The notes under the pieces were generated by a model. It had not been told where the DNA came from. It saw only the letters and a program-made list of their open reading frames with translations, and searched no databases. Below are positions 1 through 64,000 of a stretch of 64,000 nt of DNA, in pieces (positions within the stretch are counted from its first letter, which is position 1; every line of letters begins with the position of its first letter). The stretch comes from an uncultured Eubacteriales bacterium. Its GTDB lineage: Bacteria; Bacillota; Clostridia; Peptostreptococcales; Anaerovoracaceae. The stretch is from contig CADAEH010000003.1 in the NCBI GenBank assembly GCA_902786855.1, positions 1-64,000 of the forward strand, written 5' to 3'. A program made the translations under genes and the position numbers.

Positions 1-89
1 CAGCCCAAGACTCGCTATTGGTGGTGCGGCTCACACCTTTCCAAGAGGGAGTTCCACCCCCTAAACACTACACCCTTCGCTGGGCGCTC
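1..89 (-). mobile_element. Group II intron, 5' end only (cut by window edge)
   Basis: Read on the minus strand from position 89, the sequence begins GAGCGCCCAG, then AGGGTGT a few bases later. This closely follows the 5' end of bacterial group II introns (GUGYG start; the Lactococcus Ll.LtrB intron begins GUGCGCCCAG followed by AGGGUGU). A hairpin with arms AGGGGG and CTCCCT follows, as expected in domain I. The proposed first base (89) lies inside the stop codon of the surface-protein reading frame (TGA at 90-88), so the intron itself may supply the stop. The second base is A rather than the usual U. No reverse transcriptase can be seen because the window ends. Recognition is from memory of the family. 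Confidence 0.6.
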
Positions 90-489
90 ATTTTACTGTC
101 ACCTTGATCTTCTTGTATACTCCGTTCTGAGCATATGCGTAGATGTAGCAGGTGCCTTTGTTCTTTGCCTTGACTACGCCCTTCTTCGATACTGTAGCGA
201 TATTGATGTCGCTCGATTCATACAGAACAGCTCTGTGCTTTCTGACCTTGAGCTTCTTAGCCTGTGGTACTGCCTTGGCCTTAAGCTTCAGGCTCTTGCC
301 CTTTTTGAGCTTTTTGGCCTTCTTGATAACTGACTTCTTTACAGTTACTTTCTTGTGATTGCCGACCTTGCCGCCCTTGGTCGCTACATGGATCACCTTC
401 GAAGTCGATACGACTGTATTGTTCCTGTCGAGAGCGACCACTACGAACTTGTAGTATGTAGTTTCAGAGGCTTGTTGCCCTTTCCGCAC
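88..489 (-). pseudogene. C-terminal fragment of BspA-like surface protein (out of frame)
   Basis: This open frame holds the second half of a fibronectin type III-like module (YYKFVVVALD, then a STSKVIHVATKGG-type strand). A very Lys-rich bacterial Ig-like (Big_2-type) domain follows, ending in ...KIKVTVK and TGA. The first half of the same module ends the neighbouring frame (441-3011), so the two were one gene and are now separated by a frameshift or small deletion near 440-490. It has no ribosome-binding site of its own. The terminal TGA overlaps the proposed group II intron, so the natural C-terminus could lie on the far side of the intron. The family is a secreted surface protein; the fragment alone is unlikely to be made. 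Confidence 0.6.
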
Positions 490-3011
490 TTGTTACCGAA
501 AATGACATAGGAAGCTGCATTCTGGACAGGATTCCAGCTCAGATCAATGGATGATTTAGTCTGCTTAGGTGACTTGAGTGCTACTTTTCCGAAGACTGTT
601 CCTTGTGGGTCGTCATCCGTAGCCATATTGGTGATGGCTCTTTCAGCTGCTGCAGCACTTGCTCCAGGGCCGACAGGAGTACCGTCGGCTCCGTTCTGGT
701 TAGGGTTGCTTCCCGGATCTGCGGAAGGATTCCCGTCGCCGGACGGATCAAGTTTAGGGATCGGCTCTGTCCTGATATCGCCGCATTTGCTGCATGTGTA
801 GGTTTTGATACCTTCTGCGGTATCTGTCGGTTCTTTCGTGACTGCACCGTTGTCCCAGTCATGGACAGCTGTAGTCTTCACAACAAAACTGATTGTCTGA
901 CCCGATCCGCTTGTCTTAACGATTTCGCCGCCGTTTACCGTGAAGTCCATACCTACTGCGCTGTACCCGAATTCTTTGACACTCAGCCCCGGAGTATTCG
1001 GGCCGCCGCCTACTGCCAGATAGTAATCCTTTCCGCCTTCGATTTTTCCATAATAATACTCAGCATCATCAGGCGCGCTTTTCCAGTAGCCCGGGATCTT
1101 GCCATCTAAGCTAAGCAGCTTATCTGCATCCGCCCCTGAGACCGTAACCAGTGAATAAATGTCAGGCCATGGTACATGATCATTTCTGTTTAAAACTGTA
1201 CCGCATTGAGGTGGTTCGACTGTGACCTCGAGACTTCCTATTGTTTTGTACGAGTAAAAATACAGCTCGGTGTCTTCGGTCATGAATAGGTTACCTGTCA
1301 CTCCCGGTCTATTGTCACCGCTGTAAAATTCCTGCGTATCGCGACCGATGTAGTCAGCCATCGGCTCATATCCTACAGAATACAGGAAGTAATCAAATGG
1401 TGTGTAGCCATCTTTTGCGAAGTGGTCGCACATGTCGAGATAATTATCACGCAGAAAATCGAATATAGATATCCCGTCTTCAGGGATCGTGAATATAAAT
1501 GGTTCTACGAGGTCCTCACCATCAATCGATGACCATCTGACTGTGATCTTTGATGCCAAGGCATTCTGGATAGCAGCCAGAGCCTCGTCAGGCACGTTAT
1601 TTTTCATATCGTCTGAGAGCGCATCATATGCAGCCTTCGCAGCGGCACCTGCTTTTTTCAGTTCCTTAGGATCTGTTATATCTGAAAGTGCGTTGACTTT
1701 CTTGAGAACATCAACGAGCGCTTCTATATCAGCCTTCTGTGATGAGTCATTCTTCAGACTTTCACTGACATAAATATTGAATCCGGCATCTGAAGCATCA
1801 TATCCGCGTATCGTATTTCCGGCAGCAGTGACATTGTATGAACCATCATCAGCCCTGTACATATCGATCGGGAATTTCGGGCTTACACCATCCTTCAGAA
1901 CACCGCTCTTCCATTCAGGTCCGATGACCAGCATCTCGAGAGCAGTACAGTTATCCAGCATTTCTGTCATATCTGTAACAGTGTCCGTATTTACAAAGGT
2001 GAGGTCTGCCTTTTTCAGCGAATCACAGTATCTGAACATTCTTTTCATGTTGCTGCACTTTGAACAATCAACACCACTCATATCTACGCTGGTGAGTTTT
2101 ATGCAGAAATTGAACATTTCAGACATGTCTGTACAGTTGGAGAGATCAGCATCGCTCATGTCCACGCTTTCGAGATTCGTGCAGCCGCTGAACATATCGT
2201 GTATATTTTGACAGCTGGACAGATCGATCCCTCTCATATCCACACTGGTGAGATCCTCACAGTTGGAGAACATAGTCCATGCAATTTTGTTTTTCGATAG
2301 ATCGAACTTACTCAGATCGATGGATTTAAGCTTTGCACAACTCAAAAACATGCCATTCGTTGTTGTGCAGCTGGAAGTATCTAATTTATAAAGGCTCTGA
2401 TTCTGAGGTAAACTTGGGTCGTATGTTCTGCAACCATAGAACAGAAAGCTCATATTCTGACACTTCGATGTATCGATATCCTCGCCGAATATGACTGTAA
2501 GCGGATCTGAGTCCAATCTGTTTCCACATCCTTCTAACATTCCCTGCATACTTAAACATTCCGAGAAGTCAACATTACTCAGATCGATATAACTCAGGAA
2601 ATGACAATTCTCAAACCAGTGGCAGGCATATTTAGGCTTGATCTTAGCCGATGGGTCCTTACACTGGATCGATAGACTTACTATCAGCTCGGATTTTTCA
2701 GTGCTGTCGAACCACGGAGGGTTTGGAAGTGGATTCGTATGACCGACCGGTTGGTTTATTGGATCTTTAAACTCCGTATCAGATGCAAAGCTTCCTGCAT
2801 AGGTTCCCTCAACCGCCCGATCAGAGATGATCAGATCATAGCATGGCTTTTTGCTATATACCGGATGATTCTCAGCCCTTTTTACAAGTGCCCAATAAAT
2901 GTTCTGATCGTCAGCTGCTCTTGCAGTCTGCGGGATCAGAATGAATCCCATCATCAGCACGAATATGCAGATATAGATGAGACTTCTGGATCGAATAGCT
3001 TTCTTTTTCAT
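441..3011 (-). CDS. BspA-like DUF285 surface protein, 3'-frameshifted
   Basis: Secreted, probably cell-surface protein of unknown ligand. The ATG at 3011 is chosen over an upstream in-frame start because GAGGTG lies 6-7 nt before it and it opens directly on a signal peptide (MKKK, hydrophobic stretch, ending TARA). Residues about 100-380 hold BspA/DUF285 leucine-rich-like repeats of the form LxSVDMSxxDLSxCxxMxxMFxxC, found in surface proteins of oral and gut anaerobes. A middle region around residues 420-700 is of unclear fold. A Gly/Pro/Asn-rich linker (about 770-800) and the start of a fibronectin type III module (LSWNPVQNAASYVIFG) follow. The frame then runs out after GKGNKPLKL, and the rest of that module continues in another frame at 88-489. 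This is a real frameshift or a sequencing error. No sorting motif is visible. Confidence 0.75.
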   Translation of the reverse strand: MKKKAIRSRSLIYICIFVLMMGFILIPQTARAADDQNIYWALVKRAENHPVYSKKPCYDLIISDRAVEGTYAGSFASDTEFKDPINQPVGHTNPLPNPPWFDSTEKSELIVSLSIQCKDPSAKIKPKYACHWFENCHFLSYIDLSNVDFSECLSMQGMLEGCGNRLDSDPLTVIFGEDIDTSKCQNMSFLFYGCRTYDPSLPQNQSLYKLDTSSCTTTNGMFLSCAKLKSIDLSKFDLSKNKIAWTMFSNCEDLTSVDMRGIDLSSCQNIHDMFSGCTNLESVDMSDADLSNCTDMSEMFNFCIKLTSVDMSGVDCSKCSNMKRMFRYCDSLKKADLTFVNTDTVTDMTEMLDNCTALEMLVIGPEWKSGVLKDGVSPKFPIDMYRADDGSYNVTAAGNTIRGYDASDAGFNIYVSESLKNDSSQKADIEALVDVLKKVNALSDITDPKELKKAGAAAKAAYDALSDDMKNNVPDEALAAIQNALASKITVRWSSIDGEDLVEPFIFTIPEDGISIFDFLRDNYLDMCDHFAKDGYTPFDYFLYSVGYEPMADYIGRDTQEFYSGDNRPGVTGNLFMTEDTELYFYSYKTIGSLEVTVEPPQCGTVLNRNDHVPWPDIYSLVTVSGADADKLLSLDGKIPGYWKSAPDDAEYYYGKIEGGKDYYLAVGGGPNTPGLSVKEFGYSAVGMDFTVNGGEIVKTSGSGQTISFVVKTTAVHDWDNGAVTKEPTDTAEGIKTYTCSKCGDIRTEPIPKLDPSGDGNPSADPGSNPNQNGADGTPVGPGASAAAAERAITNMATDDDPQGTVFGKVALKSPKQTKSSIDLSWNPVQNAASYVIFGNKCGKGNKPLKLHTTSS

Positions 3012-3030
3012 CTGAAACACCTCACTCCTC

Positions 3031-3537
3031 TTACTTACTGAAATAACCGTCTTTCTTCCTTGCGGCCAGGTCATCTGTCAGATAAGGCATCACCATTTCT
3101 CTCGCCAGAGAGATGCTGATATCTCTTTCAAATGCTATGCCGGCAAGGTCTTCATACTCTGCTTTGCACCGGTCTGCACCGTATCCGGAGACATGTTTAT
3201 ACCGAACCTGGCCATATGGCGTTTCTGCACTATGTTCTTCTCTGTTCAGGATATACCTCTCTGATATTACTTCCCTTATTCCTATCGTCGATGTATATCT
3301 GAATATAAGATGCACAAAGCGTTCTTTTTCTTCGTCGTCTGCCGCGCACATTACAGTGAGCATGGACGCAGGTCTGCCCTTTTTCATGATCACAGGAGTT
3401 ATCGTCACATCCTTTGCACCGGCTGCCATCAGGCGTTCAGAAGCAAACGCGATCTCCTCTGCCGTCATATCATCTATATTACACTCAAGTTCGCAGACCT
3501 TGTCTTTAATACTATTCCCCATAATACTATTTCCCAT
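3031..3537 (-). CDS. larC: LarC C-terminal domain (LarC2), nickel-pincer cofactor synthesis
   Basis: LarC inserts nickel into the pyridinium-dithiocarboxylate precursor of the nickel-pincer cofactor of lactate racemase and related LarA enzymes, using CTP. This 168-residue protein matches only the C-terminal half of the family (DUF111): ELECNIDDMTAEEIAFASERL, then GAKDVTITPVIMKKGRP. The N-terminal LarC1 half is not next to it; the upstream gene is larE. In Lactobacillus plantarum LarC1 and LarC2 are joined by a programmed frameshift, so a free LarC2 is a different solution. The first ten codons contain a 15-bp tandem duplication (MGNSIMGNSI), giving two possible ATGs (3537, 3522), neither with a strong ribosome-binding site. 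It is probably co-transcribed with larE, 42 bp upstream. No larA or larB is in the window. Confidence 0.8.
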   Translation of the reverse strand: MGNSIMGNSIKDKVCELECNIDDMTAEEIAFASERLMAAGAKDVTITPVIMKKGRPASMLTVMCAADDEEKERFVHLIFRYTSTIGIREVISERYILNREEHSAETPYGQVRYKHVSGYGADRCKAEYEDLAGIAFERDISISLAREMVMPYLTDDLAARKKDGYFSK

Positions 3538-3579
3538 GTTTGCTGCAGTTGCTGTAAAACGAAAAGCGTGTTTCAGGTG

Positions 3580-4323
3580 TCACCTTGTGATGTCGTCTAT
3601 TATAACTTCTCCGTACATTGTTCCGAGAGCTGCAGCGATATCGTTTCGCCTTGCCATGGCTTCCCCGTACTGTGCGGCAGTCACCTGGACCAGCGCGTTT
3701 TCTCCGCGCATCCTGACGCGGAAATCTCTGAAGCCCATTTCATACAGCAATGATTCCGCCTTTTCTGTGGTCTTCAGCTTGTCAGCAGTGATCAATTCAC
3801 CATGAGGGATCCTTGTAGCGAGGCAGGCATAAGCCGGCTTATCCCACACACTAAGACCTGCCGCCTTTGCAAGCTTTCTGATCTCAGGCTTCGTGATCCC
3901 GCATTCTCTCAGAGGTGACCTTACGCCGAATTCCTTCAGAGCTCTGGCTCCCGGTCTGTCATCAATGTCATCAGATGCGTTGGTTCCGTCGATCACAAGA
4001 GAATAGCCATCGAGAGAAGCCTGTCTGATTACATTGCCCATGATCACACGCTTACAGTGATAGCAGCGGTCTTCCGGGTTGGAAGTCACAGTCTCATCTG
4101 AAAGCACATCGACTTCGATCACCTTCATATCAACACCTGTGTATTTCGCTATACTGCACGCATCCTCAAACTCAAAAGCCGGCTGGAACTGGGATCTGAC
4201 ATAATAAGCTCTGACATCCGCGCCTGCTTCATGTGCAGCATATAAAAGATATGAAGAATCTACTCCACCGGAAAATGCCACTGCAACCTTGTTATTTGTT
4301 TTAAAGAATTCTTTCAGATCCAC
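3580..4323 (-). CDS. larE: LarE, ATP-dependent sacrificial sulfur transferase
   Basis: LarE adenylylates the carboxylates of the nickel-pincer precursor and replaces them with sulfur, giving a cysteine or Fe-S-bound sulfide away in the process. The PP-loop AFSGGVDSS is at residues 16-24. A CYHC motif (87-90), GTNASD (113-118), R-PL-ECGITK and WDKPAYACLATR follow; Cys167 in the last corresponds by position to the sulfur-donating cysteine of the family. The start is the GTG at 4323, preceded by GGAGG with a five-base gap; an ATG 39 bases upstream lacks such a site. The 247-residue length is normal for the family. It leads a two-gene unit with larC and is preceded by an intrinsic terminator and structured leader RNA at 4411-4560. 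Confidence 0.88.
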   Translation of the reverse strand: MDLKEFFKTNNKVAVAFSGGVDSSYLLYAAHEAGADVRAYYVRSQFQPAFEFEDACSIAKYTGVDMKVIEVDVLSDETVTSNPEDRCYHCKRVIMGNVIRQASLDGYSLVIDGTNASDDIDDRPGARALKEFGVRSPLRECGITKPEIRKLAKAAGLSVWDKPAYACLATRIPHGELITADKLKTTEKAESLLYEMGFRDFRVRMRGENALVQVTAAQYGEAMARRNDIAAALGTMYGEVIIDDITR

Positions 4324-4410
4324 GGATTCCTCCAATATTTTTCCTATCGTAAAGTATATCATGTAAACTGATTGTTATTAAAGTGAAATGGCGTATATCC
4401 GTTTCAACAC

Positions 4411-4442
4411 ACAAAACAAAAGACGCCGGGCTCTCCGGCGTC
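4411..4442 (-). terminator. Intrinsic terminator of the larE leader RNA
   Basis: On the minus strand an 8-bp perfect stem GACGCCGG/CCGGCGTC (4442-4435 with 4429-4422) with loop AGAGC is followed by TTTTGTTTTGT. It lies about 90 bp before the larE start and after a strong promoter. It therefore either ends a free small RNA or acts as a conditional attenuator of larE. Confidence 0.75.
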
Positions 4443-4560
4443 CTTTGCTGTAGATATTGTAAGAGGGATGAAAGTATTATGGTGTAGTTAATTACCGGCA
4501 TATATTGACCGATAAGTAATACCTGTGTCAGTTGCCTCAGGTCTGTTACTGACCTCTTGC
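4411..4560 (-). ncRNA. Structured leader / small RNA upstream of larE
   Basis: This about 150-nt minus-strand transcript has no plausible reading frame and is bounded by a consensus promoter and an intrinsic terminator. Its first 40 nt can form an H-type pseudoknot. Stem 1 is GTCAGT (4553-4548) with ACTGAC (4532-4527). Stem 2 is ACCTG (4542-4538) with CAGGT (4525-4521), leaving loops of five, five and one bases. A competing hairpin AGGTC/GACCT (4555-4551 with 4543-4539) uses the same strands, which would suit a switch. A second hairpin, ATTAC-CGG with CCG-GTAAT, follows directly. I tried the NiCo, preQ1, THF, fluoride, ZTP and c-di-GMP patterns from memory and none fits. It could be an orphan riboswitch for the lar genes or an independent small RNA. 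Confidence 0.55.
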
Positions 4561-4566
4561 GTCATT

Positions 4567-4595
4567 ATATTAGCATCTCTATTTCCTATTGTCAA
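4567..4595 (-). promoter_or_regulatory. Sigma-A-type promoter of the larE leader RNA
   Basis: On the minus strand TTGACA (4595-4590), a 17-base spacer and TAATAT (4572-4567) match the housekeeping promoter consensus. Transcription would begin near 4560, exactly at the start of the pseudoknot-forming segment. Confidence 0.7.
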
Positions 4596-4674
4596 GGTAG
4601 GAATTAAACAATAGCAGAATTTTTTGTACTTAATTCTGAACGTTTGGCAAGTCAAACCCCTTTTCCCCTAAGTT

Positions 4675-5304
4675 TCATACCGGTATTCTGTGGAATCTGA
4701 CAATATAGGCTCCAAGGACTCTTACGCATGGGATAGATGCTGCATTTTCCGCAGTCATGGATATCTTTTTGTATTCATTCGATACAGGCATGCAGCAAAC
4801 CGCTATAGTCTTCCCTTCGCTTGACCCGTGCGCATCTCCCTCATGGAATTTCCAGGTGAACTCGCAGTCGCAGAATTCTTTTCTCTGATCGATCGTTTCC
4901 GCCGGCCTGAACTCAGGGTCTCCTCCTATGTAATAGCAGCCCTCGTTGTCCTTTTCTGCAGGGCATCCACCTTCGATACCTGTACCGGTATAACTCAGTT
5001 CAAGGAAAGGCGCTGTGATCGTTACCTTTCTTTCCTCCCGTGTATATCTGATATTATCATTGATGCTTTTCCAGTTAGCTATATTGAGCCAGCCGCGCCT
5101 GCCGTCAGCCTCAACAGGTGTATTGAATTCCAGATACAGGACTCTGTCATTGCGGATCTCAGAGTTGATCCTGAGCACAGGTCTCAGAGAAGTATACCCA
5201 TCAGGCAGCATTGCCCTGATGCGATCCTGTTCTGCCTCGTATGCCATAACGAACTGTTCAACACTGACCGGTGGATTATTCATTGTTTCATTCTTCTTTC
5301 TCAT
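4675..5304 (-). CDS. Conserved hypothetical protein, 209 aa
   Basis: I do not recognise this protein. It is soluble, with no signal peptide or membrane segment. Features visible are an N-terminal helical part (VEQFVMAYEAEQDRIRAMLP), a GYTSLRPVLRINSEIR segment, a mostly beta middle (LYLEFNTPVEADGRRGWLNIANW; FLELSYTGTGIEGGCP), a Cys-containing stretch EFCDCEFTWKFHEGDAHG and a C-terminal VRVLGAYIVRFHR. This could be a small barrel or lipocalin-like fold, but that is only an impression. The start is uncertain: the ATG at 5304 and that at 5283 both lack a strong ribosome-binding site. It stands alone between the terminator of the dehydratase operon and the larE leader. Confidence 0.6.
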   Translation of the reverse strand: MRKKNETMNNPPVSVEQFVMAYEAEQDRIRAMLPDGYTSLRPVLRINSEIRNDRVLYLEFNTPVEADGRRGWLNIANWKSINDNIRYTREERKVTITAPFLELSYTGTGIEGGCPAEKDNEGCYYIGGDPEFRPAETIDQRKEFCDCEFTWKFHEGDAHGSSEGKTIAVCCMPVSNEYKKISMTAENAASIPCVRVLGAYIVRFHRIPV

Positions 5305-5345
5305 GTTTTTTCGTTTCCCGTATAAGGGTAGTATACATCACCTGT

Positions 5346-5373
5346 AAAAAACGGCATCCCCGTGGGGATGCCG
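5346..5373 (-). terminator. Terminator of the dehydratase operon
   Basis: Minus-strand stem CGGCATCCCC/GGGGATGCCG (10 bp, two-base loop) is followed by TTTTTT. It closes the long operon that starts at 12197. Confidence 0.85.
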
Positions 5374-5389
5374 CAATTCGTAACCATAT

Positions 5390-5608
5390 CTACAGATGCT
5401 GGTTTCTTTCGATCCTGTCATAGTGTTTGAGCAGGAACGGCTCGATCATGGATGTCAGCTTCATATCGAGATTGAAGAAGTATACTGTGAATGTTACTAC
5501 GAAAAGACCTGTAACGAGAAGGAAAAGATTAAGCAGAAGCTTTATAGCTTTCCTTTTCATTCTTCTTTTAGCTTTCTTTCTCTTTTTTTCTATGACTTTT
5601 TTCATCAT
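5390..5608 (-). CDS. Small single-span membrane protein, last gene of the dehydratase operon
   Basis: This 72-residue protein starts at the ATG preceded by AGGAGA six bases away (5608), rather than at the longer in-frame start that would overlap the upstream gene. It has a strongly basic N-terminus (KKVIEKKRKKAKRRMKRKA), one hydrophobic helix (LLLNLFLLVTGLFVVTFTVY) and a short polar tail. By the positive-inside rule the basic end would be cytoplasmic. No family is recognised. Its place just after the two dehydratase subunits and before the terminator suggests co-expression, possibly membrane anchoring, which is inference. Confidence 0.55.
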   Translation of the reverse strand: MMKKVIEKKRKKAKRRMKRKAIKLLLNLFLLVTGLFVVTFTVYFFNLDMKLTSMIEPFLLKHYDRIERNQHL

Positions 5609-5636
5609 GACTGGTCTCCTGTTAATGATTATTATT

Positions 5637-7235
5637 TTACCATGAATTCTCGTCATCGAGGATCTCGAGTGTCGGGTCAAGCGGTTCTTCCTGCATGACT
5701 GTTCTCATGTACTGGTTGACCTGGTCTCTTACGCCCTGTCTCGAGACGACACGAGGGTCGAAGAGCTGGTGGTCTACCCAGATCAGAGGGATGCCGCGTT
5801 CTCTTGCCTTATCCTCGAACAGACCGTGCATTCCATCCAGAGCCTTGCATGTGATGTGCTCCCAGAGAATGATCATATCTGCGTTGAACTCCTCAACAAA
5901 TTCGAAGAGGTCATCGAGCAGTACTTTGTAGCCGCCGTGTGTACGGTTACGCATGATCATTTCCTCAGTCAGCATAGCCATGTCGTAGTATGCCTGCTCC
6001 CTGTTCTCAGGAGTATCTGTCTCTGCGATCATCTCTGTATTGATGCATGAGAGCATGTCTGTGAGAGGAACGATGCCCCAGCAGTTAAGCAGCCATACGA
6101 GGAAGTCCATATAGAAGTGTGACTGTACGCCCCATACGATCGCTCTGTGGCGGTACTCAGGAGCAGCCATTTTGCGCTTCTTGTATGCCTTTTCTGCCAG
6201 TTTCATGAGACGCTTATCGCATCTCTCGAATTCAGGCACCTTGCCGCAGATCGCCATGTAGTTGGTCTCTGTATACAGAGCCAGGTTGCCGCCGAAAATC
6301 TGCGGATAGTCAGTCTTGTTCATATCCAGCCACTCATTACGGCATCTGGTAGCAATATTGACTCTGCGTGCACATTCGAAGTAGTAATCCCAGTCCCACT
6401 TGTGGCCTGTATGCTCTTCGATGAACTTGATCGCTCTGCGGATCTCCTCAGCTGCATAGTCCTGAACATCGTCTTCCTTGTGACGGAGTGGTGCAGGGAG
6501 CTGGAATACAGGGATCCCGTCTTCTTTCTCAAGTCTCTCCGAAATGACGCCGTTTCCGAGCAGTGAGCCATCACAGGTGGTATTGCATTGGATAGCACAT
6601 GCACCGAGGATCGGTGCGTCATCGTCGATGGATACGCCAGCCTCTGCCTCAGGCATCGGGCATACATCTCCGGCAAGACCGAATTCCTGTGCTACATCGA
6701 TGTAATGCTCAGCAGCATGCTGGTTGAGCAGTACCGAAACGTATGTAGAAGGGGTCTCGCGGCTGGTGCTCTTGAGGTTAGGGAATCCCATCATGACAGC
6801 TGTCATCTCATTTTCGTCAACAAGGACGTTGATCTTGGAGAATTCCTCGTCATTGCCTATCCTGCGGTCGCCGCGGAACAGGTTACCGAGCAGCTTTGCT
6901 ACGTCGATGATGATCAGATCCTGCTCTTCGTGTGCCATTCTGAGGTATTCACCTCTGAGACCCTGTGTGAAACGGTCTACCATCATAGGTACTGCCAGAT
7001 AGTTGGCCATCCAGCGGTATCTGAACATAGCCTTGACATTGCGAGGCACCATGACGAACTTTCCGAGTGTGAACATGATGCCGAGCCATCTTGTGTAATC
7101 GTAGAGTGTATCGCCTACTCCACGCCATTCACGGCGTTTTCTGACCTTGCCATGAGGCTTGTAAAGGTCGCCGTATCTGGTATCGCCCTTGATTGGCTCA
7201 GGGTTTACCATTTTTTTGAATTTCTTGACTGCCAT
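5637..7235 (-). CDS. 2-hydroxyacyl-CoA dehydratase / benzoyl-CoA reductase family subunit, 532 aa
   Basis: Member of the HgdA/HgdB-BcrB/BcrC superfamily (HGD-D domain): Fe-S proteins that remove water from 2-hydroxyacyl-CoA, reduce aromatic CoA esters or, as double-cubane proteins, reduce small molecules. Cysteines 192, 213, 217 and 221 lie in one segment (GDVCPMP ... GACAIQCNTTCDGSL) as candidate cluster ligands. C330 (YMAICGKVPEF) and C385 (LLNCWGIVPLTD) are further ones. The protein is longer than the usual 400-450 residues, with about 90 extra basic residues at the N-terminus. Its ATG overlaps the stop of the preceding subunit gene by one base, so translation is probably coupled and the two form a heterodimer. 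The substrate cannot be told from sequence. No activator ATPase gene is nearby. Confidence 0.8.
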   Translation of the reverse strand: MAVKKFKKMVNPEPIKGDTRYGDLYKPHGKVRKRREWRGVGDTLYDYTRWLGIMFTLGKFVMVPRNVKAMFRYRWMANYLAVPMMVDRFTQGLRGEYLRMAHEEQDLIIIDVAKLLGNLFRGDRRIGNDEEFSKINVLVDENEMTAVMMGFPNLKSTSRETPSTYVSVLLNQHAAEHYIDVAQEFGLAGDVCPMPEAEAGVSIDDDAPILGACAIQCNTTCDGSLLGNGVISERLEKEDGIPVFQLPAPLRHKEDDVQDYAAEEIRRAIKFIEEHTGHKWDWDYYFECARRVNIATRCRNEWLDMNKTDYPQIFGGNLALYTETNYMAICGKVPEFERCDKRLMKLAEKAYKKRKMAAPEYRHRAIVWGVQSHFYMDFLVWLLNCWGIVPLTDMLSCINTEMIAETDTPENREQAYYDMAMLTEEMIMRNRTHGGYKVLLDDLFEFVEEFNADMIILWEHITCKALDGMHGLFEDKARERGIPLIWVDHQLFDPRVVSRQGVRDQVNQYMRTVMQEEPLDPTLEILDDENSW

Positions 7236-8431
7236 TACTCTGCCTCCTTCTGGATCTTCTTGATGTCAATGCTCTCCATGAACGCCTGTACACGGGTACG
7301 CATCTGTCCGGAGGTGCCTATGGCATACGGACGGTCAACTGAAAGAACCGGATGACCATATCTCTTTCTGAGAATATGCGATCCCATCATCTTTTCATAA
7401 GCCCATGGGTCGCAGAACTTCATCTGCTGATAGATGATGCCGTCTGCCTTGTATTCCTTAGCAAGCTTGTCGACGTATTCACGTCTGGCATCCATCTTCT
7501 CGGTGTTCATGTAACGCGGGCATTCGCCTCTGTACATGTACTGTCTGCAGATCTGTGTAAGAGCATCTTCTTCGTCATTCAGTACGATCGGATCCCTGCC
7601 AGGAAGTGAGCCGTAGCAGAATCTGTCAGCACATACGAATGCGCCGCTTTCCTCGACCAGTTTGATAAAGTCTGTATCATCGACTTCTGAACCTACCACG
7701 AGAACTCTCGCCTTGAACCATGGTTCAGGATCAGGTTCTCTTGTCTTGAGTTCCTCTAAGGTCTCTTCAAGCTTGCCTATGATGAGATGCTTAGGAGCAA
7801 CATATGATGCAAGGCAGAATACATTGTACTCGTATCCTGTGATCACAGGCTTGTCAAGCTTACGGAAATCTCCGATAGCTCTTAAGAGCTCGCAGACTCT
7901 GTTGTGCTCTGCCACAGCCTTGCGGATCGCCTCATCGCTTGTATCGATGCCGTAGTTCTCAGCAAGCGGCTTGAGGATGTGGTTCTTGCACTGCAGTACG
8001 TAGAGATCAAGACCGTTGTAATCAGCCTTCATAGGGATCTCCATGTAGTCGTAGAAAAAGTTTTCCTTTTCAGCTGCGACTGCATTGAGGACATCCATAT
8101 TCTCAACGCAGCGGTTAAGCATCGTGCATCCGTCAGGAGTTACCATTCCGTCAAGGAAATTGTATCCTCCTTCAAGTGCTCTTTCGAGTATCGCTCTTGA
8201 GTACTCACAGAGGAAGCTCGTCAGATAGTATGTAGCTACCTCCATCGAACCGGTCCTCGGAGCGCGAAGTCTTGCCGAGAAGCAGCCCGGCAGATTGAGC
8301 AGTGGTTCCGGCACGTTTTCGCACATATATCCTATGCACTTAAGGCCTTCATCCTGTGCCTGCCTGATCAGATCGTTGTGAGCTTCCTGCAGCAGATCTT
8401 CAAAGTAAATAAGATGTTTAAGGTCTTTCAA
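7235..8431 (-). CDS. 2-hydroxyacyl-CoA dehydratase family subunit, HgdB-like, 398 aa
   Basis: Second HGD-D family subunit, of normal length. The N-terminal signature GYMCENVPEPLLNLPGCFSARLRAP (residues 34-58) matches the family pattern of a cluster cysteine followed by P-E-L and a Gly loop. C37 is the expected cluster ligand. Later cysteines in VTPDGCTMLNRC (102, 108), FVCADRFCYG, GECPRY and QMKFCDPWAYEK are in positions where the family carries Fe-S ligands. It is co-translated with the following larger subunit through a TAATG overlap. An NAD(P)H-linked FAD/Fe-S protein upstream in the operon is the likely electron source. Whether this is a dehydratase, a reductase or a double-cubane protein is open. 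Confidence 0.82.
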   Translation of the reverse strand: MKDLKHLIYFEDLLQEAHNDLIRQAQDEGLKCIGYMCENVPEPLLNLPGCFSARLRAPRTGSMEVATYYLTSFLCEYSRAILERALEGGYNFLDGMVTPDGCTMLNRCVENMDVLNAVAAEKENFFYDYMEIPMKADYNGLDLYVLQCKNHILKPLAENYGIDTSDEAIRKAVAEHNRVCELLRAIGDFRKLDKPVITGYEYNVFCLASYVAPKHLIIGKLEETLEELKTREPDPEPWFKARVLVVGSEVDDTDFIKLVEESGAFVCADRFCYGSLPGRDPIVLNDEEDALTQICRQYMYRGECPRYMNTEKMDARREYVDKLAKEYKADGIIYQQMKFCDPWAYEKMMGSHILRKRYGHPVLSVDRPYAIGTSGQMRTRVQAFMESIDIKKIQKEAE

Positions 8432-8484
8432 ACCTATACCTCCTGTGTTTTATCAGTTGAGTTTTGAAGTCTTTCCAATGCAGT

Positions 8485-8712
8485 CTACCACAGCTTATCT
8501 ATTGCATCTGCGATCTTCTTTCCCTGCACAGCATCAGTTCTCCATCTGAGCTGTCTCTTGACCTCACCCATTGGATACTCTTTGGCTTTTCCTTCTTCGA
8601 TACGGGCAAGAAGAGCTTTTTTTGCTTCTTCGCTGATCGAACCGTCAGCCGATAATCCATTAAGGATAAGATCCATTTCTTCCTTCTTGATATCCATTTT
8701 AGGTTCTACCAT
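8485..8712 (-). CDS. Small hypothetical protein, 75 aa, dehydratase operon
   Basis: Small soluble protein. The ATG at 8712 is taken as start because AGGAGG lies eight bases before it; two earlier in-frame ATGs fall inside or before that site. The sequence is charged and helical (MVEPKMDIKKEEMDLILNG; SEEAKKALLARIEEGKAKEY; EVKRQLRWRTDAVQGKKIAD) and has no cysteine. I recognise no family. It lies between another tiny gene and the dehydratase subunits, in the same direction with short gaps, so it is probably an accessory or assembly factor for them; that is inference. Confidence 0.6.
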   Translation of the reverse strand: MVEPKMDIKKEEMDLILNGLSADGSISEEAKKALLARIEEGKAKEYPMGEVKRQLRWRTDAVQGKKIADAIDKLW

Positions 8713-8765
8713 TACCATTACCTCCTGGTATATCATGTTTTATTAATTAATACTGTAGATGAGTT

Positions 8766-8960
8766 TTATTTCTTTTTACTCTTTTTTACCTCGGCAGCGA
8801 GCATCTTCTCGAGCCTTTCAAGAGCCTTTGCATCGAGAGCGCTGTCATCGCCTGCAAAGAATGCTTCGAGGTTAGGCAGACGGATGCCGGCCTTGTAATT
8901 CATCTTGAACATCTCAACACCAAGAGACTCTTTGATGTTGCGCATTTCCTGTTTGGTCAT
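8766..8960 (-). CDS. Small hypothetical protein, 64 aa, dehydratase operon
   Basis: Small charged protein preceded by GGAGG five bases before its ATG. It starts MTKQEMRNIKESLGVEMFK and has a middle part GIRLPNLEAFFAGDDSALD and a Lys-rich end (AAEVKKSKKK). It has no cysteine, membrane segment or known motif. It is placed between hypA and the 75-residue gene, 31 bp after hypA. The good ribosome-binding site and operon position argue that it is real; the function is unknown. Confidence 0.6.
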   Translation of the reverse strand: MTKQEMRNIKESLGVEMFKMNYKAGIRLPNLEAFFAGDDSALDAKALERLEKMLAAEVKKSKKK

Positions 8961-8991
8961 GTTAACCTCCTATTGTTAAAGGCAGCTGTCG

Positions 8992-9396
8992 CTAAGGCGT
9001 ATATTCGCCGTTCCCTTCGATCCGGGTCTCTGAGTCGCCGGAATCTGAAGGTTCTTCGACTTCGATCTGCTTGATGCGCATCTCATTGCCGCGGAGCAGC
9101 CATGTTTTTCCGCTGCCGCAGTGAGGGCATATCTTACCGTACTTGATCGTCGAATAGGTGATCTTGCAGTCATCGCACCATGTCACAGCAGGTATCTCTT
9201 CACATTTGAGCTCAGAGCCCTCAAAGATCGGGAATTTCTTGGTATACCAGTCCCAGTAATTGTACAGATAAGATGTGACAATACCCGAGACCTCGCCGAA
9301 TTCGAGCGTGACTGATTTGATCTTGCTGACGTTATTGTCCTCAGCGATCTTGCTTACCTCTTTTACTACATAATTTACAAGTCCAAGTTCGTGCAT
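8992..9396 (-). CDS. hypA: HypA-family nickel metallochaperone
   Basis: HypA proteins deliver nickel to [NiFe]-hydrogenase or urease. This 134-residue protein starts MHELGL, with the His2/Glu3 that bind nickel through the N-terminus. It carries the structural zinc site as two CxxC pairs (Cys74/77 and Cys90/93). A 20-residue acidic C-terminal tail goes beyond the usual 113-118 residues. It begins 20 bp after the large flavoprotein gene and precedes the two tiny genes and the dehydratase subunits. No hydrogenase, urease, hypB or other hyp gene is in the window, so its place in a dehydratase operon is unusual. Either the operon's Fe-S enzyme uses a HypA-like metal chaperone or the protein has drifted to another role. 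Confidence 0.82.
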   Translation of the reverse strand: MHELGLVNYVVKEVSKIAEDNNVSKIKSVTLEFGEVSGIVTSYLYNYWDWYTKKFPIFEGSELKCEEIPAVTWCDDCKITYSTIKYGKICPHCGSGKTWLLRGNEMRIKQIEVEEPSDSGDSETRIEGNGEYTP

Positions 9397-9416
9397 AAAA
9401 TTTCGATGATCCTTTA

Positions 9417-12197
9417 TCAGCGTGCAATTTTATTCTTGATGATGCCTGCCACACGTACCGGCATGTTCTTGCCGATTCCGATAAACTTGTCCTCTGCACG
9501 CATCATTCTTGAGTACAGATCTCCGTCCGGACGGCGGATCAGGTGGATAGCGTCGAATTTGCACTGTACTGTGCACATTCCGCAGCCGATGCACTTGTTC
9601 TGATCAACTACGCTGCGTCCGCACTTGAGACATCTCTCAGCTTCCTTCTTGATCTGATCTTCGCTGAACTGCTTGATCTCGTAATCCATGGTGAGCTTCT
9701 TGCTCTCATCGATCTCTCTGATCTGACGTGCAGGCTTCTTGTAGCTGTCCGGTGGAAGAACGATATCGTCCTTGTTGAGTGTCTCGAAGTGACGTGTGTT
9801 CCTGTGAATCATCAGGTGCTGACCGTTATTGACGAATCTGTGCAGTGATACAGCGCCTTCACGTCCCATAGCCAGAGCATCAACTACGAACTTCTGTCCG
9901 CTTACAGAGTCGCCGCCTGCGAAGATATCAGGCTCTGCTGTCTGCAGTGTTACAGGGTCTGCTACGATCATGCCGCGAGGGCTGAGCTCGACCTTGGTTC
10001 CCTCGAACAGCTTGCCATAGTCAGGCTTCTGACCGATCGAGAACAGGATCGTGGAGCAAGCCTGCTCTGTTGTCTCATTGTCATCAAATGTAGGAGCGAA
10101 TCTGCCCTCTGCATTCTTAACGGACAGGCACTTTCTGAACTTGATGCCTGCGACCTTCTTACCCTTTGTAACGACTTCAGTCTGTCCCCATCCATCATGG
10201 ATGAAGATACCTTCGTTCTTGAGGAATTCCTGATCCTCTTCGCCCATCGGCATCTCATCATAGGACTCAAGGCAGTACAGGTGTACGCTCTTAGCGCCCT
10301 GACGGATAGCTGTACGTGCTACGTCAGCTCCGATGTTTCCGCCGCCGATGACTACTACGTCACCGCTGAGCTTCTTAGCTTTGCCGAGTGTTACGTCCTT
10401 GACATAATCTACGCCGCCGATGACTCCTTCAGCATCATCACCAGGGATGCCGAGTCTGCCGCATGCCTGGAGACCTGTTCCGACGAAGAATCCCTTGAAG
10501 CCCTCTTCACGGAGTGACTGGAATGTAACATCCTTGCCGACCTCAACGCCGCATCTGATCTCAACGCCCATCTCTTTGAGGATATCGATCTCAGCGTTGA
10601 CGACTTTCTTGTCGAGTCTGAAGTTAGGAATACCGAGTGTCATCATTCCTCCAGGCATCTCCTGCTTCTCGAATACTACAGGCTTGTATCCCTCGATAGC
10701 GAGGAAGTAAGCGCAGGAGAGTCCTGCCGGGCCGGATCCGATGATAGCGATCTTCTGATCGAACGGCTCTCTTGTGCAGGAAACCATAGGCGGGATGTAC
10801 TTATGCTCATCCTCAAGGTCCTTAGCTGCGATGAATGCCTTGATGTCATCGATAGCCAAAGCGTCGTCGACAGAGCCTCTTGTACACTCAAGCTCGCAGT
10901 ACTTGTGGCAGATAGCGCCGCAGACTGCAGGGAATGGGTTATCTCTCTTGATCAGCTCGAGAGCATCTCTGTACTCTCCTCTGGATGCCATGTCGATGTA
11001 ACCCTGAATAGCGATATGGAGCGGGCATGCAGCCTTACATGGTGCAGTACCTGTAGGCCATGTCTGGATGACGCCGTTCTCATTCTTGTAGTTCCAGTTC
11101 CACTTATCCTCAGGCCAGAAATTGCTGTCAGGCAGTTCCTGCTTAGGATATTCGATCTCACCGTGCTTGGTGCAGAGCTTCTGACCGAGTCTGACAGCGC
11201 CTGCAGGGCAGACCTCTACACACTTACCGCATGCTACGCACTTTTCAGCATCAACTTCTGAAGCGTATGCAGATGCAGACAGATTAGGTGTATTGAAGAG
11301 CTGTGATGTACGAAGAGCGTTGCAAACACCTACTGCGCAGTTGCAGATAGCGAAGATCTTGTTCTCGCCGTCGATGTTAGTGACCTGATGTACATAACCC
11401 TTCTTTTCAGCAGCCTCGAGTACTTCGAGAGCTTCTTCATAAGTGATATCGTAGCCCATACCGGTCTCTTTGCAGTAATCTGCGAAGTCGCCGAGACCCA
11501 TGCACCAATACTGCTTGATGTCTCCGGAACCCTCGCCTCTCTCCTCCTGCTGCTTACGGCAGGAGCATATACCGAGACCGATCTGGCCTTCATACTTTTT
11601 GAGCCAATAAGAAATATGCTCAACATCAAGGGACTCACACTCTGCAGGGATAGCCTTCTCTACAGGGATGACGTGCATTCCGATACCGTTACCGCCCTTG
11701 CCGACCATCTGAGTGATGCCTGCAAGCGGCAGATATGTCATGCGCTCAAAGAAATCTGCGATCTCAGGAGTCTCAGGCATGATCTGGTCTCTCATGACCA
11801 TGATCTCTGCAGCGCCCGGTACGAACATATCGAGCACATAGCGTCTCTCGTGCTGAGGATTCTTGCCGTCTTCGTTTTCGTTGTTCCATTCAACAAGTCC
11901 GAACTGACCGAGTGCTTCAAGGACTGTCTTAAGATGTGCATCCTCATAGCCAGTCAGCTTCTTCATCTGTGCGAATGTCTTAGGCTTACGCTTTCCCATC
12001 ACAAGGGCCGTGTCAAGACAGTCCTCTGCGATATCTTTTCCGTATCTTCTGACGATGTACTGATAGCCGCAGTCAAATCCCCAGTACTCCGGAGAATCCT
12101 TGGATGGTTTCTCGAGTCCGAGGAGGATTTCTTTACGGTCAGTAATGATCTTAGTAAGCTTAAAGATCTTCTCATCGTGTGTCAGTTTTTTTGCCAT
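9417..12197 (-). CDS. GltD-like NAD(P)H/FAD oxidoreductase with ferredoxin domains, 926 aa
   Basis: Large electron-transfer flavoprotein. Residues 1-200 are an N-terminal region with a winged-helix-like stretch (TFAQMKKLTGYEDAHLKTVL). Cysteines 211, 213, 232, 285, 287 and 292 suggest one extra cluster. A 4Fe-4S motif CVACGKCVEVCP is at 320-331. From about 387 the GltD/DPYD-type N-terminal Fe-S domain begins (Cys 387, 391, 426, 430, 434, 438). The FAD loop GSGPAG is at 487-492 and the NAD(P) loop GGGNIG at 616-621. A C-terminal ferredoxin module has Cys 856, 859, 869, 872, 875 and 879. It probably takes electrons from NAD(P)H and feeds the dehydratase-type proteins encoded downstream. It is the first gene of the operon, about 95 nt after a candidate promoter, and is much larger than glutamate synthase small subunits (about 480 residues). 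Confidence 0.8.
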   Translation of the reverse strand: MAKKLTHDEKIFKLTKIITDRKEILLGLEKPSKDSPEYWGFDCGYQYIVRRYGKDIAEDCLDTALVMGKRKPKTFAQMKKLTGYEDAHLKTVLEALGQFGLVEWNNENEDGKNPQHERRYVLDMFVPGAAEIMVMRDQIMPETPEIADFFERMTYLPLAGITQMVGKGGNGIGMHVIPVEKAIPAECESLDVEHISYWLKKYEGQIGLGICSCRKQQEERGEGSGDIKQYWCMGLGDFADYCKETGMGYDITYEEALEVLEAAEKKGYVHQVTNIDGENKIFAICNCAVGVCNALRTSQLFNTPNLSASAYASEVDAEKCVACGKCVEVCPAGAVRLGQKLCTKHGEIEYPKQELPDSNFWPEDKWNWNYKNENGVIQTWPTGTAPCKAACPLHIAIQGYIDMASRGEYRDALELIKRDNPFPAVCGAICHKYCELECTRGSVDDALAIDDIKAFIAAKDLEDEHKYIPPMVSCTREPFDQKIAIIGSGPAGLSCAYFLAIEGYKPVVFEKQEMPGGMMTLGIPNFRLDKKVVNAEIDILKEMGVEIRCGVEVGKDVTFQSLREEGFKGFFVGTGLQACGRLGIPGDDAEGVIGGVDYVKDVTLGKAKKLSGDVVVIGGGNIGADVARTAIRQGAKSVHLYCLESYDEMPMGEEDQEFLKNEGIFIHDGWGQTEVVTKGKKVAGIKFRKCLSVKNAEGRFAPTFDDNETTEQACSTILFSIGQKPDYGKLFEGTKVELSPRGMIVADPVTLQTAEPDIFAGGDSVSGQKFVVDALAMGREGAVSLHRFVNNGQHLMIHRNTRHFETLNKDDIVLPPDSYKKPARQIREIDESKKLTMDYEIKQFSEDQIKKEAERCLKCGRSVVDQNKCIGCGMCTVQCKFDAIHLIRRPDGDLYSRMMRAEDKFIGIGKNMPVRVAGIIKNKIAR

Positions 12198-12298
12198 ATA
12201 CTAACCACCTCTCCATTTTTCTCTCTACAATATATGTATTTTCAATTAATGAGTTGCTTCTGAGGGCGACAGGCCCACTTTCGCATACTATTGTGGAA

Positions 12299-12328
12299 AT
12301 TTTATCATAGAACTTACCATGTGTTCAA
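12299..12328 (-). promoter_or_regulatory. Candidate promoter of the flavoprotein-dehydratase operon
   Basis: On the minus strand TTGAAC (12328-12323), an 18-base spacer and TAAAAT (12304-12299), followed by a roughly 95-nt leader. The match to consensus is fair, not strong. Confidence 0.4.
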
Positions 12329-12362
12329 GAAAACCCCGGCTGAAATCCTTATAAATACAAGC

Positions 12363-12385
12363 AAAAACATCCCCTCTGAGGGGAT
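12363..12385 (-). terminator. Terminator-like hairpin upstream of the dehydratase operon
   Basis: Minus-strand ATCCCC/GGGGAT stem (12385-12380 with 12374-12369) followed by GTTTTTGC. It lies before the candidate promoter at 12299-12328 and could stop transcription coming from the csoR side, or be part of a longer leader. A palindrome TATAGAT-ATG-ATCTATA lies 13 bp further upstream at 12398-12414. Confidence 0.4.
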
Positions 12386-12456
12386 AACCAGATGTTATAT
12401 AGATATGATCTATAAGACCTGCATCCATATGTCATATCTCTTTTTTCATTTGGCAA

Positions 12457-12485
12457 TTGACGCATACCCCCTTGGGGTATATAAT
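12457..12485 (+). promoter_or_regulatory. csoR-copA promoter
   Basis: TTGACG (12457-12462), a 17-base spacer and TATAAT (12480-12485). A perfect CsoR-type palindrome fills the spacer and touches the -10 box, so a bound repressor would block polymerase. Confidence 0.75.
12464..12480 (+). promoter_or_regulatory. CsoR operator 1 (ATACCCC-N3-GGGGTAT)
   Basis: Perfect inverted repeat of 7-bp arms with a three-base centre, of the TACCC...GGGTA type bound by CsoR copper repressors. It overlaps the promoter spacer. Confidence 0.75.
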
Positions 12486-12495
12486 CATTCTGCAG

Positions 12496-12512
12496 ATACC
12501 CCACATGGGTAT
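12496..12512 (+). promoter_or_regulatory. CsoR operator 2 (ATACCC-N5-GGGTAT)
   Basis: Second CsoR-type inverted repeat with 6-bp arms, centred 32 bp downstream of the first (three helical turns). It covers the expected start of transcription, which suggests binding of two tetramers on one face of the DNA. Confidence 0.65.
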
Positions 12513-12538
12513 ATTAGTGACAGTCAGTGAGGTTTCAT

Positions 12539-12850
12539 ATGGCAGAGAAAAAAGATTGCTGTGCATGCAGCGAAAAGAGAAAAGAACGCAGCCCTGAAGA
12601 ATATAAGGATCTGATGAACCGCCTGAGCCGTATAGAGGGTCAGGTCCGCGGTATCAAAGCCATGGTTGAGCGCGGTGCATACTGCCCGGATATTCTCATC
12701 CAGACTTCCGCAGTCAATGCCGCTCTGAACAGTTTCAGCAAGGTGCTTCTCTCCAACCATATTCGCACCTGCGTCAGGAACGATATAAAAGAAGGCAACG
12801 ATGAAGTTGTAGAAGAACTCGTTGCAACACTTCAGAAAATGATGAAATGA
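12539..12850 (+). CDS. csoR: CsoR-family copper-sensing repressor
   Basis: Small all-helical repressor (103 residues) that leaves DNA when Cu(I) binds. The Cys-His-Cys copper site is intact: Cys49 (GAYCPD), His74 (SNHI) and Cys78 (RTCV). The family helix RLSRIEGQVRGIKAMVERG is at 28-46. An N-terminal CCAC tail (residues 7-10) adds three cysteines not needed in the family. The ATG at 12539 is preceded by GAGG at six bases; an in-frame GTG 12 bases earlier is less likely. It is the first gene of a copper-efflux unit with copA 19 bp downstream. It is probably autoregulated through the two palindromes at 12464-12512. Confidence 0.9.
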   Translation: MAEKKDCCACSEKRKERSPEEYKDLMNRLSRIEGQVRGIKAMVERGAYCPDILIQTSAVNAALNSFSKVLLSNHIRTCVRNDIKEGNDEVVEELVATLQKMMK

Positions 12851-12869
12851 TACAGAGGTTTTGATTCAG

Positions 12870-15461
12870 ATGGAACAATACATTGTTACAGGAATGAGCT
12901 GCGCCGCTTGTCAGGCGCGCGTAGAGAAGGCCGTTTCCAAAGTGCCCGGCGTTGATTCGTGTGCTATCAGCCTTCTGACCAATTCTATGGGGGTTGAAGG
13001 CAGCGCATCACCGGAAGATATCATCCGCGCTGTGACAGATGCCGGATACGGAGCTAAGCTCAAGCTCTCAGATCCCGCCGGTATACAGTCTGCCGGTTCT
13101 TTTGCTGCGGACGAAGCTGCGCTTGAAGATCATGAGACACCGGTCCTGAAGAAGCGTCTTATCTGGTCTGTCGGCTTCCTTGCCGTGCTTATGTATTTCT
13201 CCATGGGGCACATGATGTGGGATTGGCCTCTGCCCTCTTTCTTTGACGGGAATCATGTAGCAATGGGTCTGATACAGATGATACTTGCCGCCATCGTCAT
13301 GGTCATCAACCAGAAGTTCTTTATAAACGGTTTCAGAGGACTGATCCACCGCGCCCCTAATATGGACACCCTTGTAGCTATGGGAAGTGCCGCATCATTT
13401 TGCTGGAGCACGTATGTCCTGTTTGCTATGACTGGGGCTCAGCTTGCCGGAGACAGTGACGCTGTGATGGCTTATATGCATGACTTTTACTTTGAGTCCG
13501 CAGCCATGATCCTCACTCTGATAACAGTCGGTAAGATGCTTGAAGCGCACTCCAAGGGAAAAACTACAGATGCACTCAAAGCTCTGATGAAACTGGCGCC
13601 TCAGACAGCTACTGTGGTCAGGGACGGCATCGAGACTGAGATACCTGTGTCCCAGGTCCGTGTCGGAGATGAATTCACAGTAAGACCGGGAGAAAACATC
13701 CCGGTCGACGGCGTTATTATCGAGGGTGCTTCAGCAGTAAATGAAGCTGCTCTGACAGGAGAATCAATACCTGTCGATAAGAAAGCCGGAGATACTGTAT
13801 CAGCTGCAACGACCAACCAGTCCGGCTTCATACGCTGCCAGGCGACCAGAGTCGGCGAAGATACGACTCTTGCTCAGATAATAAGGATGGTCAGCGATGC
13901 AGCCGCCACCAAGGCGCCTATCGCCAAGATTGCTGACCGTGTTTCAGCTGTATTCGTTCCTGCAGTTATAGGAATAGCGATATTGACTCTTATCATATGG
14001 CTTGCCGTCGGTCAGACCGCAGGTTTTGCCCTCGCACGCGCTATCTCAGTGCTGGTCATCAGCTGTCCATGCGCGCTTGGTCTGGCTACACCTGTTGCCA
14101 TCATGGTCGGCAGCGGGGTCGGTGCAAGGAACGGGATACTGTTCAAGACAGCTGCTGCCCTTGAGGAGACTGGACGGATAGAGATCGTTGCTTTGGACAA
14201 GACGGGTACGATAACCGGAGGAAATCCTGAAGTAACAGATGTTTTCACTTGCCGCGGAGTATCCAGAGAAGAACTTCTCGAAGCAGCCGCCGCAGTCGAA
14301 TCAAGATCCGAACATCCTCTCGCCAAAGCAGTATGTAAATATATAGGCGGCACTACTCTCAGGATCAGTGACTATGAAGAGGTTCCGGGAAGCGGTGTGA
14401 AGGCATATACATGGAATGGATCGAATGCAGTAAGTATTGCAGGCGGAAACGCTGACTTCATGATCAGAAACCGTGTTCCGGAAAAAGACGTTGACAGACT
14501 GATGAGAGAAACTGCTGAATTCGGTCATGCAGGGAAGACTTCCGTGCTGTTCGAGAAAGGCGGCAGGCTGCTCGGTCTCATCGCGCTGGCAGATTCTGTA
14601 AGGGATGACAGCGTAGAAGCCATAAGACAGTTCCGGGATATGGGCATAAAGACAGTTATGATCACAGGCGACAGGAAGAAGACTGCAGATGCGATAGCTT
14701 CCGAGGTCGGAGTCGATGAGGTCATCGCCGAAGTCCTCCCTGACGGTAAGGAAGAAGCTGTCAGAGAACTTATGGAGCATGGGCGTACAGCTATGATAGG
14801 TGATGGTATAAATGATGCTCCTGCCCTTACAAGGGCCAATGTAGGAATAGCCATAGGCGCCGGAACGGATGTCGCGCTTGATGCTGCAGATGTTGTGCTC
14901 GTAAACAGCCGCCTTGAAGACGCGGTAAAAGCCGTCAGGCTCGGAAGAAGCACGCTCAGAAACATACATCAGAACCTGTTCTGGGCGTTCTTCTATAACG
15001 CTATATGTATCCCGGTTGCTGCCGGAGCTTACATTCATCTTTTTGGCTGGACTCTGAACCCTATGCTCGGTGCCGCGGCCATGAGCCTTTCAAGCTTTTG
15101 CGTAGTCACCAATGCATTGAGACTCAATCTTTTTGATGCCGGAGACAAGAAAGAGACCCGCCGGGAGTCCAATGATACGCCATCAAAAGCCGCCGGTCAG
15201 GAGGCCGGACGGTCAGACAATATATCTTTAAATGAAAGCGAGGATAGTTTAATGCAAAAGACAATGAAGATCGAAGGAATGATGTGTCCGCACTGTGAAG
15301 CGGCAGTAAAAAAAGCCCTTGAAGCTCTTGACGGAGTGCAGGAAGCAGCTGTAAGCCATGAGGCCGGGACCGCAGTTGTCACTCTCAGCGGAGAAGTGGC
15401 AGATGCAGTGCTCAAAGAGGCTGTAGAAGCAAAAGACTACAAAGTGCTTGGTGTAGAGTAG
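12870..15461 (+). CDS. copA: Copper-exporting P1B-type ATPase with fused CopZ-like domain
   Basis: Membrane ATPase that pumps Cu(I) out of the cytoplasm. An N-terminal heavy-metal-associated domain has GMSCAAC (residues 8-14). The membrane region follows, with the transport motif SCPCALGLATP near residue 399, the phosphorylation site DKTGT near 443, the HP motif (SEHPLAKAV) and GDGINDAPAL. After the last membrane helices a 40-residue polar linker leads to a second heavy-metal-associated domain (MMCPHCEAAV), which in most relatives is the separate chaperone CopZ. The start is the ATG at 12870; an upstream TTG is too close to the GAGG site. An internal ATG with its own ribosome-binding site precedes the C-terminal domain. 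Expressed with csoR. Confidence 0.92.
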   Translation: MEQYIVTGMSCAACQARVEKAVSKVPGVDSCAISLLTNSMGVEGSASPEDIIRAVTDAGYGAKLKLSDPAGIQSAGSFAADEAALEDHETPVLKKRLIWSVGFLAVLMYFSMGHMMWDWPLPSFFDGNHVAMGLIQMILAAIVMVINQKFFINGFRGLIHRAPNMDTLVAMGSAASFCWSTYVLFAMTGAQLAGDSDAVMAYMHDFYFESAAMILTLITVGKMLEAHSKGKTTDALKALMKLAPQTATVVRDGIETEIPVSQVRVGDEFTVRPGENIPVDGVIIEGASAVNEAALTGESIPVDKKAGDTVSAATTNQSGFIRCQATRVGEDTTLAQIIRMVSDAAATKAPIAKIADRVSAVFVPAVIGIAILTLIIWLAVGQTAGFALARAISVLVISCPCALGLATPVAIMVGSGVGARNGILFKTAAALEETGRIEIVALDKTGTITGGNPEVTDVFTCRGVSREELLEAAAAVESRSEHPLAKAVCKYIGGTTLRISDYEEVPGSGVKAYTWNGSNAVSIAGGNADFMIRNRVPEKDVDRLMRETAEFGHAGKTSVLFEKGGRLLGLIALADSVRDDSVEAIRQFRDMGIKTVMITGDRKKTADAIASEVGVDEVIAEVLPDGKEEAVRELMEHGRTAMIGDGINDAPALTRANVGIAIGAGTDVALDAADVVLVNSRLEDAVKAVRLGRSTLRNIHQNLFWAFFYNAICIPVAAGAYIHLFGWTLNPMLGAAAMSLSSFCVVTNALRLNLFDAGDKKETRRESNDTPSKAAGQEAGRSDNISLNESEDSLMQKTMKIEGMMCPHCEAAVKKALEALDGVQEAAVSHEAGTAVVTLSGEVADAVLKEAVEAKDYKVLGVE
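15240..15461 (+). other. Internal ribosome-binding site and start for a free CopZ-like chaperone
   Basis: Within copA, GCGAGGATAGTTTA precedes an in-frame ATG at 15252 (GAGG with an eight-base gap). Initiation here would give a 69-residue protein of exactly CopZ size and fold, with copper motif MMCPHC. The fused ATPase form is the straightforward reading. The internal start may be a leftover of a former separate gene or a working second start. Confidence 0.45.
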
Positions 15462-15468
15462 AGCAGTA

Positions 15469-15843
15469 TCAGTCTATTCTGAGGTATTTTCTCAAGTTGA
15501 CTTTATCTTCATATTCCAGAGAGTCTCGGCCGTGCATACCGCCGAGATTCTCCATATGATGCCTGAATTCGTGCCGGACCACTTCGCGCAGTCTGCCCTT
15601 GAGATATTCTCTGTCATCAGAAGGACATGTCCGGGCAAAAGACCCGTAGTAGATCGTGATCTGGTTTCCGTAGCGGGAGCTTCTGTATTCTCCCATTATT
15701 ACAAGATCATTATTTTTCGCATGCGGTGAGAGCTTTGCATGTTCGGACAATACAACGCCCTGATGCAGTTCCCTGAAAAAAGCATCCGGGAGCTCATCAC
15801 ATACCTCTGTCAATATCTCAAAAAAACTATCTATATCGATCAT
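15469..15843 (-). CDS. Zincin-like metallopeptidase family protein, 124 aa
   Basis: Small soluble protein of the short metallopeptidase family (Zincin_1/DUF1025-like) common in Clostridia. The zinc motif HEFRH is at residues 91-95, followed by HMENLGG. A conserved core GEYRSSRYGNQITIYYGSFAR and the C-terminal DKVNLRKYLR complete the pattern. Its biological substrate is unknown for the whole family. It lies convergent to copA with only seven bases between stops and no clear terminator in between. Confidence 0.75.
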   Translation of the reverse strand: MIDIDSFFEILTEVCDELPDAFFRELHQGVVLSEHAKLSPHAKNNDLVIMGEYRSSRYGNQITIYYGSFARTCPSDDREYLKGRLREVVRHEFRHHMENLGGMHGRDSLEYEDKVNLRKYLRID

Positions 15844-15921
15844 GATTACACTGCCGGCCGTATTCCCCGGAATAATGCTCTGTCTCCTTTTCTCAGTAAA
15901 TCATACAACTTTCAGGCAGAC

Positions 15922-15945
15922 CTGTCACATGTTTCCTTGTGACAG
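15922..15945 (+). promoter_or_regulatory. Inverted repeat at the threonine aldolase promoter
   Basis: CTGTCACA (15922-15929) and TGTGACAG (15938-15945) form a perfect 8-bp inverted repeat. TTGTGA inside the right arm could be a -35 box, with TAAAAT 18 bases further on, so the repeat could be a repressor site. Alternatively it is a simple hairpin. Confidence 0.35.
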
Positions 15946-16016
15946 ATGCTTCTCATAGTGTAAAATATTCAATTGAATTGTAATCAAGAATTAAACAATA
16001 CTTATCGGAGGTCTTA

Positions 16017-17039
16017 ATGGTTTCTTTTGAATGTGACTATATAGCGGGTGCACATCCTGAAATACTTAAACAGCTTGTTGAAACTAATATGGAAAGTCTG
16101 CCGGGATACGGTATGGACCATTACACGGAAAGTGCGAAGGAAAAGATCCGCAAAGCCTGCGGATGTCCGGATGCAGACGTGGAATTCCTGGTCGGAGGCA
16201 CACAGACCAATGCAGTAGTCATATCTACGATGCTGCATGACTGGGAAGGTGTCATAGCGGCAGATAGTGGTCACGTCAGCGTTCATGAGTCCGGAGCGAT
16301 AGAGTTCACCGGTCACAAGGTCATCGAACTTCCGGGAACAGACGGCAAGCTCAGCGCATCAGCTGTCCGCGATTATCTCAGATGGTTCTGCAGCGATGTC
16401 ACACATGATCACATGGTATTCCCGGGAATGGTATATATCTCATACCCGACAGAGCCGGGAACACTTTACACCAGAGAGGAGCTTGAACAGCTGTCTTCAG
16501 TATGCCGCGAATACGGCATCCCGCTTTATCTTGACGGAGCCAGGCTCGGATACGGGCTCATGAGCAAAGCATCCGATATGACCATCGAAGATATCGCCCG
16601 TCTTACCGACGTTTTCTATATTGGGGGGACCAAGGTCGGCGCTCTGTGCGGAGAAGCCGTGGTCTTCACAAAAGGAAACCGTCCTGCTCATTTTATGACA
16701 TCGGTCAAAAAAAGAGGAGCGCTCCTTGCGAAAGGAAGGCTCCTTGGGATCCAGTTCGATACCCTCTTCACCGATGATCTGTATTTTCGCATCAGCAAGC
16801 ATGCGATCGACATGGCAGAGCAGCTCAAGACCATTATCAAAGAAAAAGGCTGGGAATTCTATATGGATTCACCGACCAACCAGCAGCTGATACTGATGAC
16901 TGAAGATCAGATGGAAGCTCTCGGTAAAACCATAGCATTCGACCGTTGGGGAGTTTATGACAGCACCCATACGATAGTTCGCCTCGCAACGAGCTGGTCT
17001 ACTTCCGAAGAGGATCTGGATGTGCTCAGGAGCGTATAG
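16017..17039 (+). CDS. Low-specificity L-threonine aldolase family protein
   Basis: PLP-dependent fold type I enzyme of the beta-eliminating lyase family, most likely splitting L-threonine/allo-threonine into glycine and acetaldehyde. The pyridoxal lysine is in FYIGGTKVGALCGEA (Lys about 206); DGARLGYG earlier holds the conserved Asp-Arg; VGGTQTNAVV and DSGHVSVHESGA match the N-terminal half. Its 340 residues are typical. GGAGG six bases before the ATG fixes the start. It stands alone; its 3' end overlaps the convergent flavoprotein gene by 14 bp. A related amino-acid lyase activity cannot be excluded. Confidence 0.85.
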   Translation: MVSFECDYIAGAHPEILKQLVETNMESLPGYGMDHYTESAKEKIRKACGCPDADVEFLVGGTQTNAVVISTMLHDWEGVIAADSGHVSVHESGAIEFTGHKVIELPGTDGKLSASAVRDYLRWFCSDVTHDHMVFPGMVYISYPTEPGTLYTREELEQLSSVCREYGIPLYLDGARLGYGLMSKASDMTIEDIARLTDVFYIGGTKVGALCGEAVVFTKGNRPAHFMTSVKKRGALLAKGRLLGIQFDTLFTDDLYFRISKHAIDMAEQLKTIIKEKGWEFYMDSPTNQQLILMTEDQMEALGKTIAFDRWGVYDSTHTIVRLATSWSTSEEDLDVLRSV

Positions 17040-18195
17040 CGTCAGCTGCAGTGCATGCGGTCGACCAGCACATCTGAAGGTTATAACCGCCGGTGATCCC
17101 GTCGGCATCAATTGCCTCTCCGACAGCATACAGACCCGGGAACCGTCTCAGCTGCATAGTTGACATATCGATCTCTTCAAGAGCGATACCGCCTGATGTG
17201 ACCATCCCGTTCTCATCGATAGATGAAACCGTAAAATCATCATGATCGACCAGAAGCGCAAGTGTCTTGGTCTTTATGTCTCCTGATGGTCCCGCGGCGC
17301 GGCGTTCGATCGCACGTTGAAGGCGTTTCGGCAGATCGCTGAAATCTCTGTTGTACTGTATGCGCAGCAGCTCACCCTTTTCTGCATATTTAGAAATGTT
17401 CAGTATCACAGGTCCTGAAAAACCTCTGTGAGTAAAGAGCAGGTCGCCCGTCATGCGGGCGGCTTTTCCTTTGCACGTATTGGCAGCATCGGAACTGTAT
17501 GCAGTGACTGTGACATCTGAAAGTGAGATCCCGCTCAGCTCTTCATAAGGATAATCTTTGACATAAACAGGAGCGAGTGCGGACCTTACATCTGTCACCT
17601 CGACACCGATATCCTTCAATAACTCAAGCACTGACCCGTCTGATCCTGTCTCCGGAAATGTGATGCCCCCGGAAGCGACCACAACATATGAAGATGATAT
17701 TGTTTTTCCTGCTGCTTCTACAGTCCAGGAATCGGCATCATCTGCAGGCGCAGTCAGAGCATAGACATCCGAATCTGTCTGTATCTCCCATCCGTTTTCT
17801 TTTGACTTGTCAAGCAGCAGGTTCAGGATATCTGAAGCTTTCATTGATGAAGGAAACAGCCTTCCGGCTTCGCCCATATCTTCCGGGCTGACAGCATTTC
17901 CCTTTTCATCAGCAAGAGCTATTCCATTATCAGCAAGCCATTTAACCAGCTCAATATTATTATGTCTGTAAAAGCACTTTCTGAGAGCAGGTCCTGATTC
18001 ACCATATGCCTTAATAAAGCTTTTGATGCTTCCGCCCCTGGTTATGTTGCAGCGTCCGCCTCCGCTCATCAGAAGCTTGGTTCCCGGAGAGCCGGTCTTC
18101 TCAAGGATCAGTCCTCTGCGTCCGCTCATATCCAGATTGGCTGCGAGCATAAGTCCGGATGCCCCTCCACCTATTATCACCACGTCATATTTCAT
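17026..18195 (-). CDS. BaiN/YhiN (HI0933)-family FAD-dependent oxidoreductase
   Basis: Flavoprotein of 389 residues with an N-terminal dinucleotide-binding motif VVIIGGGASGLMLAANL (residues 5-21). Family signatures follow: LLMSGGGRCNIT (about 42-53), YVVVASGGITFPETGSDG and LFTHRGFSGPVILNIS. The C-terminus is the typical AVGEAIDADGITGGYNLQ. BaiN was named in bile-acid 7-dehydroxylating clostridia, but most members have no proven substrate. The ATG at 18195 has GGGGA upstream. Its last codons overlap the convergent threonine aldolase gene. No operon partner in the same direction is close by except mltG upstream, separated by a terminator. Confidence 0.82.
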   Translation of the reverse strand: MKYDVVIIGGGASGLMLAANLDMSGRRGLILEKTGSPGTKLLMSGGGRCNITRGGSIKSFIKAYGESGPALRKCFYRHNNIELVKWLADNGIALADEKGNAVSPEDMGEAGRLFPSSMKASDILNLLLDKSKENGWEIQTDSDVYALTAPADDADSWTVEAAGKTISSSYVVVASGGITFPETGSDGSVLELLKDIGVEVTDVRSALAPVYVKDYPYEELSGISLSDVTVTAYSSDAANTCKGKAARMTGDLLFTHRGFSGPVILNISKYAEKGELLRIQYNRDFSDLPKRLQRAIERRAAGPSGDIKTKTLALLVDHDDFTVSSIDENGMVTSGGIALEEIDMSTMQLRRFPGLYAVGEAIDADGITGGYNLQMCWSTACTAADAIRS

Positions 18196-18219
18196 ATCAG
18201 TTTTGTCCCCTTGAGAGAA

Positions 18220-18252
18220 AACAAACCCCCGGTCACGCGCTTATGACCGGGG
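18220..18252 (-). terminator. Terminator after mltG
   Basis: Minus-strand stem CCCCGGTCA/TGACCGGGG (9 bp, eight-base loop) followed by a T-rich run (GTTTGTTTTC). Confidence 0.75.
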
Positions 18253-18270
18253 ATCTGTCGTATCACTTTA

Positions 18271-19368
18271 TCATTCAGTTTCCTCTGTATCGCTGTCCTT
18301 CAGAAGGCCTATATCCTCTATGCCCTGATTGAAATCTTCAAGAGTCTTATAGAAATGAACCTTGCCCTGCTCGTCAGCGAAGAAGAACAGATCGTCTGAC
18401 TTCTCATAGTTGATGACTGCATCCATGGCATCACCGATGACCGTAGAGATCGGCCCCGGAGGAAGCCCGGCGAACTTTCTTGTGTTATATGGGTTGTCAC
18501 TGTCAAGCTGGCTCTGCTTGAGTTCTACTCTGTCAATGTCGAATATGTAACCTACTGTAACATCACTGCCGAGTCCCATTCCCTGATCAAGTCTGTTCAT
18601 GAATACACCCGCTACAGCAGGCTGATCACCTGCAGTTGCTTCCTTGGTGACGATGGATGTCAGTGTCAGGAATTCATGGATCGAGAATCCTGTACCTTCG
18701 ATCTGCTCCTTGCGTGCACTGAGCTCAGTATCCATTCTGTCGAGACACATCTCAGTGAATCCCTCTATGGTATCGCTGCCTGATGTCACATAATATGTGT
18801 CCGCATACAGATACCCTTCAAGCGGGTTCATGACATCTTTGCCCAGGATATCGTCTGTCAGGAACCAGTACTTTTCTATGAGCTGATTCAGGTACTCTTT
18901 GTCATTCCACTTTGCCAGTATTTCTTCTGATGAATACGGCAGCTGTTCCGATATGGCCGCAGCGACCTGCGTCAGCCTTGCACCGTCTTTGACTTCGACC
19001 GACTCCTTGGACAGATAATCAAAGTCGCCTGTGTTTATGACCTTCATGATCTGCTGGAAAGACATGCCTTTGTTGAAAATGTATGTATTGGCCTGCAGAC
19101 TGTTGTAATGTCCGATCTTGGCGTTGATCTTGGCACAGGTCTTGTTCCTGACAAGTCCTGCCTCATCAAGCAGCTCAACTATCATAGACGCGCCTGTTCC
19201 GTTAGGGATATCTACGACCACAGCTTCTGTGCTGCCCGGTTCGACCGCTCTAAGTCCCATTGTGTACCAGCCGCCACCTGCTACAAGTATGGCCAGTACC
19301 AGTATCAGGATAAACAATCCTCTGCATCCGCCTTTTTTCTTTTTTCCTGCCGGGCGCTTGTTGCTCAT
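18271..19368 (-). CDS. mltG: MltG-like endolytic peptidoglycan transglycosylase
   Basis: Membrane-anchored enzyme that cuts nascent glycan strands and sets their length. The 365-residue protein has a basic cytoplasmic start (SNKRPAGKKKKGG), one membrane helix (about 16-35) and the external YceG domain. The catalytic glutamate is in LTSIVTKEATAG, followed by VAGVFMNRLDQGMGLGSDVTVGY and the family ending NPYNTRKFAGLPPGPIS. GGGAG precedes the ATG. Single gene with its own terminator, divergent from the PTS-type permease. Confidence 0.9.
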   Translation of the reverse strand: MSNKRPAGKKKKGGCRGLFILILVLAILVAGGGWYTMGLRAVEPGSTEAVVVDIPNGTGASMIVELLDEAGLVRNKTCAKINAKIGHYNSLQANTYIFNKGMSFQQIMKVINTGDFDYLSKESVEVKDGARLTQVAAAISEQLPYSSEEILAKWNDKEYLNQLIEKYWFLTDDILGKDVMNPLEGYLYADTYYVTSGSDTIEGFTEMCLDRMDTELSARKEQIEGTGFSIHEFLTLTSIVTKEATAGDQPAVAGVFMNRLDQGMGLGSDVTVGYIFDIDRVELKQSQLDSDNPYNTRKFAGLPPGPISTVIGDAMDAVINYEKSDDLFFFADEQGKVHFYKTLEDFNQGIEDIGLLKDSDTEETE

Positions 19369-19560
19369 ATGTTTCTCCCTTCTGCAAAAGTAATAAAATA
19401 TAAAATAAACCCCCGCCTAAATATGTCATATGTGATATAATGCACTAAGTATGCAGGCAGAGTAACTGCAGTCCATATATAGACGCAGTACGCATTATTA
19501 TACACATCATATGCTATTTTGCCTGACTCTGCAAGATTATATGTAAAGGAAGTATACAAA

Positions 19561-20676
19561 ATGACTAAAGAAAACGGTAATTCGTTCAGTTCATTTCTCG
19601 CCCGCAAGAATATCGAGATCAGTGCTAAGCGCTATGGAATAGATGCACTGTCCGCAATGGCACAAGGTCTTTTCTGCTCACTGCTGATCGGTACGATAAT
19701 AAACACACTGGGTACTCAGTTCCACATAGGCTTTCTTACTGATCCTGTCTGGATAATGAAATCCGGAGATCAGGCTATCCCTTATACTGTCGGCGGCCTG
19801 GCTGTAGCAATGACAGGACCGGCAATGGCGATCGCCATAGGCTATGCTCTGAAATGTCCTCCATTGGTTCTCTTTTCTCTGGCTACGGTCGGTTTTGCGG
19901 CCAACGGTCTCGGAGGCGCCGGCGGTCCGCTTGCTGTTCTGATCATCGCTATCATCGCAGCTGAATTCGGAAAAGCTGTATATGGTGAAACCAAGATCGA
20001 CATACTCGTTACCCCTCTTGTCACCATTGGTGTGGGGGTAGGATTGTCTGCTTGGTGGGCTCCTGCCCTCGGTGCAGCAGCAATGAAGGTCGGTACCCTT
20101 ATCATGTGGGCTACCGAACTCAGACCGTTCATGATGGGCATCCTGGTCTCTGTCATAGTAGGCATAGCTCTGACGCTCCCTATCTCCTCTGCCGCTATAT
20201 GTGCAGCTCTGGGGCTTACCGGTCTCGCCGGAGGAGCAGCTGTCGCCGGGTGCTGTGCCCAGATGGTGGGATTCGCCGTTACCTCATTCCCTGAGAATAA
20301 GTGGGGAGGTCTTGTTTCACAGGGTATAGGAACTTCCATGCTGCAGATGGGTAATATCGTCAAGAACCCGCGCATATGGATCGGGCCTACCCTCGCTTCT
20401 GCGATCACCGGACCTATCGCTACATGCGTTTTCCACCTTCAGATGAATGGTGCACCGGTATCAAGCGGTATGGGCACATGCGGATTTGTCGGACAGATCG
20501 GTGTCTACTCCGGATGGGTAGCTGATGTGGCTTCCGGTGCCAAGGCTTCCATTACCGGCATGGACTGGCTGGGACTCATTCTGATCTGCTTCGTTCTTCC
20601 GGCTGTCCTGTCTCCGCTGATCAATATGGGATGCCGCAAGCTTGGCTGGGTCAAGGACGGCGATATGACTCTTTAG
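19561..20676 (+). CDS. PTS EIIC-type membrane permease (PTS_EIIC_2 family)
   Basis: Integral membrane protein of 371 residues with about nine or ten hydrophobic segments and many Gly/Ala-rich turns (GFAANGLGGAGGPL, GLTGLAGGAAVAGCCAQ). It resembles the stand-alone EIIC-like family of Bacillota. The start is the ATG at 19561 behind AGGAAG; an upstream in-frame start would lie in the promoter region. No EIIA, EIIB or sugar-metabolism gene is near, so it may not be part of a true phosphotransferase system; the substrate is unknown. It is followed by a terminator and is divergent from mltG. Confidence 0.7.
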   Translation: MTKENGNSFSSFLARKNIEISAKRYGIDALSAMAQGLFCSLLIGTIINTLGTQFHIGFLTDPVWIMKSGDQAIPYTVGGLAVAMTGPAMAIAIGYALKCPPLVLFSLATVGFAANGLGGAGGPLAVLIIAIIAAEFGKAVYGETKIDILVTPLVTIGVGVGLSAWWAPALGAAAMKVGTLIMWATELRPFMMGILVSVIVGIALTLPISSAAICAALGLTGLAGGAAVAGCCAQMVGFAVTSFPENKWGGLVSQGIGTSMLQMGNIVKNPRIWIGPTLASAITGPIATCVFHLQMNGAPVSSGMGTCGFVGQIGVYSGWVADVASGAKASITGMDWLGLILICFVLPAVLSPLINMGCRKLGWVKDGDMTL

Positions 20677-20696
20677 AGAACAATATAATAAAACAT

Positions 20697-20756
20697 CAAA
20701 AGACCGGCATTGCTTCAGTATCGTTGATCAAACGAACTGAACAATGCCGGTTTTTA
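20697..20756 (+). terminator. Bidirectional terminator between convergent genes
   Basis: ACCGGCATTG (20703-20712) pairs with CAATGCCGGT (20742-20751), with further pairing inside (TTCAGT...ACTGAA), followed by TTTTTA. The other strand also ends in T-rich sequence, so it can serve the convergent deacetylase gene too. Confidence 0.75.
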
Positions 20757-20773
20757 TACATTAAACCTGTACA

Positions 20774-21727
20774 TCACTTTTCGACCATCACGCTGTCATA
20801 GAAGAGCGGAAGGAATATGTAACCGCTGCTTCTCAGCGAATCTATGATCTCAGGCAAAGCGTCAACAGTTGTCTGGCTCCACTCATGAAAGAGCACTACC
20901 ATTATATTTTGTTTCTTGGATGCGGCAAGCACGTTGCTCTTGACAAGCGATGCATTGACCTTGTCATTGCCCCAGCTGTCTCCCGAGTCCACTGTCCAGT
21001 CGACCCATCCGTAGCCTTCTTTTCTAAGCGATTCCTGAATGGCGCCGAGTCTGGAGCCTGCCATCCCGGTACCGCCCGGGAATCTGACTATCTGAGCTTT
21101 GTATCCCCCGGAAGCTTCCTCTGTGAATTTTTCCTGTTTCTCCACAGCTTTCATAAATGCTTTGGAGCCTGAATATACGCTGCGATAATCGTGTGAATAT
21201 GTATGGTTCCCTATAGTATGTCCGTATTTGAGATATTCAGGATACATCGACTTGGCAGACAGATCAGCCTGGTCAGGAAGTTTGTCGCCGTTGGCAGTGG
21301 TCAGGAAAAACGTAGCCTTGACATCATACTGTCTGAACAATTCAAGGAATTTCTTGCCCCTGTTGTACGGTCCGTCATCTATAGTGATGTAGCATATCTT
21401 CTTATTGCTCTTGCCGTCCTGTATATCCTTTTCCGTCTTAGCTGCCAGACTGAATACTTTCTTCTGGAGCTTGTCGGACTCGCTCTTCATCTGCTTCATC
21501 TCTTTTACTTTCTGAGCGAGCGCTGCATTGGTCCTCTCGGCTGCCGTGTATTCCTTTTCCGCTGCCTTGTATTCTGCTCTTGCTGTCCTGTATGCAGCAA
21601 ATGTCTTCCCGAATCTCGGCACTATAAATCCTGCCGTTATCAGTATGATGCAGGCGAGCACGACCAGAACGGCAAGCATCGTATTTGTTATCTTTATTCT
21701 TCGAGCTGTTCCTTTAGTCTCTCCCAT
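20774..21727 (-). CDS. Polysaccharide deacetylase (NodB domain), membrane anchored
   Basis: Extracellular zinc deacetylase, probably acting on peptidoglycan or another N-acetylated glycan. One membrane helix at about 14-34, then a coiled coil (about 40-95), then the NodB domain: YITIDDGPYNRG (catalytic Asp pair), GHTIGNHTYSHDYR (zinc His pair), RFPGGTG and, at the end, MVVLFHEWSQTT with the catalytic His. Its 317 residues fit a membrane-anchored member. The start overlaps the end of the upstream coiled-coil protein gene by 34 bp, so the two are co-translated and may work together at the cell surface. Confidence 0.85.
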   Translation of the reverse strand: MGETKGTARRIKITNTMLAVLVVLACIILITAGFIVPRFGKTFAAYRTARAEYKAAEKEYTAAERTNAALAQKVKEMKQMKSESDKLQKKVFSLAAKTEKDIQDGKSNKKICYITIDDGPYNRGKKFLELFRQYDVKATFFLTTANGDKLPDQADLSAKSMYPEYLKYGHTIGNHTYSHDYRSVYSGSKAFMKAVEKQEKFTEEASGGYKAQIVRFPGGTGMAGSRLGAIQESLRKEGYGWVDWTVDSGDSWGNDKVNASLVKSNVLAASKKQNIMVVLFHEWSQTTVDALPEIIDSLRSSGYIFLPLFYDSVMVEK

Positions 21728-22380
21728 GAATCTCTGAGTTCCTTGATCTCTTCATAATTACCGAGGTTTTCTTCTTCGGTCTTGAGTTCCTTGTTTTCTT
21801 CAAGCAATGTTGCAGTCTGGTCCTTCAGCTGTGCTGTCTTGTCAGGCAGATCAGTGGACTTATACTGCATCACGGCAAAGCATATTTCAAAAGCAAGAAT
21901 GAGCACAAAAACTGCAGCAAGGATCCTGAGCCGGCGGAATTTTCTGTCATCAGCGATACTGAATACGTAAGTCTTTTTGACAGGTTTGAACTTGCGGGCC
22001 GGTTTTTTCTTTTCTTCCTGAGTGTCCTCCATGCCGCTGCCAAAACCTGTATATATACGCGTCTGTGACATGCTGGTCTCGCGCGCAGCCTTTTCAGCCT
22101 CTCTGGCCTTCCTGTCCGCTTCAGCCTGCGCTTCTGCACTTTTGATCTCATCATCTGTGATGAATCCCTTGTACTCCTTGCGCTGCTTTTCAACGACACG
22201 AGTGCTGCGGTCATCAAAAGTATCCAGGGTCTGTGTCATTCGTGTCACAGTCCTGTTCATCGGCTGCGGCCTTATCTCATCCGGATCACCGATCCAGGTG
22301 TGCCTGGTCGCCTGCCCAGGAGCCGTCTTGTTATTCTCTTTGCTTTCACTCTGAAGAGTGTCCTTTCTGTTCTCTTCCAT
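21694..22380 (-). CDS. Single-span protein with external coiled coil (DivIC/FtsL-like layout)
   Basis: Hypothetical protein of 228 residues from the ATG at 22380 (MEENRKDT). A long, charged cytoplasmic part (about 1-150) is followed by a basic stretch (KKPARKFKPVKK), one membrane helix (LRILAAVFVLILAFEICFAV) and a short external heptad-rich coil (LEENKELKTEEENLGNYEEIKELRD). That order is the layout of the septum proteins DivIC/FtsB and FtsL, but the sequence is not clearly homologous. It overlaps the polysaccharide deacetylase gene, which also has a membrane helix and coil, so a heterodimer through the coils is possible (inference). Confidence 0.6.
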   Translation of the reverse strand: MEENRKDTLQSESKENNKTAPGQATRHTWIGDPDEIRPQPMNRTVTRMTQTLDTFDDRSTRVVEKQRKEYKGFITDDEIKSAEAQAEADRKAREAEKAARETSMSQTRIYTGFGSGMEDTQEEKKKPARKFKPVKKTYVFSIADDRKFRRLRILAAVFVLILAFEICFAVMQYKSTDLPDKTAQLKDQTATLLEENKELKTEEENLGNYEEIKELRDSWERLKEQLEE

Positions 22381-22463
22381 AAACACTAAACAGCCCCGGC
22401 ACATACCATATATGCTCACAAGGCTGCTTATATAATACCACATATGACGTTATATGTGTTTAT

Positions 22464-22967
22464 CTATCCTTCAATTATTGTGCATTTTTCACCCTCATAT
22501 TTCAAAGTGAGGGATATTCTTTGCTGTCCTTCAAGGATGCGTTCAAGGAAAGCTCTGTCTCCTTCCCACATAGGCAGATCCATAAGCTCACTCTCGGGTA
22601 TCCATCTGAGTTCACCCTCGCTGCAATCAGGCAGATCATATGCGCCGGTCTTCAGAAACAGCTCCCTGAGTTCCTCATCAGCAGGTTCGAAGTCATCTGA
22701 AGTATAGAGGTACATATCTTCATCCTCATACATATCAGCGCGAAATGCTATCACTCCGCAGAAATGCATGGACTTAAGCCGGAGCCCTGTCTCCTCAGAT
22801 ACCTCTCTGAGGTTACATTCGTCAGGTGTCTCTCCCTCCTCTATTTTTCCGCCGATGCCAAGCCACTTTCCGGCATTCGGATCATGCGGCTTACGGTTTC
22901 TGTACAGCATCAGCCAGCAACCGTTATTCTTCATGTAACAAAGTGTGGTTTTTTTCATCATTGTCAT
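22464..22967 (-). CDS. Nudix hydrolase, MutT / 8-oxo-dGTPase-like
   Basis: Soluble Nudix protein of about 165 residues. The Nudix box is complete: GKIEEGETPDECNLREVSEE followed by TGL, i.e. G-x5-E-x7-RE-x2-EE-xG. The N-terminal LCYMKNNGCWLMLYRNRKPHDPN and the C-terminal LRWIPESELMDLPMWEGDR are typical of the MutT/8-oxo-dGTP diphosphatase group that cleans oxidised nucleotides. Two starts are possible (ATG at 22967 or 22958). It follows the SDR gene by six bases, so both are probably one transcript. Confidence 0.82.
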   Translation of the reverse strand: MTMMKKTTLCYMKNNGCWLMLYRNRKPHDPNAGKWLGIGGKIEEGETPDECNLREVSEETGLRLKSMHFCGVIAFRADMYEDEDMYLYTSDDFEPADEELRELFLKTGAYDLPDCSEGELRWIPESELMDLPMWEGDRAFLERILEGQQRISLTLKYEGEKCTIIEG

Positions 22968-22973
22968 CCGGTA

Positions 22974-23630
22974 TTACTCAGGCCACACGAATTCCGCCCT
23001 TCCGGCTTCGCCGCCGTCGATCAGAAGGTTCTGCCCTGTCATAAATCTGTTATTCACAGCGACAAAATATATCCATTCTGCTATCTCTTCAGGCGATGCC
23101 CATCTCTTGAGCGGTGTGAGTTCCATTATCCTGTCCCACAGCTTTTTATCATCCATGACGCAGCGATTGAGCTCTGTGGTCACTCCACCCGGGTCTATAC
23201 TGTTGCAGATCGCATACGGTGCAAGTCTCAGTGCTGCATTTTTTGTATAAGCAAGAACGCCGCCCTTGCTCGCAGCGTATTCCGGAAACTCTGATCCCGT
23301 ATGTCCGGAAGCCGAGCCGACGTTGACCACCGATCTGATGTGGCTGCTGCCGATCGCATAGTGCTCGGTAACATTTATGACACCTTTCAGATTGACGTCA
23401 ATGTCCCTGCTGCCCTCCTGGATGCCCGCGCTGTTGATCAGAACTTCAGGAAAGATTCCCGCCGGGAATGTATCAGGATCAGTAACGTCCGCTATGTGAT
23501 GGGTATAGTTCTCATGGACAAGCGAAGATCCGGCTATGTCAAGACCATGCACCATATGTCCCCTGTCGAGAAAATACTCTGCTGTCGCTCTGCCTATCCC
23601 GCCGGAAGCACCCGTTATCATCACTACCAT
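22974..23630 (-). CDS. Short-chain dehydrogenase/reductase (SDR)
   Basis: Classical-type SDR of 218 residues, slightly short for the family (about 250). The NAD(P) motif TGASGGIG is at residues 6-13, the structural NSAG motif near 66 and the catalytic YAASK near 139-143, preceded by the Ser-containing VNVGSASG. The ending ITGQNLLIDGG-type (here FMTGQNLLIDGGEAG) is diagnostic. The substrate cannot be predicted. It lies between the VUT transporter gene (nine bases upstream) and the Nudix gene, all in one direction. Confidence 0.85.
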   Translation of the reverse strand: MVVMITGASGGIGRATAEYFLDRGHMVHGLDIAGSSLVHENYTHHIADVTDPDTFPAGIFPEVLINSAGIQEGSRDIDVNLKGVINVTEHYAIGSSHIRSVVNVGSASGHTGSEFPEYAASKGGVLAYTKNAALRLAPYAICNSIDPGGVTTELNRCVMDDKKLWDRIMELTPLKRWASPEEIAEWIYFVAVNNRFMTGQNLLIDGGEAGRAEFVWPE

Positions 23631-23639
23631 ATCTTTCCC

Positions 23640-24368
23640 CTATTTTGCAAATGCGTAATCCAGATACTGTTTTCCTACATTCTCTTCATCCCAGCGATTG
23701 CTGACTCTGTATCCGAACGGGCTGAAGATCACCTCACACAGAAGTTCAGCAACAGCACCGGTAACAGAGCACATCAGCACCTGCGCTGCCGACCATCCGA
23801 AGAAATGATATGAAACGATGAGTGCAAAAGTCAGATTGTCCACGAACTGCGCGATCCCTGTCGAGATGAAAGATCTCATCGCGAATGCTTTATACCCGCT
23901 GTAAGTCAGGCGCTTTGCGACTGCCTGGTTGATAAATGAATTGCAGATCGCTGCAGCAAGCATAGCGATGCTGCTTCCCATCACAACGTACCATGTGCCT
24001 CCGAATGTAGCGTTGAGAGCGGTGTTTACCTCTGTCATTCCTGTGGAATAGTACTCCCCCCACATGCCGGGCGTAAGTGACATGAGCTTGAATATCAGAG
24101 TGGCTGCAAGGTTGATCACAAGCGCAAGAATAGAGATCTTGGCCGCTGCCCTTGGGCCAAAACGCTTACAGATCATATCCATACACAGAAAGCTTATCCA
24201 GCTGAGGGGAAATCCGCAGTCAAGTGCGAAATACTTTACAGAAATAAGTTCTTTATTGGCGAGAAGGTTCATCATGATGACGCTCACGACGAACAAAGTA
24301 ATGACGAGAGAAGGGACGTTGCGCAGCAGAATGCGGTAATCGTCCATCTCCTTTTTGATGAACTGCAT
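23640..24368 (-). CDS. VUT / YhhQ-family transporter (queuosine-precursor type)
   Basis: Integral membrane protein with six or seven helices, 242 residues from the ATG at 24368, which is preceded by AAAGGAG at nine bases; a longer frame begins inside the promoter. Matches to the VUT family include NLLANKELISVKYFALDCGFPLSWISF, the cytoplasmic turn CKRFGPRAAA and the C-terminal FVDNLTFALIVSYHF. Relatives import queuosine precursors (preQ0/preQ1 or queuine); no queuosine synthesis gene is in the window. First gene of a unit with the SDR and Nudix genes. Its 85-nt leader contains a hairpin. Confidence 0.75.
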   Translation of the reverse strand: MQFIKKEMDDYRILLRNVPSLVITLFVVSVIMMNLLANKELISVKYFALDCGFPLSWISFLCMDMICKRFGPRAAAKISILALVINLAATLIFKLMSLTPGMWGEYYSTGMTEVNTALNATFGGTWYVVMGSSIAMLAAAICNSFINQAVAKRLTYSGYKAFAMRSFISTGIAQFVDNLTFALIVSYHFFGWSAAQVLMCSVTGAVAELLCEVIFSPFGYRVSNRWDEENVGKQYLDYAFAK

Positions 24369-24399
24369 ATTCAGAATCTCCTTTGGTTTTAATATTTTA

Positions 24400-24428
24400 C
24401 AAGCAGGATATCGGACCCGAACTGCTTG
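24400..24428 (-). other. Hairpin in the leader of the VUT transporter
   Basis: Minus-strand CAAGCAG/CTGCTTG (24428-24422 with 24406-24400) with an inner CGG-GT-CCG, ending about 16 bases before the ribosome-binding site. Upstream GCCT...AGGC can form a second small stem. It may be regulatory, but I could not fit it to a known preQ1 class. Confidence 0.35.
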
Positions 24429-24456
24429 ACGCCTGTATTTTAGCAAGGCACGACCA

Positions 24457-24485
24457 ATTATGGCACCGTACGAACTGAATGTCAA
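24457..24485 (-). promoter_or_regulatory. Promoter of the VUT-SDR-Nudix unit
   Basis: Minus-strand TTGACA (24485-24480), 17-base spacer, CATAAT (24462-24457). Confidence 0.65.
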
Positions 24486-24520
24486 ATGATGTTTTTCAAC
24501 TGTGGAATTTATTCAACAAA

Positions 24521-24726
24521 TTTTTCAAACCAATTGAAAAACCGCTGGAAATATGTCAAAATTGAGCTGCGAAACTAACAATTGAACACATTTTCGGCGA
24601 TTTTCCGCAAAACGATGAAGTTTTTCATCGCTTTTCTTGATTTTATCAGCGAAAAGAGCTTCAGTCAACAGAAAAACGCTGAATTTATTCATCAAAATCG
24701 TGTTTTCTTAACTTTTTTTGATGAAT
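24521..24726. promoter_or_regulatory. Cluster of inverted repeats between the VUT and S24-repressor genes
   Basis: The AT-rich 270-bp gap contains four separate inverted repeats. TTTTTCAA-N5-TTGAAAAA is at 24521-24541. CGATGAA-N4-TTCATCG is at 24613-24630. TCAGCG...CGCTGA is at 24646-24682. ATTCATCAAAA...TTTTGATGAAT is at 24687-24697 and 24716-24726, with another GATGAAT copy at 24730-24736 just before the repressor gene. The recurring half-site TTCATC/GATGAA suggests the operator of the adjacent S24 regulator. No gene is seen here. Confidence 0.5.
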
Positions 24727-24760
24727 ACTGATGAATTCTCTTTATTCTGGAGGTAATACT

Positions 24761-25426
24761 TTGGATTTCCTTGATAAAATCTACGTTTTCTGTGCTGAAC
24801 GCCATATCTCAGCCTCCCGTTTTGAGCGTGAGGCAGGTATCGCCAAAGGTCTGATTTCCAAGTGGAAGAACAAAGGCTTTACACCGAGCTATAAAACTCA
24901 GAAAAAGATCGCATCATATATGTGTATAACCGTTGAAAATCTGATGCGGGAGCTTCCCGGCACTGCTGCAGGATCATCCTTGCCTGCGCAGGCGGATACA
25001 GTCAGAGATGCTTCCGTCAGGTACGTGCCTGTGCTGAGGGATGTTTCTGCTTTTGGTTCTCATGACGAGAGTAATATCGCCGCATATATTCCTGTGTTTC
25101 CTGATATGCTCCACGACCCTGACAACTGTTTTGCCATGAAGATAACTGACAGCAGTATGCTCCCGGAACTAGGCCCCGGTGATGTGGTCATTGTCCGAAG
25201 ATGTGAGCAGCCTGATCACGGGGATATAGTCATCGTCTGCGCTCCGGGCAGGCCTACGGTCTGCAGGAAGCTCGTCAGGGAAGAAGAAGGTATCGTCCTC
25301 CAGCCATTCAACAGACACTTTGACTCTGTCAGCTTCAGATATGAAGAGATGGATATGTTGCCGGTGTCCTTCATAGGAAAGGTCATCGGCATGCACAGAG
25401 ATATAAGCGGCAAGCCGACAGAATAG
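24761..25426 (+). CDS. XRE-family repressor with S24 (LexA-like) peptidase domain
   Basis: Two-domain regulator of 221 residues from a TTG start at 24761, which has GGAGG seven bases before it; an ATG 30 bases upstream overlaps that site. Residues about 1-70 are a helix-turn-helix (DKIYVFCAERHISASRFEREAG; LISKWKNKGFTPSYKTQKKIA). From about 100 the S24 domain follows: FAMKITDSSMLPELGPGDVVIV, with the nucleophile in DSSM, and VCRKLVREEEG, with the partner Lys. Such proteins are phage-type or stress repressors that cut themselves. No phage genes are near. It is probably autoregulated through the GATGAA repeats immediately upstream. Confidence 0.8.
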   Translation: MDFLDKIYVFCAERHISASRFEREAGIAKGLISKWKNKGFTPSYKTQKKIASYMCITVENLMRELPGTAAGSSLPAQADTVRDASVRYVPVLRDVSAFGSHDESNIAAYIPVFPDMLHDPDNCFAMKITDSSMLPELGPGDVVIVRRCEQPDHGDIVIVCAPGRPTVCRKLVREEEGIVLQPFNRHFDSVSFRYEEMDMLPVSFIGKVIGMHRDISGKPTE

Positions 25427-25465
25427 AAAAGCCGGAATAAGAAAATGTGATTTGCAGAACATAAT

Positions 25466-25517
25466 AACGAGCATACATAATCTGCTCATAAGGCGCAGAT
25501 ATGCATGCTCGTTTTTC
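25466..25517 (+). terminator. Terminator after the S24 repressor gene
   Basis: ACGAGCAT (25467-25474) pairs with ATGCTCGT (25505-25512), with inner ATCTGC/GCAGAT, followed by TTTTTCT. Confidence 0.75.
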
Positions 25518-25553
25518 TGTCAGAACAAAACTGTATGGATATCGTCCGGTCTC

Positions 25554-26033
25554 CTATCCTTCAACTCTGATGCTCTTTATCTTCTGATCGACAAGAGGCT
25601 TGTCCATCCTGTTCCTCTTGCTCATGACTATCTTATCAGCAACTGCCATTCCTTCGGTGACCTTGCCGAATGCAGCATACTGGCCATCAAGATGAGGGGA
25701 AGTAGTTGTCATGATGAAGAACTGTGATCCGCCTGAATTCGGGTTCATTGCCCTTGCCATTGAGAGCACTCCTCTTTCATGCTTGAGATCGTTTTTGAAG
25801 CCATTAGCTGTGAATTCACCCGGGATCGTGTATCCCGGACCACCCATTCCGGTTCCTTCCGGACATCCGCCCTGGATCATAAAACCAGGGATGACTCTGT
25901 GGAAGATAAGTCCGTCATAGAACTCGCTGTTAGCGAGTTTCTCAAAGTTCTCAACTGTTTTAGGTGCGATGTCTTCATAAAGTTCACCCTTCATGATCCC
26001 GCCGTCTTCCATCTCGATAGTAAATCTTTTCAT
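25554..26033 (-). CDS. Cyclophilin-type peptidyl-prolyl cis-trans isomerase
   Basis: Cytoplasmic prolyl isomerase of 159 residues. The start at 26033 is set by GGAGG seven bases before the ATG. Active-site segments are present: FHRVIPGFMIQGGCPEGTG (catalytic Arg), GSQFFIMTTTSPHLDGQYAAFG (Gln-Phe-Phe and the loop that carries His or Leu in bacterial members). No signal peptide. It is the last gene of a six-gene minus-strand unit, 49 bp after the FtsX permease. Confidence 0.92.
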   Translation of the reverse strand: MKRFTIEMEDGGIMKGELYEDIAPKTVENFEKLANSEFYDGLIFHRVIPGFMIQGGCPEGTGMGGPGYTIPGEFTANGFKNDLKHERGVLSMARAMNPNSGGSQFFIMTTTSPHLDGQYAAFGKVTEGMAVADKIVMSKRNRMDKPLVDQKIKSIRVEG

Positions 26034-26082
26034 TGTCTTTCCTCCATGTTGATTTATGAAAAACGAGTCCGTTTCAGACACA

Positions 26083-29000
26083 TTATTCGACTGACTTGAG
26101 TGATTCTGTCATGGAGACGTTCCTGAGTCTCCTCTGCATCGCTATATTTACGAAAGCGGCAAATACGAATGTCAGCACCACAGCCAGCACTATATCTTTG
26201 TTAGTGAGCCTCGGTTCGAAGTATATCATCTTGACGACTATGTTGTCGATGACAAAGCGAAGGAGCCATTTGCCCATCGGTATACCGACCACCGCAGCTA
26301 TTGCCGTAAGGAACAGGTTCTCACGGAACACATACTGTGATACCTCGAGCTGATTGAACCCGAGCACCTTGATGGTCGCGATTTCCCTGGTCCGTTCAGT
26401 GATGTTTATGTTGGTCAGGTTGTACAGCACGATGAATGCAAGAAGCGCGGCTGAGAGGATGACCACATAGACGATAAGGTTAAGGCTCTCCATCATCTTG
26501 GCAACGCTGTCTCTCACATCAAGATTGACAGATACCGCGGCCGTGTTCTCATAATTGGCTGCCTCAGTTGCTGCATCTCTTATCATTTCATCAGTTACTG
26601 CATCTTCTCCGCTCTCCTCTTCTGTATCTGCAGCGCCCCTGTCAAGCTTGACAAGTGCGGATTTGATATCCGGATCGCGTCCGAATGCCTGTTTATAAGC
26701 ATCCTTGCTTATATATATACTGTCATATACATAATTATCGGCTATAGCAGAGACCTTGAATGTCGCTTCCTTATATCCGTCTCTGACCGTGATGGTATCA
26801 CCGGCATTGACATTGTAATCATGGCTGATTTTTTTGACAAGAACTGCTTCGCCCGTGCCCGGGAACCCGATCGGCTGATCCCCTGTATGAAGGTCTATGA
26901 ATCGCCCGAAATCTTCAGGATCGGCTGCCGTACAGGTGACGTCCTGATTGCCCTGATCAAGAAGGAGCGTGACCTCAGCCTGGTGCAGGAATAACATCTC
27001 CTCTGACCCGATGCCTGCATTATCCATCATATAGTCTGTAAATTCCTGCTGCCTTTCGGCATTCATATTCTTACTGAAAATGGTCCTGAAATCATAAAGC
27101 GAGATCTCATCAAACTGGTAATCTGCGACTCTGGCAATCGTAGTGTTGATGCCCATGCCTGCTATAAGCAGAGCTGTGCATCCGCTTACTCCTATGACCA
27201 TCATGAGGAATCTCTTCTTGTCCCTGAATATATTCCTTATGGATACTTTATACAGAAAACTTATCCGTCTCCAGAGAGGACCGATCCTCTCAAGCAGGAT
27301 CCTCTTGCCTGCAGGCGGTGTTTTAGGCCTGATCAGATCGGACGGCGATACCTTGAAGTCCTGTGATATAGACACCCAGGTAGCCCCCATGGAGCACAGC
27401 AGCGCCGCCGCAAGTGACATGAGTCCCAGCTTGACATCCAGTATATAGTCCACTTCCTCGCTGAAGTCATACATCATCGTATAGGCATGCCAGATGACAG
27501 ACGGAAAGACCTTGCAGCCTATGAAGAAACCGCAGACAGAGCCGGCGAAAGCAGCGCTTCCGGAGTAGAACATGTACTTGCCTACGATCTGAGCGTTGCT
27601 GTAGCCGAGGGCCTTGAGGACTCCGATCTGTGTCCTCTGCTCATCTATCATCCTGGTCATGGTCGTCATGCACACCAGAGCAGCTATCAGGAAGAAAAAC
27701 ACCGGGAATATCTTGGCTATATTGCTGACGATACTCGAATTGTTGTCAAAAGAAGAGTATCCGGCATTTTCCTCACATGACAGGGCATATGATGTTCCGG
27801 TCTCCATGTCATCGATCTTGTTCTGAGCATCATCGAGCTTGTCCTTTGCATCATCGAGCTCTCTCTTAGCTTTGTCAAACTCACTCTCTGCTTTACGTTC
27901 CTCTTTCTTGAGGGTATTTCTGCCCTTGTCTATTTTTTTCTGCTCTTTTGCTATCTTGTCAAGGCCTTTATCTGCCTGCTTCAGACCTGACTTTGCCTGT
28001 TTCAGACCTTCTTCAAGCTTCTTTTTGCCTGCTTCCGCCTCGCCAAGCTTAGTGTTGATAGTGCTGAGCCCCGTATCGATCCCTTTTATCTGCCCGTCTA
28101 CATCAGCAATCTGTCCATCGATACCATCTATCTGGTCTTTTATTGCAGTTATCTTGTCGTTATATGAATCTGCGTTATCAGGGTCCTGTTCTGCAGCTGC
28201 CTTGAGCTCGTCTATCTTGCTTTCAAGACCGGCCTTTGCCTGTTTCAGCTGATCCTTTCCGTCCTTCGCCTTAGCCAGACCTGCCTCCGCCTTGGTCTTC
28301 TCTCCTTTCAGAGTTTCAATGCCCTGATTGATCTCATCAAGCTGTTTTTCCAGACTCTTGATCGTTCCTTCCAGCTCTGACTTTGTAGCTTTGGCCTTCT
28401 TCTTTGCGCCTTTTACCTTTTTCTCGCCTTTATCAAGTTTATCCTCAGCATCGTCAAGCTTTTTTTCTGCCTTGGCTTTTTCGTCTTCATATTTTGCCAG
28501 ATTATCTTCATACTCCTGCTTTTTTTCATCGAGCTCCTCCTGTGCATCAGCCATAGCTGTTTCGCGTCTGGCTTTTGTGATCCGCTCAGCAAGATCCTTC
28601 ATTGAATCCTCTGAGTTATCTATGCACTCCGATCTGTCATCGGTAAACGGTGCACCGTCCCCCTCAAGAGTCAGGTAGAGCTGTGTATAATAGTCCGTAT
28701 CGAATTCCGACCTGTCAATAAAGAAAAAAGTCTCAAGCTTTCCGTTGCCTATGTCTGTAGACCCTCTCTGATAATCAAGATAAACCGGAGTATTGACTGT
28801 GCCTACGATCTTATATTCACGGTGACCGAAAATATCCAGCGTGTCTTCATCATTCGAGTCTGTCAATACGATCGTATCGCCCGTCCTGTAACCCTCGCTG
28901 TCTATATGATAGTCATCAACAACACATTCATCACCGCTTTCAGGCAGTCTTCCCGAGACCACCCTGAGAGTATTGATCTTATCCGGAAGTGAGATGGCTT

Positions 29001-29307
29001 TCAGAGCAACCTCATCTGCCTGACCGGACGATGCCATGACATCTACCTGAACGGATCCTTCAGCACCTGAAACGCCTTTCTCGGCTCTGGCCATATCCAC
29101 GCTGTCATCATCGATACCGTATGACGAAATGAGCATGTAATCATACATATTATGCTCTTCGAGATAACGTGTGGCTGTACTGACCATAGAGGTTTTACAG
29201 TCTTTCAGGCCCGAGAAAAAGCCCACTCCAAGAGCAACGATCGCGAAGATCGCCAGGTATCTGGCAAGCGATGTGCGTATTTCTCTCAGCGTGGACTTCT
29301 TAAGCAT
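26083..29307 (-). CDS. FtsX/MacB-type ABC permease with large external coiled coil, 1074 aa
   Basis: Membrane component of an ABC system. One N-terminal helix (about 14-35), an external MacB-type core, and then a very long Lys/Glu/Asp-rich coiled coil (about 240-505; SELEGTIKSLEKQLDEINQG is typical) come first. Three helices with the FtsX motif (TRMIDEQRTQIGVLKALGYS) follow, then a second external domain and three C-terminal helices with ITERTREIATIKVLGF. MacB-like systems do not carry substrate through the membrane but transmit force to the outside, e.g. for peptide export, resistance or cell-wall enzyme control. The start directly follows the stop of the ATPase gene. A related system lies at 42690-47487. 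Confidence 0.82.
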   Translation of the reverse strand: MLKKSTLREIRTSLARYLAIFAIVALGVGFFSGLKDCKTSMVSTATRYLEEHNMYDYMLISSYGIDDDSVDMARAEKGVSGAEGSVQVDVMASSGQADEVALKAISLPDKINTLRVVSGRLPESGDECVVDDYHIDSEGYRTGDTIVLTDSNDEDTLDIFGHREYKIVGTVNTPVYLDYQRGSTDIGNGKLETFFFIDRSEFDTDYYTQLYLTLEGDGAPFTDDRSECIDNSEDSMKDLAERITKARRETAMADAQEELDEKKQEYEDNLAKYEDEKAKAEKKLDDAEDKLDKGEKKVKGAKKKAKATKSELEGTIKSLEKQLDEINQGIETLKGEKTKAEAGLAKAKDGKDQLKQAKAGLESKIDELKAAAEQDPDNADSYNDKITAIKDQIDGIDGQIADVDGQIKGIDTGLSTINTKLGEAEAGKKKLEEGLKQAKSGLKQADKGLDKIAKEQKKIDKGRNTLKKEERKAESEFDKAKRELDDAKDKLDDAQNKIDDMETGTSYALSCEENAGYSSFDNNSSIVSNIAKIFPVFFFLIAALVCMTTMTRMIDEQRTQIGVLKALGYSNAQIVGKYMFYSGSAAFAGSVCGFFIGCKVFPSVIWHAYTMMYDFSEEVDYILDVKLGLMSLAAALLCSMGATWVSISQDFKVSPSDLIRPKTPPAGKRILLERIGPLWRRISFLYKVSIRNIFRDKKRFLMMVIGVSGCTALLIAGMGINTTIARVADYQFDEISLYDFRTIFSKNMNAERQQEFTDYMMDNAGIGSEEMLFLHQAEVTLLLDQGNQDVTCTAADPEDFGRFIDLHTGDQPIGFPGTGEAVLVKKISHDYNVNAGDTITVRDGYKEATFKVSAIADNYVYDSIYISKDAYKQAFGRDPDIKSALVKLDRGAADTEEESGEDAVTDEMIRDAATEAANYENTAAVSVNLDVRDSVAKMMESLNLIVYVVILSAALLAFIVLYNLTNINITERTREIATIKVLGFNQLEVSQYVFRENLFLTAIAAVVGIPMGKWLLRFVIDNIVVKMIYFEPRLTNKDIVLAVVLTFVFAAFVNIAMQRRLRNVSMTESLKSVE

Positions 29308-30093
29308 TTACCATTCGATCTCTGATATCGGTACCGGGTCCGGATTGATCCTGACATCCTGTACCCTTCCGCTCCTGACACTGATTACTCTGTCAGCCAT
29401 TGGTGTTATCGCTTTGTTGTGTGTGATTATGATTACCGTAGTACCCATATTCCTCGCCTGATCCTGGAGGAGCTGGAGTATCTGCTTTCCCGTAACGTAG
29501 TCAAGGGCACCTGTAGGCTCGTCGCACAGAAGAAGCTTAGGATTTTTCGCCAGAGCTCTCGCGATAGCGACCCTCTGCTGCTCTCCGCCGGAAAGCTGGC
29601 CCGGGAAGTTTTTCATCCTTTCTCCAAGGCCGACAGCTTTCAGAGTCTCTGCCGGATCAAGAGGATCTCTGCATATCTGTGTAGCAAGAGACACATTTTC
29701 AAGAGCCGTGAGATTCTGGACCAGGTTGTAAAACTGGAATACAAAGCCTATATCATGCCTTCGGTACTGTGTGAGCTCGCGCAGGCTCATGCCGCTTATC
29801 TCTCTGCCATCAAGTACTACTCTTCCGCTTGTCAGCGTATCCATTCCGCCCAGGATATTGAGCAGAGTGGTTTTCCCCGCACCGGACTCTCCGACGACTA
29901 CAGCCAGCTCGCCTTTTTTTACACTGAAAGATGCATCTGCGAGAGCCTCGATATCGACTTCACCAACGTGATAGACCTTACGGACATTTTCAAAGAGAAC
30001 ATAAGCGTCCTTCTCGTCATGTACCGTCTCAGCAGCCGCTTCTCTTGAAGCAGCCATATTCTTGATCATCTGTATTTCTGTATTTCTGTCCAT
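29308..30093 (-). CDS. ABC transporter ATP-binding protein (MacB/LolD type)
   Basis: Cytoplasmic ATPase of 261 residues. Walker [17 protein letters not shown]-loop FVFQFYNLV, signature [15 protein letters not shown], Walker [13 protein letters not shown] and H-loop IITHNK are intact. The QFYNL and EPTGALD wording is typical of the LolD/MacB group. An N-terminal 35-residue extension ([21 protein letters not shown]) precedes the ATPase. It is directly followed by the permease gene with no gap, and preceded by the DUF445 gene at nine bases. Confidence 0.92.
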
Positions 30094-30102
30094 ATTTGAT
30101 CA

Positions 30103-30993
30103 TCAGATAAAAATGTTGATACAGCCGATGAGAAGACCGATCAGGGCTCCGAGGCTTACGATCATGTTGAGCTCTTCTTTCATGACCTGCAGCACACCTT
30201 TTTCAAGTTCTTCGACTGACATGGAATTGATCTTATCCTCGACTATAGATGCGACATCTATGCGTTTAAGCGCGGAGTTCACTGCATTGACGACCGACTC
30301 ACGGTATGCTTCTGTTATTTTTTTGCGAACGAACTCAGGATCATACCCGGCCTGCTCGAGTACATGCAGAGGTGTCCTTTCACCGAGGTCGTGTATACGG
30401 CTCTCCGTTATCTCGCTAATCATCTCTGGCGCGTGCATGAAGATGAACTCTTCCATCTTATCGCTGACCGATTTCATGGCCTTGTCTATGAGATTATCTG
30501 ATACCACAAGCCGCAGCAGGCCGTTTCGCGCTGCCTGCTCTCTCAGTACCCTTCTGCCCTCATCGCGAACAAGCGCCGGTATGTCCATCCTCAGCAGAGC
30601 ATCGGTGATCTTAGTCTCGAGCAATTCGATAAAACTCTTCTCAAGCTTGTCATACTTTTCCGGACTTCCGGTGAGGACTATTCCTGTATCACGGATGTTC
30701 TCATCAAGAATGCTCATGACCTTGTCGATCAGAGGTTTTTCGACCTCCTCGGTCAGGAGTTTCCCGGATATGTCTTCCCTTGTAAAGAGATCGTTCTGCA
30801 CGATCTTTCCCGCTGCTTTGGCGAGCCGTGCTTTACCCTTAGGGATAGCTCCCGGAGTGAACGGCACACGGTGTCCGAATATGTGCTTTTCTTCATGCGG
30901 GAAGAATAGCATCTTCACCGCTATGAGATTGGTAAAATATCCTATGACTGCCCCTACTAAAGGCGGCAATAAGTAGTGAGTAAAAAATTCCAT
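30103..30993 (-). CDS. DUF445 (YheB-like) membrane protein
   Basis: Conserved protein of unknown role. The N-terminal helix and signature LPPLVGAVIGYFTNLIAVKM, then FFPHEEKHIFGHRVPFTPG and PKGKARLA, define the family; the middle is helical (about 60-270) and a second membrane helix closes the protein (IVSLGALIGLLIGCINIFI). In Bacillus, YheB-like proteins have been linked to spores; here there is no such context. The ATG at 30993 is chosen because an in-frame GTG at 31002 sits on the AGGA site. The gene overlaps the antiporter stop by a few bases or none depending on start. Confidence 0.78.
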   Translation of the reverse strand: MEFFTHYLLPPLVGAVIGYFTNLIAVKMLFFPHEEKHIFGHRVPFTPGAIPKGKARLAKAAGKIVQNDLFTREDISGKLLTEEVEKPLIDKVMSILDENIRDTGIVLTGSPEKYDKLEKSFIELLETKITDALLRMDIPALVRDEGRRVLREQAARNGLLRLVVSDNLIDKAMKSVSDKMEEFIFMHAPEMISEITESRIHDLGERTPLHVLEQAGYDPEFVRKKITEAYRESVVNAVNSALKRIDVASIVEDKINSMSVEELEKGVLQVMKEELNMIVSLGALIGLLIGCINIFI

Positions 30994-30998
30994 ATATA

Positions 30999-33323
30999 TC
31001 ACATCCTGTCTCTGATCTCTGCCGCATTGGCTCTGAGGATCTCATGATGAATACCTGCCTTGCCCACTGAATGCGAAGCAATACGGCTGAGGTCATTGTG
31101 AGATCCGATCACCCACAATATGTCTCCTTCTTCTATCAGCATGTTTGCGTCCGGCATCATGTTGGCATAACCCCCGCGCTCAAGCCCGAGGATCATGCAG
31201 TGCGACCTGGCGTTTATTCCGCTCTTCTTGATAGGCTTTCCGACGAACGGCTCTGTTCCTCTGACCTTGATCACAGCACATGCAAGAGCGTGCTCATTAT
31301 CAGGATAAGCTCCGTCCAGGAACTCTTTCAGAGTGCGTATATTGACTTCGTCTTTAAGTTCAAGCGTTTTGCTGAATGTCGTAAGTGACTGTCTGTCTCC
31401 TATGACATATACCTTATCGCCGGTCTGCAGCACTGTCCTTGCAGGCGGCATGGTCATCCTTTTATCTCCGCGCCTGATCTTGACCACATAGACAGATCCT
31501 TTTCTGCCCCAGTCAAGCTCGATCAGGGACTTTCCGGCATATGATGCCCCCTCAGGAACAAACCATTCGAAGATGCTGTAGTCTTCCTCGAGCCAGTGCT
31601 GATCACTCCTGCTCCCGCCCCTCTCTTCCATCGTTTTCTGGTTGAGATTGGAAAGGAACCTCGTCTCAAGCTGCAGGTAGTATGTGGCGATAAAATCGCT
31701 CCGTGTCAGCAGATATACCAGGATCGGCGCAACGATAAGCAGTACGCCCTTGATATCGAACAGGTATATAAGCGGTATGACCGCAATGGACATCATGACT
31801 GCGAATTTCATCATTATGAGAACTACAAGCGGCGGCCGGTTGGACAGCCTGTCCATCCACAGCTGTGTAAAAGCAACACTGCGGTTCCCCAGATACGGCC
31901 GCGAGAAAATGATCATCACCGCGTATATGAGGACTGTGGTCACTACCCGCGAAGCAGTTCCCCCGAGCGGGACACTGAGGAAGGGCTGAACGAGCTTGCA
32001 CCCGGCAAGTGTCGTTACAAGCATGGTGCTTCCGTATATCGCCGTCTTGAGGAAGTTATCCCTGAGGACTATCTTCCATTCCGATGTATGTTCCTCCCTG
32101 TCCTGATCCTCAGACGTATAGCTTTCTATCTTGCGTCTCAGTATAGGAGGTGTCATACCTGTTATGATTTCGACTAAGCGATCGGACTGTCTGATCATGA
32201 CAGGTGTAATCATGATAGTAAGTATGGATGCCGCTACGATGACCGGGTACAGATAGCTGTCCATGACCCCCAGAGATATCCCGAGGCCTGCGATGATGAA
32301 CGAGAATTCTCCGATAGGAGCCAATGCCGCGCCGCCCCTGACAGCAGTATCCATGTCCTGACCTGAAAGGATCATACCGATAGTAGCAAATATCAGTTTT
32401 GCCAGAACGGCGATGATCGCGATCGGTACTATCGAGGTCCACCTGGCTGCTATGGTCTGAGGGTCTACCATCATTCCTACAGACAGGAAGAAGATCGCCC
32501 CGAACATATCCTTGATACCGCCGGTTACTCTCTCCACATTGTGAACGTACTTAGTACCGGCAAAGAATGATCCCGCAAGGAATGCGCCGAGCTCCATGGA
32601 GAAGCCGAGCTGTTTTGCCAGCAGAGCCATCAGGAAACAGAATCCCAGGCTCAGAAGTGTCAGCATCTCATCGCTCATGTACTCCATTACGCTGTCGAGG
32701 AATGTCGGTACAAAATATATGCCAAGTATGAGCCACAGCACCAGATAGCAGACCATCAGAGCCAGATGTCCGGCAACAGAACCTGTGCTGCCCCCCTGGC
32801 TTATCGACATGGTCGTAAGTATCACCATCATGAAGACCGAGATCACGTCTTCCATTACAAGTGAGCCCATGACCAGCCGGGCGAATTTCTTTTCGCTCAG
32901 GTCCATCTCTTCGAGGCATTTCTGTATGACTACAGTCGAGCTGATGGACAGCATAACGCCCAGGAAAATCGAATTCATGACCGACATGCCAAGAAGCAGT
33001 CCGAAACCGTATCCGACGAAGAGGACTCCGGTCATCTTGACCAGAGCAGAAACGATGGCCGTACTCCCGATATCCGCTATCTTGTGAAAATCAAACTCAA
33101 GCCCTATGTGAAACAGAATGATGACAACGCCGATCTCACTCCAGGTCTCAATAGAAGCTGTACTGCCTACGTCCATGAAGAGCGGAAAATGCGGCCCTAT
33201 CATAAAACCCGCAAGAATATACCCCAGGATAGTCGGTATCCTGAGTTTCCTGAACAATATCGTAACTATCGCGGCAGTGGTAAGCATCACTGCAAGATCT
33301 ATTATCAGCTGAGGTACTTCCAT
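30999..33323 (-). CDS. CPA2-family cation:proton antiporter with two RCK_C domains
   Basis: KefB/KefC-like membrane protein of 774 residues. Residues about 1-390 contain 12-13 helices of the Na+/H+ exchanger fold (IPTILGYILAGFMIGPHFP; AFLAGSFFAGT). A further membrane part at about 430-570 is unusual. Two TrkA_C/RCK_C regulatory domains follow: FVPEGASYAGKSLIELDW...VYVIGDRQSL and VRGTEPFVGKPIKKSG...ILWVIGSHNDL. No full RCK_N nucleotide-binding domain with GxGxxG is visible. It probably exchanges K+ or Na+ for protons under ligand control. It follows the YgjP gene by 18 bp. Confidence 0.85.
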   Translation of the reverse strand: MEVPQLIIDLAVMLTTAAIVTILFRKLRIPTILGYILAGFMIGPHFPLFMDVGSTASIETWSEIGVVIILFHIGLEFDFHKIADIGSTAIVSALVKMTGVLFVGYGFGLLLGMSVMNSIFLGVMLSISSTVVIQKCLEEMDLSEKKFARLVMGSLVMEDVISVFMMVILTTMSISQGGSTGSVAGHLALMVCYLVLWLILGIYFVPTFLDSVMEYMSDEMLTLLSLGFCFLMALLAKQLGFSMELGAFLAGSFFAGTKYVHNVERVTGGIKDMFGAIFFLSVGMMVDPQTIAARWTSIVPIAIIAVLAKLIFATIGMILSGQDMDTAVRGGAALAPIGEFSFIIAGLGISLGVMDSYLYPVIVAASILTIMITPVMIRQSDRLVEIITGMTPPILRRKIESYTSEDQDREEHTSEWKIVLRDNFLKTAIYGSTMLVTTLAGCKLVQPFLSVPLGGTASRVVTTVLIYAVMIIFSRPYLGNRSVAFTQLWMDRLSNRPPLVVLIMMKFAVMMSIAVIPLIYLFDIKGVLLIVAPILVYLLTRSDFIATYYLQLETRFLSNLNQKTMEERGGSRSDQHWLEEDYSIFEWFVPEGASYAGKSLIELDWGRKGSVYVVKIRRGDKRMTMPPARTVLQTGDKVYVIGDRQSLTTFSKTLELKDEVNIRTLKEFLDGAYPDNEHALACAVIKVRGTEPFVGKPIKKSGINARSHCMILGLERGGYANMMPDANMLIEEGDILWVIGSHNDLSRIASHSVGKAGIHHEILRANAAEIRDRM

Positions 33324-33341
33324 TTGCTATTTCTTACCTTA

Positions 33342-33890
33342 TCAGTATTTGAGTCCTATCCTTATATTCTTCCAGCCCGGCATGAATCTGTCCATCAGGG
33401 CGTAAAAATCTTTTCCATGGCCCGGTATGACTGTATGCACCAGTTCATGCAGGATCACATAATCAAGTTCCATATCAGACCTTGTGGCAAGCATCAGGCT
33501 GAAATTGAGATGATGCGTCCTGGTGTTGCAGCTGCCCCATCTTGTATGCATATCTCTTACAGTCCAGCCATTGGCCCTGAGACCTGTACGCCTCTCGATC
33601 TCGGGAAGTCTCGCAGCTATCCTGCGTTTCAGATCAGCTCTTCGTCTCTCCTTTTCAGCAGCATCTGCCGGTTCTGGATGGGCTGCAGCTTTGCGCCTGA
33701 CGCGCTGCACGCCATTATCGATCCAGCTGCGTTTACTGCGCACAAAAGCTATGATCTCCCTGTCAGTGACAATATACGGAGCGCTGATCAGTATCCTGCC
33801 CTCAGGCTCAGTGATACGCATGTTCATTCTTTTGATACGCTTTTTGGTGACTTCCACCTTAAGCCCGTCTATATAAATCGTTTTGGTCAT
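33342..33890 (-). CDS. YgjP-like (DUF45) zinc metallopeptidase
   Basis: Small cytoplasmic metallopeptidase of the YgjP/SprT-like family, 182 residues. The motif TRWGSCNT (117-124), the zinc site HELVH (148-152) and the downstream third ligand in PGHGKDFYALM (His158) are all present. Substrates are unknown. It is the first gene of a six-gene unit. Its ATG is the first base of an ATGA that directly follows the HEARO-like element; the ribosome-binding site is poor, so the insertion may have changed its expression. Confidence 0.8.
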   Translation of the reverse strand: MTKTIYIDGLKVEVTKKRIKRMNMRITEPEGRILISAPYIVTDREIIAFVRSKRSWIDNGVQRVRRKAAAHPEPADAAEKERRRADLKRRIAARLPEIERRTGLRANGWTVRDMHTRWGSCNTRTHHLNFSLMLATRSDMELDYVILHELVHTVIPGHGKDFYALMDRFMPGWKNIRIGLKY

Positions 33891-34073
33891 ACATAGTTCA
33901 ACCAGGAGCGAAGCTTCAACAAGCTCGCTTGATTGAAGCGAGCGACGCCGTCAACAGACGCCGGGAGCTTCAGCTCCTGAGAGCGTCGGTCGGGGATTGT
34001 TTACCCGCCACCGACGATTGAAAATGGACCCCGCCGCCTACTTTGTTGAAGCGGGGGACATCCGGCGTCTGTT
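33891..34073 (-). mobile_element. HEARO / IscB omega-RNA-like non-coding element, no ORF
   Basis: On the minus strand a 12-bp perfect outer stem (AACAGACGCCGG 34073-34062 in complement with 33964-33953) encloses three hairpins. These are CCCCGC/GCGGGG (34056-34029), a long stem CGTCGGT-CGGG with CCCG-ACCGACG (34016-33984), and GGAGC-TGAA-GCTCC (33977-33964). After the outer stem comes GACGGCGTC and an 8-bp hairpin GCTCGCTT/AAGCGAGC (33943-33923). The segments GGCGGGTAAACAATCCC, CGACGCTCTCAGGAGCTGAA and GGCGTCTGTTGACGGCG look like HEARO RNA, the guide RNA of IscB nucleases, as I remember it. HEARO elements sit 5' of ATGA/GTGA, and here ATGA follows as the start codon of the YgjP gene. No IscB gene is present. 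Confidence 0.55.
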
Positions 34074-34111
34074 ATTTTATCAGAATTTCATATTGTTTAA
34101 CAGATGGATAG

Positions 34112-34142
34112 AAAAAAGGGACCCATCCGAAGATGAGTCCCC
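34112..34142 (-). terminator. Terminator of the alanine symporter gene
   Basis: Minus-strand GGGGACTCATC-TTCG-GATGGGTCCC followed by TTTTTT. Confidence 0.85.
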
Positions 34143-34171
34143 TTAGTGTCAGATCAGTTGCTGCAGTTATG

Positions 34172-35599
34172 TTATTTCCAGCAGTCCACTTTGTCAGCAG
34201 GCAGACCGATGTCAGCAGCTTTGAAGTGAGGTGCCTTGCCCTCTTTCTTCTGCTTTGTGTAATCGTCGAGAGCCTTGACAGCAACTCCGCCGAGGATAGC
34301 GATGGTAGGAATGTTGCATACTACCATGAGGCCCTGGAACATATCAGCTGTATCCCATACGAGACCCGCACTTGAGATAGCTCCGAGGAACACGAGTACG
34401 ATCGCGATCACTCTGAAGATCGTGACTTCTGTCTTGCTCATGTCTCTCTTGAGAATGAATGCGAAGCATCCTTCACAGTATGAATAGTTACCGATCAGAG
34501 TTGTGAACGCGAACAGTGTCATCGAGACAGCGATGAATACAGGTCCGAAGCCGCCGAGTGATGTGTGGAGACATGTCTGTACATAACCGGCTGCATTGGC
34601 GCCGCCATCTTCTAATATGAATTCTTTAGGATCGACTGACATTGTGGACAGGCACATGAATGCTGTTGCAGAGCAGATCAGCAGTGTGTCGATAAATACT
34701 GACAATGTCTGAACAAGTCCCTGCTTTACAGGGTGAACTACATCAGCCTTGGCTGCTGCGTTCGGAGCAGAACCCATACCAGCCTCATTGGAGTAAAGAC
34801 CTCTCTTGAGACCCCACATGACTACTGATCCGGTGAATCCTCCGAAGATTGCCTTGAAGTCGAATGCAGTACTGAAGATCAGTCCGAACATAGCTCCGAA
34901 GTTCTTAGCGTTGAGCACCAGAACGACGAGGGAAATCGCAACGTAGAGAACGCCCATTACAGGTACGAGGAATCCGGTTACATCTGTCAGTTTCTTTGCT
35001 CCTCCGAGGATCGTAGCTGCGAAGAATACTGCGAGGATAACTCCGATCACCATCGGTGATGACTTTTCGTTATAGAAGCTGAAAGTAGCGAATGTCGACT
35101 GCAGATTGTATGCAGCGAGCATGTTGTAACCAACGGCATATGTGAAGATGATCAGGATCGAGAACACCACACCGAGCCATCTCTGGCCGAGAGCGTTCTG
35201 CATGTAGTACGAAGGACCACCGTAATATGTGCCGTCATCTGCTTTCTTCTTGTAGATCTGTGCCAGTGTCGACTCGATGAACGCGTTGGCTCCGCCGAAG
35301 ATCGCGGTGATCCACATCCAGAAGATAGCTCCCGGGCCACCGAGTATGATCGCCGTACAAACACCGATGATGTTTCCTGTACCTACACGGGAAGCTGTCG
35401 AAACCATCAGGGCTCCGAATGACGAGATGCCCTTTTCATCAGCTGGCTTCTCGCTGACTACTTTGAACATTTCCTTGAACATACGTATCTGCACGCCCTT
35501 GGTTCTGATAGTGAAGTAGATACCTACTGCGATCAGAAACAGTGGTACGATGTAAGGCTTGTACAGAATGTTGTTCATAAAACCAACAAATGAACTCAT
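34172..35599 (-). CDS. Sodium:alanine symporter (AGCS family)
   Basis: Membrane carrier taking up alanine or glycine with Na+, 475 residues. The ATG at 35599 has GGAGGG six bases before it; an earlier in-frame ATG is in the leader. About ten to eleven helices are visible, with family signatures GALMVSTASRVGTGNIIGV and GGPGAIFWMWITAIFGGANAF near the start, GGLK-type LKRGLYSNEAGMGSAP in the middle and FTTLIGNYSYCEG near the end. The N-terminus IYFTIRTKGVQIRMFKEM is also typical. Single gene with its own terminator. Confidence 0.92.
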   Translation of the reverse strand: MSSFVGFMNNILYKPYIVPLFLIAVGIYFTIRTKGVQIRMFKEMFKVVSEKPADEKGISSFGALMVSTASRVGTGNIIGVCTAIILGGPGAIFWMWITAIFGGANAFIESTLAQIYKKKADDGTYYGGPSYYMQNALGQRWLGVVFSILIIFTYAVGYNMLAAYNLQSTFATFSFYNEKSSPMVIGVILAVFFAATILGGAKKLTDVTGFLVPVMGVLYVAISLVVLVLNAKNFGAMFGLIFSTAFDFKAIFGGFTGSVVMWGLKRGLYSNEAGMGSAPNAAAKADVVHPVKQGLVQTLSVFIDTLLICSATAFMCLSTMSVDPKEFILEDGGANAAGYVQTCLHTSLGGFGPVFIAVSMTLFAFTTLIGNYSYCEGCFAFILKRDMSKTEVTIFRVIAIVLVFLGAISSAGLVWDTADMFQGLMVVCNIPTIAILGGVAVKALDDYTKQKKEGKAPHFKAADIGLPADKVDCWK

Positions 35600-35786
35600 A
35601 ATAAACCCTCCATTAAACCATATTTCCATACATGAGGCTTTTTTAGTATGCTGCGATAATGCAGGCACGATAAACGCCCCTTTTGATGTTTAATTCTAAC
35701 AAAAAAAGGAGCGGCTTGTCTATAAGTATGCTGAAAATGTATAAATGTATACAATCTGCGCTCTTTCATGGCGAAATTGCCCTGAG

Positions 35787-37160
35787 TCAAGACGATTCGC
35801 TGCCGCGGTCACGTGCAAGCGAGAAAAACAGCCCTGCTATACTGAGTCCCGCAAAAACGATGAACGCAGTGTGCATCATCGACAGGATATCTGCTTCAGG
35901 GGATGATTCAAGGCTCCCGCTGCCGAGGACAGCTGCCGTGATCACACTCAGGATCGCCATACCTGATGACTGACCATATGTACGCATAGTAGCTATTATT
36001 GAATTAGCTACGCCATAGTCTTCCTTATCGACGCATCCCAGAATGGCATTGGTATTGGGAGATGAGAACAGCGCAAAGCCGAATCCGGTAAGGCAAAGCG
36101 ACGCCAGTATGTAGAAAAGCGATGTGCTGGTGTCGATCCGTGAAAAGAGGAGCAGCGTGCATGTGCAGATGCCCATACCGATGCTCGCAAGGATCCCCGG
36201 TCTGACGCGGTCTGACATGCTTCCCGTCATCGGAGAGAAAAGCGCCTGCACCGCCGGCATAGTGATAAGCATCAGCCCTGCTCTGCCTGAAGACATTCCA
36301 AGGATGACCTGAAGATATATGCTTACTGTATAACTGATAGCAAAAGTAGCTCCGTAGTTGAGAAGTGCCGCAAGACATGAGAATGTAAATGTCCTGCTCC
36401 TGCGGAACATACTGACTTTCATGACAGGGTCCGGCTGCCTGTCTTCGTACACGAAGAAGCCTGCGAGAGCCAGGAGTCCCGCTGCAAGTACGATGTAAGC
36501 GCTGGTTCCTGTGCCCAGCCTGCTCATCCCCAAGAGGCTTGCTACAATGGAAAAAACGTATAAAGCCGACCCCGCCATATCGAAGTCCTTGTGTACTTCA
36601 GTGTTCTCAGCATCTCTGTAATCCGAGTGCAGAGCTGCGGCAAGAGCGATCAGAGACACTATGAATGATACTGCGAATACTGATCTCCAGCCGAAGGCAC
36701 TGTTAAGGAATCCGCCGGCAACAGGTCCGGTAGTAAGGCCAATGTATGTCGCAGCAACAGAATACCCGAGTACCTTGCCCCTCATTTTTGCAGGATATGA
36801 GCTGATCAGGATAGCGTTGTTGGTCGAAAATATCATACCGGCACACGCTCCCATCAGCGCTCTCAGGCCTATCAGGACTCCGATGTTCCCCGCAAATATG
36901 CTTATCAGTGAGAGTACTGCAAATCCTATGATCCCTGAAACGAAGACCTTCCTGCGTCCGGTGATATCGGCGATCTTACCCATAGGGAGGCTCAATGCCG
37001 CTACAGAAATAGTATATGAGCTGACTATCCACCCTATAGCTGCGGCACTCACTCCAAAAAAGCTCTCAAGAGCCGGTATCGACAGATTGAGAGCGCTGGA
37101 CATAAATGTCGTCATGAATGAAGTTATCATCGCCGAAGCGAGTACTTTTCTGTCACCCAT
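35787..37160 (-). CDS. MFS transporter, 14-helix DHA2 (EmrB/QacA) type
   Basis: Proton-driven efflux or exchange protein of 457 residues with about 14 hydrophobic helices. Motifs include the DHA2 opening LNLSIPALESFFGVSAAAIGWIVSSY, motif A LPMGKIADITGRRKVF, and motif C-like GLTTGPVAGGFL at helix 5. The substrate is probably a drug or small cation, but cannot be told. The start lacks a good ribosome-binding site. It is encoded between the deacylase gene (upstream on the same strand, 30 bp) and the alanine symporter. Confidence 0.82.
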   Translation of the reverse strand: MGDRKVLASAMITSFMTTFMSSALNLSIPALESFFGVSAAAIGWIVSSYTISVAALSLPMGKIADITGRRKVFVSGIIGFAVLSLISIFAGNIGVLIGLRALMGACAGMIFSTNNAILISSYPAKMRGKVLGYSVAATYIGLTTGPVAGGFLNSAFGWRSVFAVSFIVSLIALAAALHSDYRDAENTEVHKDFDMAGSALYVFSIVASLLGMSRLGTGTSAYIVLAAGLLALAGFFVYEDRQPDPVMKVSMFRRSRTFTFSCLAALLNYGATFAISYTVSIYLQVILGMSSGRAGLMLITMPAVQALFSPMTGSMSDRVRPGILASIGMGICTCTLLLFSRIDTSTSLFYILASLCLTGFGFALFSSPNTNAILGCVDKEDYGVANSIIATMRTYGQSSGMAILSVITAAVLGSGSLESSPEADILSMMHTAFIVFAGLSIAGLFFSLARDRGSESS

Positions 37161-37189
37161 TACTAATTATCTTACAAATATAAGGGCTG

Positions 37190-37678
37190 CTACATCTTGA
37201 CGAAGTGTATCTCGTTTCCGTGAGCCTTGAGCAGCTTTACAACATCACGTGTATTTATGAAGACCGTTGCAGTGTTGTCACACGGATGGATGCCCATGAT
37301 CTTGTTCTCATAATCCTTATCTATGAAAACGACCACGTCTTTTTCTTCATTATTGAGTATGCCGAAAGGCGTGACAGCCCCGCGATAAAGTCCCATCTTG
37401 TCCATCAGGTCATCTTCGGACGCAAATGTGAGCGGACGTGTATCATGCTCCTTTCTGAACTCCTTGAGATTGATCTTTTTGTCCTCAAGGCATGTGATCA
37501 GATAGTATTTACGCTTTTTGTCATCTCTGATGAAGAGGTTCTTAGCGATCTGATCAGGGTGAGGCAGCTCACAGTCGAGCATTTCTTCTATAGTGTAAAC
37601 AGGCTGATGTTCCACGATCTCGTATTTTATCTTCTTCGAATCCAGAAGGTCTGTGATGTCTTTTTTTGTCAGTGGCAT
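37190..37678 (-). CDS. YbaK/ProX-type aminoacyl-tRNA deacylase
   Basis: Cytoplasmic editing enzyme of 162 residues that removes wrong amino acids (Ala or Cys) from tRNA-Pro or a similar tRNA. The fold markers are KNLFIRDDKKRKYYLITCLEDKKINLK with the conserved Lys, DLMDKMGLYRGAVTPFGILN and GIHPCDNTATVFINTRDVVKLL. This wording fits the prolyl-tRNA deacylase ProX/PrdX group rather than YbaK itself. AAGGAGA at eight bases before the ATG gives the start. Confidence 0.85.
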   Translation of the reverse strand: MPLTKKDITDLLDSKKIKYEIVEHQPVYTIEEMLDCELPHPDQIAKNLFIRDDKKRKYYLITCLEDKKINLKEFRKEHDTRPLTFASEDDLMDKMGLYRGAVTPFGILNNEEKDVVVFIDKDYENKIMGIHPCDNTATVFINTRDVVKLLKAHGNEIHFVKM

Positions 37679-37710
37679 TTCTTATCTCCTTGCTCAGTTG
37701 TTTGATCTGC

Positions 37711-39462
37711 TTACTTCTTTTTGCTCAGAGTACCGAAAAGATTGCGGCCTATTGCGGATCCTATATTGCCGCCTATGGTCCTGCCCTTCTTTCCGAGGAC
37801 CGCTTCTCCTACTGTTTTGCCGATCTCACGGCCTATGCTGCCGCCGGTAGATCTCATTACCTGACGGGTGCCGCTCTTTCCGAGGAAACTGTCGGCGAGA
37901 TCTCCTATAGAACGCCCGGCTTCTTCTGTCACTTCAGCATCCGCTGCTGCCGCCTTTCTGCCAGATCTCTTAGCCGGAACTGCTTCCTCCTCCGGCATTT
38001 TTGCTTTCAGAGCTTCATGCTGCCTGGCAACATCTGTCTCATAGTCGAATTCGATCTCCTCTGTCTGTATTTCGGCCGGTGCAGCAGTTTCGGCAGCCGG
38101 AGCATCCACAGGAGTGTTGAAGTCAGCGCTGTATGTATAGCCCCCTCCGGCAGGAGCAGGAGCTGCTGTCTTTCCTGTGATGACCTCATATGCAGAAACA
38201 TTTTCAACCATGAACTCGTATTTGCTATTAAGTATGGACTGTCGGATGATCTCATTACGCTCTTCATCTTCCAGAGGTCCCATGCGGCTCTCAGGCGGCA
38301 GCACGAATGCGTGCTGTGCCATGGATGGAGCTCCTTTTTCATCAAGCATTGATACAACTGCTTCACCTGTTCCGAGACTCAGGAGCATCTCCTCTGTATC
38401 GAACTCAGGATTGACCCTGAACGAGTCAGCAGCTGCTTTGACCACTCTCTGCTCTGCAGGCGTATATGCATGGAGTCCGTGCTCGATCTTGTTGCCGAGC
38501 TGAGACATCACAGCATTAGGAATATCTCCCGGGCTCTGAGTGATAAAGAATATCGATACACCTTTTGATCTGATCAGCTTGACTACCTGCTCGATCTTTT
38601 CAAGGAGGCTCTTGCTGGCATTCCTGAACAGCAGATGCGCTTCATCGAAGAAAAATACCATCTTAGGCTTTTCCGGGTCACCCACCTCAGGCAGCACCTC
38701 GAACAGCTCTGAGAGCAGATACAGCATGAATGCTGAGTACAGCCTCGGCTTGTTGATCAGTGTTTCAGCATCGAGTATGTTGATGATCCCGCGTCCATCA
38801 GGAGCTGTCAGGAAGAAGTCTCTTATATCTATGGCGGGCTCACCGAAGAACTTGTCTGCTCCTTCTGCTTCAAGTGCTACGATCGCACGAATGATCGCCG
38901 ATGCAGACTGCTGCGGGATGTTGCCGTATTCCATTTTGAATTCTTTGTTGTGATCTGCGGCATACTGAAGCATCGCTTTCATGTCCTTGGTATCGATCAG
39001 CACCAGGCCGAGGTCGTCAGCGATCTTGAATATCACCTGCATCAGCTCACTCTGGGTGTCGTTGAGGTCGAGCACCTGTGAGAACAGCTGCGGACCCATT
39101 TCTGATACTGTCGTACGGAGCGGTGTGCCCTTCTTACAGTAAATATCATAGATCGAAACCGGATAACCCTGATATCTGAAAGAACCGCGGATATCAAACC
39201 TGTCAAGGCGCTTCTGCATTCCTTCATTATCATCGCCTGCTACAGCTATTCCTGCCATGTCGCCCTTTACATCGGACATGAATACAGGTACTCCGATCTG
39301 AGAAAAACTCTCTGCAAGCACCTTGAGCGTCACTGACTTACCGGTACCTGTTGCACCGCCTATAAACCCGTGTCTGTTTGCTTTATCGGGACGCAGATAT
39401 ATTTTCTCGCTTGTCTCTGCCTCTTTCCCGTTTCTGGCAAAATATATAAGTCCGTTATCTGT
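37711..39462 (-). CDS. HerA-like ATPase (DUF853), 583 aa
   Basis: Hexameric HerA/FtsK-superfamily ATPase of the DUF853 group (E. coli YjgR type). Walker A GATGTGKSVTLK is near residue 36, Walker B KMVFFFDEAHLLF near 280, the sensor ITQSPGDIPNAVMSQLGNKIEHGLHAYTP follows, and the C-terminus is Gly-rich (GSIGREIGKTVGEAVLGKKGRTIGG). The alanine/proline-rich stretch at about 435-500 is a linker. The role is unknown; no nuclease NurA is beside it. The ATG at 39462 is used, since the one 15 bases upstream abuts the AAAGG site. Confidence 0.85.
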   Translation of the reverse strand, partial: TDNGLIYFARNGKEAETSEKIYLRPDKANRHGFIGGATGTGKSVTLKVLAESFSQIGVPVFMSDVKGDMAGIAVAGDDNEGMQKRLDRFDIRGSFRYQGYPVSIYDIYCKKGTPLRTTVSEMGPQLFSQVLDLNDTQSELMQVIFKIADDLGLVLIDTKDMKAMLQYAADHNKEFKMEYGNIPQQSASAIIRAIVALEAEGADKFFGEPAIDIRDFFLTAPDGRGIINILDAETLINKPRLYSAFMLYLLSELFEVLPEVGDPEKPKMVFFFDEAHLLFRNASKSLLEKIEQVVKLIRSKGVSIFFITQSPGDIPNAVMSQLGNKIEHGLHAYTPAEQRVVKAAADSFRVNPEFDTEEMLLSLGTGEAVVSMLDEKGAPSMAQHAFVLPPESRMGPLEDEERNEIIRQSILNSKYEFMVENVSAYEVITGKTAAPAPAGGGYTYSADFNTPVDAPAAETAAPAEIQTEEIEFDYETDVARQHEALKAKMPEEEAVPAKRSGRKAAAADAEVTEEAGRSIGDLADSFLGKSGTRQVMRSTGGSIGREIGKTVGEAVLGKKGRTIGGNIGSAIGRNLFGTLSKKK

Positions 39463-39528
39463 CATGAGTATCCACATCCTTTCATGCGCAGTGGAGCTTT
39501 GAACTTCTATTTGATTTTCTATGCGATA

Positions 39529-39547
39529 AGTATACCACAGGTATACT
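39529..39547 (-). promoter_or_regulatory. Inverted repeat AGTATACC-N3-GGTATACT
   Basis: Perfect 8-bp inverted repeat 67 bp upstream of the HerA-like gene. The right half on the minus strand contains TATACT, a plausible -10 box, so it may be an operator over that gene's promoter; no clear -35 box is seen. Confidence 0.35.
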
Positions 39548-39616
39548 CAATTGAATTACACCAATGATATCAGCCGCGGAAATCTTTTTTGCCATGAAAA
39601 TGTAACTCCGCGTTTA

Positions 39617-39645
39617 TTAATAGCCTGCTGACAATGTGCTATAAT
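39617..39645 (+). promoter_or_regulatory. Promoter of the M16C peptidase gene
   Basis: TTAATA (39617-39622), 17-base spacer and an extended -10 TGCTATAAT (TATAAT 39640-39645), about 75 bp before the ATG. Confidence 0.6.
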
Positions 39646-39720
39646 TGGTTCACTGGTGTGAACGCACCGGTAAATAAGAAAATGATTGAAATCCAGTTTT
39701 CAGCTATACGGAGTAACATA

Positions 39721-42645
39721 ATGACATTAAAAGTAAATGATAAGCTGCATGGTTTTACAGTAACAAGGATCCGTGACATCGAAGAATTCGAGGGACAGCT
39801 CATCGAGATGACCCATGACAGGACAGGCGCCGGGCTCATATGGGCTAAGAGCATAGAGGAAAACAAGCTCTTTTCCGTAGGGTTCAGGACTCTGCCTGAA
39901 GACAACACGGGCGTCTTCCATATTCTTGAGCACTCGGTGCTGTGCGGATCGGAGAACTATCCGGTCAAGGAACCGTTCGTTGAGCTCCTCAAGACCTCGA
40001 TGAATACGTTCCTCAATGCTATGACATATTCAGACAAGACTCTCTATCCGGTTTCGAGCCGGATGGAACAGGATTATCTCAATCTGGCAGGTGTCTACCT
40101 TGATGCTGTCTTCCGTCCGAGCATCCTCAGCAATCCGAATATTTTCTATCAGGAGGGATGGCACATAGATACGGCGGATGATGAGCCTGTTTACAAGGGT
40201 GTCGTTTTCAACGAGATGAAAGGCGCCATGTCGGATGTGGATCAGGTAGCAGAGAGGACCATGGGCAAGCTGCTCTTTCCTGATACTTGCTACGGCTATA
40301 ACTCCGGCGGTGATCCTGATGCTATTCCTGACCTGACATACGAAAGCTTTATAGAAAGATATAAAACCTTCTATCATCCGTCTAATGCATATTTCTACCT
40401 TGACGGTGATATCCCGCTGGAAAAGACACTCGCCATGATAGAGTCATATCTTGAAGGATATGAAAGACTTGAGAACGTTCCTCAGTTAGATATGCAGGTC
40501 CCTGTCAGAAAGAACGAGTGCTGCCGTTATGCTGTAAGTGATGAAAATGGCAAGCCGATGATCGTCTATGGCAGGATCGCAGGAACATGGGCGGACAGAG
40601 ACAAGCTGCTCGCACTGAGCCTTATCTCTGAGTACCTTACGGACTCAAACGAGTCTCCGCTCAAAAGAGCTGTTCTGTCTTCCGGGCTTGCCGAAGACAT
40701 GGAGCTGTATTTTTCAGACGGGATAGCCCAGCCTTATATGATGCTGGTGTTCCGGGGAATAAACACCTCTGCCTCTTCAGCTGCTTCTGATACAGGTCTG
40801 AATGATGAAGAAAAGGTCAGGGCAGTCGGTGATGAGCTCCTCGGAATAGTAAGGCAGGTCGCTGAAAAGACCATTTCTGACGGTATCCCGGCGAGAGATC
40901 TTGAGGCTTCCATCAACCAGCTCGATTTCCGATTCAGGCAATACCCTGAACCTCAGGGCTTGTATCGTGCCAATGCCGTTTTCAGCTCATGGCTCTACGG
41001 TGGTGACCCTGCCCTGTACCTTAAGAGCAACGAAGCGGTCGCGATACTGAGAAAAACAGCATCAGAGAATATGATCCCTGAATTAGTCAGAGAATATCTC
41101 CTTGATACAGATGCCATGTCACGACTCATTCTTATACCTTCAGATACCCTAGGCGAAGAACAGGATGCAGCAGAGAAAAAACGCATCAATGACACGCTTG
41201 AGGCGATGGAGGAGTCAGAGAGGTCAGCGCTTGATGAGCTTAACACATCCTTCGTCGCATGGCAGAACACTCCGGACAGTGAAGAAGCCCTGGCGACGAT
41301 TCCTCAGCTCGATCTTAAAGACATAAAGGCAGAGCCGGAGCTCATCGGGACCGAAGTCAGTGAAAGAGACGGAGTCACTTTGCTCTATCATCCTCTTGTC
41401 ACCAACGGGATAATATATATCAACGCTTATTTTCCACTGACCGATCTCAGCCTTGACCAGCTGTCTGAAGCTGCTCTTATAACAGAGTTATATAAAGATC
41501 TGCCAACTGAAAATTACAGCGTCACTGAGCTGCAGAATGAGATAAAAATGTATGTTGGTTCCATGGTATTCGGACTCGACATAAGCGCCGCAGATGATGA
41601 CAAGCAGCGCTGCACACCGCTTTTGAGAGGCCGCGCTGCGGTTCTTAAAGAAAACCTCAGCCATGCAGAAGATCTCCTCATAGAGATCATGACCCGCACC
41701 AGGTTCGATGACAAATCTCTTATGAAGGAACTTATCGCTCAGATGGATGATGAAGGCAGGCGCTATGCAGTCTCTTCGGGACACAGGCTTGCACTTTATG
41801 CAGCAAGATCTCATTATTCTGCACGCGACGCAGTTTCAGAGGCTGTAAACGGCTGTACATTCATACAGTTAATACATGAAATCAACAGTGATTTTGACAA
41901 CTGGATAGATGGCTTTATCGGTTTTGCTGAAAGAACCATCAGCAGCGCTGTCGTAAGAAGCGGAGCAGTTATCAGCATCACCTCTTCTGAGGAAGCTGAT
42001 GTCAGCAGGCTCATTTCGATGCTCCCGGCAGGTACCGAAAGACCGGCATCAGCGGAATACACCTCTAACCTGCCTTTAAACCTCGGTATCCAGGTGCCGG
42101 CTGCAGTATCCCATTCAGTCCTGGCATATGATCTCTCAAGGATCGGGATCGCGGCAGAAGGAAGCTTATCAGTTGTGTCCAGCATCCTGACATTCGCCTA
42201 TCTGTGGAATGAAGTAAGAGTAAAAGGCGGTGCGTACGGTACATCAATGAACGCGAATCGCACCGGCAGTTATTTCTGTTACTCATACAGAGATCCGAGT
42301 CCGGCTGCATCGCTCGACATTTTCAGGAAATCTGCAGATTTCCTGGATGCTTTTGCCGGTGCTGAAGGCATAGATATCAGCGGTTTCATCATTTCAACCA
42401 TTGCCGGTACAGAGCCTCTTGTCTCCCCTGCTTCAAAAGGCAGATCGGCAGACGACTTCTGGTTCTCGGGACTTACAGATGAAGACCGCATACGCATCCG
42501 CCGCGAGATACTGGGTGCGACACCGGCAGATCTGCTGCAATGGAAAAGAGCCCTCACTGCTCTTGCAGATTCAGGCTCCGTCTGCGTTATAGGTCCTAAG
42601 TCCACACTGGAAACCTGTGGCGATCTTACCATCATGCAGATCTAG
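39721..42645 (+). CDS. M16C (PreP-like) insulinase-family metallopeptidase
   Basis: Large clamshell zinc protease of 974 residues that degrades unfolded peptides. The inverted zinc motif HILEH (HxxEH, about residues 68-72) is followed by VLCGSENYPVKEPFVELLK, SMNTFLNAMTYSDKTLYPVSS, and the distal Glu in GVVFNEMKGAMSD. The C-terminal half is the inactive M16 pair with KGGAYGTSMNANRTGSYFCYSYRDP. GGAGT ahead of the ATG at 39721 sets the start; an earlier in-frame ATG lies inside the promoter. No signal peptide, so it acts in the cytoplasm. Single gene with its own promoter and terminator. Confidence 0.92.
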   Translation: MTLKVNDKLHGFTVTRIRDIEEFEGQLIEMTHDRTGAGLIWAKSIEENKLFSVGFRTLPEDNTGVFHILEHSVLCGSENYPVKEPFVELLKTSMNTFLNAMTYSDKTLYPVSSRMEQDYLNLAGVYLDAVFRPSILSNPNIFYQEGWHIDTADDEPVYKGVVFNEMKGAMSDVDQVAERTMGKLLFPDTCYGYNSGGDPDAIPDLTYESFIERYKTFYHPSNAYFYLDGDIPLEKTLAMIESYLEGYERLENVPQLDMQVPVRKNECCRYAVSDENGKPMIVYGRIAGTWADRDKLLALSLISEYLTDSNESPLKRAVLSSGLAEDMELYFSDGIAQPYMMLVFRGINTSASSAASDTGLNDEEKVRAVGDELLGIVRQVAEKTISDGIPARDLEASINQLDFRFRQYPEPQGLYRANAVFSSWLYGGDPALYLKSNEAVAILRKTASENMIPELVREYLLDTDAMSRLILIPSDTLGEEQDAAEKKRINDTLEAMEESERSALDELNTSFVAWQNTPDSEEALATIPQLDLKDIKAEPELIGTEVSERDGVTLLYHPLVTNGIIYINAYFPLTDLSLDQLSEAALITELYKDLPTENYSVTELQNEIKMYVGSMVFGLDISAADDDKQRCTPLLRGRAAVLKENLSHAEDLLIEIMTRTRFDDKSLMKELIAQMDDEGRRYAVSSGHRLALYAARSHYSARDAVSEAVNGCTFIQLIHEINSDFDNWIDGFIGFAERTISSAVVRSGAVISITSSEEADVSRLISMLPAGTERPASAEYTSNLPLNLGIQVPAAVSHSVLAYDLSRIGIAAEGSLSVVSSILTFAYLWNEVRVKGGAYGTSMNANRTGSYFCYSYRDPSPAASLDIFRKSADFLDAFAGAEGIDISGFIISTIAGTEPLVSPASKGRSADDFWFSGLTDEDRIRIRREILGATPADLLQWKRALTALADSGSVCVIGPKSTLETCGDLTIMQI

Positions 42646-42660
42646 ACTTCTGTTTATCAC

Positions 42661-42690
42661 AAAGCCGCCGGCCAGGCCGGCGGCTTTTTT
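42661..42690. terminator. Bidirectional terminator
   Basis: AAAGCCGCCGGCC-AG-GGCC-type hairpin (GCCGCCGGCC with GGCCGGCGGC), flanked by AAA and TTTTTT. It serves the M16C gene on the plus strand and abuts the stop of the convergent permease gene. Confidence 0.8.
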
Positions 42691-45600
42691 TACTCTATAT
42701 CTCTGAAATTGAGGTCCTTGACTTTTCTGAATACGATCGTGTTGATAATGATCGCAAACAGCGCCTCGAGACCGACTGCCGATACCCATGCGGTAACCTG
42801 GAAGGACTTGATGAATTCGAGATCAGGCTGCTGGATCAGTGCGATCAGAGGCGGCGAGATTATCGCCCCGATTATCACACCCAAAACGATACCTGCACCT
42901 GTTGTTGCGATCGATTCTCTTGACAGATAGCCTTTTGTCTGTCTGATGCTGAATCCGTTTATCCTCATGACTGTGAGCTCGGTCTTTTTGCGGCTCAGGT
43001 AGATGTTCGACAGATTGGTCAGTATCATGAATGAGATCAGTATGGCTATTCCGGTCGTGATATATACCAGAACGTTATACAGCTGGGAGGCAGATTCGAA
43101 CTGCATCCTGAACTCGTCCTTAGCCCCGAACGACAGATCATCTGTAACTGCGATCAGATCATCCTTGAGCACTTCTGCATCCACTCCGTTCAGCTTTATG
43201 AAGAAACAGTTTTCTTCATTCTCATCGCCGAATATCTCTTTATATGCCTTTGGCGAAACTACTGCCATCCTGCCGACATAGTTGATGAAATTGCCCTTTA
43301 TCCTGGCTTCATGTTCGCCGAGCCCACTGTCGTAAAGCGGCAACATGTCGCCTTCATTCATGTTATAGCTCTCATGCATTCTCTTCTGGATCAGCACTCC
43401 GTCATCAGGCAGGCTGAGAGCTTCTCCGGTCTTAGCATCTGTAACTGCGTAGTATTCTCCGAGCTCTTCCGGATCTGCGCATATCAGAGTGAGACCGTCG
43501 AGTCTGCCGTCCCATCTGTAGAGCTTTGTCTCAGATGTCGCAGGCAGATATGATACTCCTTTGCCGGCAAGTACGGATATAAGCTCGGATTCATCTTCAT
43601 CAGTGATATCATCGCCCATCATCACCATCATATCATACTTATTGACATCATTGATCTGTCGTTCCATCATTCCGTCAAAAGCAAGCTTCATCGTGATGCC
43701 GAGTCCCATAAGGAAGCAGCTGAATGCGATGATCGCTACAGTTACAAGTACACGGGCTTTGTCATCCAGCATGTTTCTGAATATGAGCCTGGAGTACAGT
43801 GATCCTTTGCGTGAGACCACCTTCTTTTTCTTAGGCTTGTTATCACTCTTCTTAAGCACTGCACCTTTCATCAGAACTGATGCAGGGCTTCTCAGTATAT
43901 CGGCACATGCAATGAGGGAAGCGATGACAGTTACTGCAGTTATCATGAGACAAGCTATGACTGTGATCTTACCCGTAATAATACTCCTTGCAACTCCGAT
44001 AGAATACATCCCTGTCCGGGCGTATACTTTCTGTACGAAATTTGCCAGCAGATATGCTCCTGTCACGCTCAGTATACTTCCAATGACCGCAGCAGAAACA
44101 CCGAACATAAGATACTTCTTCGCAACCTCACCTTTTGTGAATCCGAAAGCCTTGGCTGTTCCGACCAATGTCTTCTGCTCGTCTATGATTATTGCAAGTG
44201 TAGAGAAGCAGACGACAGCAGTGATGATCAGGAACATCATTCCGAAGACTACAGCCATCATATCGACAGCTTTGAGATTGGATCCGATGTCAACAAATCC
44301 TGCATTGGCTCTCCTGTCAAGAAGGATCCACGTGCAGTCCATCTTATCGACCTCGGCTCTGGCTTCAGAGAGCTTTTTCTCAGCAAGCTCTCTGTTCTCA
44401 GCAAGCAAGGCCTTCGCCTCTTCGAGCTTGCTTTCGTACTTGTTCTTCTCTGAATAATACTTGTTCCAGCCTGCCTTGATCTTTTTCTCGGCTTCTCTTT
44501 TCTTGCTCTTCACGAGCTTTTTGCCGTCTTCAAGCTCGTCTTTCTTCTCATTCAGTTCTTTTTCACCGTTTTTCAGCAGCTTTTCGCCGTCAGCGATCAG
44601 CTTTTCACCTTCTTTGATCTTTTTCCCGGCATCAGATATCTTTTTCTCAGCCTCAGCGATTTTATCTTCACCCTCCCGTATTCCATCTATCAAGGCGATG
44701 ATGGAATCCAGAATGTCACGGATCATATCCCTTACACTCTCATATGGGACTGTGCCGTCTGCCATCCCGCGCGCAGTGTCCATGAAACCTTCATATCCAA
44801 TGGCATTGAGTGTATTGACAGTTTTCATGAAATCCTTTTTCGTGTGCTCCTGCAGTTTGTCAAGTTTTTTAAGGACGTCAGGATCGCCGATATAGTCAAA
44901 TACTTTCCTGATCTGGCTATCGTGCTGTGTCAGGAAAAGCCCCAGCTCTCTGACCGCCGCATCCTTCTCCTGAGGGTCGGTCATTTCGTCTATTTCGGCG
45001 ATCATCTCTTTTGCCTCAACAGCGAAATCATAGATCTCATCAATCTGCTGTTTCCCGCCGAACATCTCGATCGCCTCTTGCAGCTGTTTTTTCTTCTCCT
45101 CAAGCTCCTTTTTACCTTTTTCGAATTCTTTTTTGCCTGACTCGAGCTCTTTCTTCTTCTTTGCCAGCTCCTTTTTGCCGGCATTAAGCTTCTTCTCATA
45201 TTCAGCGATAGTCAATTCGCCTTTTCTGAGTTTTTTATTAGCTTCGTCGAGCTCCTTTTCGAGCTTTGCTTCAGTATCATTGAGCTTTTTTTTCCCCTTA
45301 GCCAGCTTGTCATACAGATTGGTCTCTCCTGAATCTATTTCGCTCTGGGCAGCAGCAAGATCAGCTTCTGCTTTCGCCCATTCTTTATCTATATGATCAT
45401 TGGCCTCTGCCTTCATCTCGTCAGCTCTGTCGTCAGCAAGTACTTCAGTCATCTTCTCGAGCATCGCTTTTATATCTGCAGTCTTTTCGAAATACTCGTC
45501 GGAAAAAATGTCCGTGTTTTCAGGTTCTGCAGTCTTTATGAATGCACGTGTAAAGAGCCCCTTGGTTACGTTTTCATTGAATGCGGGCAGAGGCAGGATA

Positions 45601-46253
45601 ACGAGGTTGACTGCTTTTCGCCTTAAGTAATCCGGATGGTGTCCGAGTCCGGTAACAGTGAATACTTTTTCATGAAGAGCTTTTTCTTCTTTCTTTTTAT
45701 TTCCATCTTCTGACTTTTCCTCATCAGGATCTTCATCCGAGTCCTTAGCTGTGAAATCAGTATCCGTAAGGTCTGTATCAGACATGCTGAGTCCGGTAAG
45801 CGACAGACTGACCTTGTCTCCTACTTTGATGCCTTCTGTTTCGGCAAAGTCCTCCGCGATCATGCACTCATCTCTTGCAGTCGGATACACTCCCTCTGTC
45901 AGATCAGGCACACTGACCTCTCTTGTAAGCGAAATGACTTCTACCTTGCTCTTGAGGCTGCCCGAAACAAGCGATCCTCTGGTCTGGATAACACCTTCTG
46001 CTGCAGTTACGTTATCAGTTGCTTTAAGTCTGTCTATGTTTGCCCTGCTGAGACCGACCGAAGATATCATCTCGAAATCTTTGAAGTTGTGATCATTGTA
46101 ATATTCAGTCGTTTTCTCATTGAGTCCGGCACCCATGTAGCTGGTAGTGAACATTCCTCCAAGTCCGAGCATTATAACAAGGCACAGTGACAGATATGAA
46201 ACTATGCGCTTGCGTATATTCCTTACCGCATCCTTTACCTGTGTTTTTTTCAT
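42690..46253 (-). CDS. FtsX-type ABC permease with large external coiled coil, 1187 aa
   Basis: Second giant permease in the window, similar in plan to that at 26083-29307 but clearly divergent. One N-terminal helix (about 17-37), an external domain and a coiled coil at about 290-640 that is interrupted by a globular patch (YDFAVEAKEMIAEIDEMTD onward) come first. FtsX helices with the motif ATIIDEQKTLVGTAKAFGFTKGEV-type (LAIIIDEQKTLVGTAKAFGF) follow, then a second external domain and three last helices with the KKTELTVMRINGF motif. It likely passes force from its ATPase to an external partner. The partner GAF-ABC ATPase gene lies 25 bp upstream. Confidence 0.8.
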   Translation of the reverse strand: MKKTQVKDAVRNIRKRIVSYLSLCLVIMLGLGGMFTTSYMGAGLNEKTTEYYNDHNFKDFEMISSVGLSRANIDRLKATDNVTAAEGVIQTRGSLVSGSLKSKVEVISLTREVSVPDLTEGVYPTARDECMIAEDFAETEGIKVGDKVSLSLTGLSMSDTDLTDTDFTAKDSDEDPDEEKSEDGNKKKEEKALHEKVFTVTGLGHHPDYLRRKAVNLVILPLPAFNENVTKGLFTRAFIKTAEPENTDIFSDEYFEKTADIKAMLEKMTEVLADDRADEMKAEANDHIDKEWAKAEADLAAAQSEIDSGETNLYDKLAKGKKKLNDTEAKLEKELDEANKKLRKGELTIAEYEKKLNAGKKELAKKKKELESGKKEFEKGKKELEEKKKQLQEAIEMFGGKQQIDEIYDFAVEAKEMIAEIDEMTDPQEKDAAVRELGLFLTQHDSQIRKVFDYIGDPDVLKKLDKLQEHTKKDFMKTVNTLNAIGYEGFMDTARGMADGTVPYESVRDMIRDILDSIIALIDGIREGEDKIAEAEKKISDAGKKIKEGEKLIADGEKLLKNGEKELNEKKDELEDGKKLVKSKKREAEKKIKAGWNKYYSEKNKYESKLEEAKALLAENRELAEKKLSEARAEVDKMDCTWILLDRRANAGFVDIGSNLKAVDMMAVVFGMMFLIITAVVCFSTLAIIIDEQKTLVGTAKAFGFTKGEVAKKYLMFGVSAAVIGSILSVTGAYLLANFVQKVYARTGMYSIGVARSIITGKITVIACLMITAVTVIASLIACADILRSPASVLMKGAVLKKSDNKPKKKKVVSRKGSLYSRLIFRNMLDDKARVLVTVAIIAFSCFLMGLGITMKLAFDGMMERQINDVNKYDMMVMMGDDITDEDESELISVLAGKGVSYLPATSETKLYRWDGRLDGLTLICADPEELGEYYAVTDAKTGEALSLPDDGVLIQKRMHESYNMNEGDMLPLYDSGLGEHEARIKGNFINYVGRMAVVSPKAYKEIFGDENEENCFFIKLNGVDAEVLKDDLIAVTDDLSFGAKDEFRMQFESASQLYNVLVYITTGIAILISFMILTNLSNIYLSRKKTELTVMRINGFSIRQTKGYLSRESIATTGAGIVLGVIIGAIISPPLIALIQQPDLEFIKSFQVTAWVSAVGLEALFAIIINTIVFRKVKDLNFRDIE

Positions 46254-46278
46254 CTCTCCGGACTGTCTTTCCTGCGTG

Positions 46279-47487
46279 TCACCATACTAATTCTGATGCT
46301 CTGTGAGGATGGAGATTGACTCTGGCACTGGAAATACGGCCGTCTCTGAGTTTGATCACTCTGTTGGCCATCTTGGCTATCTCAGGATTGTGAGTTACCA
46401 TCAGCACTGTTGTCTTCTGTTCCCGGACAACATTCTCTATTACGCTGAGCACCTTGATCGATGTTTCGTAGTCCAGGGCTGCTGTCGGTTCATCTGCAAG
46501 GATTATCTTAGGCTTCTTGGCGAGAGCTCTTGCTATTGAGATCCTCTGCATCTGACCTCCGCTGAGAGCTGACGGCAGATTGTCTGCCTTATCCTCTAAT
46601 CCGACCATTTTAAGAGCTTCCATAGAGTCCAGCGGATCATCTGCGATCTCTCCGATGAATTCTATGTTCTCATAAGCTGACAGATTAGGCATGAGATTGT
46701 ATGACTGGAAGATAAAACCTATGTATTCTCTTCGGTATTTTGTGAGTTCGTCCTCAGAAGGGTTTGACATATCCTTGCCCTCTACCATGAGCTTGCCGCT
46801 GGTCATCTTGTCCATGCCGCCTATGATGTTAAGAAGCGTACTCTTGCCGCATCCGCTCTCTCCGACCACCACCATAAGCTCACCCGGGAAAACGTCAAGG
46901 TCAATACCCTTGAGCACCTGTTGCATCTCCTCACCGTTTAAGTATTCTTTTACGACTTCCCGCACTGTAACGACCGGTTCTTTGTCCTCAAACGGTCTGA
47001 ATCTGAATCCTTTGTCATCTATATCAAGAGCGAGAATCGCGCAGCAGTTTTCGCATACCTTCAGATCATCTTCTGTATAGTCCCCACTCTGCTTTCCGGT
47101 CAGAAGCATGCAGCCGAGAGTATGGATCGGTGTCTTTATCGGTACAGCCAGTATGCTTTTGCCTGTGATCTCCGGCGAGTCGGCTCCTGCAAACCTGAGG
47201 TGCTGTACTTCTGAAGCCTTAAAAGTCCTGGCTTCGCCTGTCTTGACTGCTTCTCCTATGATGCCTTCTCCGAGCGCCGCGCTCTCGCCGACAGCGTCTG
47301 CCGTATTGGAAGCGATCAGAGCTATCACTCTTTCGCTCTGCGAGTCAAACATCCATATAGAGCCCTTATTGCTGTCAGTCACCTGACGCAGGATGTCAAG
47401 ACTGGATGAAAGAGCTTTTTCAAGCTGATCCGCATTGTGAAGCTCTTCCATTATCTGCCATAGAGTCTGAACATAAGTAGTGTCCAT
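46279..47487 (-). CDS. GAF domain fused to ABC ATPase (MacB/LolD type)
   Basis: Protein of 402 residues from the ATG at 47487 (AGGAGA upstream). Residues 1-150 form a GAF domain (LEKALSSSLDILRQVTDSNKGSIWMFD; EGIIGEAVKTGEARTF; ILAVPIKTPIHTLGCMLLTGK). From about 165 there is a complete ABC ATPase: Walker A GESGCGKSTLLN, signature LSGGQMQRISIARAL, Walker B IILADEPTAALD and MVTHNP. GAF domains bind small molecules such as cyclic nucleotides or sense redox state, so the pump may be gated by a cytoplasmic ligand. The short CENCC at the end of the GAF domain could be redox-active. This fusion is uncommon. It is expressed with the giant permease downstream. Confidence 0.85.
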   Translation of the reverse strand: MDTTYVQTLWQIMEELHNADQLEKALSSSLDILRQVTDSNKGSIWMFDSQSERVIALIASNTADAVGESAALGEGIIGEAVKTGEARTFKASEVQHLRFAGADSPEITGKSILAVPIKTPIHTLGCMLLTGKQSGDYTEDDLKVCENCCAILALDIDDKGFRFRPFEDKEPVVTVREVVKEYLNGEEMQQVLKGIDLDVFPGELMVVVGESGCGKSTLLNIIGGMDKMTSGKLMVEGKDMSNPSEDELTKYRREYIGFIFQSYNLMPNLSAYENIEFIGEIADDPLDSMEALKMVGLEDKADNLPSALSGGQMQRISIARALAKKPKIILADEPTAALDYETSIKVLSVIENVVREQKTTVLMVTHNPEIAKMANRVIKLRDGRISSARVNLHPHRASELVW

Positions 47488-47591
47488 ATTGTCTCCTGTA
47501 TGATGCAAGTAAAATTAGGATATATTCGGATAAATTATAGCATATTGAAGCTGTTCCATTACAAAACGCCATGCTTATCTTTTGAGAATAT

Positions 47592-47627
47592 AAAAGACCG
47601 GCTGCACCAGATCAGTGTGCAACCGGT
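47592..47627 (-). terminator. Terminator after the TSUP permease gene
   Basis: Minus-strand ACCGGTTGCAC...GTGCAGCCGGT hairpin with one mismatch, followed by CTTTTA. Confidence 0.7.
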
Positions 47628-47670
47628 TCCTGCATTGTTTGTGAAAAGTTTGAGCGGATATCCCTGCATG

Positions 47671-48576
47671 TCAGGATCTGCGTCTTGGCTTTCCGTTCTT
47701 GTAGTCTCTGAAGAACATCACTGCAGTCAGCAGCACCACGGCAGCGATCACGACAGTAAGGATCTTTACATCCAGACTCTTTACGAAGAAGTATGCGATC
47801 AGTACGCCTGCAGCGCCTCCTGCCATCTGTGTCAGCACAGCGACCATATCAAACTTGCCGGCCTTGATGAACTGCGGGCCATTGCCATATGCCATCAGCA
47901 GAGCAGAAGCTCCCATGACAACAGGGAGAGTAGCTGTGACACTCATCCCAAGTCCGCAGCAGAGAGCCATACACGGAGCATACAATCCGACTCCTATGTT
48001 CATAAGGATCCCGAGGATGACCATGACGACAGCAGCGATCACCAGCCTGCCGCCGCTGAGGCTGAGCCCGTCACCGGTAAGTCCGAACGGACCGACTGCG
48101 AGAGCTCTCAGCGCCATCATGATGCCGAGGATCAGCATTCCGACTCCCATCATGAGCCTTACACCCTGGATGTTCAGCTTGGTCACCAGTGTAGAGCCGA
48201 GGAATGCTCCGATGACAGCCGCAGCGATAAGCACTCCGAGTGTAAGACCGTCGACTCCCGCCAGTGAAGCAAAGAGAAACGCCTCGATGCACATAGGGAA
48301 TGTGTCACCTACTGTCAGTGTGCCCGGCACATCACCGTCCCTGACAGACTTGCCAAGCTTGAATGCAGCAGAAGTGGTAGCGTAAGATCCGATACCGAAA
48401 ACATCAAGGAAATTAGCTGCGATACCAACGATAGTATTATAGATGATATGCTTTTTTCCCTCTTCCCACTTTTCAGCACCGTTTTCTGTCTTGCGGAGCT
48501 GACTGATCTTTCTGAATACCAGTACAGCGTTCAGCAGCAATCCGACAGCTGCAAGTACTTTTAAAACAATTGCCAT
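47671..48576 (-). CDS. TSUP (TauE/SafE)-family permease
   Basis: Membrane protein of 301 residues with eight or more helices, from the family exporting sulfite, sulfonates or related organic anions. Conserved pieces are GVGLYAPCMALCCGLGMS and LLMAYGNGPQFIKAGKFDMVAV in the C-terminal half. A second, truncated family member at 63680-64000 shares the same APCMALC...GNGP(K/Q)FI pattern, so they are paralogues. Substrate unknown. Single gene with its own terminator, divergent from the 268-residue membrane protein gene. Confidence 0.8.
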   Translation of the reverse strand: MAIVLKVLAAVGLLLNAVLVFRKISQLRKTENGAEKWEEGKKHIIYNTIVGIAANFLDVFGIGSYATTSAAFKLGKSVRDGDVPGTLTVGDTFPMCIEAFLFASLAGVDGLTLGVLIAAAVIGAFLGSTLVTKLNIQGVRLMMGVGMLILGIMMALRALAVGPFGLTGDGLSLSGGRLVIAAVVMVILGILMNIGVGLYAPCMALCCGLGMSVTATLPVVMGASALLMAYGNGPQFIKAGKFDMVAVLTQMAGGAAGVLIAYFFVKSLDVKILTVVIAAVVLLTAVMFFRDYKNGKPRRRS

Positions 48577-48729
48577 ATATCGACCTCCATAATGAGTTTT
48601 TTATTTTATTCAGCATCCGGGCGGGCGGCTCGGATGTGCTGTTCAACTTGATAATTATACCACACAATATGATATAATTCATTACAGAACAATTTACGCC
48701 ATACCAGCTTGGACGCGAGGTGACTGGAT

Positions 48730-49536
48730 ATGACAAGAGAAGAGTTCAGGAATGCTGAAAGAAAGGCAAAAATCATGTTCGAAGCGGCTAAAATAGTCAA
48801 AGACAGTGTTGACCGCAGGGTCGATGGATATCTGGACGGGACATATGATCCGAAAGCAGAAGCACGCAAGATCACAGCGAAAGGAGTTACTACATCACTT
48901 GTAGTTCTCTCACTTCTCACCGGTCTGGCATTCTCAAGCCCGTCAGATGTCACTCAGGATCAGACAGAGGCGGCCAACTTCAGACCGACTCCGGTCGTCC
49001 TTGACGTTGACGAATTCGTCAGCGCTCCGGTAGAAGAAGACGATGAGGATGGAGATGAGCAGAAGAGCACAAAACTCAGTTTTACGGCGCGCTTCAGGCA
49101 GGCTGTCCTGTCGCTGCCTCAGTCAGTAAGAATGCTTCTGGTCGTCCCTCTCTGGGCGGTCGGTACTGCGATACTGACAGTGATCACGTTCCTCTGGAAT
49201 ATCCTGTTCGCTTCACCGCTCGGAGCTTTCATAGCTTCCTTTGCGCTGGGATTCGCGATCATGCTCGGATTATTCACTGTAACAGCCAAGGCACTCTTCC
49301 CTGATGTGCCGATCCGCAAGATCCTTTGCAGGCGAAATGTCATAATAGTCGGGTGCCTCGCTCTCGTACTTTCAGGCTTCGATGCTGTCGCACCTGTATA
49401 CTGGCACAGCTACCCGCTCGCAGCAGCCCTGGTAAAACTTGTGCTGGGAGGCACCGTCATCGGGTACCTCGCCCATCGTACAGGCAAACTGTTCCACCTG
49501 GGAGATATAAAAGGGCTCCCACCCGCAGCTATATAA
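48730..49536 (+). CDS. Hypothetical membrane protein, 268 aa
   Basis: I do not recognise this protein. A charged N-terminus (about 1-50) is followed by a weak hydrophobic stretch (SLVVLSLLTGLAFSS), an acidic loop (VEEDDEDGDEQ) and then four strongly hydrophobic helices (from about residue 133: MLLVVPLWAVGTAILTVITF; LGAFIASFALGFAIMLGLF; VIIVGCLALVLSGFDAVAPV; ALVKLVLGGTVIGYLAHRTG). GAGGTGA precedes the ATG. It is a single gene with a strong terminator. Confidence 0.6.
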   Translation: MTREEFRNAERKAKIMFEAAKIVKDSVDRRVDGYLDGTYDPKAEARKITAKGVTTSLVVLSLLTGLAFSSPSDVTQDQTEAANFRPTPVVLDVDEFVSAPVEEDDEDGDEQKSTKLSFTARFRQAVLSLPQSVRMLLVVPLWAVGTAILTVITFLWNILFASPLGAFIASFALGFAIMLGLFTVTAKALFPDVPIRKILCRRNVIIVGCLALVLSGFDAVAPVYWHSYPLAAALVKLVLGGTVIGYLAHRTGKLFHLGDIKGLPPAAI

Positions 49537-49551
49537 CAAGCACATAACACA

Positions 49552-49587
49552 GAAGACGATGACCGGCCAGTCATCGTCTTCTTTTTC
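49552..49587 (+). terminator. Terminator after the 268-aa membrane protein gene
   Basis: Perfect 12-bp stem GAAGACGATGAC/GTCATCGTCTTC, six-base loop, then TTTTTCT. Confidence 0.88.
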
Positions 49588-49616
49588 TATGTCACATATA
49601 TGATCTGTGTGATCGG

Positions 49617-50123
49617 TTACCTTTTGATCAGTTCCTTATCAAGCTCTATCACCTGTCCGGTCGGCGCAAGTATATCGACTTCATATCTATATCCTTTAGA
49701 CTTGAACCTGACTGTATACTTGCCCTGTTTTTTCTTATACTTGTACTTGCAAGTACCTTTTTTCACTGTTTTGTACTTGACACCTGCTGCTGCAGCCGCC
49801 TTCTTCCTGGCAGCTTTTTTGCTGATCTTCTTTTTCGATTTATTGCGGTCATATCTGTAGTCGACTGATTTTTCGATCAGCTTTCCGTCAGAAGCAGATA
49901 TCTCATAGTCAAAATCCGTCCCGTTGCTTGTCTGGATGAATTCTATCTCATACTTGTTCCCATCTTTTTCTGACTGAAGTCCTGTTACCTGCTCTTTTGT
50001 TAGCCCGGCATCCGCGAGTGCTGTATCTACAGCAGCATCCTGAGAGATCGATGCGGCAAAAGCGCTCAGGCTCATCATCATCACCAATGCAAGTGATAAG
50101 ATCAATGTCGTAACTTTTTTTAT
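49617..50123 (-). CDS. Secreted PepSY-domain protein, apparent AUA start
   Basis: Small exported protein with PepSY-like repeats. From codon ATA at 50123 the product starts (M)KKVTTLILSLALVMMMSLSAFA, an ideal signal peptide, and AGGGGG lies five bases before that codon. The only standard start in frame, TTG at 50105, would drop both lysines. Residues about 27-90 form a PepSY module (DAAVDTALADAGLTKEQVTG; YEIEFIQTSNGTDFDYEIS; DGKLIEKSVDY). A second, very basic half (KKKISKKAARKKAAAAAG... YKYKKKQGKYTVRFKSKGYRYEVDILAPTG) resembles a degenerate repeat. PepSY proteins act as inhibitors or chaperones of secreted peptidases. No partner protease is adjacent; a HEYGH protein gene lies upstream. Confidence 0.6.
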   Translation of the reverse strand: MKKVTTLILSLALVMMMSLSAFAASISQDAAVDTALADAGLTKEQVTGLQSEKDGNKYEIEFIQTSNGTDFDYEISASDGKLIEKSVDYRYDRNKSKKKISKKAARKKAAAAAGVKYKTVKKGTCKYKYKKKQGKYTVRFKSKGYRYEVDILAPTGQVIELDKELIKR

Positions 50124-50158
50124 AATCTCCCCCTAATGTTCATACGAAGAAGCGATAA

Positions 50159-50617
50159 CTACACAGTCTTTCTATGTCTGTGCCTGCCTTTTCCGGAAAC
50201 TCTTGTCCCAAGAGAATTCGCTGTCCTCTCGAATATTGCTGAATAATATGACTTTCCGGACTTTTTTCTCCTGCGTTCGAAAAAAGCAAGTCTGTTCCAG
50301 GCAAATGACGGTGCTCCAATGAGCGGAAGATACAGAGGTCCCAGTATCAGCGACTGGATGGTGTGCCCGTATTCGTGATTGAGAAGAAACTCCGAAGGAT
50401 CTTTACCGGCATTCTTAGGCACGAAAATGAATTTGCCGAGTGAGACGCCTGCATCGCCGTTCCAGACGGTTGCCTTTGCACCTCTGTAGTCAAAGTGCTC
50501 ATCATTCCGATGCTTAAGATAGAGCGCCGCACCAAGAACAGTCTGAGGCAGTCCCCAGCTCCACTGTACCGCAGTATATCCCGCTTTCTTAAGTTTCTTT
50601 TTTCTTCTTTCGTTCAT
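50159..50617 (-). CDS. HExxH-type putative membrane-associated metallopeptidase, 152 aa
   Basis: Small conserved protein. It has a basic N-terminus (NERRKKKLKKAG), a hydrophobic part, the zinc motif HEYGH (about residues 81-85) followed by TIQSLILGPLYLPLIGAPSFAW, and a possible third ligand Glu in AIFERTANSLGTR. Very basic C-terminal tail (GKGRHRHRKTV). The pattern is that of the short HEYGH proteins found in many bacteria, whose function is unproven. It is encoded in the same direction as and 35 bp upstream of the PepSY gene. The two could be co-transcribed, which would fit a peptidase and a PepSY partner. Confidence 0.6.
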   Translation of the reverse strand: MNERRKKKLKKAGYTAVQWSWGLPQTVLGAALYLKHRNDEHFDYRGAKATVWNGDAGVSLGKFIFVPKNAGKDPSEFLLNHEYGHTIQSLILGPLYLPLIGAPSFAWNRLAFFERRRKKSGKSYYSAIFERTANSLGTRVSGKGRHRHRKTV

Positions 50618-50694
50618 GTTTTATCAGTTAGTTTTTGTTTCTTGTATGCTGCGGGATGTTTTTCGATTCCGTAGACTCAGTTTAATCTTGTGAA

Positions 50695-51522
50695 CTAATT
50701 GTTGACCTTGACTGGTGTAGATGGACCAGCGATCTTGGCATTGCCGAGAGCAGTCGGGATCTCGCGCATCAGTTCAAAATACACATCCCAGTAATCTGAA
50801 GTTTTGCACCATACGCGCACTGTGTATTCGAGTCCTCCCGGGATGCCTGCTACAGGCTGTACATCCGGTGCCGGATCTGCCATAGCTTTGTCTGTTGCGA
50901 CGACGACTTTCATGATAGTAGCCTGGACCTTCTTGATCGGCTCAGAACCTGCTATATTGAAAGTAAGGTCTACTCTTCTGAGGTCCTCTGAACTGCAGTT
51001 GGAAATATTAGAGTTCATAAGAGCGCCGTTAGGGATGGAAACTGTCTTGTTGTCTACAGTGTTGAGCACCGTATAGAATGTGGAAATGCTCTTGACTGTG
51101 CCCTCTTCGCCGCCTGCAATGATATAATCGCCTACGTTGAACGGCCTGAAGATCATCAGCATGATGCCTCCGGCTAGATTGCTCAGAGAGCCCTGCATCG
51201 CCATGCCGACCGCAACACCTGCAGAAGCAATGACAGTGATGACTGAAGCCATCGGGACTCCGAGTTCACTGATGATAGCTACCACGAGAACTACATAGAG
51301 AACTGCCTTGATGATGTTCCTGATGTAGCTCTTGGCCGTATCATCCATCTTTCCGGCGTTCTGCATCTTATCGACCAGCTTCAGGAGCTTGCCTATTATA
51401 AACTTACCTATGATGTATATGAGCAGGGCAATGACGATCTTAATGCCTGCACCGGTGCAGAAATCTATCATTTTCTCCATGAATACATCCATATTACTTA
51501 ACTGTGCCTGAACGTTGTTCAT
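50695..51522 (-). CDS. Small-conductance mechanosensitive channel (MscS family)
   Basis: Inner-membrane channel of 275 residues that opens under osmotic shock. Three helices in the first 120 residues are followed by the pore-helix signature (ASAGVAVGMAMQGSLSNLAGG), then IMLMIFRPFNVGDYIIAGGEEGTVKSIS and IPNGALMNSNISNCS of the beta domain. It closes with the usual cytoplasmic alpha/beta domain. TM3 Gly/Ala pattern is conserved. It is preceded by the TagD-like gene but without tight coupling. Confidence 0.9.
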   Translation of the reverse strand: MNNVQAQLSNMDVFMEKMIDFCTGAGIKIVIALLIYIIGKFIIGKLLKLVDKMQNAGKMDDTAKSYIRNIIKAVLYVVLVVAIISELGVPMASVITVIASAGVAVGMAMQGSLSNLAGGIMLMIFRPFNVGDYIIAGGEEGTVKSISTFYTVLNTVDNKTVSIPNGALMNSNISNCSSEDLRRVDLTFNIAGSEPIKKVQATIMKVVVATDKAMADPAPDVQPVAGIPGGLEYTVRVWCKTSDYWDVYFELMREIPTALGNAKIAGPSTPVKVNN

Positions 51523-51541
51523 TATCCTGATGCTCCTTTCT

Positions 51542-51997
51542 CTATTTATCCGGATCGGTATCTATCTCATCATGTGATGTCTTGGACTCTCCGTCAACAG
51601 CATTGGCGTCATATAAGTCCTTTTTGATCTGGCTGGTGCTGATCTCAGGAGTCCTCGGAAGATATACTACCTCTACGCCTTCTTCCTTCAGGAAATCGAA
51701 CTTGCCTTCCCAGTCGTCCCCGATGACAAAAGTATCGATATGATACTCCTTCATGTCTGTTCTCTTCTGCTCCCAGTTTTCTTCCGGGATCACCAGGTCC
51801 ACATATCTTATTGCTTCTACGAGTGCTTTTCTCTGTTCATAAGTGAAATAGCATTTCTTTCTCTTGGCATCCCAGTTGAACTCGTCTGTGGAGATGGCAA
51901 CGATAAGATAGTCGCCGAGAGCCTTTGCTCTCCTGAGCAGATTGATGTGCCCGTAATGGAGCAGATCGTATGTGCCGTATGTTATTACTTTCTTCAT
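51542..51997 (-). CDS. tagD: Glycerol-3-phosphate cytidylyltransferase (TagD-like)
   Basis: Nucleotidyltransferase of 151 residues making CDP-glycerol, a precursor of teichoic acids and capsules. The start at 51997 (MKKVITYGTYD) has GAGG eight bases upstream; a longer frame begins in the terminator. Catalytic motif HYGH (HxGH) is at about residues 14-17, and VIGDDWEGKFD and PRTPEISTS (the RTEGISTT equivalent) follow. No other teichoic acid gene is in the window. Other CTP-transferases of the family (for example FAD synthetase-like) are less likely given the length and wording. Confidence 0.85.
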   Translation of the reverse strand: MKKVITYGTYDLLHYGHINLLRRAKALGDYLIVAISTDEFNWDAKRKKCYFTYEQRKALVEAIRYVDLVIPEENWEQKRTDMKEYHIDTFVIGDDWEGKFDFLKEEGVEVVYLPRTPEISTSQIKKDLYDANAVDGESKTSHDEIDTDPDK

Positions 51998-52047
51998 GTT
52001 AATTTCCTCTCGTGTAAAAAGATTCTGAACGTTTTTAATTATAGCAC

Positions 52048-52083
52048 AAAACTGCTGCACGGTATAATCCGTCGCAGCAGTTT
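52048..52083 (-). terminator. Terminator after the EFR1 ferredoxin gene
   Basis: CTGCTGC/GCAGCAG stem with inner ACGG/CCGT, flanked by AAAA and TTTAA. On the minus strand it ends in GTTTTGTG. Confidence 0.65.
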
Positions 52084-52108
52084 AACGATAATTGAAAAAA
52101 ATATGAGA

Positions 52109-52888
52109 CTAGAAAGAAATGATCTCCTGATTGAGGTCATCGACTGTGACATTGGCGTTGTGGTAGCGCTCTCTCTTTTCAGTGATCTTTCCGAAATTGA
52201 TAGCTTCCTGCGGGCAGTACTGTACGCATGCGCAGCAAGAGATGCACTTGTCACCAAACACTACTGCTCTGCCGGTGTACTTGATATTATCTGCCGGGCA
52301 CACTTTCGCGCAGGTACCGCACATGATGCAGTTGTCATTGGCTTTCAGTGTGAGTCCCTGCTTGCGGGCTATCTGCGGCCATGCAGCATGCTCCGCTCTG
52401 TTCAAGAGAGCCTTTGACAGTTTCTTCCTGGAAACCACATTATTTCTGACATCTTCCGCGATCCTGTCAGCCAGATATTCAGATCTCGCCTGTGCCTCGA
52501 CTGCTCCCATCTTAGGCATCATGAGATCATGAGGGAAGAGCCAGATGCATGTGCACTGATGAGATACGGCTGCCCAGTATTTCAGTGGAATGACAGCATT
52601 GATCTTGCTGAGACCTTCGCCCTTGTAAGCCGCGCACTGTGCTATACCGAATGTGTAAGCATCCGGGCTTACCTTGATATCTCTGATATACCTCTCTACA
52701 TGTCCCGGAAGACCGCCGCCATAGCAAGGGAATATGAATCCTACTCTTTTTGCTCCCCTTACATCAGTGACAGCAGGATACTTTCTCATCATCACGATAT
52801 CGGTATCACCGAGCTTTTTTGCGATATTCCTGGCCATATCCAGACAATTTCCGGTGCCTGAATAGCAGAAAATAACATTCTCTTTCAT
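52109..52888 (-). CDS. EFR1-family ferredoxin (flavodoxin-like plus two 4Fe-4S)
   Basis: Cytoplasmic redox protein of 259 residues. The flavodoxin-like half starts IFCYSGTGNCLDMARNIAKKLG (FMN phosphate loop) and contains GFIFPCYGGGLPGHVERYI. The C-terminal half is a two-cluster ferredoxin with CIMCGTCAKVCP and CISCCACVQYCP; the spare cysteine in CISCCACV is common in this group. Such proteins are typical of anaerobic Clostridia and move electrons between unknown partners. It is a single gene with its own terminator. Confidence 0.88.
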   Translation of the reverse strand: MKENVIFCYSGTGNCLDMARNIAKKLGDTDIVMMRKYPAVTDVRGAKRVGFIFPCYGGGLPGHVERYIRDIKVSPDAYTFGIAQCAAYKGEGLSKINAVIPLKYWAAVSHQCTCIWLFPHDLMMPKMGAVEAQARSEYLADRIAEDVRNNVVSRKKLSKALLNRAEHAAWPQIARKQGLTLKANDNCIMCGTCAKVCPADNIKYTGRAVVFGDKCISCCACVQYCPQEAINFGKITEKRERYHNANVTVDDLNQEIISF

Positions 52889-52972
52889 ATCTTGATTCTC
52901 CTCTTACTCTGAACAGATGGTAATTACATATCTACTGCGTTTATTATATTGATTATAGGTGTTTCCCGCAAT

Positions 52973-53003
52973 AAAAAACAGATCCGCATATGGCACAGAT
53001 CTG
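52973..53003 (-). terminator. Terminator of the ATP synthase operon
   Basis: Minus-strand CAGATC/GATCTG stem with a GTGCCATATGCG-type loop followed by TTTTTTATT, 26 bp after the atpC stop. Confidence 0.7.
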
Positions 53004-53028
53004 CTTTGATGGCGCACATTATCCGATT

Positions 53029-53475
53029 TTACAGTTTGTGTCTCGGCTTTGATGCTTTGATGCGGCTCAGAGCTCTGGACAATTCTGCCTCAACCATGGC
53101 GTGGTCTCTGTTGCTGTTAGCCCTCTTGAGCTCTTCTCTCGCCTTCTCTTCTGCTCTTTTGGCCCTTGCTTCGTCTATGTCTTCAGGTCTCTCTGCAGTA
53201 TCGACGAGTATCATGGTCTCACCGTTTTCTACCTTGAGAAGTCCATCGGACACTACAACAGACTGCCTGCCGCTGAGGCCCATGTCAGCTGCGGCCTCCC
53301 CTGCAGGAACATATTCAAGCGTACCAGGCACAACAGCCATAATGATATTAGAGTGATTGGCAAGGATGCCCACACTCCCCTCAGTTGTCGGAAGTGATAC
53401 GCTCACCGCCTCGCCATCGTATACAGTATGGTCACTGGCCATTATCTGTAATTTGAATGTAGTGTTTTCAGCCAT
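53029..53475 (-). CDS. atpC: F1Fo ATP synthase subunit epsilon
   Basis: Central-stalk subunit of 148 residues: an N-terminal beta sandwich (FKLQIMASDHTVYDGEAVSVSLPTTEGSVGILANHSNIIMAV) and a C-terminal helical hairpin that can inhibit ATP hydrolysis. The length is slightly above the family norm (about 135) because of the Arg/Lys-rich end. Last gene of the operon, two bases after atpD. Confidence 0.93.
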   Translation of the reverse strand: MAENTTFKLQIMASDHTVYDGEAVSVSLPTTEGSVGILANHSNIIMAVVPGTLEYVPAGEAAADMGLSGRQSVVVSDGLLKVENGETMILVDTAERPEDIDEARAKRAEEKAREELKRANSNRDHAMVEAELSRALSRIKASKPRHKL

Positions 53476-53477
53476 GA

Positions 53478-55777
<2,300 letters not shown>

Positions 55778-55795
55778 TGAACCGAATCTTTACTT

Positions 55796-57538
55796 TTACC
55801 TGTTCCACTTACTGCGGAAATCTGCAGATATATCGATGATTTCCTGTTTAAGATCATCATCAAGCACTCCGGTGCTGTCGATCCTGGTACAGATATCCTG
55901 ATGCTCGTTCTCGAACATCTCTGTCAGGTCCTCTGTGAATTGTGTCACATCGTCGACATCGAGGCCTTTCATCGTATGTGCAAGCGCCATCACAAGAGTG
56001 ATGACCTGCTCATGCTGCGATTTAGGATGATACTGTTTCTGTCTCAGCATCCTCATCAGGCCCTGACCGTATTCAAGCTGTGACCTTGTCTGCTCATCAA
56101 GATCTGATGCGAACTGTGTAAAGACTTCCATCTCACGGTACTGCGCGAGATCGATACGCAGAGTACCCGTCGCTTTCTTCATAGCTTTGGTCTGCGCTGC
56201 TCCGCCTACACGGGATACAGACAAGCCGACATTTACAGCCGGTCTCTGTCCTGAGAAGAACAGGTCTGATTCAAGGAATATCTGTCCGTCTGTGATAGAT
56301 ATGATGTTGGTCGGAATGTATGCCGAAACATCTCCTGCCTGAGTCTCAACGATAGGAAGTGCCGTAATGGATCCGCCCCCGATCTTGTCTGACAGTCTTG
56401 CCGCTCTCTCGAGCAGTCTTGAATGCAGATAGAAAACGTCTCCCGGATATGCTTCACGTCCCGGTGACCTGTCGAGCAGAAGTGACAGCGCACGATATGC
56501 GACCGCATGTTTTGACAGATCATCGTATACTATGAGGACGTCCTTGCCCTTGTTCATGAAATACTCTGCCATAGCGCATCCGGCATACGGTGCGATGTAC
56601 TGCAGAGGAGCAGGTTCGCTTGCTCCGGCGGAAACTATGATGGAATGATCCATCGCGCCGTGCTTTATCAGGGTCTGCTGGATCTGGACTACCGACGAGT
56701 TCTTCTGACCGATCGCAACATAGATGCATATGCAGTTCTTGCCGTTCTGGTTGATCATGGCATCTACAGCAATTGCGGTCTTGCCTGTCTGACGGTCTCC
56801 GATGATCAGCTCTCTCTGGCCCCTGCCTATAGGGAACATCGAATCGATCGAGAAGATACCCGTTTCGAGAGGAGTGTCTACCGGTTGTCTGTCTATGATG
56901 GATGGAGCCGGTGTCTCGATAGGCATGTATCCGGAGGCTTCTATCTCTCCGAGTCCGTCGATCGGGACTCCGAGCGAGTCGACTACCCTGCCCAGAAAAC
57001 CTTCTCCGACAGGGACTCCTGCAGTTTTGCCCGTCCTCTTTACGCTTGAGCCTTCAACGACATCATCATCGTCGTTAAAGAGAACGCAGCCGATCTCATC
57101 GGCACGGATATCCTGCACCATGCCTCTGACTCCGTCTGCAAACAGCAGGATCTCTCCGTAAGTAGCCTGATCGAGTCCGCTTACTGTCGCTATTCCGTCA
57201 CCGACTGTCTTGACTTCTCCGACCTGCTCGGCGAGAGCCTCAGGAGTCCATGACTGGATGGTCTCCTTAAGGAGCGGTATGATATTGCCGTTGGTCGCAG
57301 GTACTTTGACCAGAGTATCGCGAAGCTGGCGGAACCTGCCTCCGACTGACCAGTCGTAGATATCATTTCCGACTTCAAGACGGAACCCGCCCGGGAAAGC
57401 ATCCGACTCGATCCACTCGAGCTCTACGCCCTCTCCGTATTTCTTTTCTATAAATTTCTCAAATCTCGCACGCTGCTCATCACTTGGCGCAACAGCCGAG
57501 TATATACGAGCTGCAAGCTTTTTATCATTCATTTCCAT
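55796..57538 (-). CDS. atpA: F1Fo ATP synthase subunit alpha with fused delta C-terminal domain
   Basis: Non-catalytic nucleotide-binding subunit of 580 residues, about 75 longer than normal. Residues about 85-580 are a standard alpha subunit (VGDGIATVSGLDQATYGE; Walker A GDRQTGKTAIAVD; SVGLSVSRVGGAAQ). Residues about 5-80 match the C-terminal domain of the delta (OSCP) subunit: YSAVAPSDEQRARFEKFIEKKYG and, most tellingly, GGFRLEVGNDIYDWSVGGRFRQLRDTL. No separate atpH exists: atpF ends 46 bp upstream, where atpH normally lies. GAGG eight bases before the ATG supports this start. The fusion replaces the delta N-terminal domain, which normally docks on the N-terminus of alpha, by a covalent link. 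Confidence 0.92.
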   Translation of the reverse strand: MEMNDKKLAARIYSAVAPSDEQRARFEKFIEKKYGEGVELEWIESDAFPGGFRLEVGNDIYDWSVGGRFRQLRDTLVKVPATNGNIIPLLKETIQSWTPEALAEQVGEVKTVGDGIATVSGLDQATYGEILLFADGVRGMVQDIRADEIGCVLFNDDDDVVEGSSVKRTGKTAGVPVGEGFLGRVVDSLGVPIDGLGEIEASGYMPIETPAPSIIDRQPVDTPLETGIFSIDSMFPIGRGQRELIIGDRQTGKTAIAVDAMINQNGKNCICIYVAIGQKNSSVVQIQQTLIKHGAMDHSIIVSAGASEPAPLQYIAPYAGCAMAEYFMNKGKDVLIVYDDLSKHAVAYRALSLLLDRSPGREAYPGDVFYLHSRLLERAARLSDKIGGGSITALPIVETQAGDVSAYIPTNIISITDGQIFLESDLFFSGQRPAVNVGLSVSRVGGAAQTKAMKKATGTLRIDLAQYREMEVFTQFASDLDEQTRSQLEYGQGLMRMLRQKQYHPKSQHEQVITLVMALAHTMKGLDVDDVTQFTEDLTEMFENEHQDICTRIDSTGVLDDDLKQEIIDISADFRSKWNR

Positions 57539-57584
57539 ACTAAGAACCTCATTTATTTAACTGAGGAATGAGCTGTGCTGGATC

Positions 57585-58070
57585 CTATTTCTCCTCTGCT
57601 GCATCCAGGAACTGATCGAAGGCATCCGAAGCGGACTGCTCGAGTGTGAGCTTTTCCATTGCATCGGTCACCATTCCTGCGATCTCTTTCTGTGCAGAGG
57701 CAATGATCTCATCTTTCTCTCTTTCAGCTTCTGCTTTGGCATCGCTGATTATCTTCTCAGCGTCTGTCTTGGCCTGAGCCAGCTGGTGGTCGCGCTGATC
57801 AGAGATTTCTTTGTTCATCTTCGCCTTTTCGGCCCTGATCTCTTCATCGAATGATCTGACCTTTTCATCATAAGCATCTCTGTTGCTCTCTGCTTCCTTT
57901 AATGCGTCTGCGGCTCTGCTGTCCATATCAGCATAATAGGCAGTTCTCTTTGCCATAAAGTCCCTGACCGGTTTGTAGAGCAATATGTACAGAGCGCCGA
58001 AGAGGATCGTGAAGTTGAACAGGTGCAGCAATATCTGCTGCCAGTCTATGTTAAGTGGTATACCTGTCAT
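57585..58070 (-). CDS. atpF: F1Fo ATP synthase subunit b
   Basis: Peripheral stalk subunit of 161 residues. One N-terminal membrane helix (LLHLFNFTILFGALYILLYKPVRDFM) is followed by a long charged helix (about 35-150). The C-terminus, where delta normally binds, is AMEKLTLEQSASDAFDQFLDAAEEK. One b gene only, so a homodimer is expected. Confidence 0.93.
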   Translation of the reverse strand: MTGIPLNIDWQQILLHLFNFTILFGALYILLYKPVRDFMAKRTAYYADMDSRAADALKEAESNRDAYDEKVRSFDEEIRAEKAKMNKEISDQRDHQLAQAKTDAEKIISDAKAEAEREKDEIIASAQKEIAGMVTDAMEKLTLEQSASDAFDQFLDAAEEK

Positions 58071-58098
58071 CTCTTATATCTCCATGTACGATCTGTAG

Positions 58099-58476
58099 CT
58101 ATAATACGAATATTATCAGGATTACAACGAGCAGCGCATAGATGATCGCCGTCTCGATAAATACAAGTCCAAGCATGAAATTCGTTCGGATCTTTCCGTC
58201 TGCTTCAGGCTGACGTGAGATACCCTCTGCAGCTTTTCCGCCGGAGATACCCATTCCGATCCCGCCTCCGCATGCTGCCAGTCCGATAGCGATACCCGAA
58301 GCGATAGCCTTGAGTCCTGTCGTATTATCAGCCTCAGCTGCGACCTGCTCGGTCTGTGCCGGTGTACCGGTATCCTGAGTGTCCGCAAAAGCCCCGATAG
58401 TAGCTACGGTACCCATGATCGCGATGATCAGTCCGAGTACCAGTGCGAGTCTTGCCAGTTTCCTTGAATTAGCCAT
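58099..58476 (-). CDS. atpE: F1Fo ATP synthase subunit c with long N-terminal extension
   Basis: Membrane rotor subunit, 125 residues against a usual 70-90. The first 30 residues look like a signal peptide (KLARLALVLGLIIAIMGTVATIGAFA), followed by an acidic linker (TQDTGTPAQTEQVAAEADN) before the two-helix hairpin. The polar loop is RQPEADGKI. The ion-binding Glu is in MLGLVFIETAIIYALL. The Gln that marks Na+-binding c subunits (position 32 in Ilyobacter) is Met here and the Pro at 28 is Gly, so proton coupling is more likely; this comes from alignment by eye. The extension may be cleaved to expose the mature N-terminus. Confidence 0.9.
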   Translation of the reverse strand: MANSRKLARLALVLGLIIAIMGTVATIGAFADTQDTGTPAQTEQVAAEADNTTGLKAIASGIAIGLAACGGGIGMGISGGKAAEGISRQPEADGKIRTNFMLGLVFIETAIIYALLVVILIIFVL

Positions 58477-58498
58477 TTTGTTTTCCTCCGTCAGTATT

Positions 58499-59383
58499 CT
58501 ATGCTGCTGCAGTCTCTTCAGACTGGGCAGTTTCTGCCTTGTTGATGATTTTCTTATCTTTTCTGCGCTTCTTCTCTTTTGGCGGTTTCGGCGTGTTGTC
58601 TGAAACCTGTCCGTAGAAGAGCGATGTCAGCATGGTCAGGACGTATGCCTGAATGAGAGCATGCAGCAGTGTGAACAGCACGCCCACAAGCACCGGCACT
58701 ACGTAGCTCAGCGATGAATAGTAGTAAACCAGTTCAGTTACAAGTGCTCCGGAAAGCAGGGCACCGAACAGTCTGAATGAAAGGGATATCGGCAGTGAAT
58801 ACTCTTTGAGTGTCTTGCCTATTCCCTTCACTCCGTTGCCTGCGATACCGCCCGACATAATGACGAGGTACGAAAGGCATCCCATCATTATTGCTCCGTT
58901 GATGTCCGAAAGCGGAGCCGGAAGAGATATCGATAAGCCTTCCGTCGTGACCGCCTGTACTCCGAAGAGCTCGAACAGAGTACCTGTGAAAATATAGGAA
59001 CCTGCTGCAAATATATATGCACCCAGAAACCCGTTGATCTTTGAATTGCCTTTTGCCATGTTGTCAAACAGGCCGACGACAGTTTCCAGAACAAGCTGGA
59101 ATTTTCCCGGTACCATCGTGAACTTAGGAATGAAAAATATCCTGCAGATAAGCGCGAATACTATCAGGATCCCAGACACGATGACACCTGCCATCAGACC
59201 CGGATTGACTTCCAGGCCAAACAAGCTGACCTTGTTGATATCGTGCAGAACGGCGTCCCGCATCACCTGCTGTATCGTTTCCTCTTCACCGGAACTCCCT
59301 CCGGCCAGGATCGCTCCGAGCATGAATACGAGAGCTATCACAGCAAATATCAATGCCGCTTTTCGTCTCTCCTGCTTTGTCAT
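58499..59383 (-). CDS. atpB: F1Fo ATP synthase subunit a
   Basis: Stator membrane subunit with the ion half-channels, 294 residues from the ATG at 59383 (AGGGAG upstream); a longer frame runs into the leader terminator. Helices are clear; the essential Arg is in LSFRLFGALLSGALV, and LHALIQAYVLTMLTSLFYG is the family ending. A Lys/Arg-rich tail (PPKEKKRRKDKKII) follows. First gene of the operon B-E-F-(delta)A-G-D-C; no atpI precedes it. Confidence 0.93.
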   Translation of the reverse strand: MTKQERRKAALIFAVIALVFMLGAILAGGSSGEEETIQQVMRDAVLHDINKVSLFGLEVNPGLMAGVIVSGILIVFALICRIFFIPKFTMVPGKFQLVLETVVGLFDNMAKGNSKINGFLGAYIFAAGSYIFTGTLFELFGVQAVTTEGLSISLPAPLSDINGAIMMGCLSYLVIMSGGIAGNGVKGIGKTLKEYSLPISLSFRLFGALLSGALVTELVYYYSSLSYVVPVLVGVLFTLLHALIQAYVLTMLTSLFYGQVSDNTPKPPKEKKRRKDKKIINKAETAQSEETAAA

Positions 59384-59406
59384 AAGCAGCACTCCCTTCA
59401 GTCTGC

Positions 59407-59462
59407 AAAAATAAAAGACCATCTCTACTTCGCAGCATCAGCTGCGGTCAGTCGAGGCGGTC
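59407..59462 (-). terminator. Terminator-like hairpin (possible attenuator) in the atp leader
   Basis: Minus-strand GACC-CTC-GCAGC (inner loop TGAT) GCTGC-GAG-GGTC stem followed by TTTTATTTTT, ending 24 bases before the atpB start. Being downstream of the candidate promoter at 59531-59558 and upstream of the first gene, it would have to be read through for expression. Confidence 0.5.
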
Positions 59463-59530
59463 TGTGTCTGTCAGTTATAAGCCGTCTTGGCTACTGGTTT
59501 TATGCATCTCTGTCACCCTTTAACGATGTT

Positions 59531-59558
59531 ATTATACTCCATATATCTCCCAATTCAA
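59531..59558 (-). promoter_or_regulatory. Candidate promoter of the ATP synthase operon
   Basis: Minus-strand TTGAAT (59558-59553), 16-base spacer, TATAAT (59536-59531). It leaves a leader of about 140 nt. Confidence 0.5.
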
Positions 59559-59745
59559 GACAAAAATTACAGCAAAATGACTGATGTTCATTTGCAGTCA
59601 TTAGCTGCTTTCCCGTCAATATAATAACTCCGTCCTATGGCTTTCTGTTTACAAAAAGCGGGTATGTGATTATACTTCTTGTGTAAGTTGTTTTAACTGT
59701 ATATCAATGCAGATAATCAATAACATTCAGGGGAGTGGACGATCA

Positions 59746-60399
59746 ATGGCAAAAAACGCCGGAAGAAAAGCGAACGCTGCGGCACAGAAAAAGCCCGTAA
59801 CAGTCGACAGAAGTAAAGATGTCATATATCAGGTGAAAACCAGGCGGGATTCAGATATCATCAAGGCTTATATCACCTTTAATTACCGTGTGATGCATCC
59901 CGGTGTCACCCCGAGGCTCATCCTTTTTGGCATACTCATTGCAGCGCCTGCTATTATCGTTAAGACAATGTGGCTCAGGATCGCTCTCGCTGTCGTCGGA
60001 GTGCTCCTTATTCTGCTCGGTCTGTTCCGCCAGTACATATCTCTTGCCCTGACCAAGAGCAATGACGAGGCATATAAGAATGGCACGGAATTCACATACG
60101 AGTTCACTCAGGCAGACGCCAGATCGTGGACCGGCAATTCTCTGGAAAGTTCAGGAAAATACAAGGATGTCACCGCATTCTATTATGATAAGGATTACTT
60201 CTATCTCGGGATGAAGAGCAGAGACTTTTTCATCCTGCCAAAGTCAAGATTCACCATAGGTGATCCGGCTGGATTCGAAGAATTCATATATAAAAAGAGC
60301 AAGAAGACATGCAGATGGATACCTGACAATTTCAGAGATCAGATGAAGCAGCGCAGGGCAAAACGTGCTGTCGGCGCAGATCCACAGGCAAAGCAGTAA
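59746..60399 (+). CDS. YcxB-like membrane protein, 217 aa
   Basis: Membrane protein with two closely spaced helices (about 61-105: RLILFGILIAAPAIIVK and LRIALAVVGVLLILLGL) and a soluble C-terminal domain. The domain reads GTEFTYEFTQADARSWTGNSLESSGKYKDVTAFYYDKDYFYLGMKSRDFFILPKSRF in pieces, which fits the YcxB family of unknown function. N-terminal and C-terminal ends are basic. The ATG at 59746 (MAKNAGRK) is chosen, with GGGGAG ahead of it. Single gene, divergent from the atp operon. Confidence 0.65.
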   Translation: MAKNAGRKANAAAQKKPVTVDRSKDVIYQVKTRRDSDIIKAYITFNYRVMHPGVTPRLILFGILIAAPAIIVKTMWLRIALAVVGVLLILLGLFRQYISLALTKSNDEAYKNGTEFTYEFTQADARSWTGNSLESSGKYKDVTAFYYDKDYFYLGMKSRDFFILPKSRFTIGDPAGFEEFIYKKSKKTCRWIPDNFRDQMKQRRAKRAVGADPQAKQ

Positions 60400-60416
60400 A
60401 CATGCGATTTAAAAGC

Positions 60417-60446
60417 AAAACTGCCGGACAAACCGGCAGTTTTTTA
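60417..60446. terminator. Bidirectional terminator
   Basis: AAAACTGCCGG-ACAAA-CCGGCAGTTTTTT between the convergent YcxB-like and macro-domain genes. Confidence 0.85.
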
Positions 60447-60463
60447 TTGCGATCCTTTGTCTG

Positions 60464-61690
60464 TCACGCTCCGAGCAACATCTGGTCGAACTCGAAGAGT
60501 ATGCAGTTGACCTCGTGAATGTTGGTGAATCCGTGCTCTATACAGTATTTGACTATGATATCAAAATGGTTGCTCGGAGAAAGCGACAAGCCTGCCCTTC
60601 TGAGCAGATCAGTTGTTTCATCAAGGTTGAGACCGAGCGCTATAGCGAAAGCGATCGCTGTTTTCTTGGTAGGATTATAGTTCACATTGCTGCGTATCTT
60701 GGAGAACAGCTTTCTGTCGATATTAGCCTTCTTGTATACCTCCGGGTCGGTCATTCCCTTACTGTCGATCATCCTGAAGAGCATCTGCTGGAAAGTCTCT
60801 TCTTTAGTGTTGAGCAGTTTCTCCAGAGACTCATCTATACTCCTCTTTGAATAAAGTGCACCTGTTGTCTCATCAGGGACAATAGATTTCTCACTTTCCA
60901 TACTTTCCGGAAGTGCCATGCCAACACTGTATCCGGTATCAGGATCGGCTTCCTCGTAATGCTTCGGAGCTTCTGTCCTCTCGGCCTTCTCAGCCTTCTC
61001 TTCTCTGTCTCCCTTCCTGCGCAGGAACCTGAATCCGCCACTGGCTTTTTTTCTGACAGGCGGCATCGCTGAACGAGGAGCAGAACGCATCACATCCTCA
61101 TCGATCGGGACTGATGATTCCGGAGCTAAGAACGGCAGAGCTTCGTCAAACACCCTTCGCTTTGCATCAGCATCACATATATATGATCTGATATCAGAAA
61201 ACAGTTCTGATGAAAGCGCGAAAGATTCCTTGTCATATACGACAAGGCTGATGTCCATTTCATGATCGTCCAGGAAATCCGTAAATTCCCTTACCGCGAT
61301 GTCAAGCGCAGCATTCTTGGGAAATCCGTATGTGCCTGTGGAGATAAGCGGAAATGCGATCGATTCGCACTCAAGCCTGACAGCTTCGCGGAGACAGTTC
61401 CGATAGCAATGTGCAACAGTCTCCTTTTCTCCGTGATCGCCGCCGCGCCATGCAGGTCCGACAGTATGAATGATGTATTTTGCATCAAGGTCAAATGCAG
61501 GTGTTACTGCGGCCTGCCCCGGCTCCATATCCCCTATCTTAGCTCTTTCATCAAGCAGAGCTTCCATGCCGGCAGCTTCATAGATTGCCAGATCCGTGCC
61601 CTCTCCGACACCAACATGCGGGTTGGCAGTATTCACTATCGCATCCGCACTTACTCTAGTTATGTCATTTCTGATTATTGAAAGCGGCAT
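60464..61690 (-). CDS. Macro-domain protein with C-terminal helix-turn-helix-like domain, 408 aa
   Basis: Residues 1-170 are a macro domain that binds ADP-ribose or related ligands: DAIVNTANPHVGVGEGTDLAIYEAAG (the usual GGGVDGAIH loop appears as VGEGTDLAIY), YIIHTVGPAWRGG and FPLISTGTYGFPKNAALDIA. A charged linker (about 190-290) is of low complexity (RRKGDREEKAEKAERTEAPKH). Residues about 290-408 are helical and look like an XRE-type helix-turn-helix: TFQQMLFRMIDSKGMTDPEVYKKANIDR, LFSKIRSN, KKTAIAFAIALGLNLDE. It could be a ligand-controlled regulator or an enzyme removing ADP-ribose. Single gene. Confidence 0.75.
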   Translation of the reverse strand: MPLSIIRNDITRVSADAIVNTANPHVGVGEGTDLAIYEAAGMEALLDERAKIGDMEPGQAAVTPAFDLDAKYIIHTVGPAWRGGDHGEKETVAHCYRNCLREAVRLECESIAFPLISTGTYGFPKNAALDIAVREFTDFLDDHEMDISLVVYDKESFALSSELFSDIRSYICDADAKRRVFDEALPFLAPESSVPIDEDVMRSAPRSAMPPVRKKASGGFRFLRRKGDREEKAEKAERTEAPKHYEEADPDTGYSVGMALPESMESEKSIVPDETTGALYSKRSIDESLEKLLNTKEETFQQMLFRMIDSKGMTDPEVYKKANIDRKLFSKIRSNVNYNPTKKTAIAFAIALGLNLDETTDLLRRAGLSLSPSNHFDIIVKYCIEHGFTNIHEVNCILFEFDQMLLGA

Positions 61691-61753
61691 CTTATCCCTC
61701 CCTGTAGATCTCTTTGGATCAGTATATCATCAAAAGCTGCAAATACAAATTAC

Positions 61754-61783
61754 AGGAAGAACTCCGAAAATGGAGTTCTTCCT
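61754..61783 (-). terminator. Hairpin after the VWA protein gene
   Basis: Perfect 12-bp stem AGGAAGAACTCC/GGAGTTCTTCCT with a six-base loop. The T-run on the minus strand is poor (GTAATTTG), so it may be a weak terminator. Confidence 0.5.
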
Positions 61784-61843
61784 CTGAGTGAACGCGGGAA
61801 CACAGCTTTTGCTCCACCGGAGCTGCAGACCGTTTCTGTCTTT

Positions 61844-62518
61844 CTATTTTCTTCTGTTTTTCTTTCTGTAGTTTTCTCTTATCGGAGCCAGTGCATCCTC
61901 TTCCTCAAAGACTGCACTCATTTCCATGGTCGCACACTTTCTGAGCTTTGCCACTGCATCTCCGACAACTGAGTAGTTGAGCGCGGTACCGGCGCTGTCG
62001 CACTCATATCTGGCTGCGCGGGAAGCACCGATCCCTATTTTTGCCGCTTCTGCAGCAGCGTCTATGTTCGCTCCGAGGAAAATGAACTCCCAGTTGTATT
62101 TCTCCTTCTGCCTTTCGATCATTCGGCGGACTTTGTTGTAATTGTATCTTCTGCTCGCATTTTCCATACCGTCAGTCGTTATGATGAAAATAGTCTTTTC
62201 AGGCACATCCTCTTCCCTTGCATACTTGTGGATATTGCCGATGTGATGGATCGCATCTCCCACCGCATCGAGAAGAGCTGTACATCCGCGTACATAATAC
62301 TGCCTGTCGGTCATCGGCTCGACTTTGCCGATGTCCACTCTGTCATAGATCACTTCACTCTGATCGTCAAAGAGTATCACGGATACATAAGCCTCTCCGT
62401 CTTCCTTTTTCTGCTTTTCGATCATGCCGTTGAATCCGCCTATAGTATCAGCCTCCAGGCCGCTCATTGATCCGCTTCTGTCGAGTATCATTACCAGTTC
62501 TGTAAGTCCCTTTTTCAT
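61844..62518 (-). CDS. VWA (von Willebrand factor A) domain protein, 224 aa
   Basis: Cytoplasmic protein made almost only of one VWA domain. The metal site is intact: VMILDRSGSMSGLE (DxSxS, residues 13-17), the conserved Thr in GCTALLDAVGDAI, and the Asp in IFIITTDGMENAS. The C-terminus is Lys/Arg-rich. VWA proteins of this type often pair with MoxR AAA ATPases, but none is near. Preceded by GGAGG before the ATG. Single gene. Confidence 0.82.
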   Translation of the reverse strand: MKKGLTELVMILDRSGSMSGLEADTIGGFNGMIEKQKKEDGEAYVSVILFDDQSEVIYDRVDIGKVEPMTDRQYYVRGCTALLDAVGDAIHHIGNIHKYAREEDVPEKTIFIITTDGMENASRRYNYNKVRRMIERQKEKYNWEFIFLGANIDAAAEAAKIGIGASRAARYECDSAGTALNYSVVGDAVAKLRKCATMEMSAVFEEEDALAPIRENYRKKNRRK

Positions 62519-62662
62519 AATAAATACCTCCTGTCCTGTTATCCGTTGTGAGTTTGCTTATCTCTTGCAGTCTCAGAATAACAAAACGGGAGGATGTAAT
62601 GGTCGCCCTACAGGCGACAAATGTATGGTCTGCAGGGGTCCCGGGGATCATCTGCTAAGTTT

Positions 62663-63538
62663 TCAGATCTTAGCACCGACCTTTTCAGCCGCGAACAGGA
62701 CGAATTCCTTAACAGCAGGAGCTGCATTCTCGAGGTCAGGCAGAGTGATGCCCAGATCTATCTTGCTCGGTGGATCGAGCGGAAGCATAACTGTGTTGGT
62801 CTGCCAGTATCTCAGGATACCTTCATTCATGATACCGATACCGAGTCCCTTTTCTACCATATTGATAGCCGTGTAGTTCTCAAGTGTAGTAAGCCTGATA
62901 TTAGGAACTATGCCGTACTTCTTTAGAAGTTCACGCACATCAGTGTCATCGCCCTCGCTAGGCATTATAAGGTTTTCCTTTTTGCACGCCTTAAGAGGAT
63001 AACATTCCTTGTCTGCATATGGATGATCCTTTGGAAGCACCGCAACCATAGGATCTTCGCCAAACGGGAACCAGTCATATGACGGATTGGACAGTCTTGA
63101 GCAAAATGCCAGATCAGCCTTGCCCGACGCGACCATCTTTTCGATTTTATTCTTGGTCGTCTCCTCTATCTGGATATTGACGGAAGGATGCTCATCGGTA
63201 AAGTCCTTGATGATACCCGGCAGAGTATGTGCCGCTATACTGCTGTATGTGGCGATCATTACATTTCCTTTGTACATACCGGAAAGCTCTGTTGCCGCAG
63301 AGTATAACTCAGCTTCCTTGCTGAGGAATTCGACAGCATATGGATACATGTATTCCCCTTCTCTTGTCAGAACCACACCGTGGCTTTTTCTTGTAAGCAG
63401 GGAAAACCCAAGTTCTGTCTCCATCGCGGAAACCAGCTGACTGATACCGGACGGAGTATAGCCCAGCAGTTTTCCGGCTGCGGTAAAGCTGCCCTCATCT
63501 GCCGCAGTTACAAAAGCTTTACACTTTATAACATCCAT
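62663..63538 (-). CDS. LysR-family transcriptional regulator
   Basis: Regulator of 291 residues. The winged helix-turn-helix is at the N-terminus (DEGSFTAAGKLLGYTPSGIS and QLVSAMETELGFSLLTR), followed by the linker helix and a periplasmic-binding-protein-like effector domain (NVMIATYSSIAAHTLPGII; FGEDPMVAVLPKDHPYAD; GLGIGIMNEG). The effector is unknown. It is encoded downstream of and in the same direction as the TSUP permease at the window edge, separated from it by a terminator, so control of that permease is only a possibility. Confidence 0.9.
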   Translation of the reverse strand: MDVIKCKAFVTAADEGSFTAAGKLLGYTPSGISQLVSAMETELGFSLLTRKSHGVVLTREGEYMYPYAVEFLSKEAELYSAATELSGMYKGNVMIATYSSIAAHTLPGIIKDFTDEHPSVNIQIEETTKNKIEKMVASGKADLAFCSRLSNPSYDWFPFGEDPMVAVLPKDHPYADKECYPLKACKKENLIMPSEGDDTDVRELLKKYGIVPNIRLTTLENYTAINMVEKGLGIGIMNEGILRYWQTNTVMLPLDPPSKIDLGITLPDLENAAPAVKEFVLFAAEKVGAKI

Positions 63539-63587
63539 TCTTCTTTCCTCGTATTGTTCTTGATCTAAAACTCTCTCTATTCCGGCT

Positions 63588-63622
63588 AAAAAACTGACGG
63601 GAAACAGAAGTCCCCCGTCAGT
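63588..63622 (-). terminator. Terminator of the TSUP permease gene at the window edge
   Basis: Minus-strand ACTGACGGG/CCCGTCAGT stem followed by TTTTTT. Confidence 0.8.
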
Positions 63623-63679
63623 ATAATCGTTGTTCCGTTCAGAACTTCAAGCTTATCTCTTCTGATCTGAATGATCTGA

Positions 63680-64000
63680 TTAAGCAGCCTCGCCCTTCTT
63701 GATAGCGTCGTGCAGGAACAGGAACGATGTGATGTAGCAGACGATTACTACTACGATCGTCAGTGTTCTCAGTGAGAGGCTCTTTACTACAAAGTAAGCA
63801 AGGAATACACCGATAGTTCCGCAGATACCCTGTGTCCAGCAAGCAACCGGGTCATAACGTCCTTCCTGAATGAACTTAGGACCATTACCGAATGCCATCA
63901 GGAATGCGCAGGAACCCATCATAGCCGGGAATGCGCAGCCTGTGTCGAGTCCGAGGATTACGCAGAGAGCCATGCAAGGTGCATAGAGACCTACGCCGAT
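63680..64000 (-). CDS. TSUP (TauE/SafE)-family permease, C-terminal part (cut by window edge)
   Basis: Open on the minus strand through the end of the window, so only the last 106 residues are seen (GVGLYAPCMALCVILGLDTG; CAFLMAFGNGPKFIQEGRYD; FVVKSLSLRTLTIVVVIVC). It is clearly related to the permease at 47671-48576, including the APCMALC and GNGP(K/Q)FI motifs. Helices and the short charged end match the family. The ATG at 63973 is internal, not the true start. Confidence 0.82.
   Translation of the reverse strand: MGVGLYAPCMALCVILGLDTGCAFPAMMGSCAFLMAFGNGPKFIQEGRYDPVACWTQGICGTIGVFLAYFVVKSLSLRTLTIVVVIVCYITSFLFLHDAIKKGEAA

Follow-up and report, generated by a model that had tools for sequence, protein, structure and literature searches.

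How does an F-type ATP synthase hold its stator when a gene for the delta subunit is missing, and how many peripheral stalks would it then carry? This question is raised by a window of 64,000 nucleotides (the whole stretch analysed here, from contig CADAEH010000003.1 of an uncultured Eubacteriales bacterium), in which a minus-strand ATP synthase operon occupies positions 53029-59422 with the gene order a-c-b-alpha-gamma-beta-epsilon (Table 1). All seven of these subunits, as expected of an F-type enzyme, are encoded in the one operon, a and b by a single gene each; as the initial annotation had stated, no atpH is present within it. Instead of a separate two-domain delta subunit there is a C-terminal domain only, fused to alpha. 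The N-terminal extension of alpha had been put at about 80 residues and likened to this part of delta, which our analysis confirms: the addition comprises about 78 residues, alpha residues 5-76 correspond to positions 100-172 of Pfam OSCP (E 2.4e-9, 37.9 bits, cut-off 22.3), and the TIGR00962 atpA match starts at residue 85. The alpha start codon is the ATG at 57538, with GAGG 8 bases upstream; the upper bound of 57584 proposed earlier includes the b-alpha intergenic gap. Subunit b is matched by the NCBIfam b models below their cut-offs.

Table 1. Features of the ATP synthase operon and of the fused alpha gene (positions in the window).
Feature	Position	Strand	Basis and remarks
Whole fused deltaCTD-alpha gene	55796-57538	-	580 aa; Pfam OSCP and TIGR00962
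Delta/OSCP C-terminal domain, alpha residues 5-76	57311-57526	-	Pfam OSCP; fold match; median dN/dS 0.111
Short linker, alpha residues 77-84	57287-57310	-	Alignments of fused alphas; no in-frame start codon near the junction
Retained alpha N-terminal helix, residues 85-97	57248-57286	-	Helix 86-96 in both AlphaFold2 models; TIGR00962 from residue 85
Subunit b, 161 aa, without delta domain	57585-58070	-	Pfam ATP-synt_B; alignment
Subunit c with signal-peptide-like N-terminal extension	58099-58476	-	Pfam ATP-synt_C at residues 58-121; TIGR01260 above cut-off
Subunit a, divergent, with extra N-terminal hydrophobic segment	58499-59422	-	Pfam ATP-synt_A
Subunit gamma	54869-55777	-	Pfam ATP-synt, E 3.3e-83
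Subunit beta	53478-54872	-	NCBIfam TIGR01039 atpD, 806.7 bits (cut-off 462.85)
Subunit epsilon, both domains	53029-53475	-	Pfam ATP-synt_DE_N and ATP-synt_DE

The claim that delta survives only as a domain of alpha was followed through the whole genome (G000; 2.9 Mb in 62 contigs, 87.4% complete). Its sole OSCP match is the alpha N-terminus, covering positions 99-172 only, and the OSCP profile search of this 87.4% complete assembly found neither a delta N-terminal domain nor an atpH elsewhere. Likewise, the genome holds one atpA above cut-off, the fused alpha itself, and a search of the genome with the short alpha N-terminal peptide returned no match. Two adjoining frames of 437 and 580 aa on contig C18 give weak atpA matches and are taken as a putative V/A-type ATPase, judged by size and place.

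The fold predicted for the alpha N-terminus matches delta chains as well. AlphaFold2, run on residues 1-110 with 57 fused relatives, yielded strand-helix-strand-strand-strand-helix followed by the alpha N-terminal helix at 86-96 (mean pLDDT 74.1, pTM 0.56, with blocks of 80-91 over residues 11-70). Foldseek returned 1119 PDB matches at E up to 10 and 8 at E up to 0.001; among the 50 matches listed, the first 47 all belong to ATP synthase entries, headed by PS3 6n2y_I (E 5.1e-5, TM 0.53 by query length), Chloroflexus 9itj_S and the engineered PS3 fusion 9jc1_K. For the full-length fused alpha the AlphaFold2 model was of low quality (mean pLDDT 66.9, 154 residues under 50) and served solely for its repeat of the delta-domain elements. 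Furthermore, a profile of 58 fused N-termini placed the engineered chain 9jc1_I (580 aa) first in the PDB (E 1.4e-11), with profile positions 4-110 on 5-115 and thus across the junction; PS3 and Chloroflexus delta came after it, 19 distinct chains altogether.

The deltaCTD-alpha architecture is already published (PMC12229609, 2025). According to that paper, residues 2-104 of Bacillus PS3 delta were removed and the remainder was joined to alpha by a short linker; the resulting deltaDeltaN-alpha FoF1 took on a maximum of three b dimers and three a subunits, with an average of two, about doubled its H+/ATP ratio (5.8 vs 3.0) and needed a lower membrane voltage for ATP synthesis. The argument advanced in the same text is that the on-axis delta N-terminal domain restricts ordinary enzymes to one stalk. 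Triple-stalk molecules of the construct were rare in cryo-EM, its pumping was weaker, and its stalks came off readily in grid preparation (PMC12229609). The window enzyme has the same short-linker joining of the delta C-terminal domain to the alpha N-terminus, and it shares with PS3 9JC1/9JC2 the domain order, the loss of the N-terminal domain and a chain of 580 aa. The PS3 protein, in contrast, was made by design, its linker GGSGGS is about three residues longer than that of the window, and its epsilon C-terminal domain, present in the window, was removed. Acidaminococcus fermentans is named as a natural delta-alpha fusion without the delta N-terminal domain, besides UniProt G4Q3K6 and A0A1I2C5T3 (PMC12229609), and by that description shares this loss with the window; the initial annotation made no reference to this case. 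Apart from PMC12229609, our search of the mainly open-access literature found no paper on a deltaCTD-alpha fusion; new here are its spread, its repeated origin, its intermediates, and the divergent a and c subunits of the window clade.

Other enzymes offer partial likenesses. Two PDB entries, 9itj and 9itk, bear the title Chloroflexus aurantiacus ATP synthase. In their series (9ITJ-9ITU), 6 entries contribute 6 gamma and 12 delta chains, and 18 entries contribute 36 a and 72 b chains, which amounts to two delta per gamma and to two a with four b per entry. From these chain counts alone we take each complex to have two stalks and two a subunits; no paper on this enzyme was found in the open-access literature. 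Its delta is separate and short (157 residues), whereas the delta domain of the window is fused to alpha. N-ATPases, described in PMC5706428 as lacking delta, resemble the window in having a delta-like domain on another subunit, and the window alpha N-terminus indeed matches TIGR03321 at 181-242 (E 0.0034). However, in N-ATPases this domain lies at the end of a long b and the operon begins with beta (cf. the N-ATPase-like loci L061, L062 and L064). Membership of that group was rejected on the scores of alpha (594.3 bits vs 750.5) and beta (601.5 vs 752), both below the alternate-F1F0 cut-offs, on the 161-aa b and on the gene order. The mycobacterial b-delta protein likewise carries delta as part of another subunit (delta/b fusion: PMC5709465), but there it is joined to b, with 445-448 aa in the PDB. 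The initial annotation rightly set the window apart from this plan: its b reaches the cut-off with ATP-synt_B only, and no delta model is among its NCBIfam matches.

The survey of extended alphas and their operons, proposed earlier, extends the arrangement beyond the window. A genus sample of 41 genomes, the window's included, gave an OSCP match in 34, of which 31 consist of the C-terminal part opening an alpha-sized frame and 3 (G005, G013, G037) of a full separate delta; where completeness is at least 90% and contamination at most 5% (n = 15), the fusion is the sole OSCP match in 13 and a separate delta occurs in 2. Among 197 family genomes at ≥80% completeness, classed by match position and frame size, 142 had a match, including 21 C-terminal-domain fusions in 9 genera (four of them, G164, G204, G199 and G230, by frame size alone, the others mapped), 2 full delta-alpha fusions and 3 long b subunits with the domain. 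OSCP matches crossing a stop into b were dismissed; that of G023 in the genus sample, for instance (21-172, with one TAA), proved on the operon map to be an ordinary C-terminal-domain fusion in a 585-aa frame behind b. At class level, 65 of 243 genomes (≥90% complete) matched a query of 100 positions, and mapping gave 18 C-terminal-domain fusions, the window's among them, across 12 families, besides 4 full fusions; because the query was fitted to the window clade, these counts are lower bounds. In four of the 18 (G240, G254, G386, G421) a frame of delta size occurs elsewhere as well. In 299 genomes sampled across the phylum there were 7 matches at E up to 1e-8: 4 fusions, none of them outside the window's class, and 3 frames of delta size, whose genomes do lie outside that class. 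Finally, among the best 80 of 204 relatives in named genome records, 79 are C-terminal-domain fusions and one locus, L143, is cut by a contig end; the titles among these 80 include Mogibacterium sp., Candidatus Crickella, Gallimonas, Avimonoglobus, Christensenellaceae and Lachnospiraceae, and two records are labelled Anaeroplasmataceae and Acholeplasmatales.

Did such a fusion arise once? On a careful tree of 66 alpha sequences the window clade comprises 29 rows, all fused, and beside it stand rows of families f27, f12 and f17, in which delta is separate, fully fused or present as a fused C-terminal domain. The tree needs four changes for the C-terminal-domain fusion (3-4 in bootstrap trees) and six for any fusion. 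A single clade for all C-terminal-domain fusions is rejected (AU p 7e-59), and we therefore claim at least two origins, assuming that a full delta was never regained. This case rests on two loci, L210 and L211, because without them a single clade (window clade plus f27 fusions) is not rejected (p 0.193); their end branches are long (0.53 and 0.56), and the two as one clade are not rejected either (p 0.443).

Candidate intermediates lie close by. Near the window clade are separate or fully fused deltas with shortened N-terminal domains, such as L203 with a 153-aa frame; the separate short deltas of L059, L060 and L203 (frames of 153-160 aa) have a length like that of the 157-aa Chloroflexus delta. 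L057, L058, L194, L197, L198 and L201, in turn, have delta fused to alpha at full length, with much of the delta N-terminal domain retained; three copies of that domain could hardly fit on the axis together. L057 and L058 represent a further independent full fusion inside the ordinary family clade, and in L197 the linker looks short. The alphas of G013 and G005, genus genomes with a separate delta, fall in the ordinary clade, so that the operon of these two genomes is a different one and not the product of a reversal.

Selection acts on the fused domain as well. In 21 fused genes (210 pairs; dN/dS taken on pairs with dS under 1.5), the delta domain has a mean identity of 0.666 and a median dN/dS of 0.111 (31 pairs), the linker and helix 0.745 and 0.099 (68 pairs), and the remainder of alpha 0.815 and 0.059 (48 pairs). 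By these ratios (0.111 vs 0.059) the delta domain is under purifying selection, weaker than that on the catalytic part of alpha.

Given the fusion, the loss of the N-terminal domain, the fold, the conservation and the spread observed here, how many stalks would the enzyme bind? Its alpha would bring its own stalk-binding domain, and because the delta N-terminal domain, which occupies the three-fold axis of ordinary enzymes and restricts them to one stalk, is missing, a b dimer may dock on each of the three fused alphas. Likely, more than one peripheral stalk binds, each with its own a subunit; the ions moved per turn would then be the product of c-ring size and a-subunit number, and ATP could be made at lower ion-motive force. 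The initial annotation had noted that three domain copies per F1 leave a choice between up to three stalks and the use of one domain only. Its question about three stalks was well placed, as the PS3 copy of the arrangement binds up to three, and of its two branches the one with several stalks is the better supported (PMC12229609), though by analogy with that construct. We regard a multi-stalk enzyme with a raised ion/ATP ratio as the likeliest reading and a reasonably probable one; that a natural enzyme assembles like the PS3 construct we infer, with stalk number, a-subunit number and H+/ATP taken over from PS3. Besides the same domain order, the same loss and a near-equal linker length, it is supported by the Chloroflexus chain counts, by the fusion as sole OSCP match in 13 of the 15 best genus genomes, by more than one origin (unless full deltas were regained) and by the purifying selection on the domain. 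An RnfC over its cut-off in the genome is in line with, though no proof of, a low-energy anaerobe. To our knowledge, no stoichiometry is known for any natural fused enzyme. The main rival, which we consider a serious possibility if hardly an even one, holds that the fusion merely replaces a lost anchor, with one b dimer and one a bound, one delta domain used and two idle. The single a and b genes of the operon would suit it, and so would the full-length fusions, whose N-terminal regions indicate that tethering is possible without loss of the axial domain; because of them, several stalks do not necessarily follow from fusion as such. In addition, an ordinary separate delta is used by three genomes assigned to the same genus, and the PS3 enzyme averages two stalks, with triple ones rare and readily detached and with weaker pumping (PMC12229609). 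Against a single stalk, the three sites would be equivalent without the axial domain, and the PS3 construct did fill more than one (PMC12229609).

Two further explanations bear on the fusion itself. A full delta gene might lie in the unassembled part of a genome that is 87.4% complete and split into 62 contigs, yet the 13 of 15 genus genomes at ≥90% completeness in which the fusion is the sole OSCP match make this extremely improbable. Alternatively, as the initial annotation suggested for cleavage, two products could arise, by cleavage or by an internal start, freeing a delta domain or leaving some alpha unfused. A GTG does stand at the junction codon in 11 of 31 fused genes, but the window gene has no in-frame ATG, GTG or TTG in the 47 codons round the junction, nor do 9 others of the 31, and the linker and helix are conserved; two products thus appear very unlikely, and an internal translation start at the junction, with no position common to all, was rejected.

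The divergent a and c subunits, which may or may not bear on stalk number, were compared in their N-termini between 21 window-type loci and the other loci shown. Subunit c has 37-87 residues ahead of its core in all 21, most with a strongly hydrophobic signal-like stretch, vs 2-15 residues in the others, whether these are canonical or carry a fusion but lie outside the clade (among them L210, L211, L218, L219 and L221). In 15 of the 21, a hydrophobic segment is added at the N-terminus of subunit a, ahead of a conserved MRDAVLHE-like stretch; in the remaining 6 it is uncaught, the first Met lying further in or the frame being cut. The window a scores far below the cut-offs of the NCBIfam a models (best 56 bits vs 224), and PDB matches of this subunit to designed SAKe proteins were taken for chance. 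Both N-terminal features mark the window clade and are unseen in fused relatives outside it. As a tentative and rather doubtful extension, the clade may represent a natural enzyme with three peripheral stalks and three a subunits per c-ring. Anaerobic Clostridia would have evolved it repeatedly, as a low-gear machine for which half the usual ion-motive force, or less, suffices to make ATP, and in which the divergent a and the N-terminal segments on a and c would help several a subunits to fit one ring.

If natural fused enzymes are multi-stalk, the ion/ATP ratio would depend on how many a subunits there are in addition to c-ring size, and this would change how ATP yields are calculated in anaerobic bacteria. 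The window clade provides many natural test cases, with relatives bearing an ordinary delta or a full-length fusion for comparison, and such comparisons can test whether stalk number is tied to the delta N-terminal domain.

Two minor observations concern other frames. At L225:6064-8454, behind a fused alpha, gamma and beta share one 797-aa open frame, possibly through an assembly error. In the window, positions 60464-61690 (minus strand) encode a 408-aa protein whose remainder has no Pfam match at E up to 0.001 and whose N-terminus forms a macro domain.
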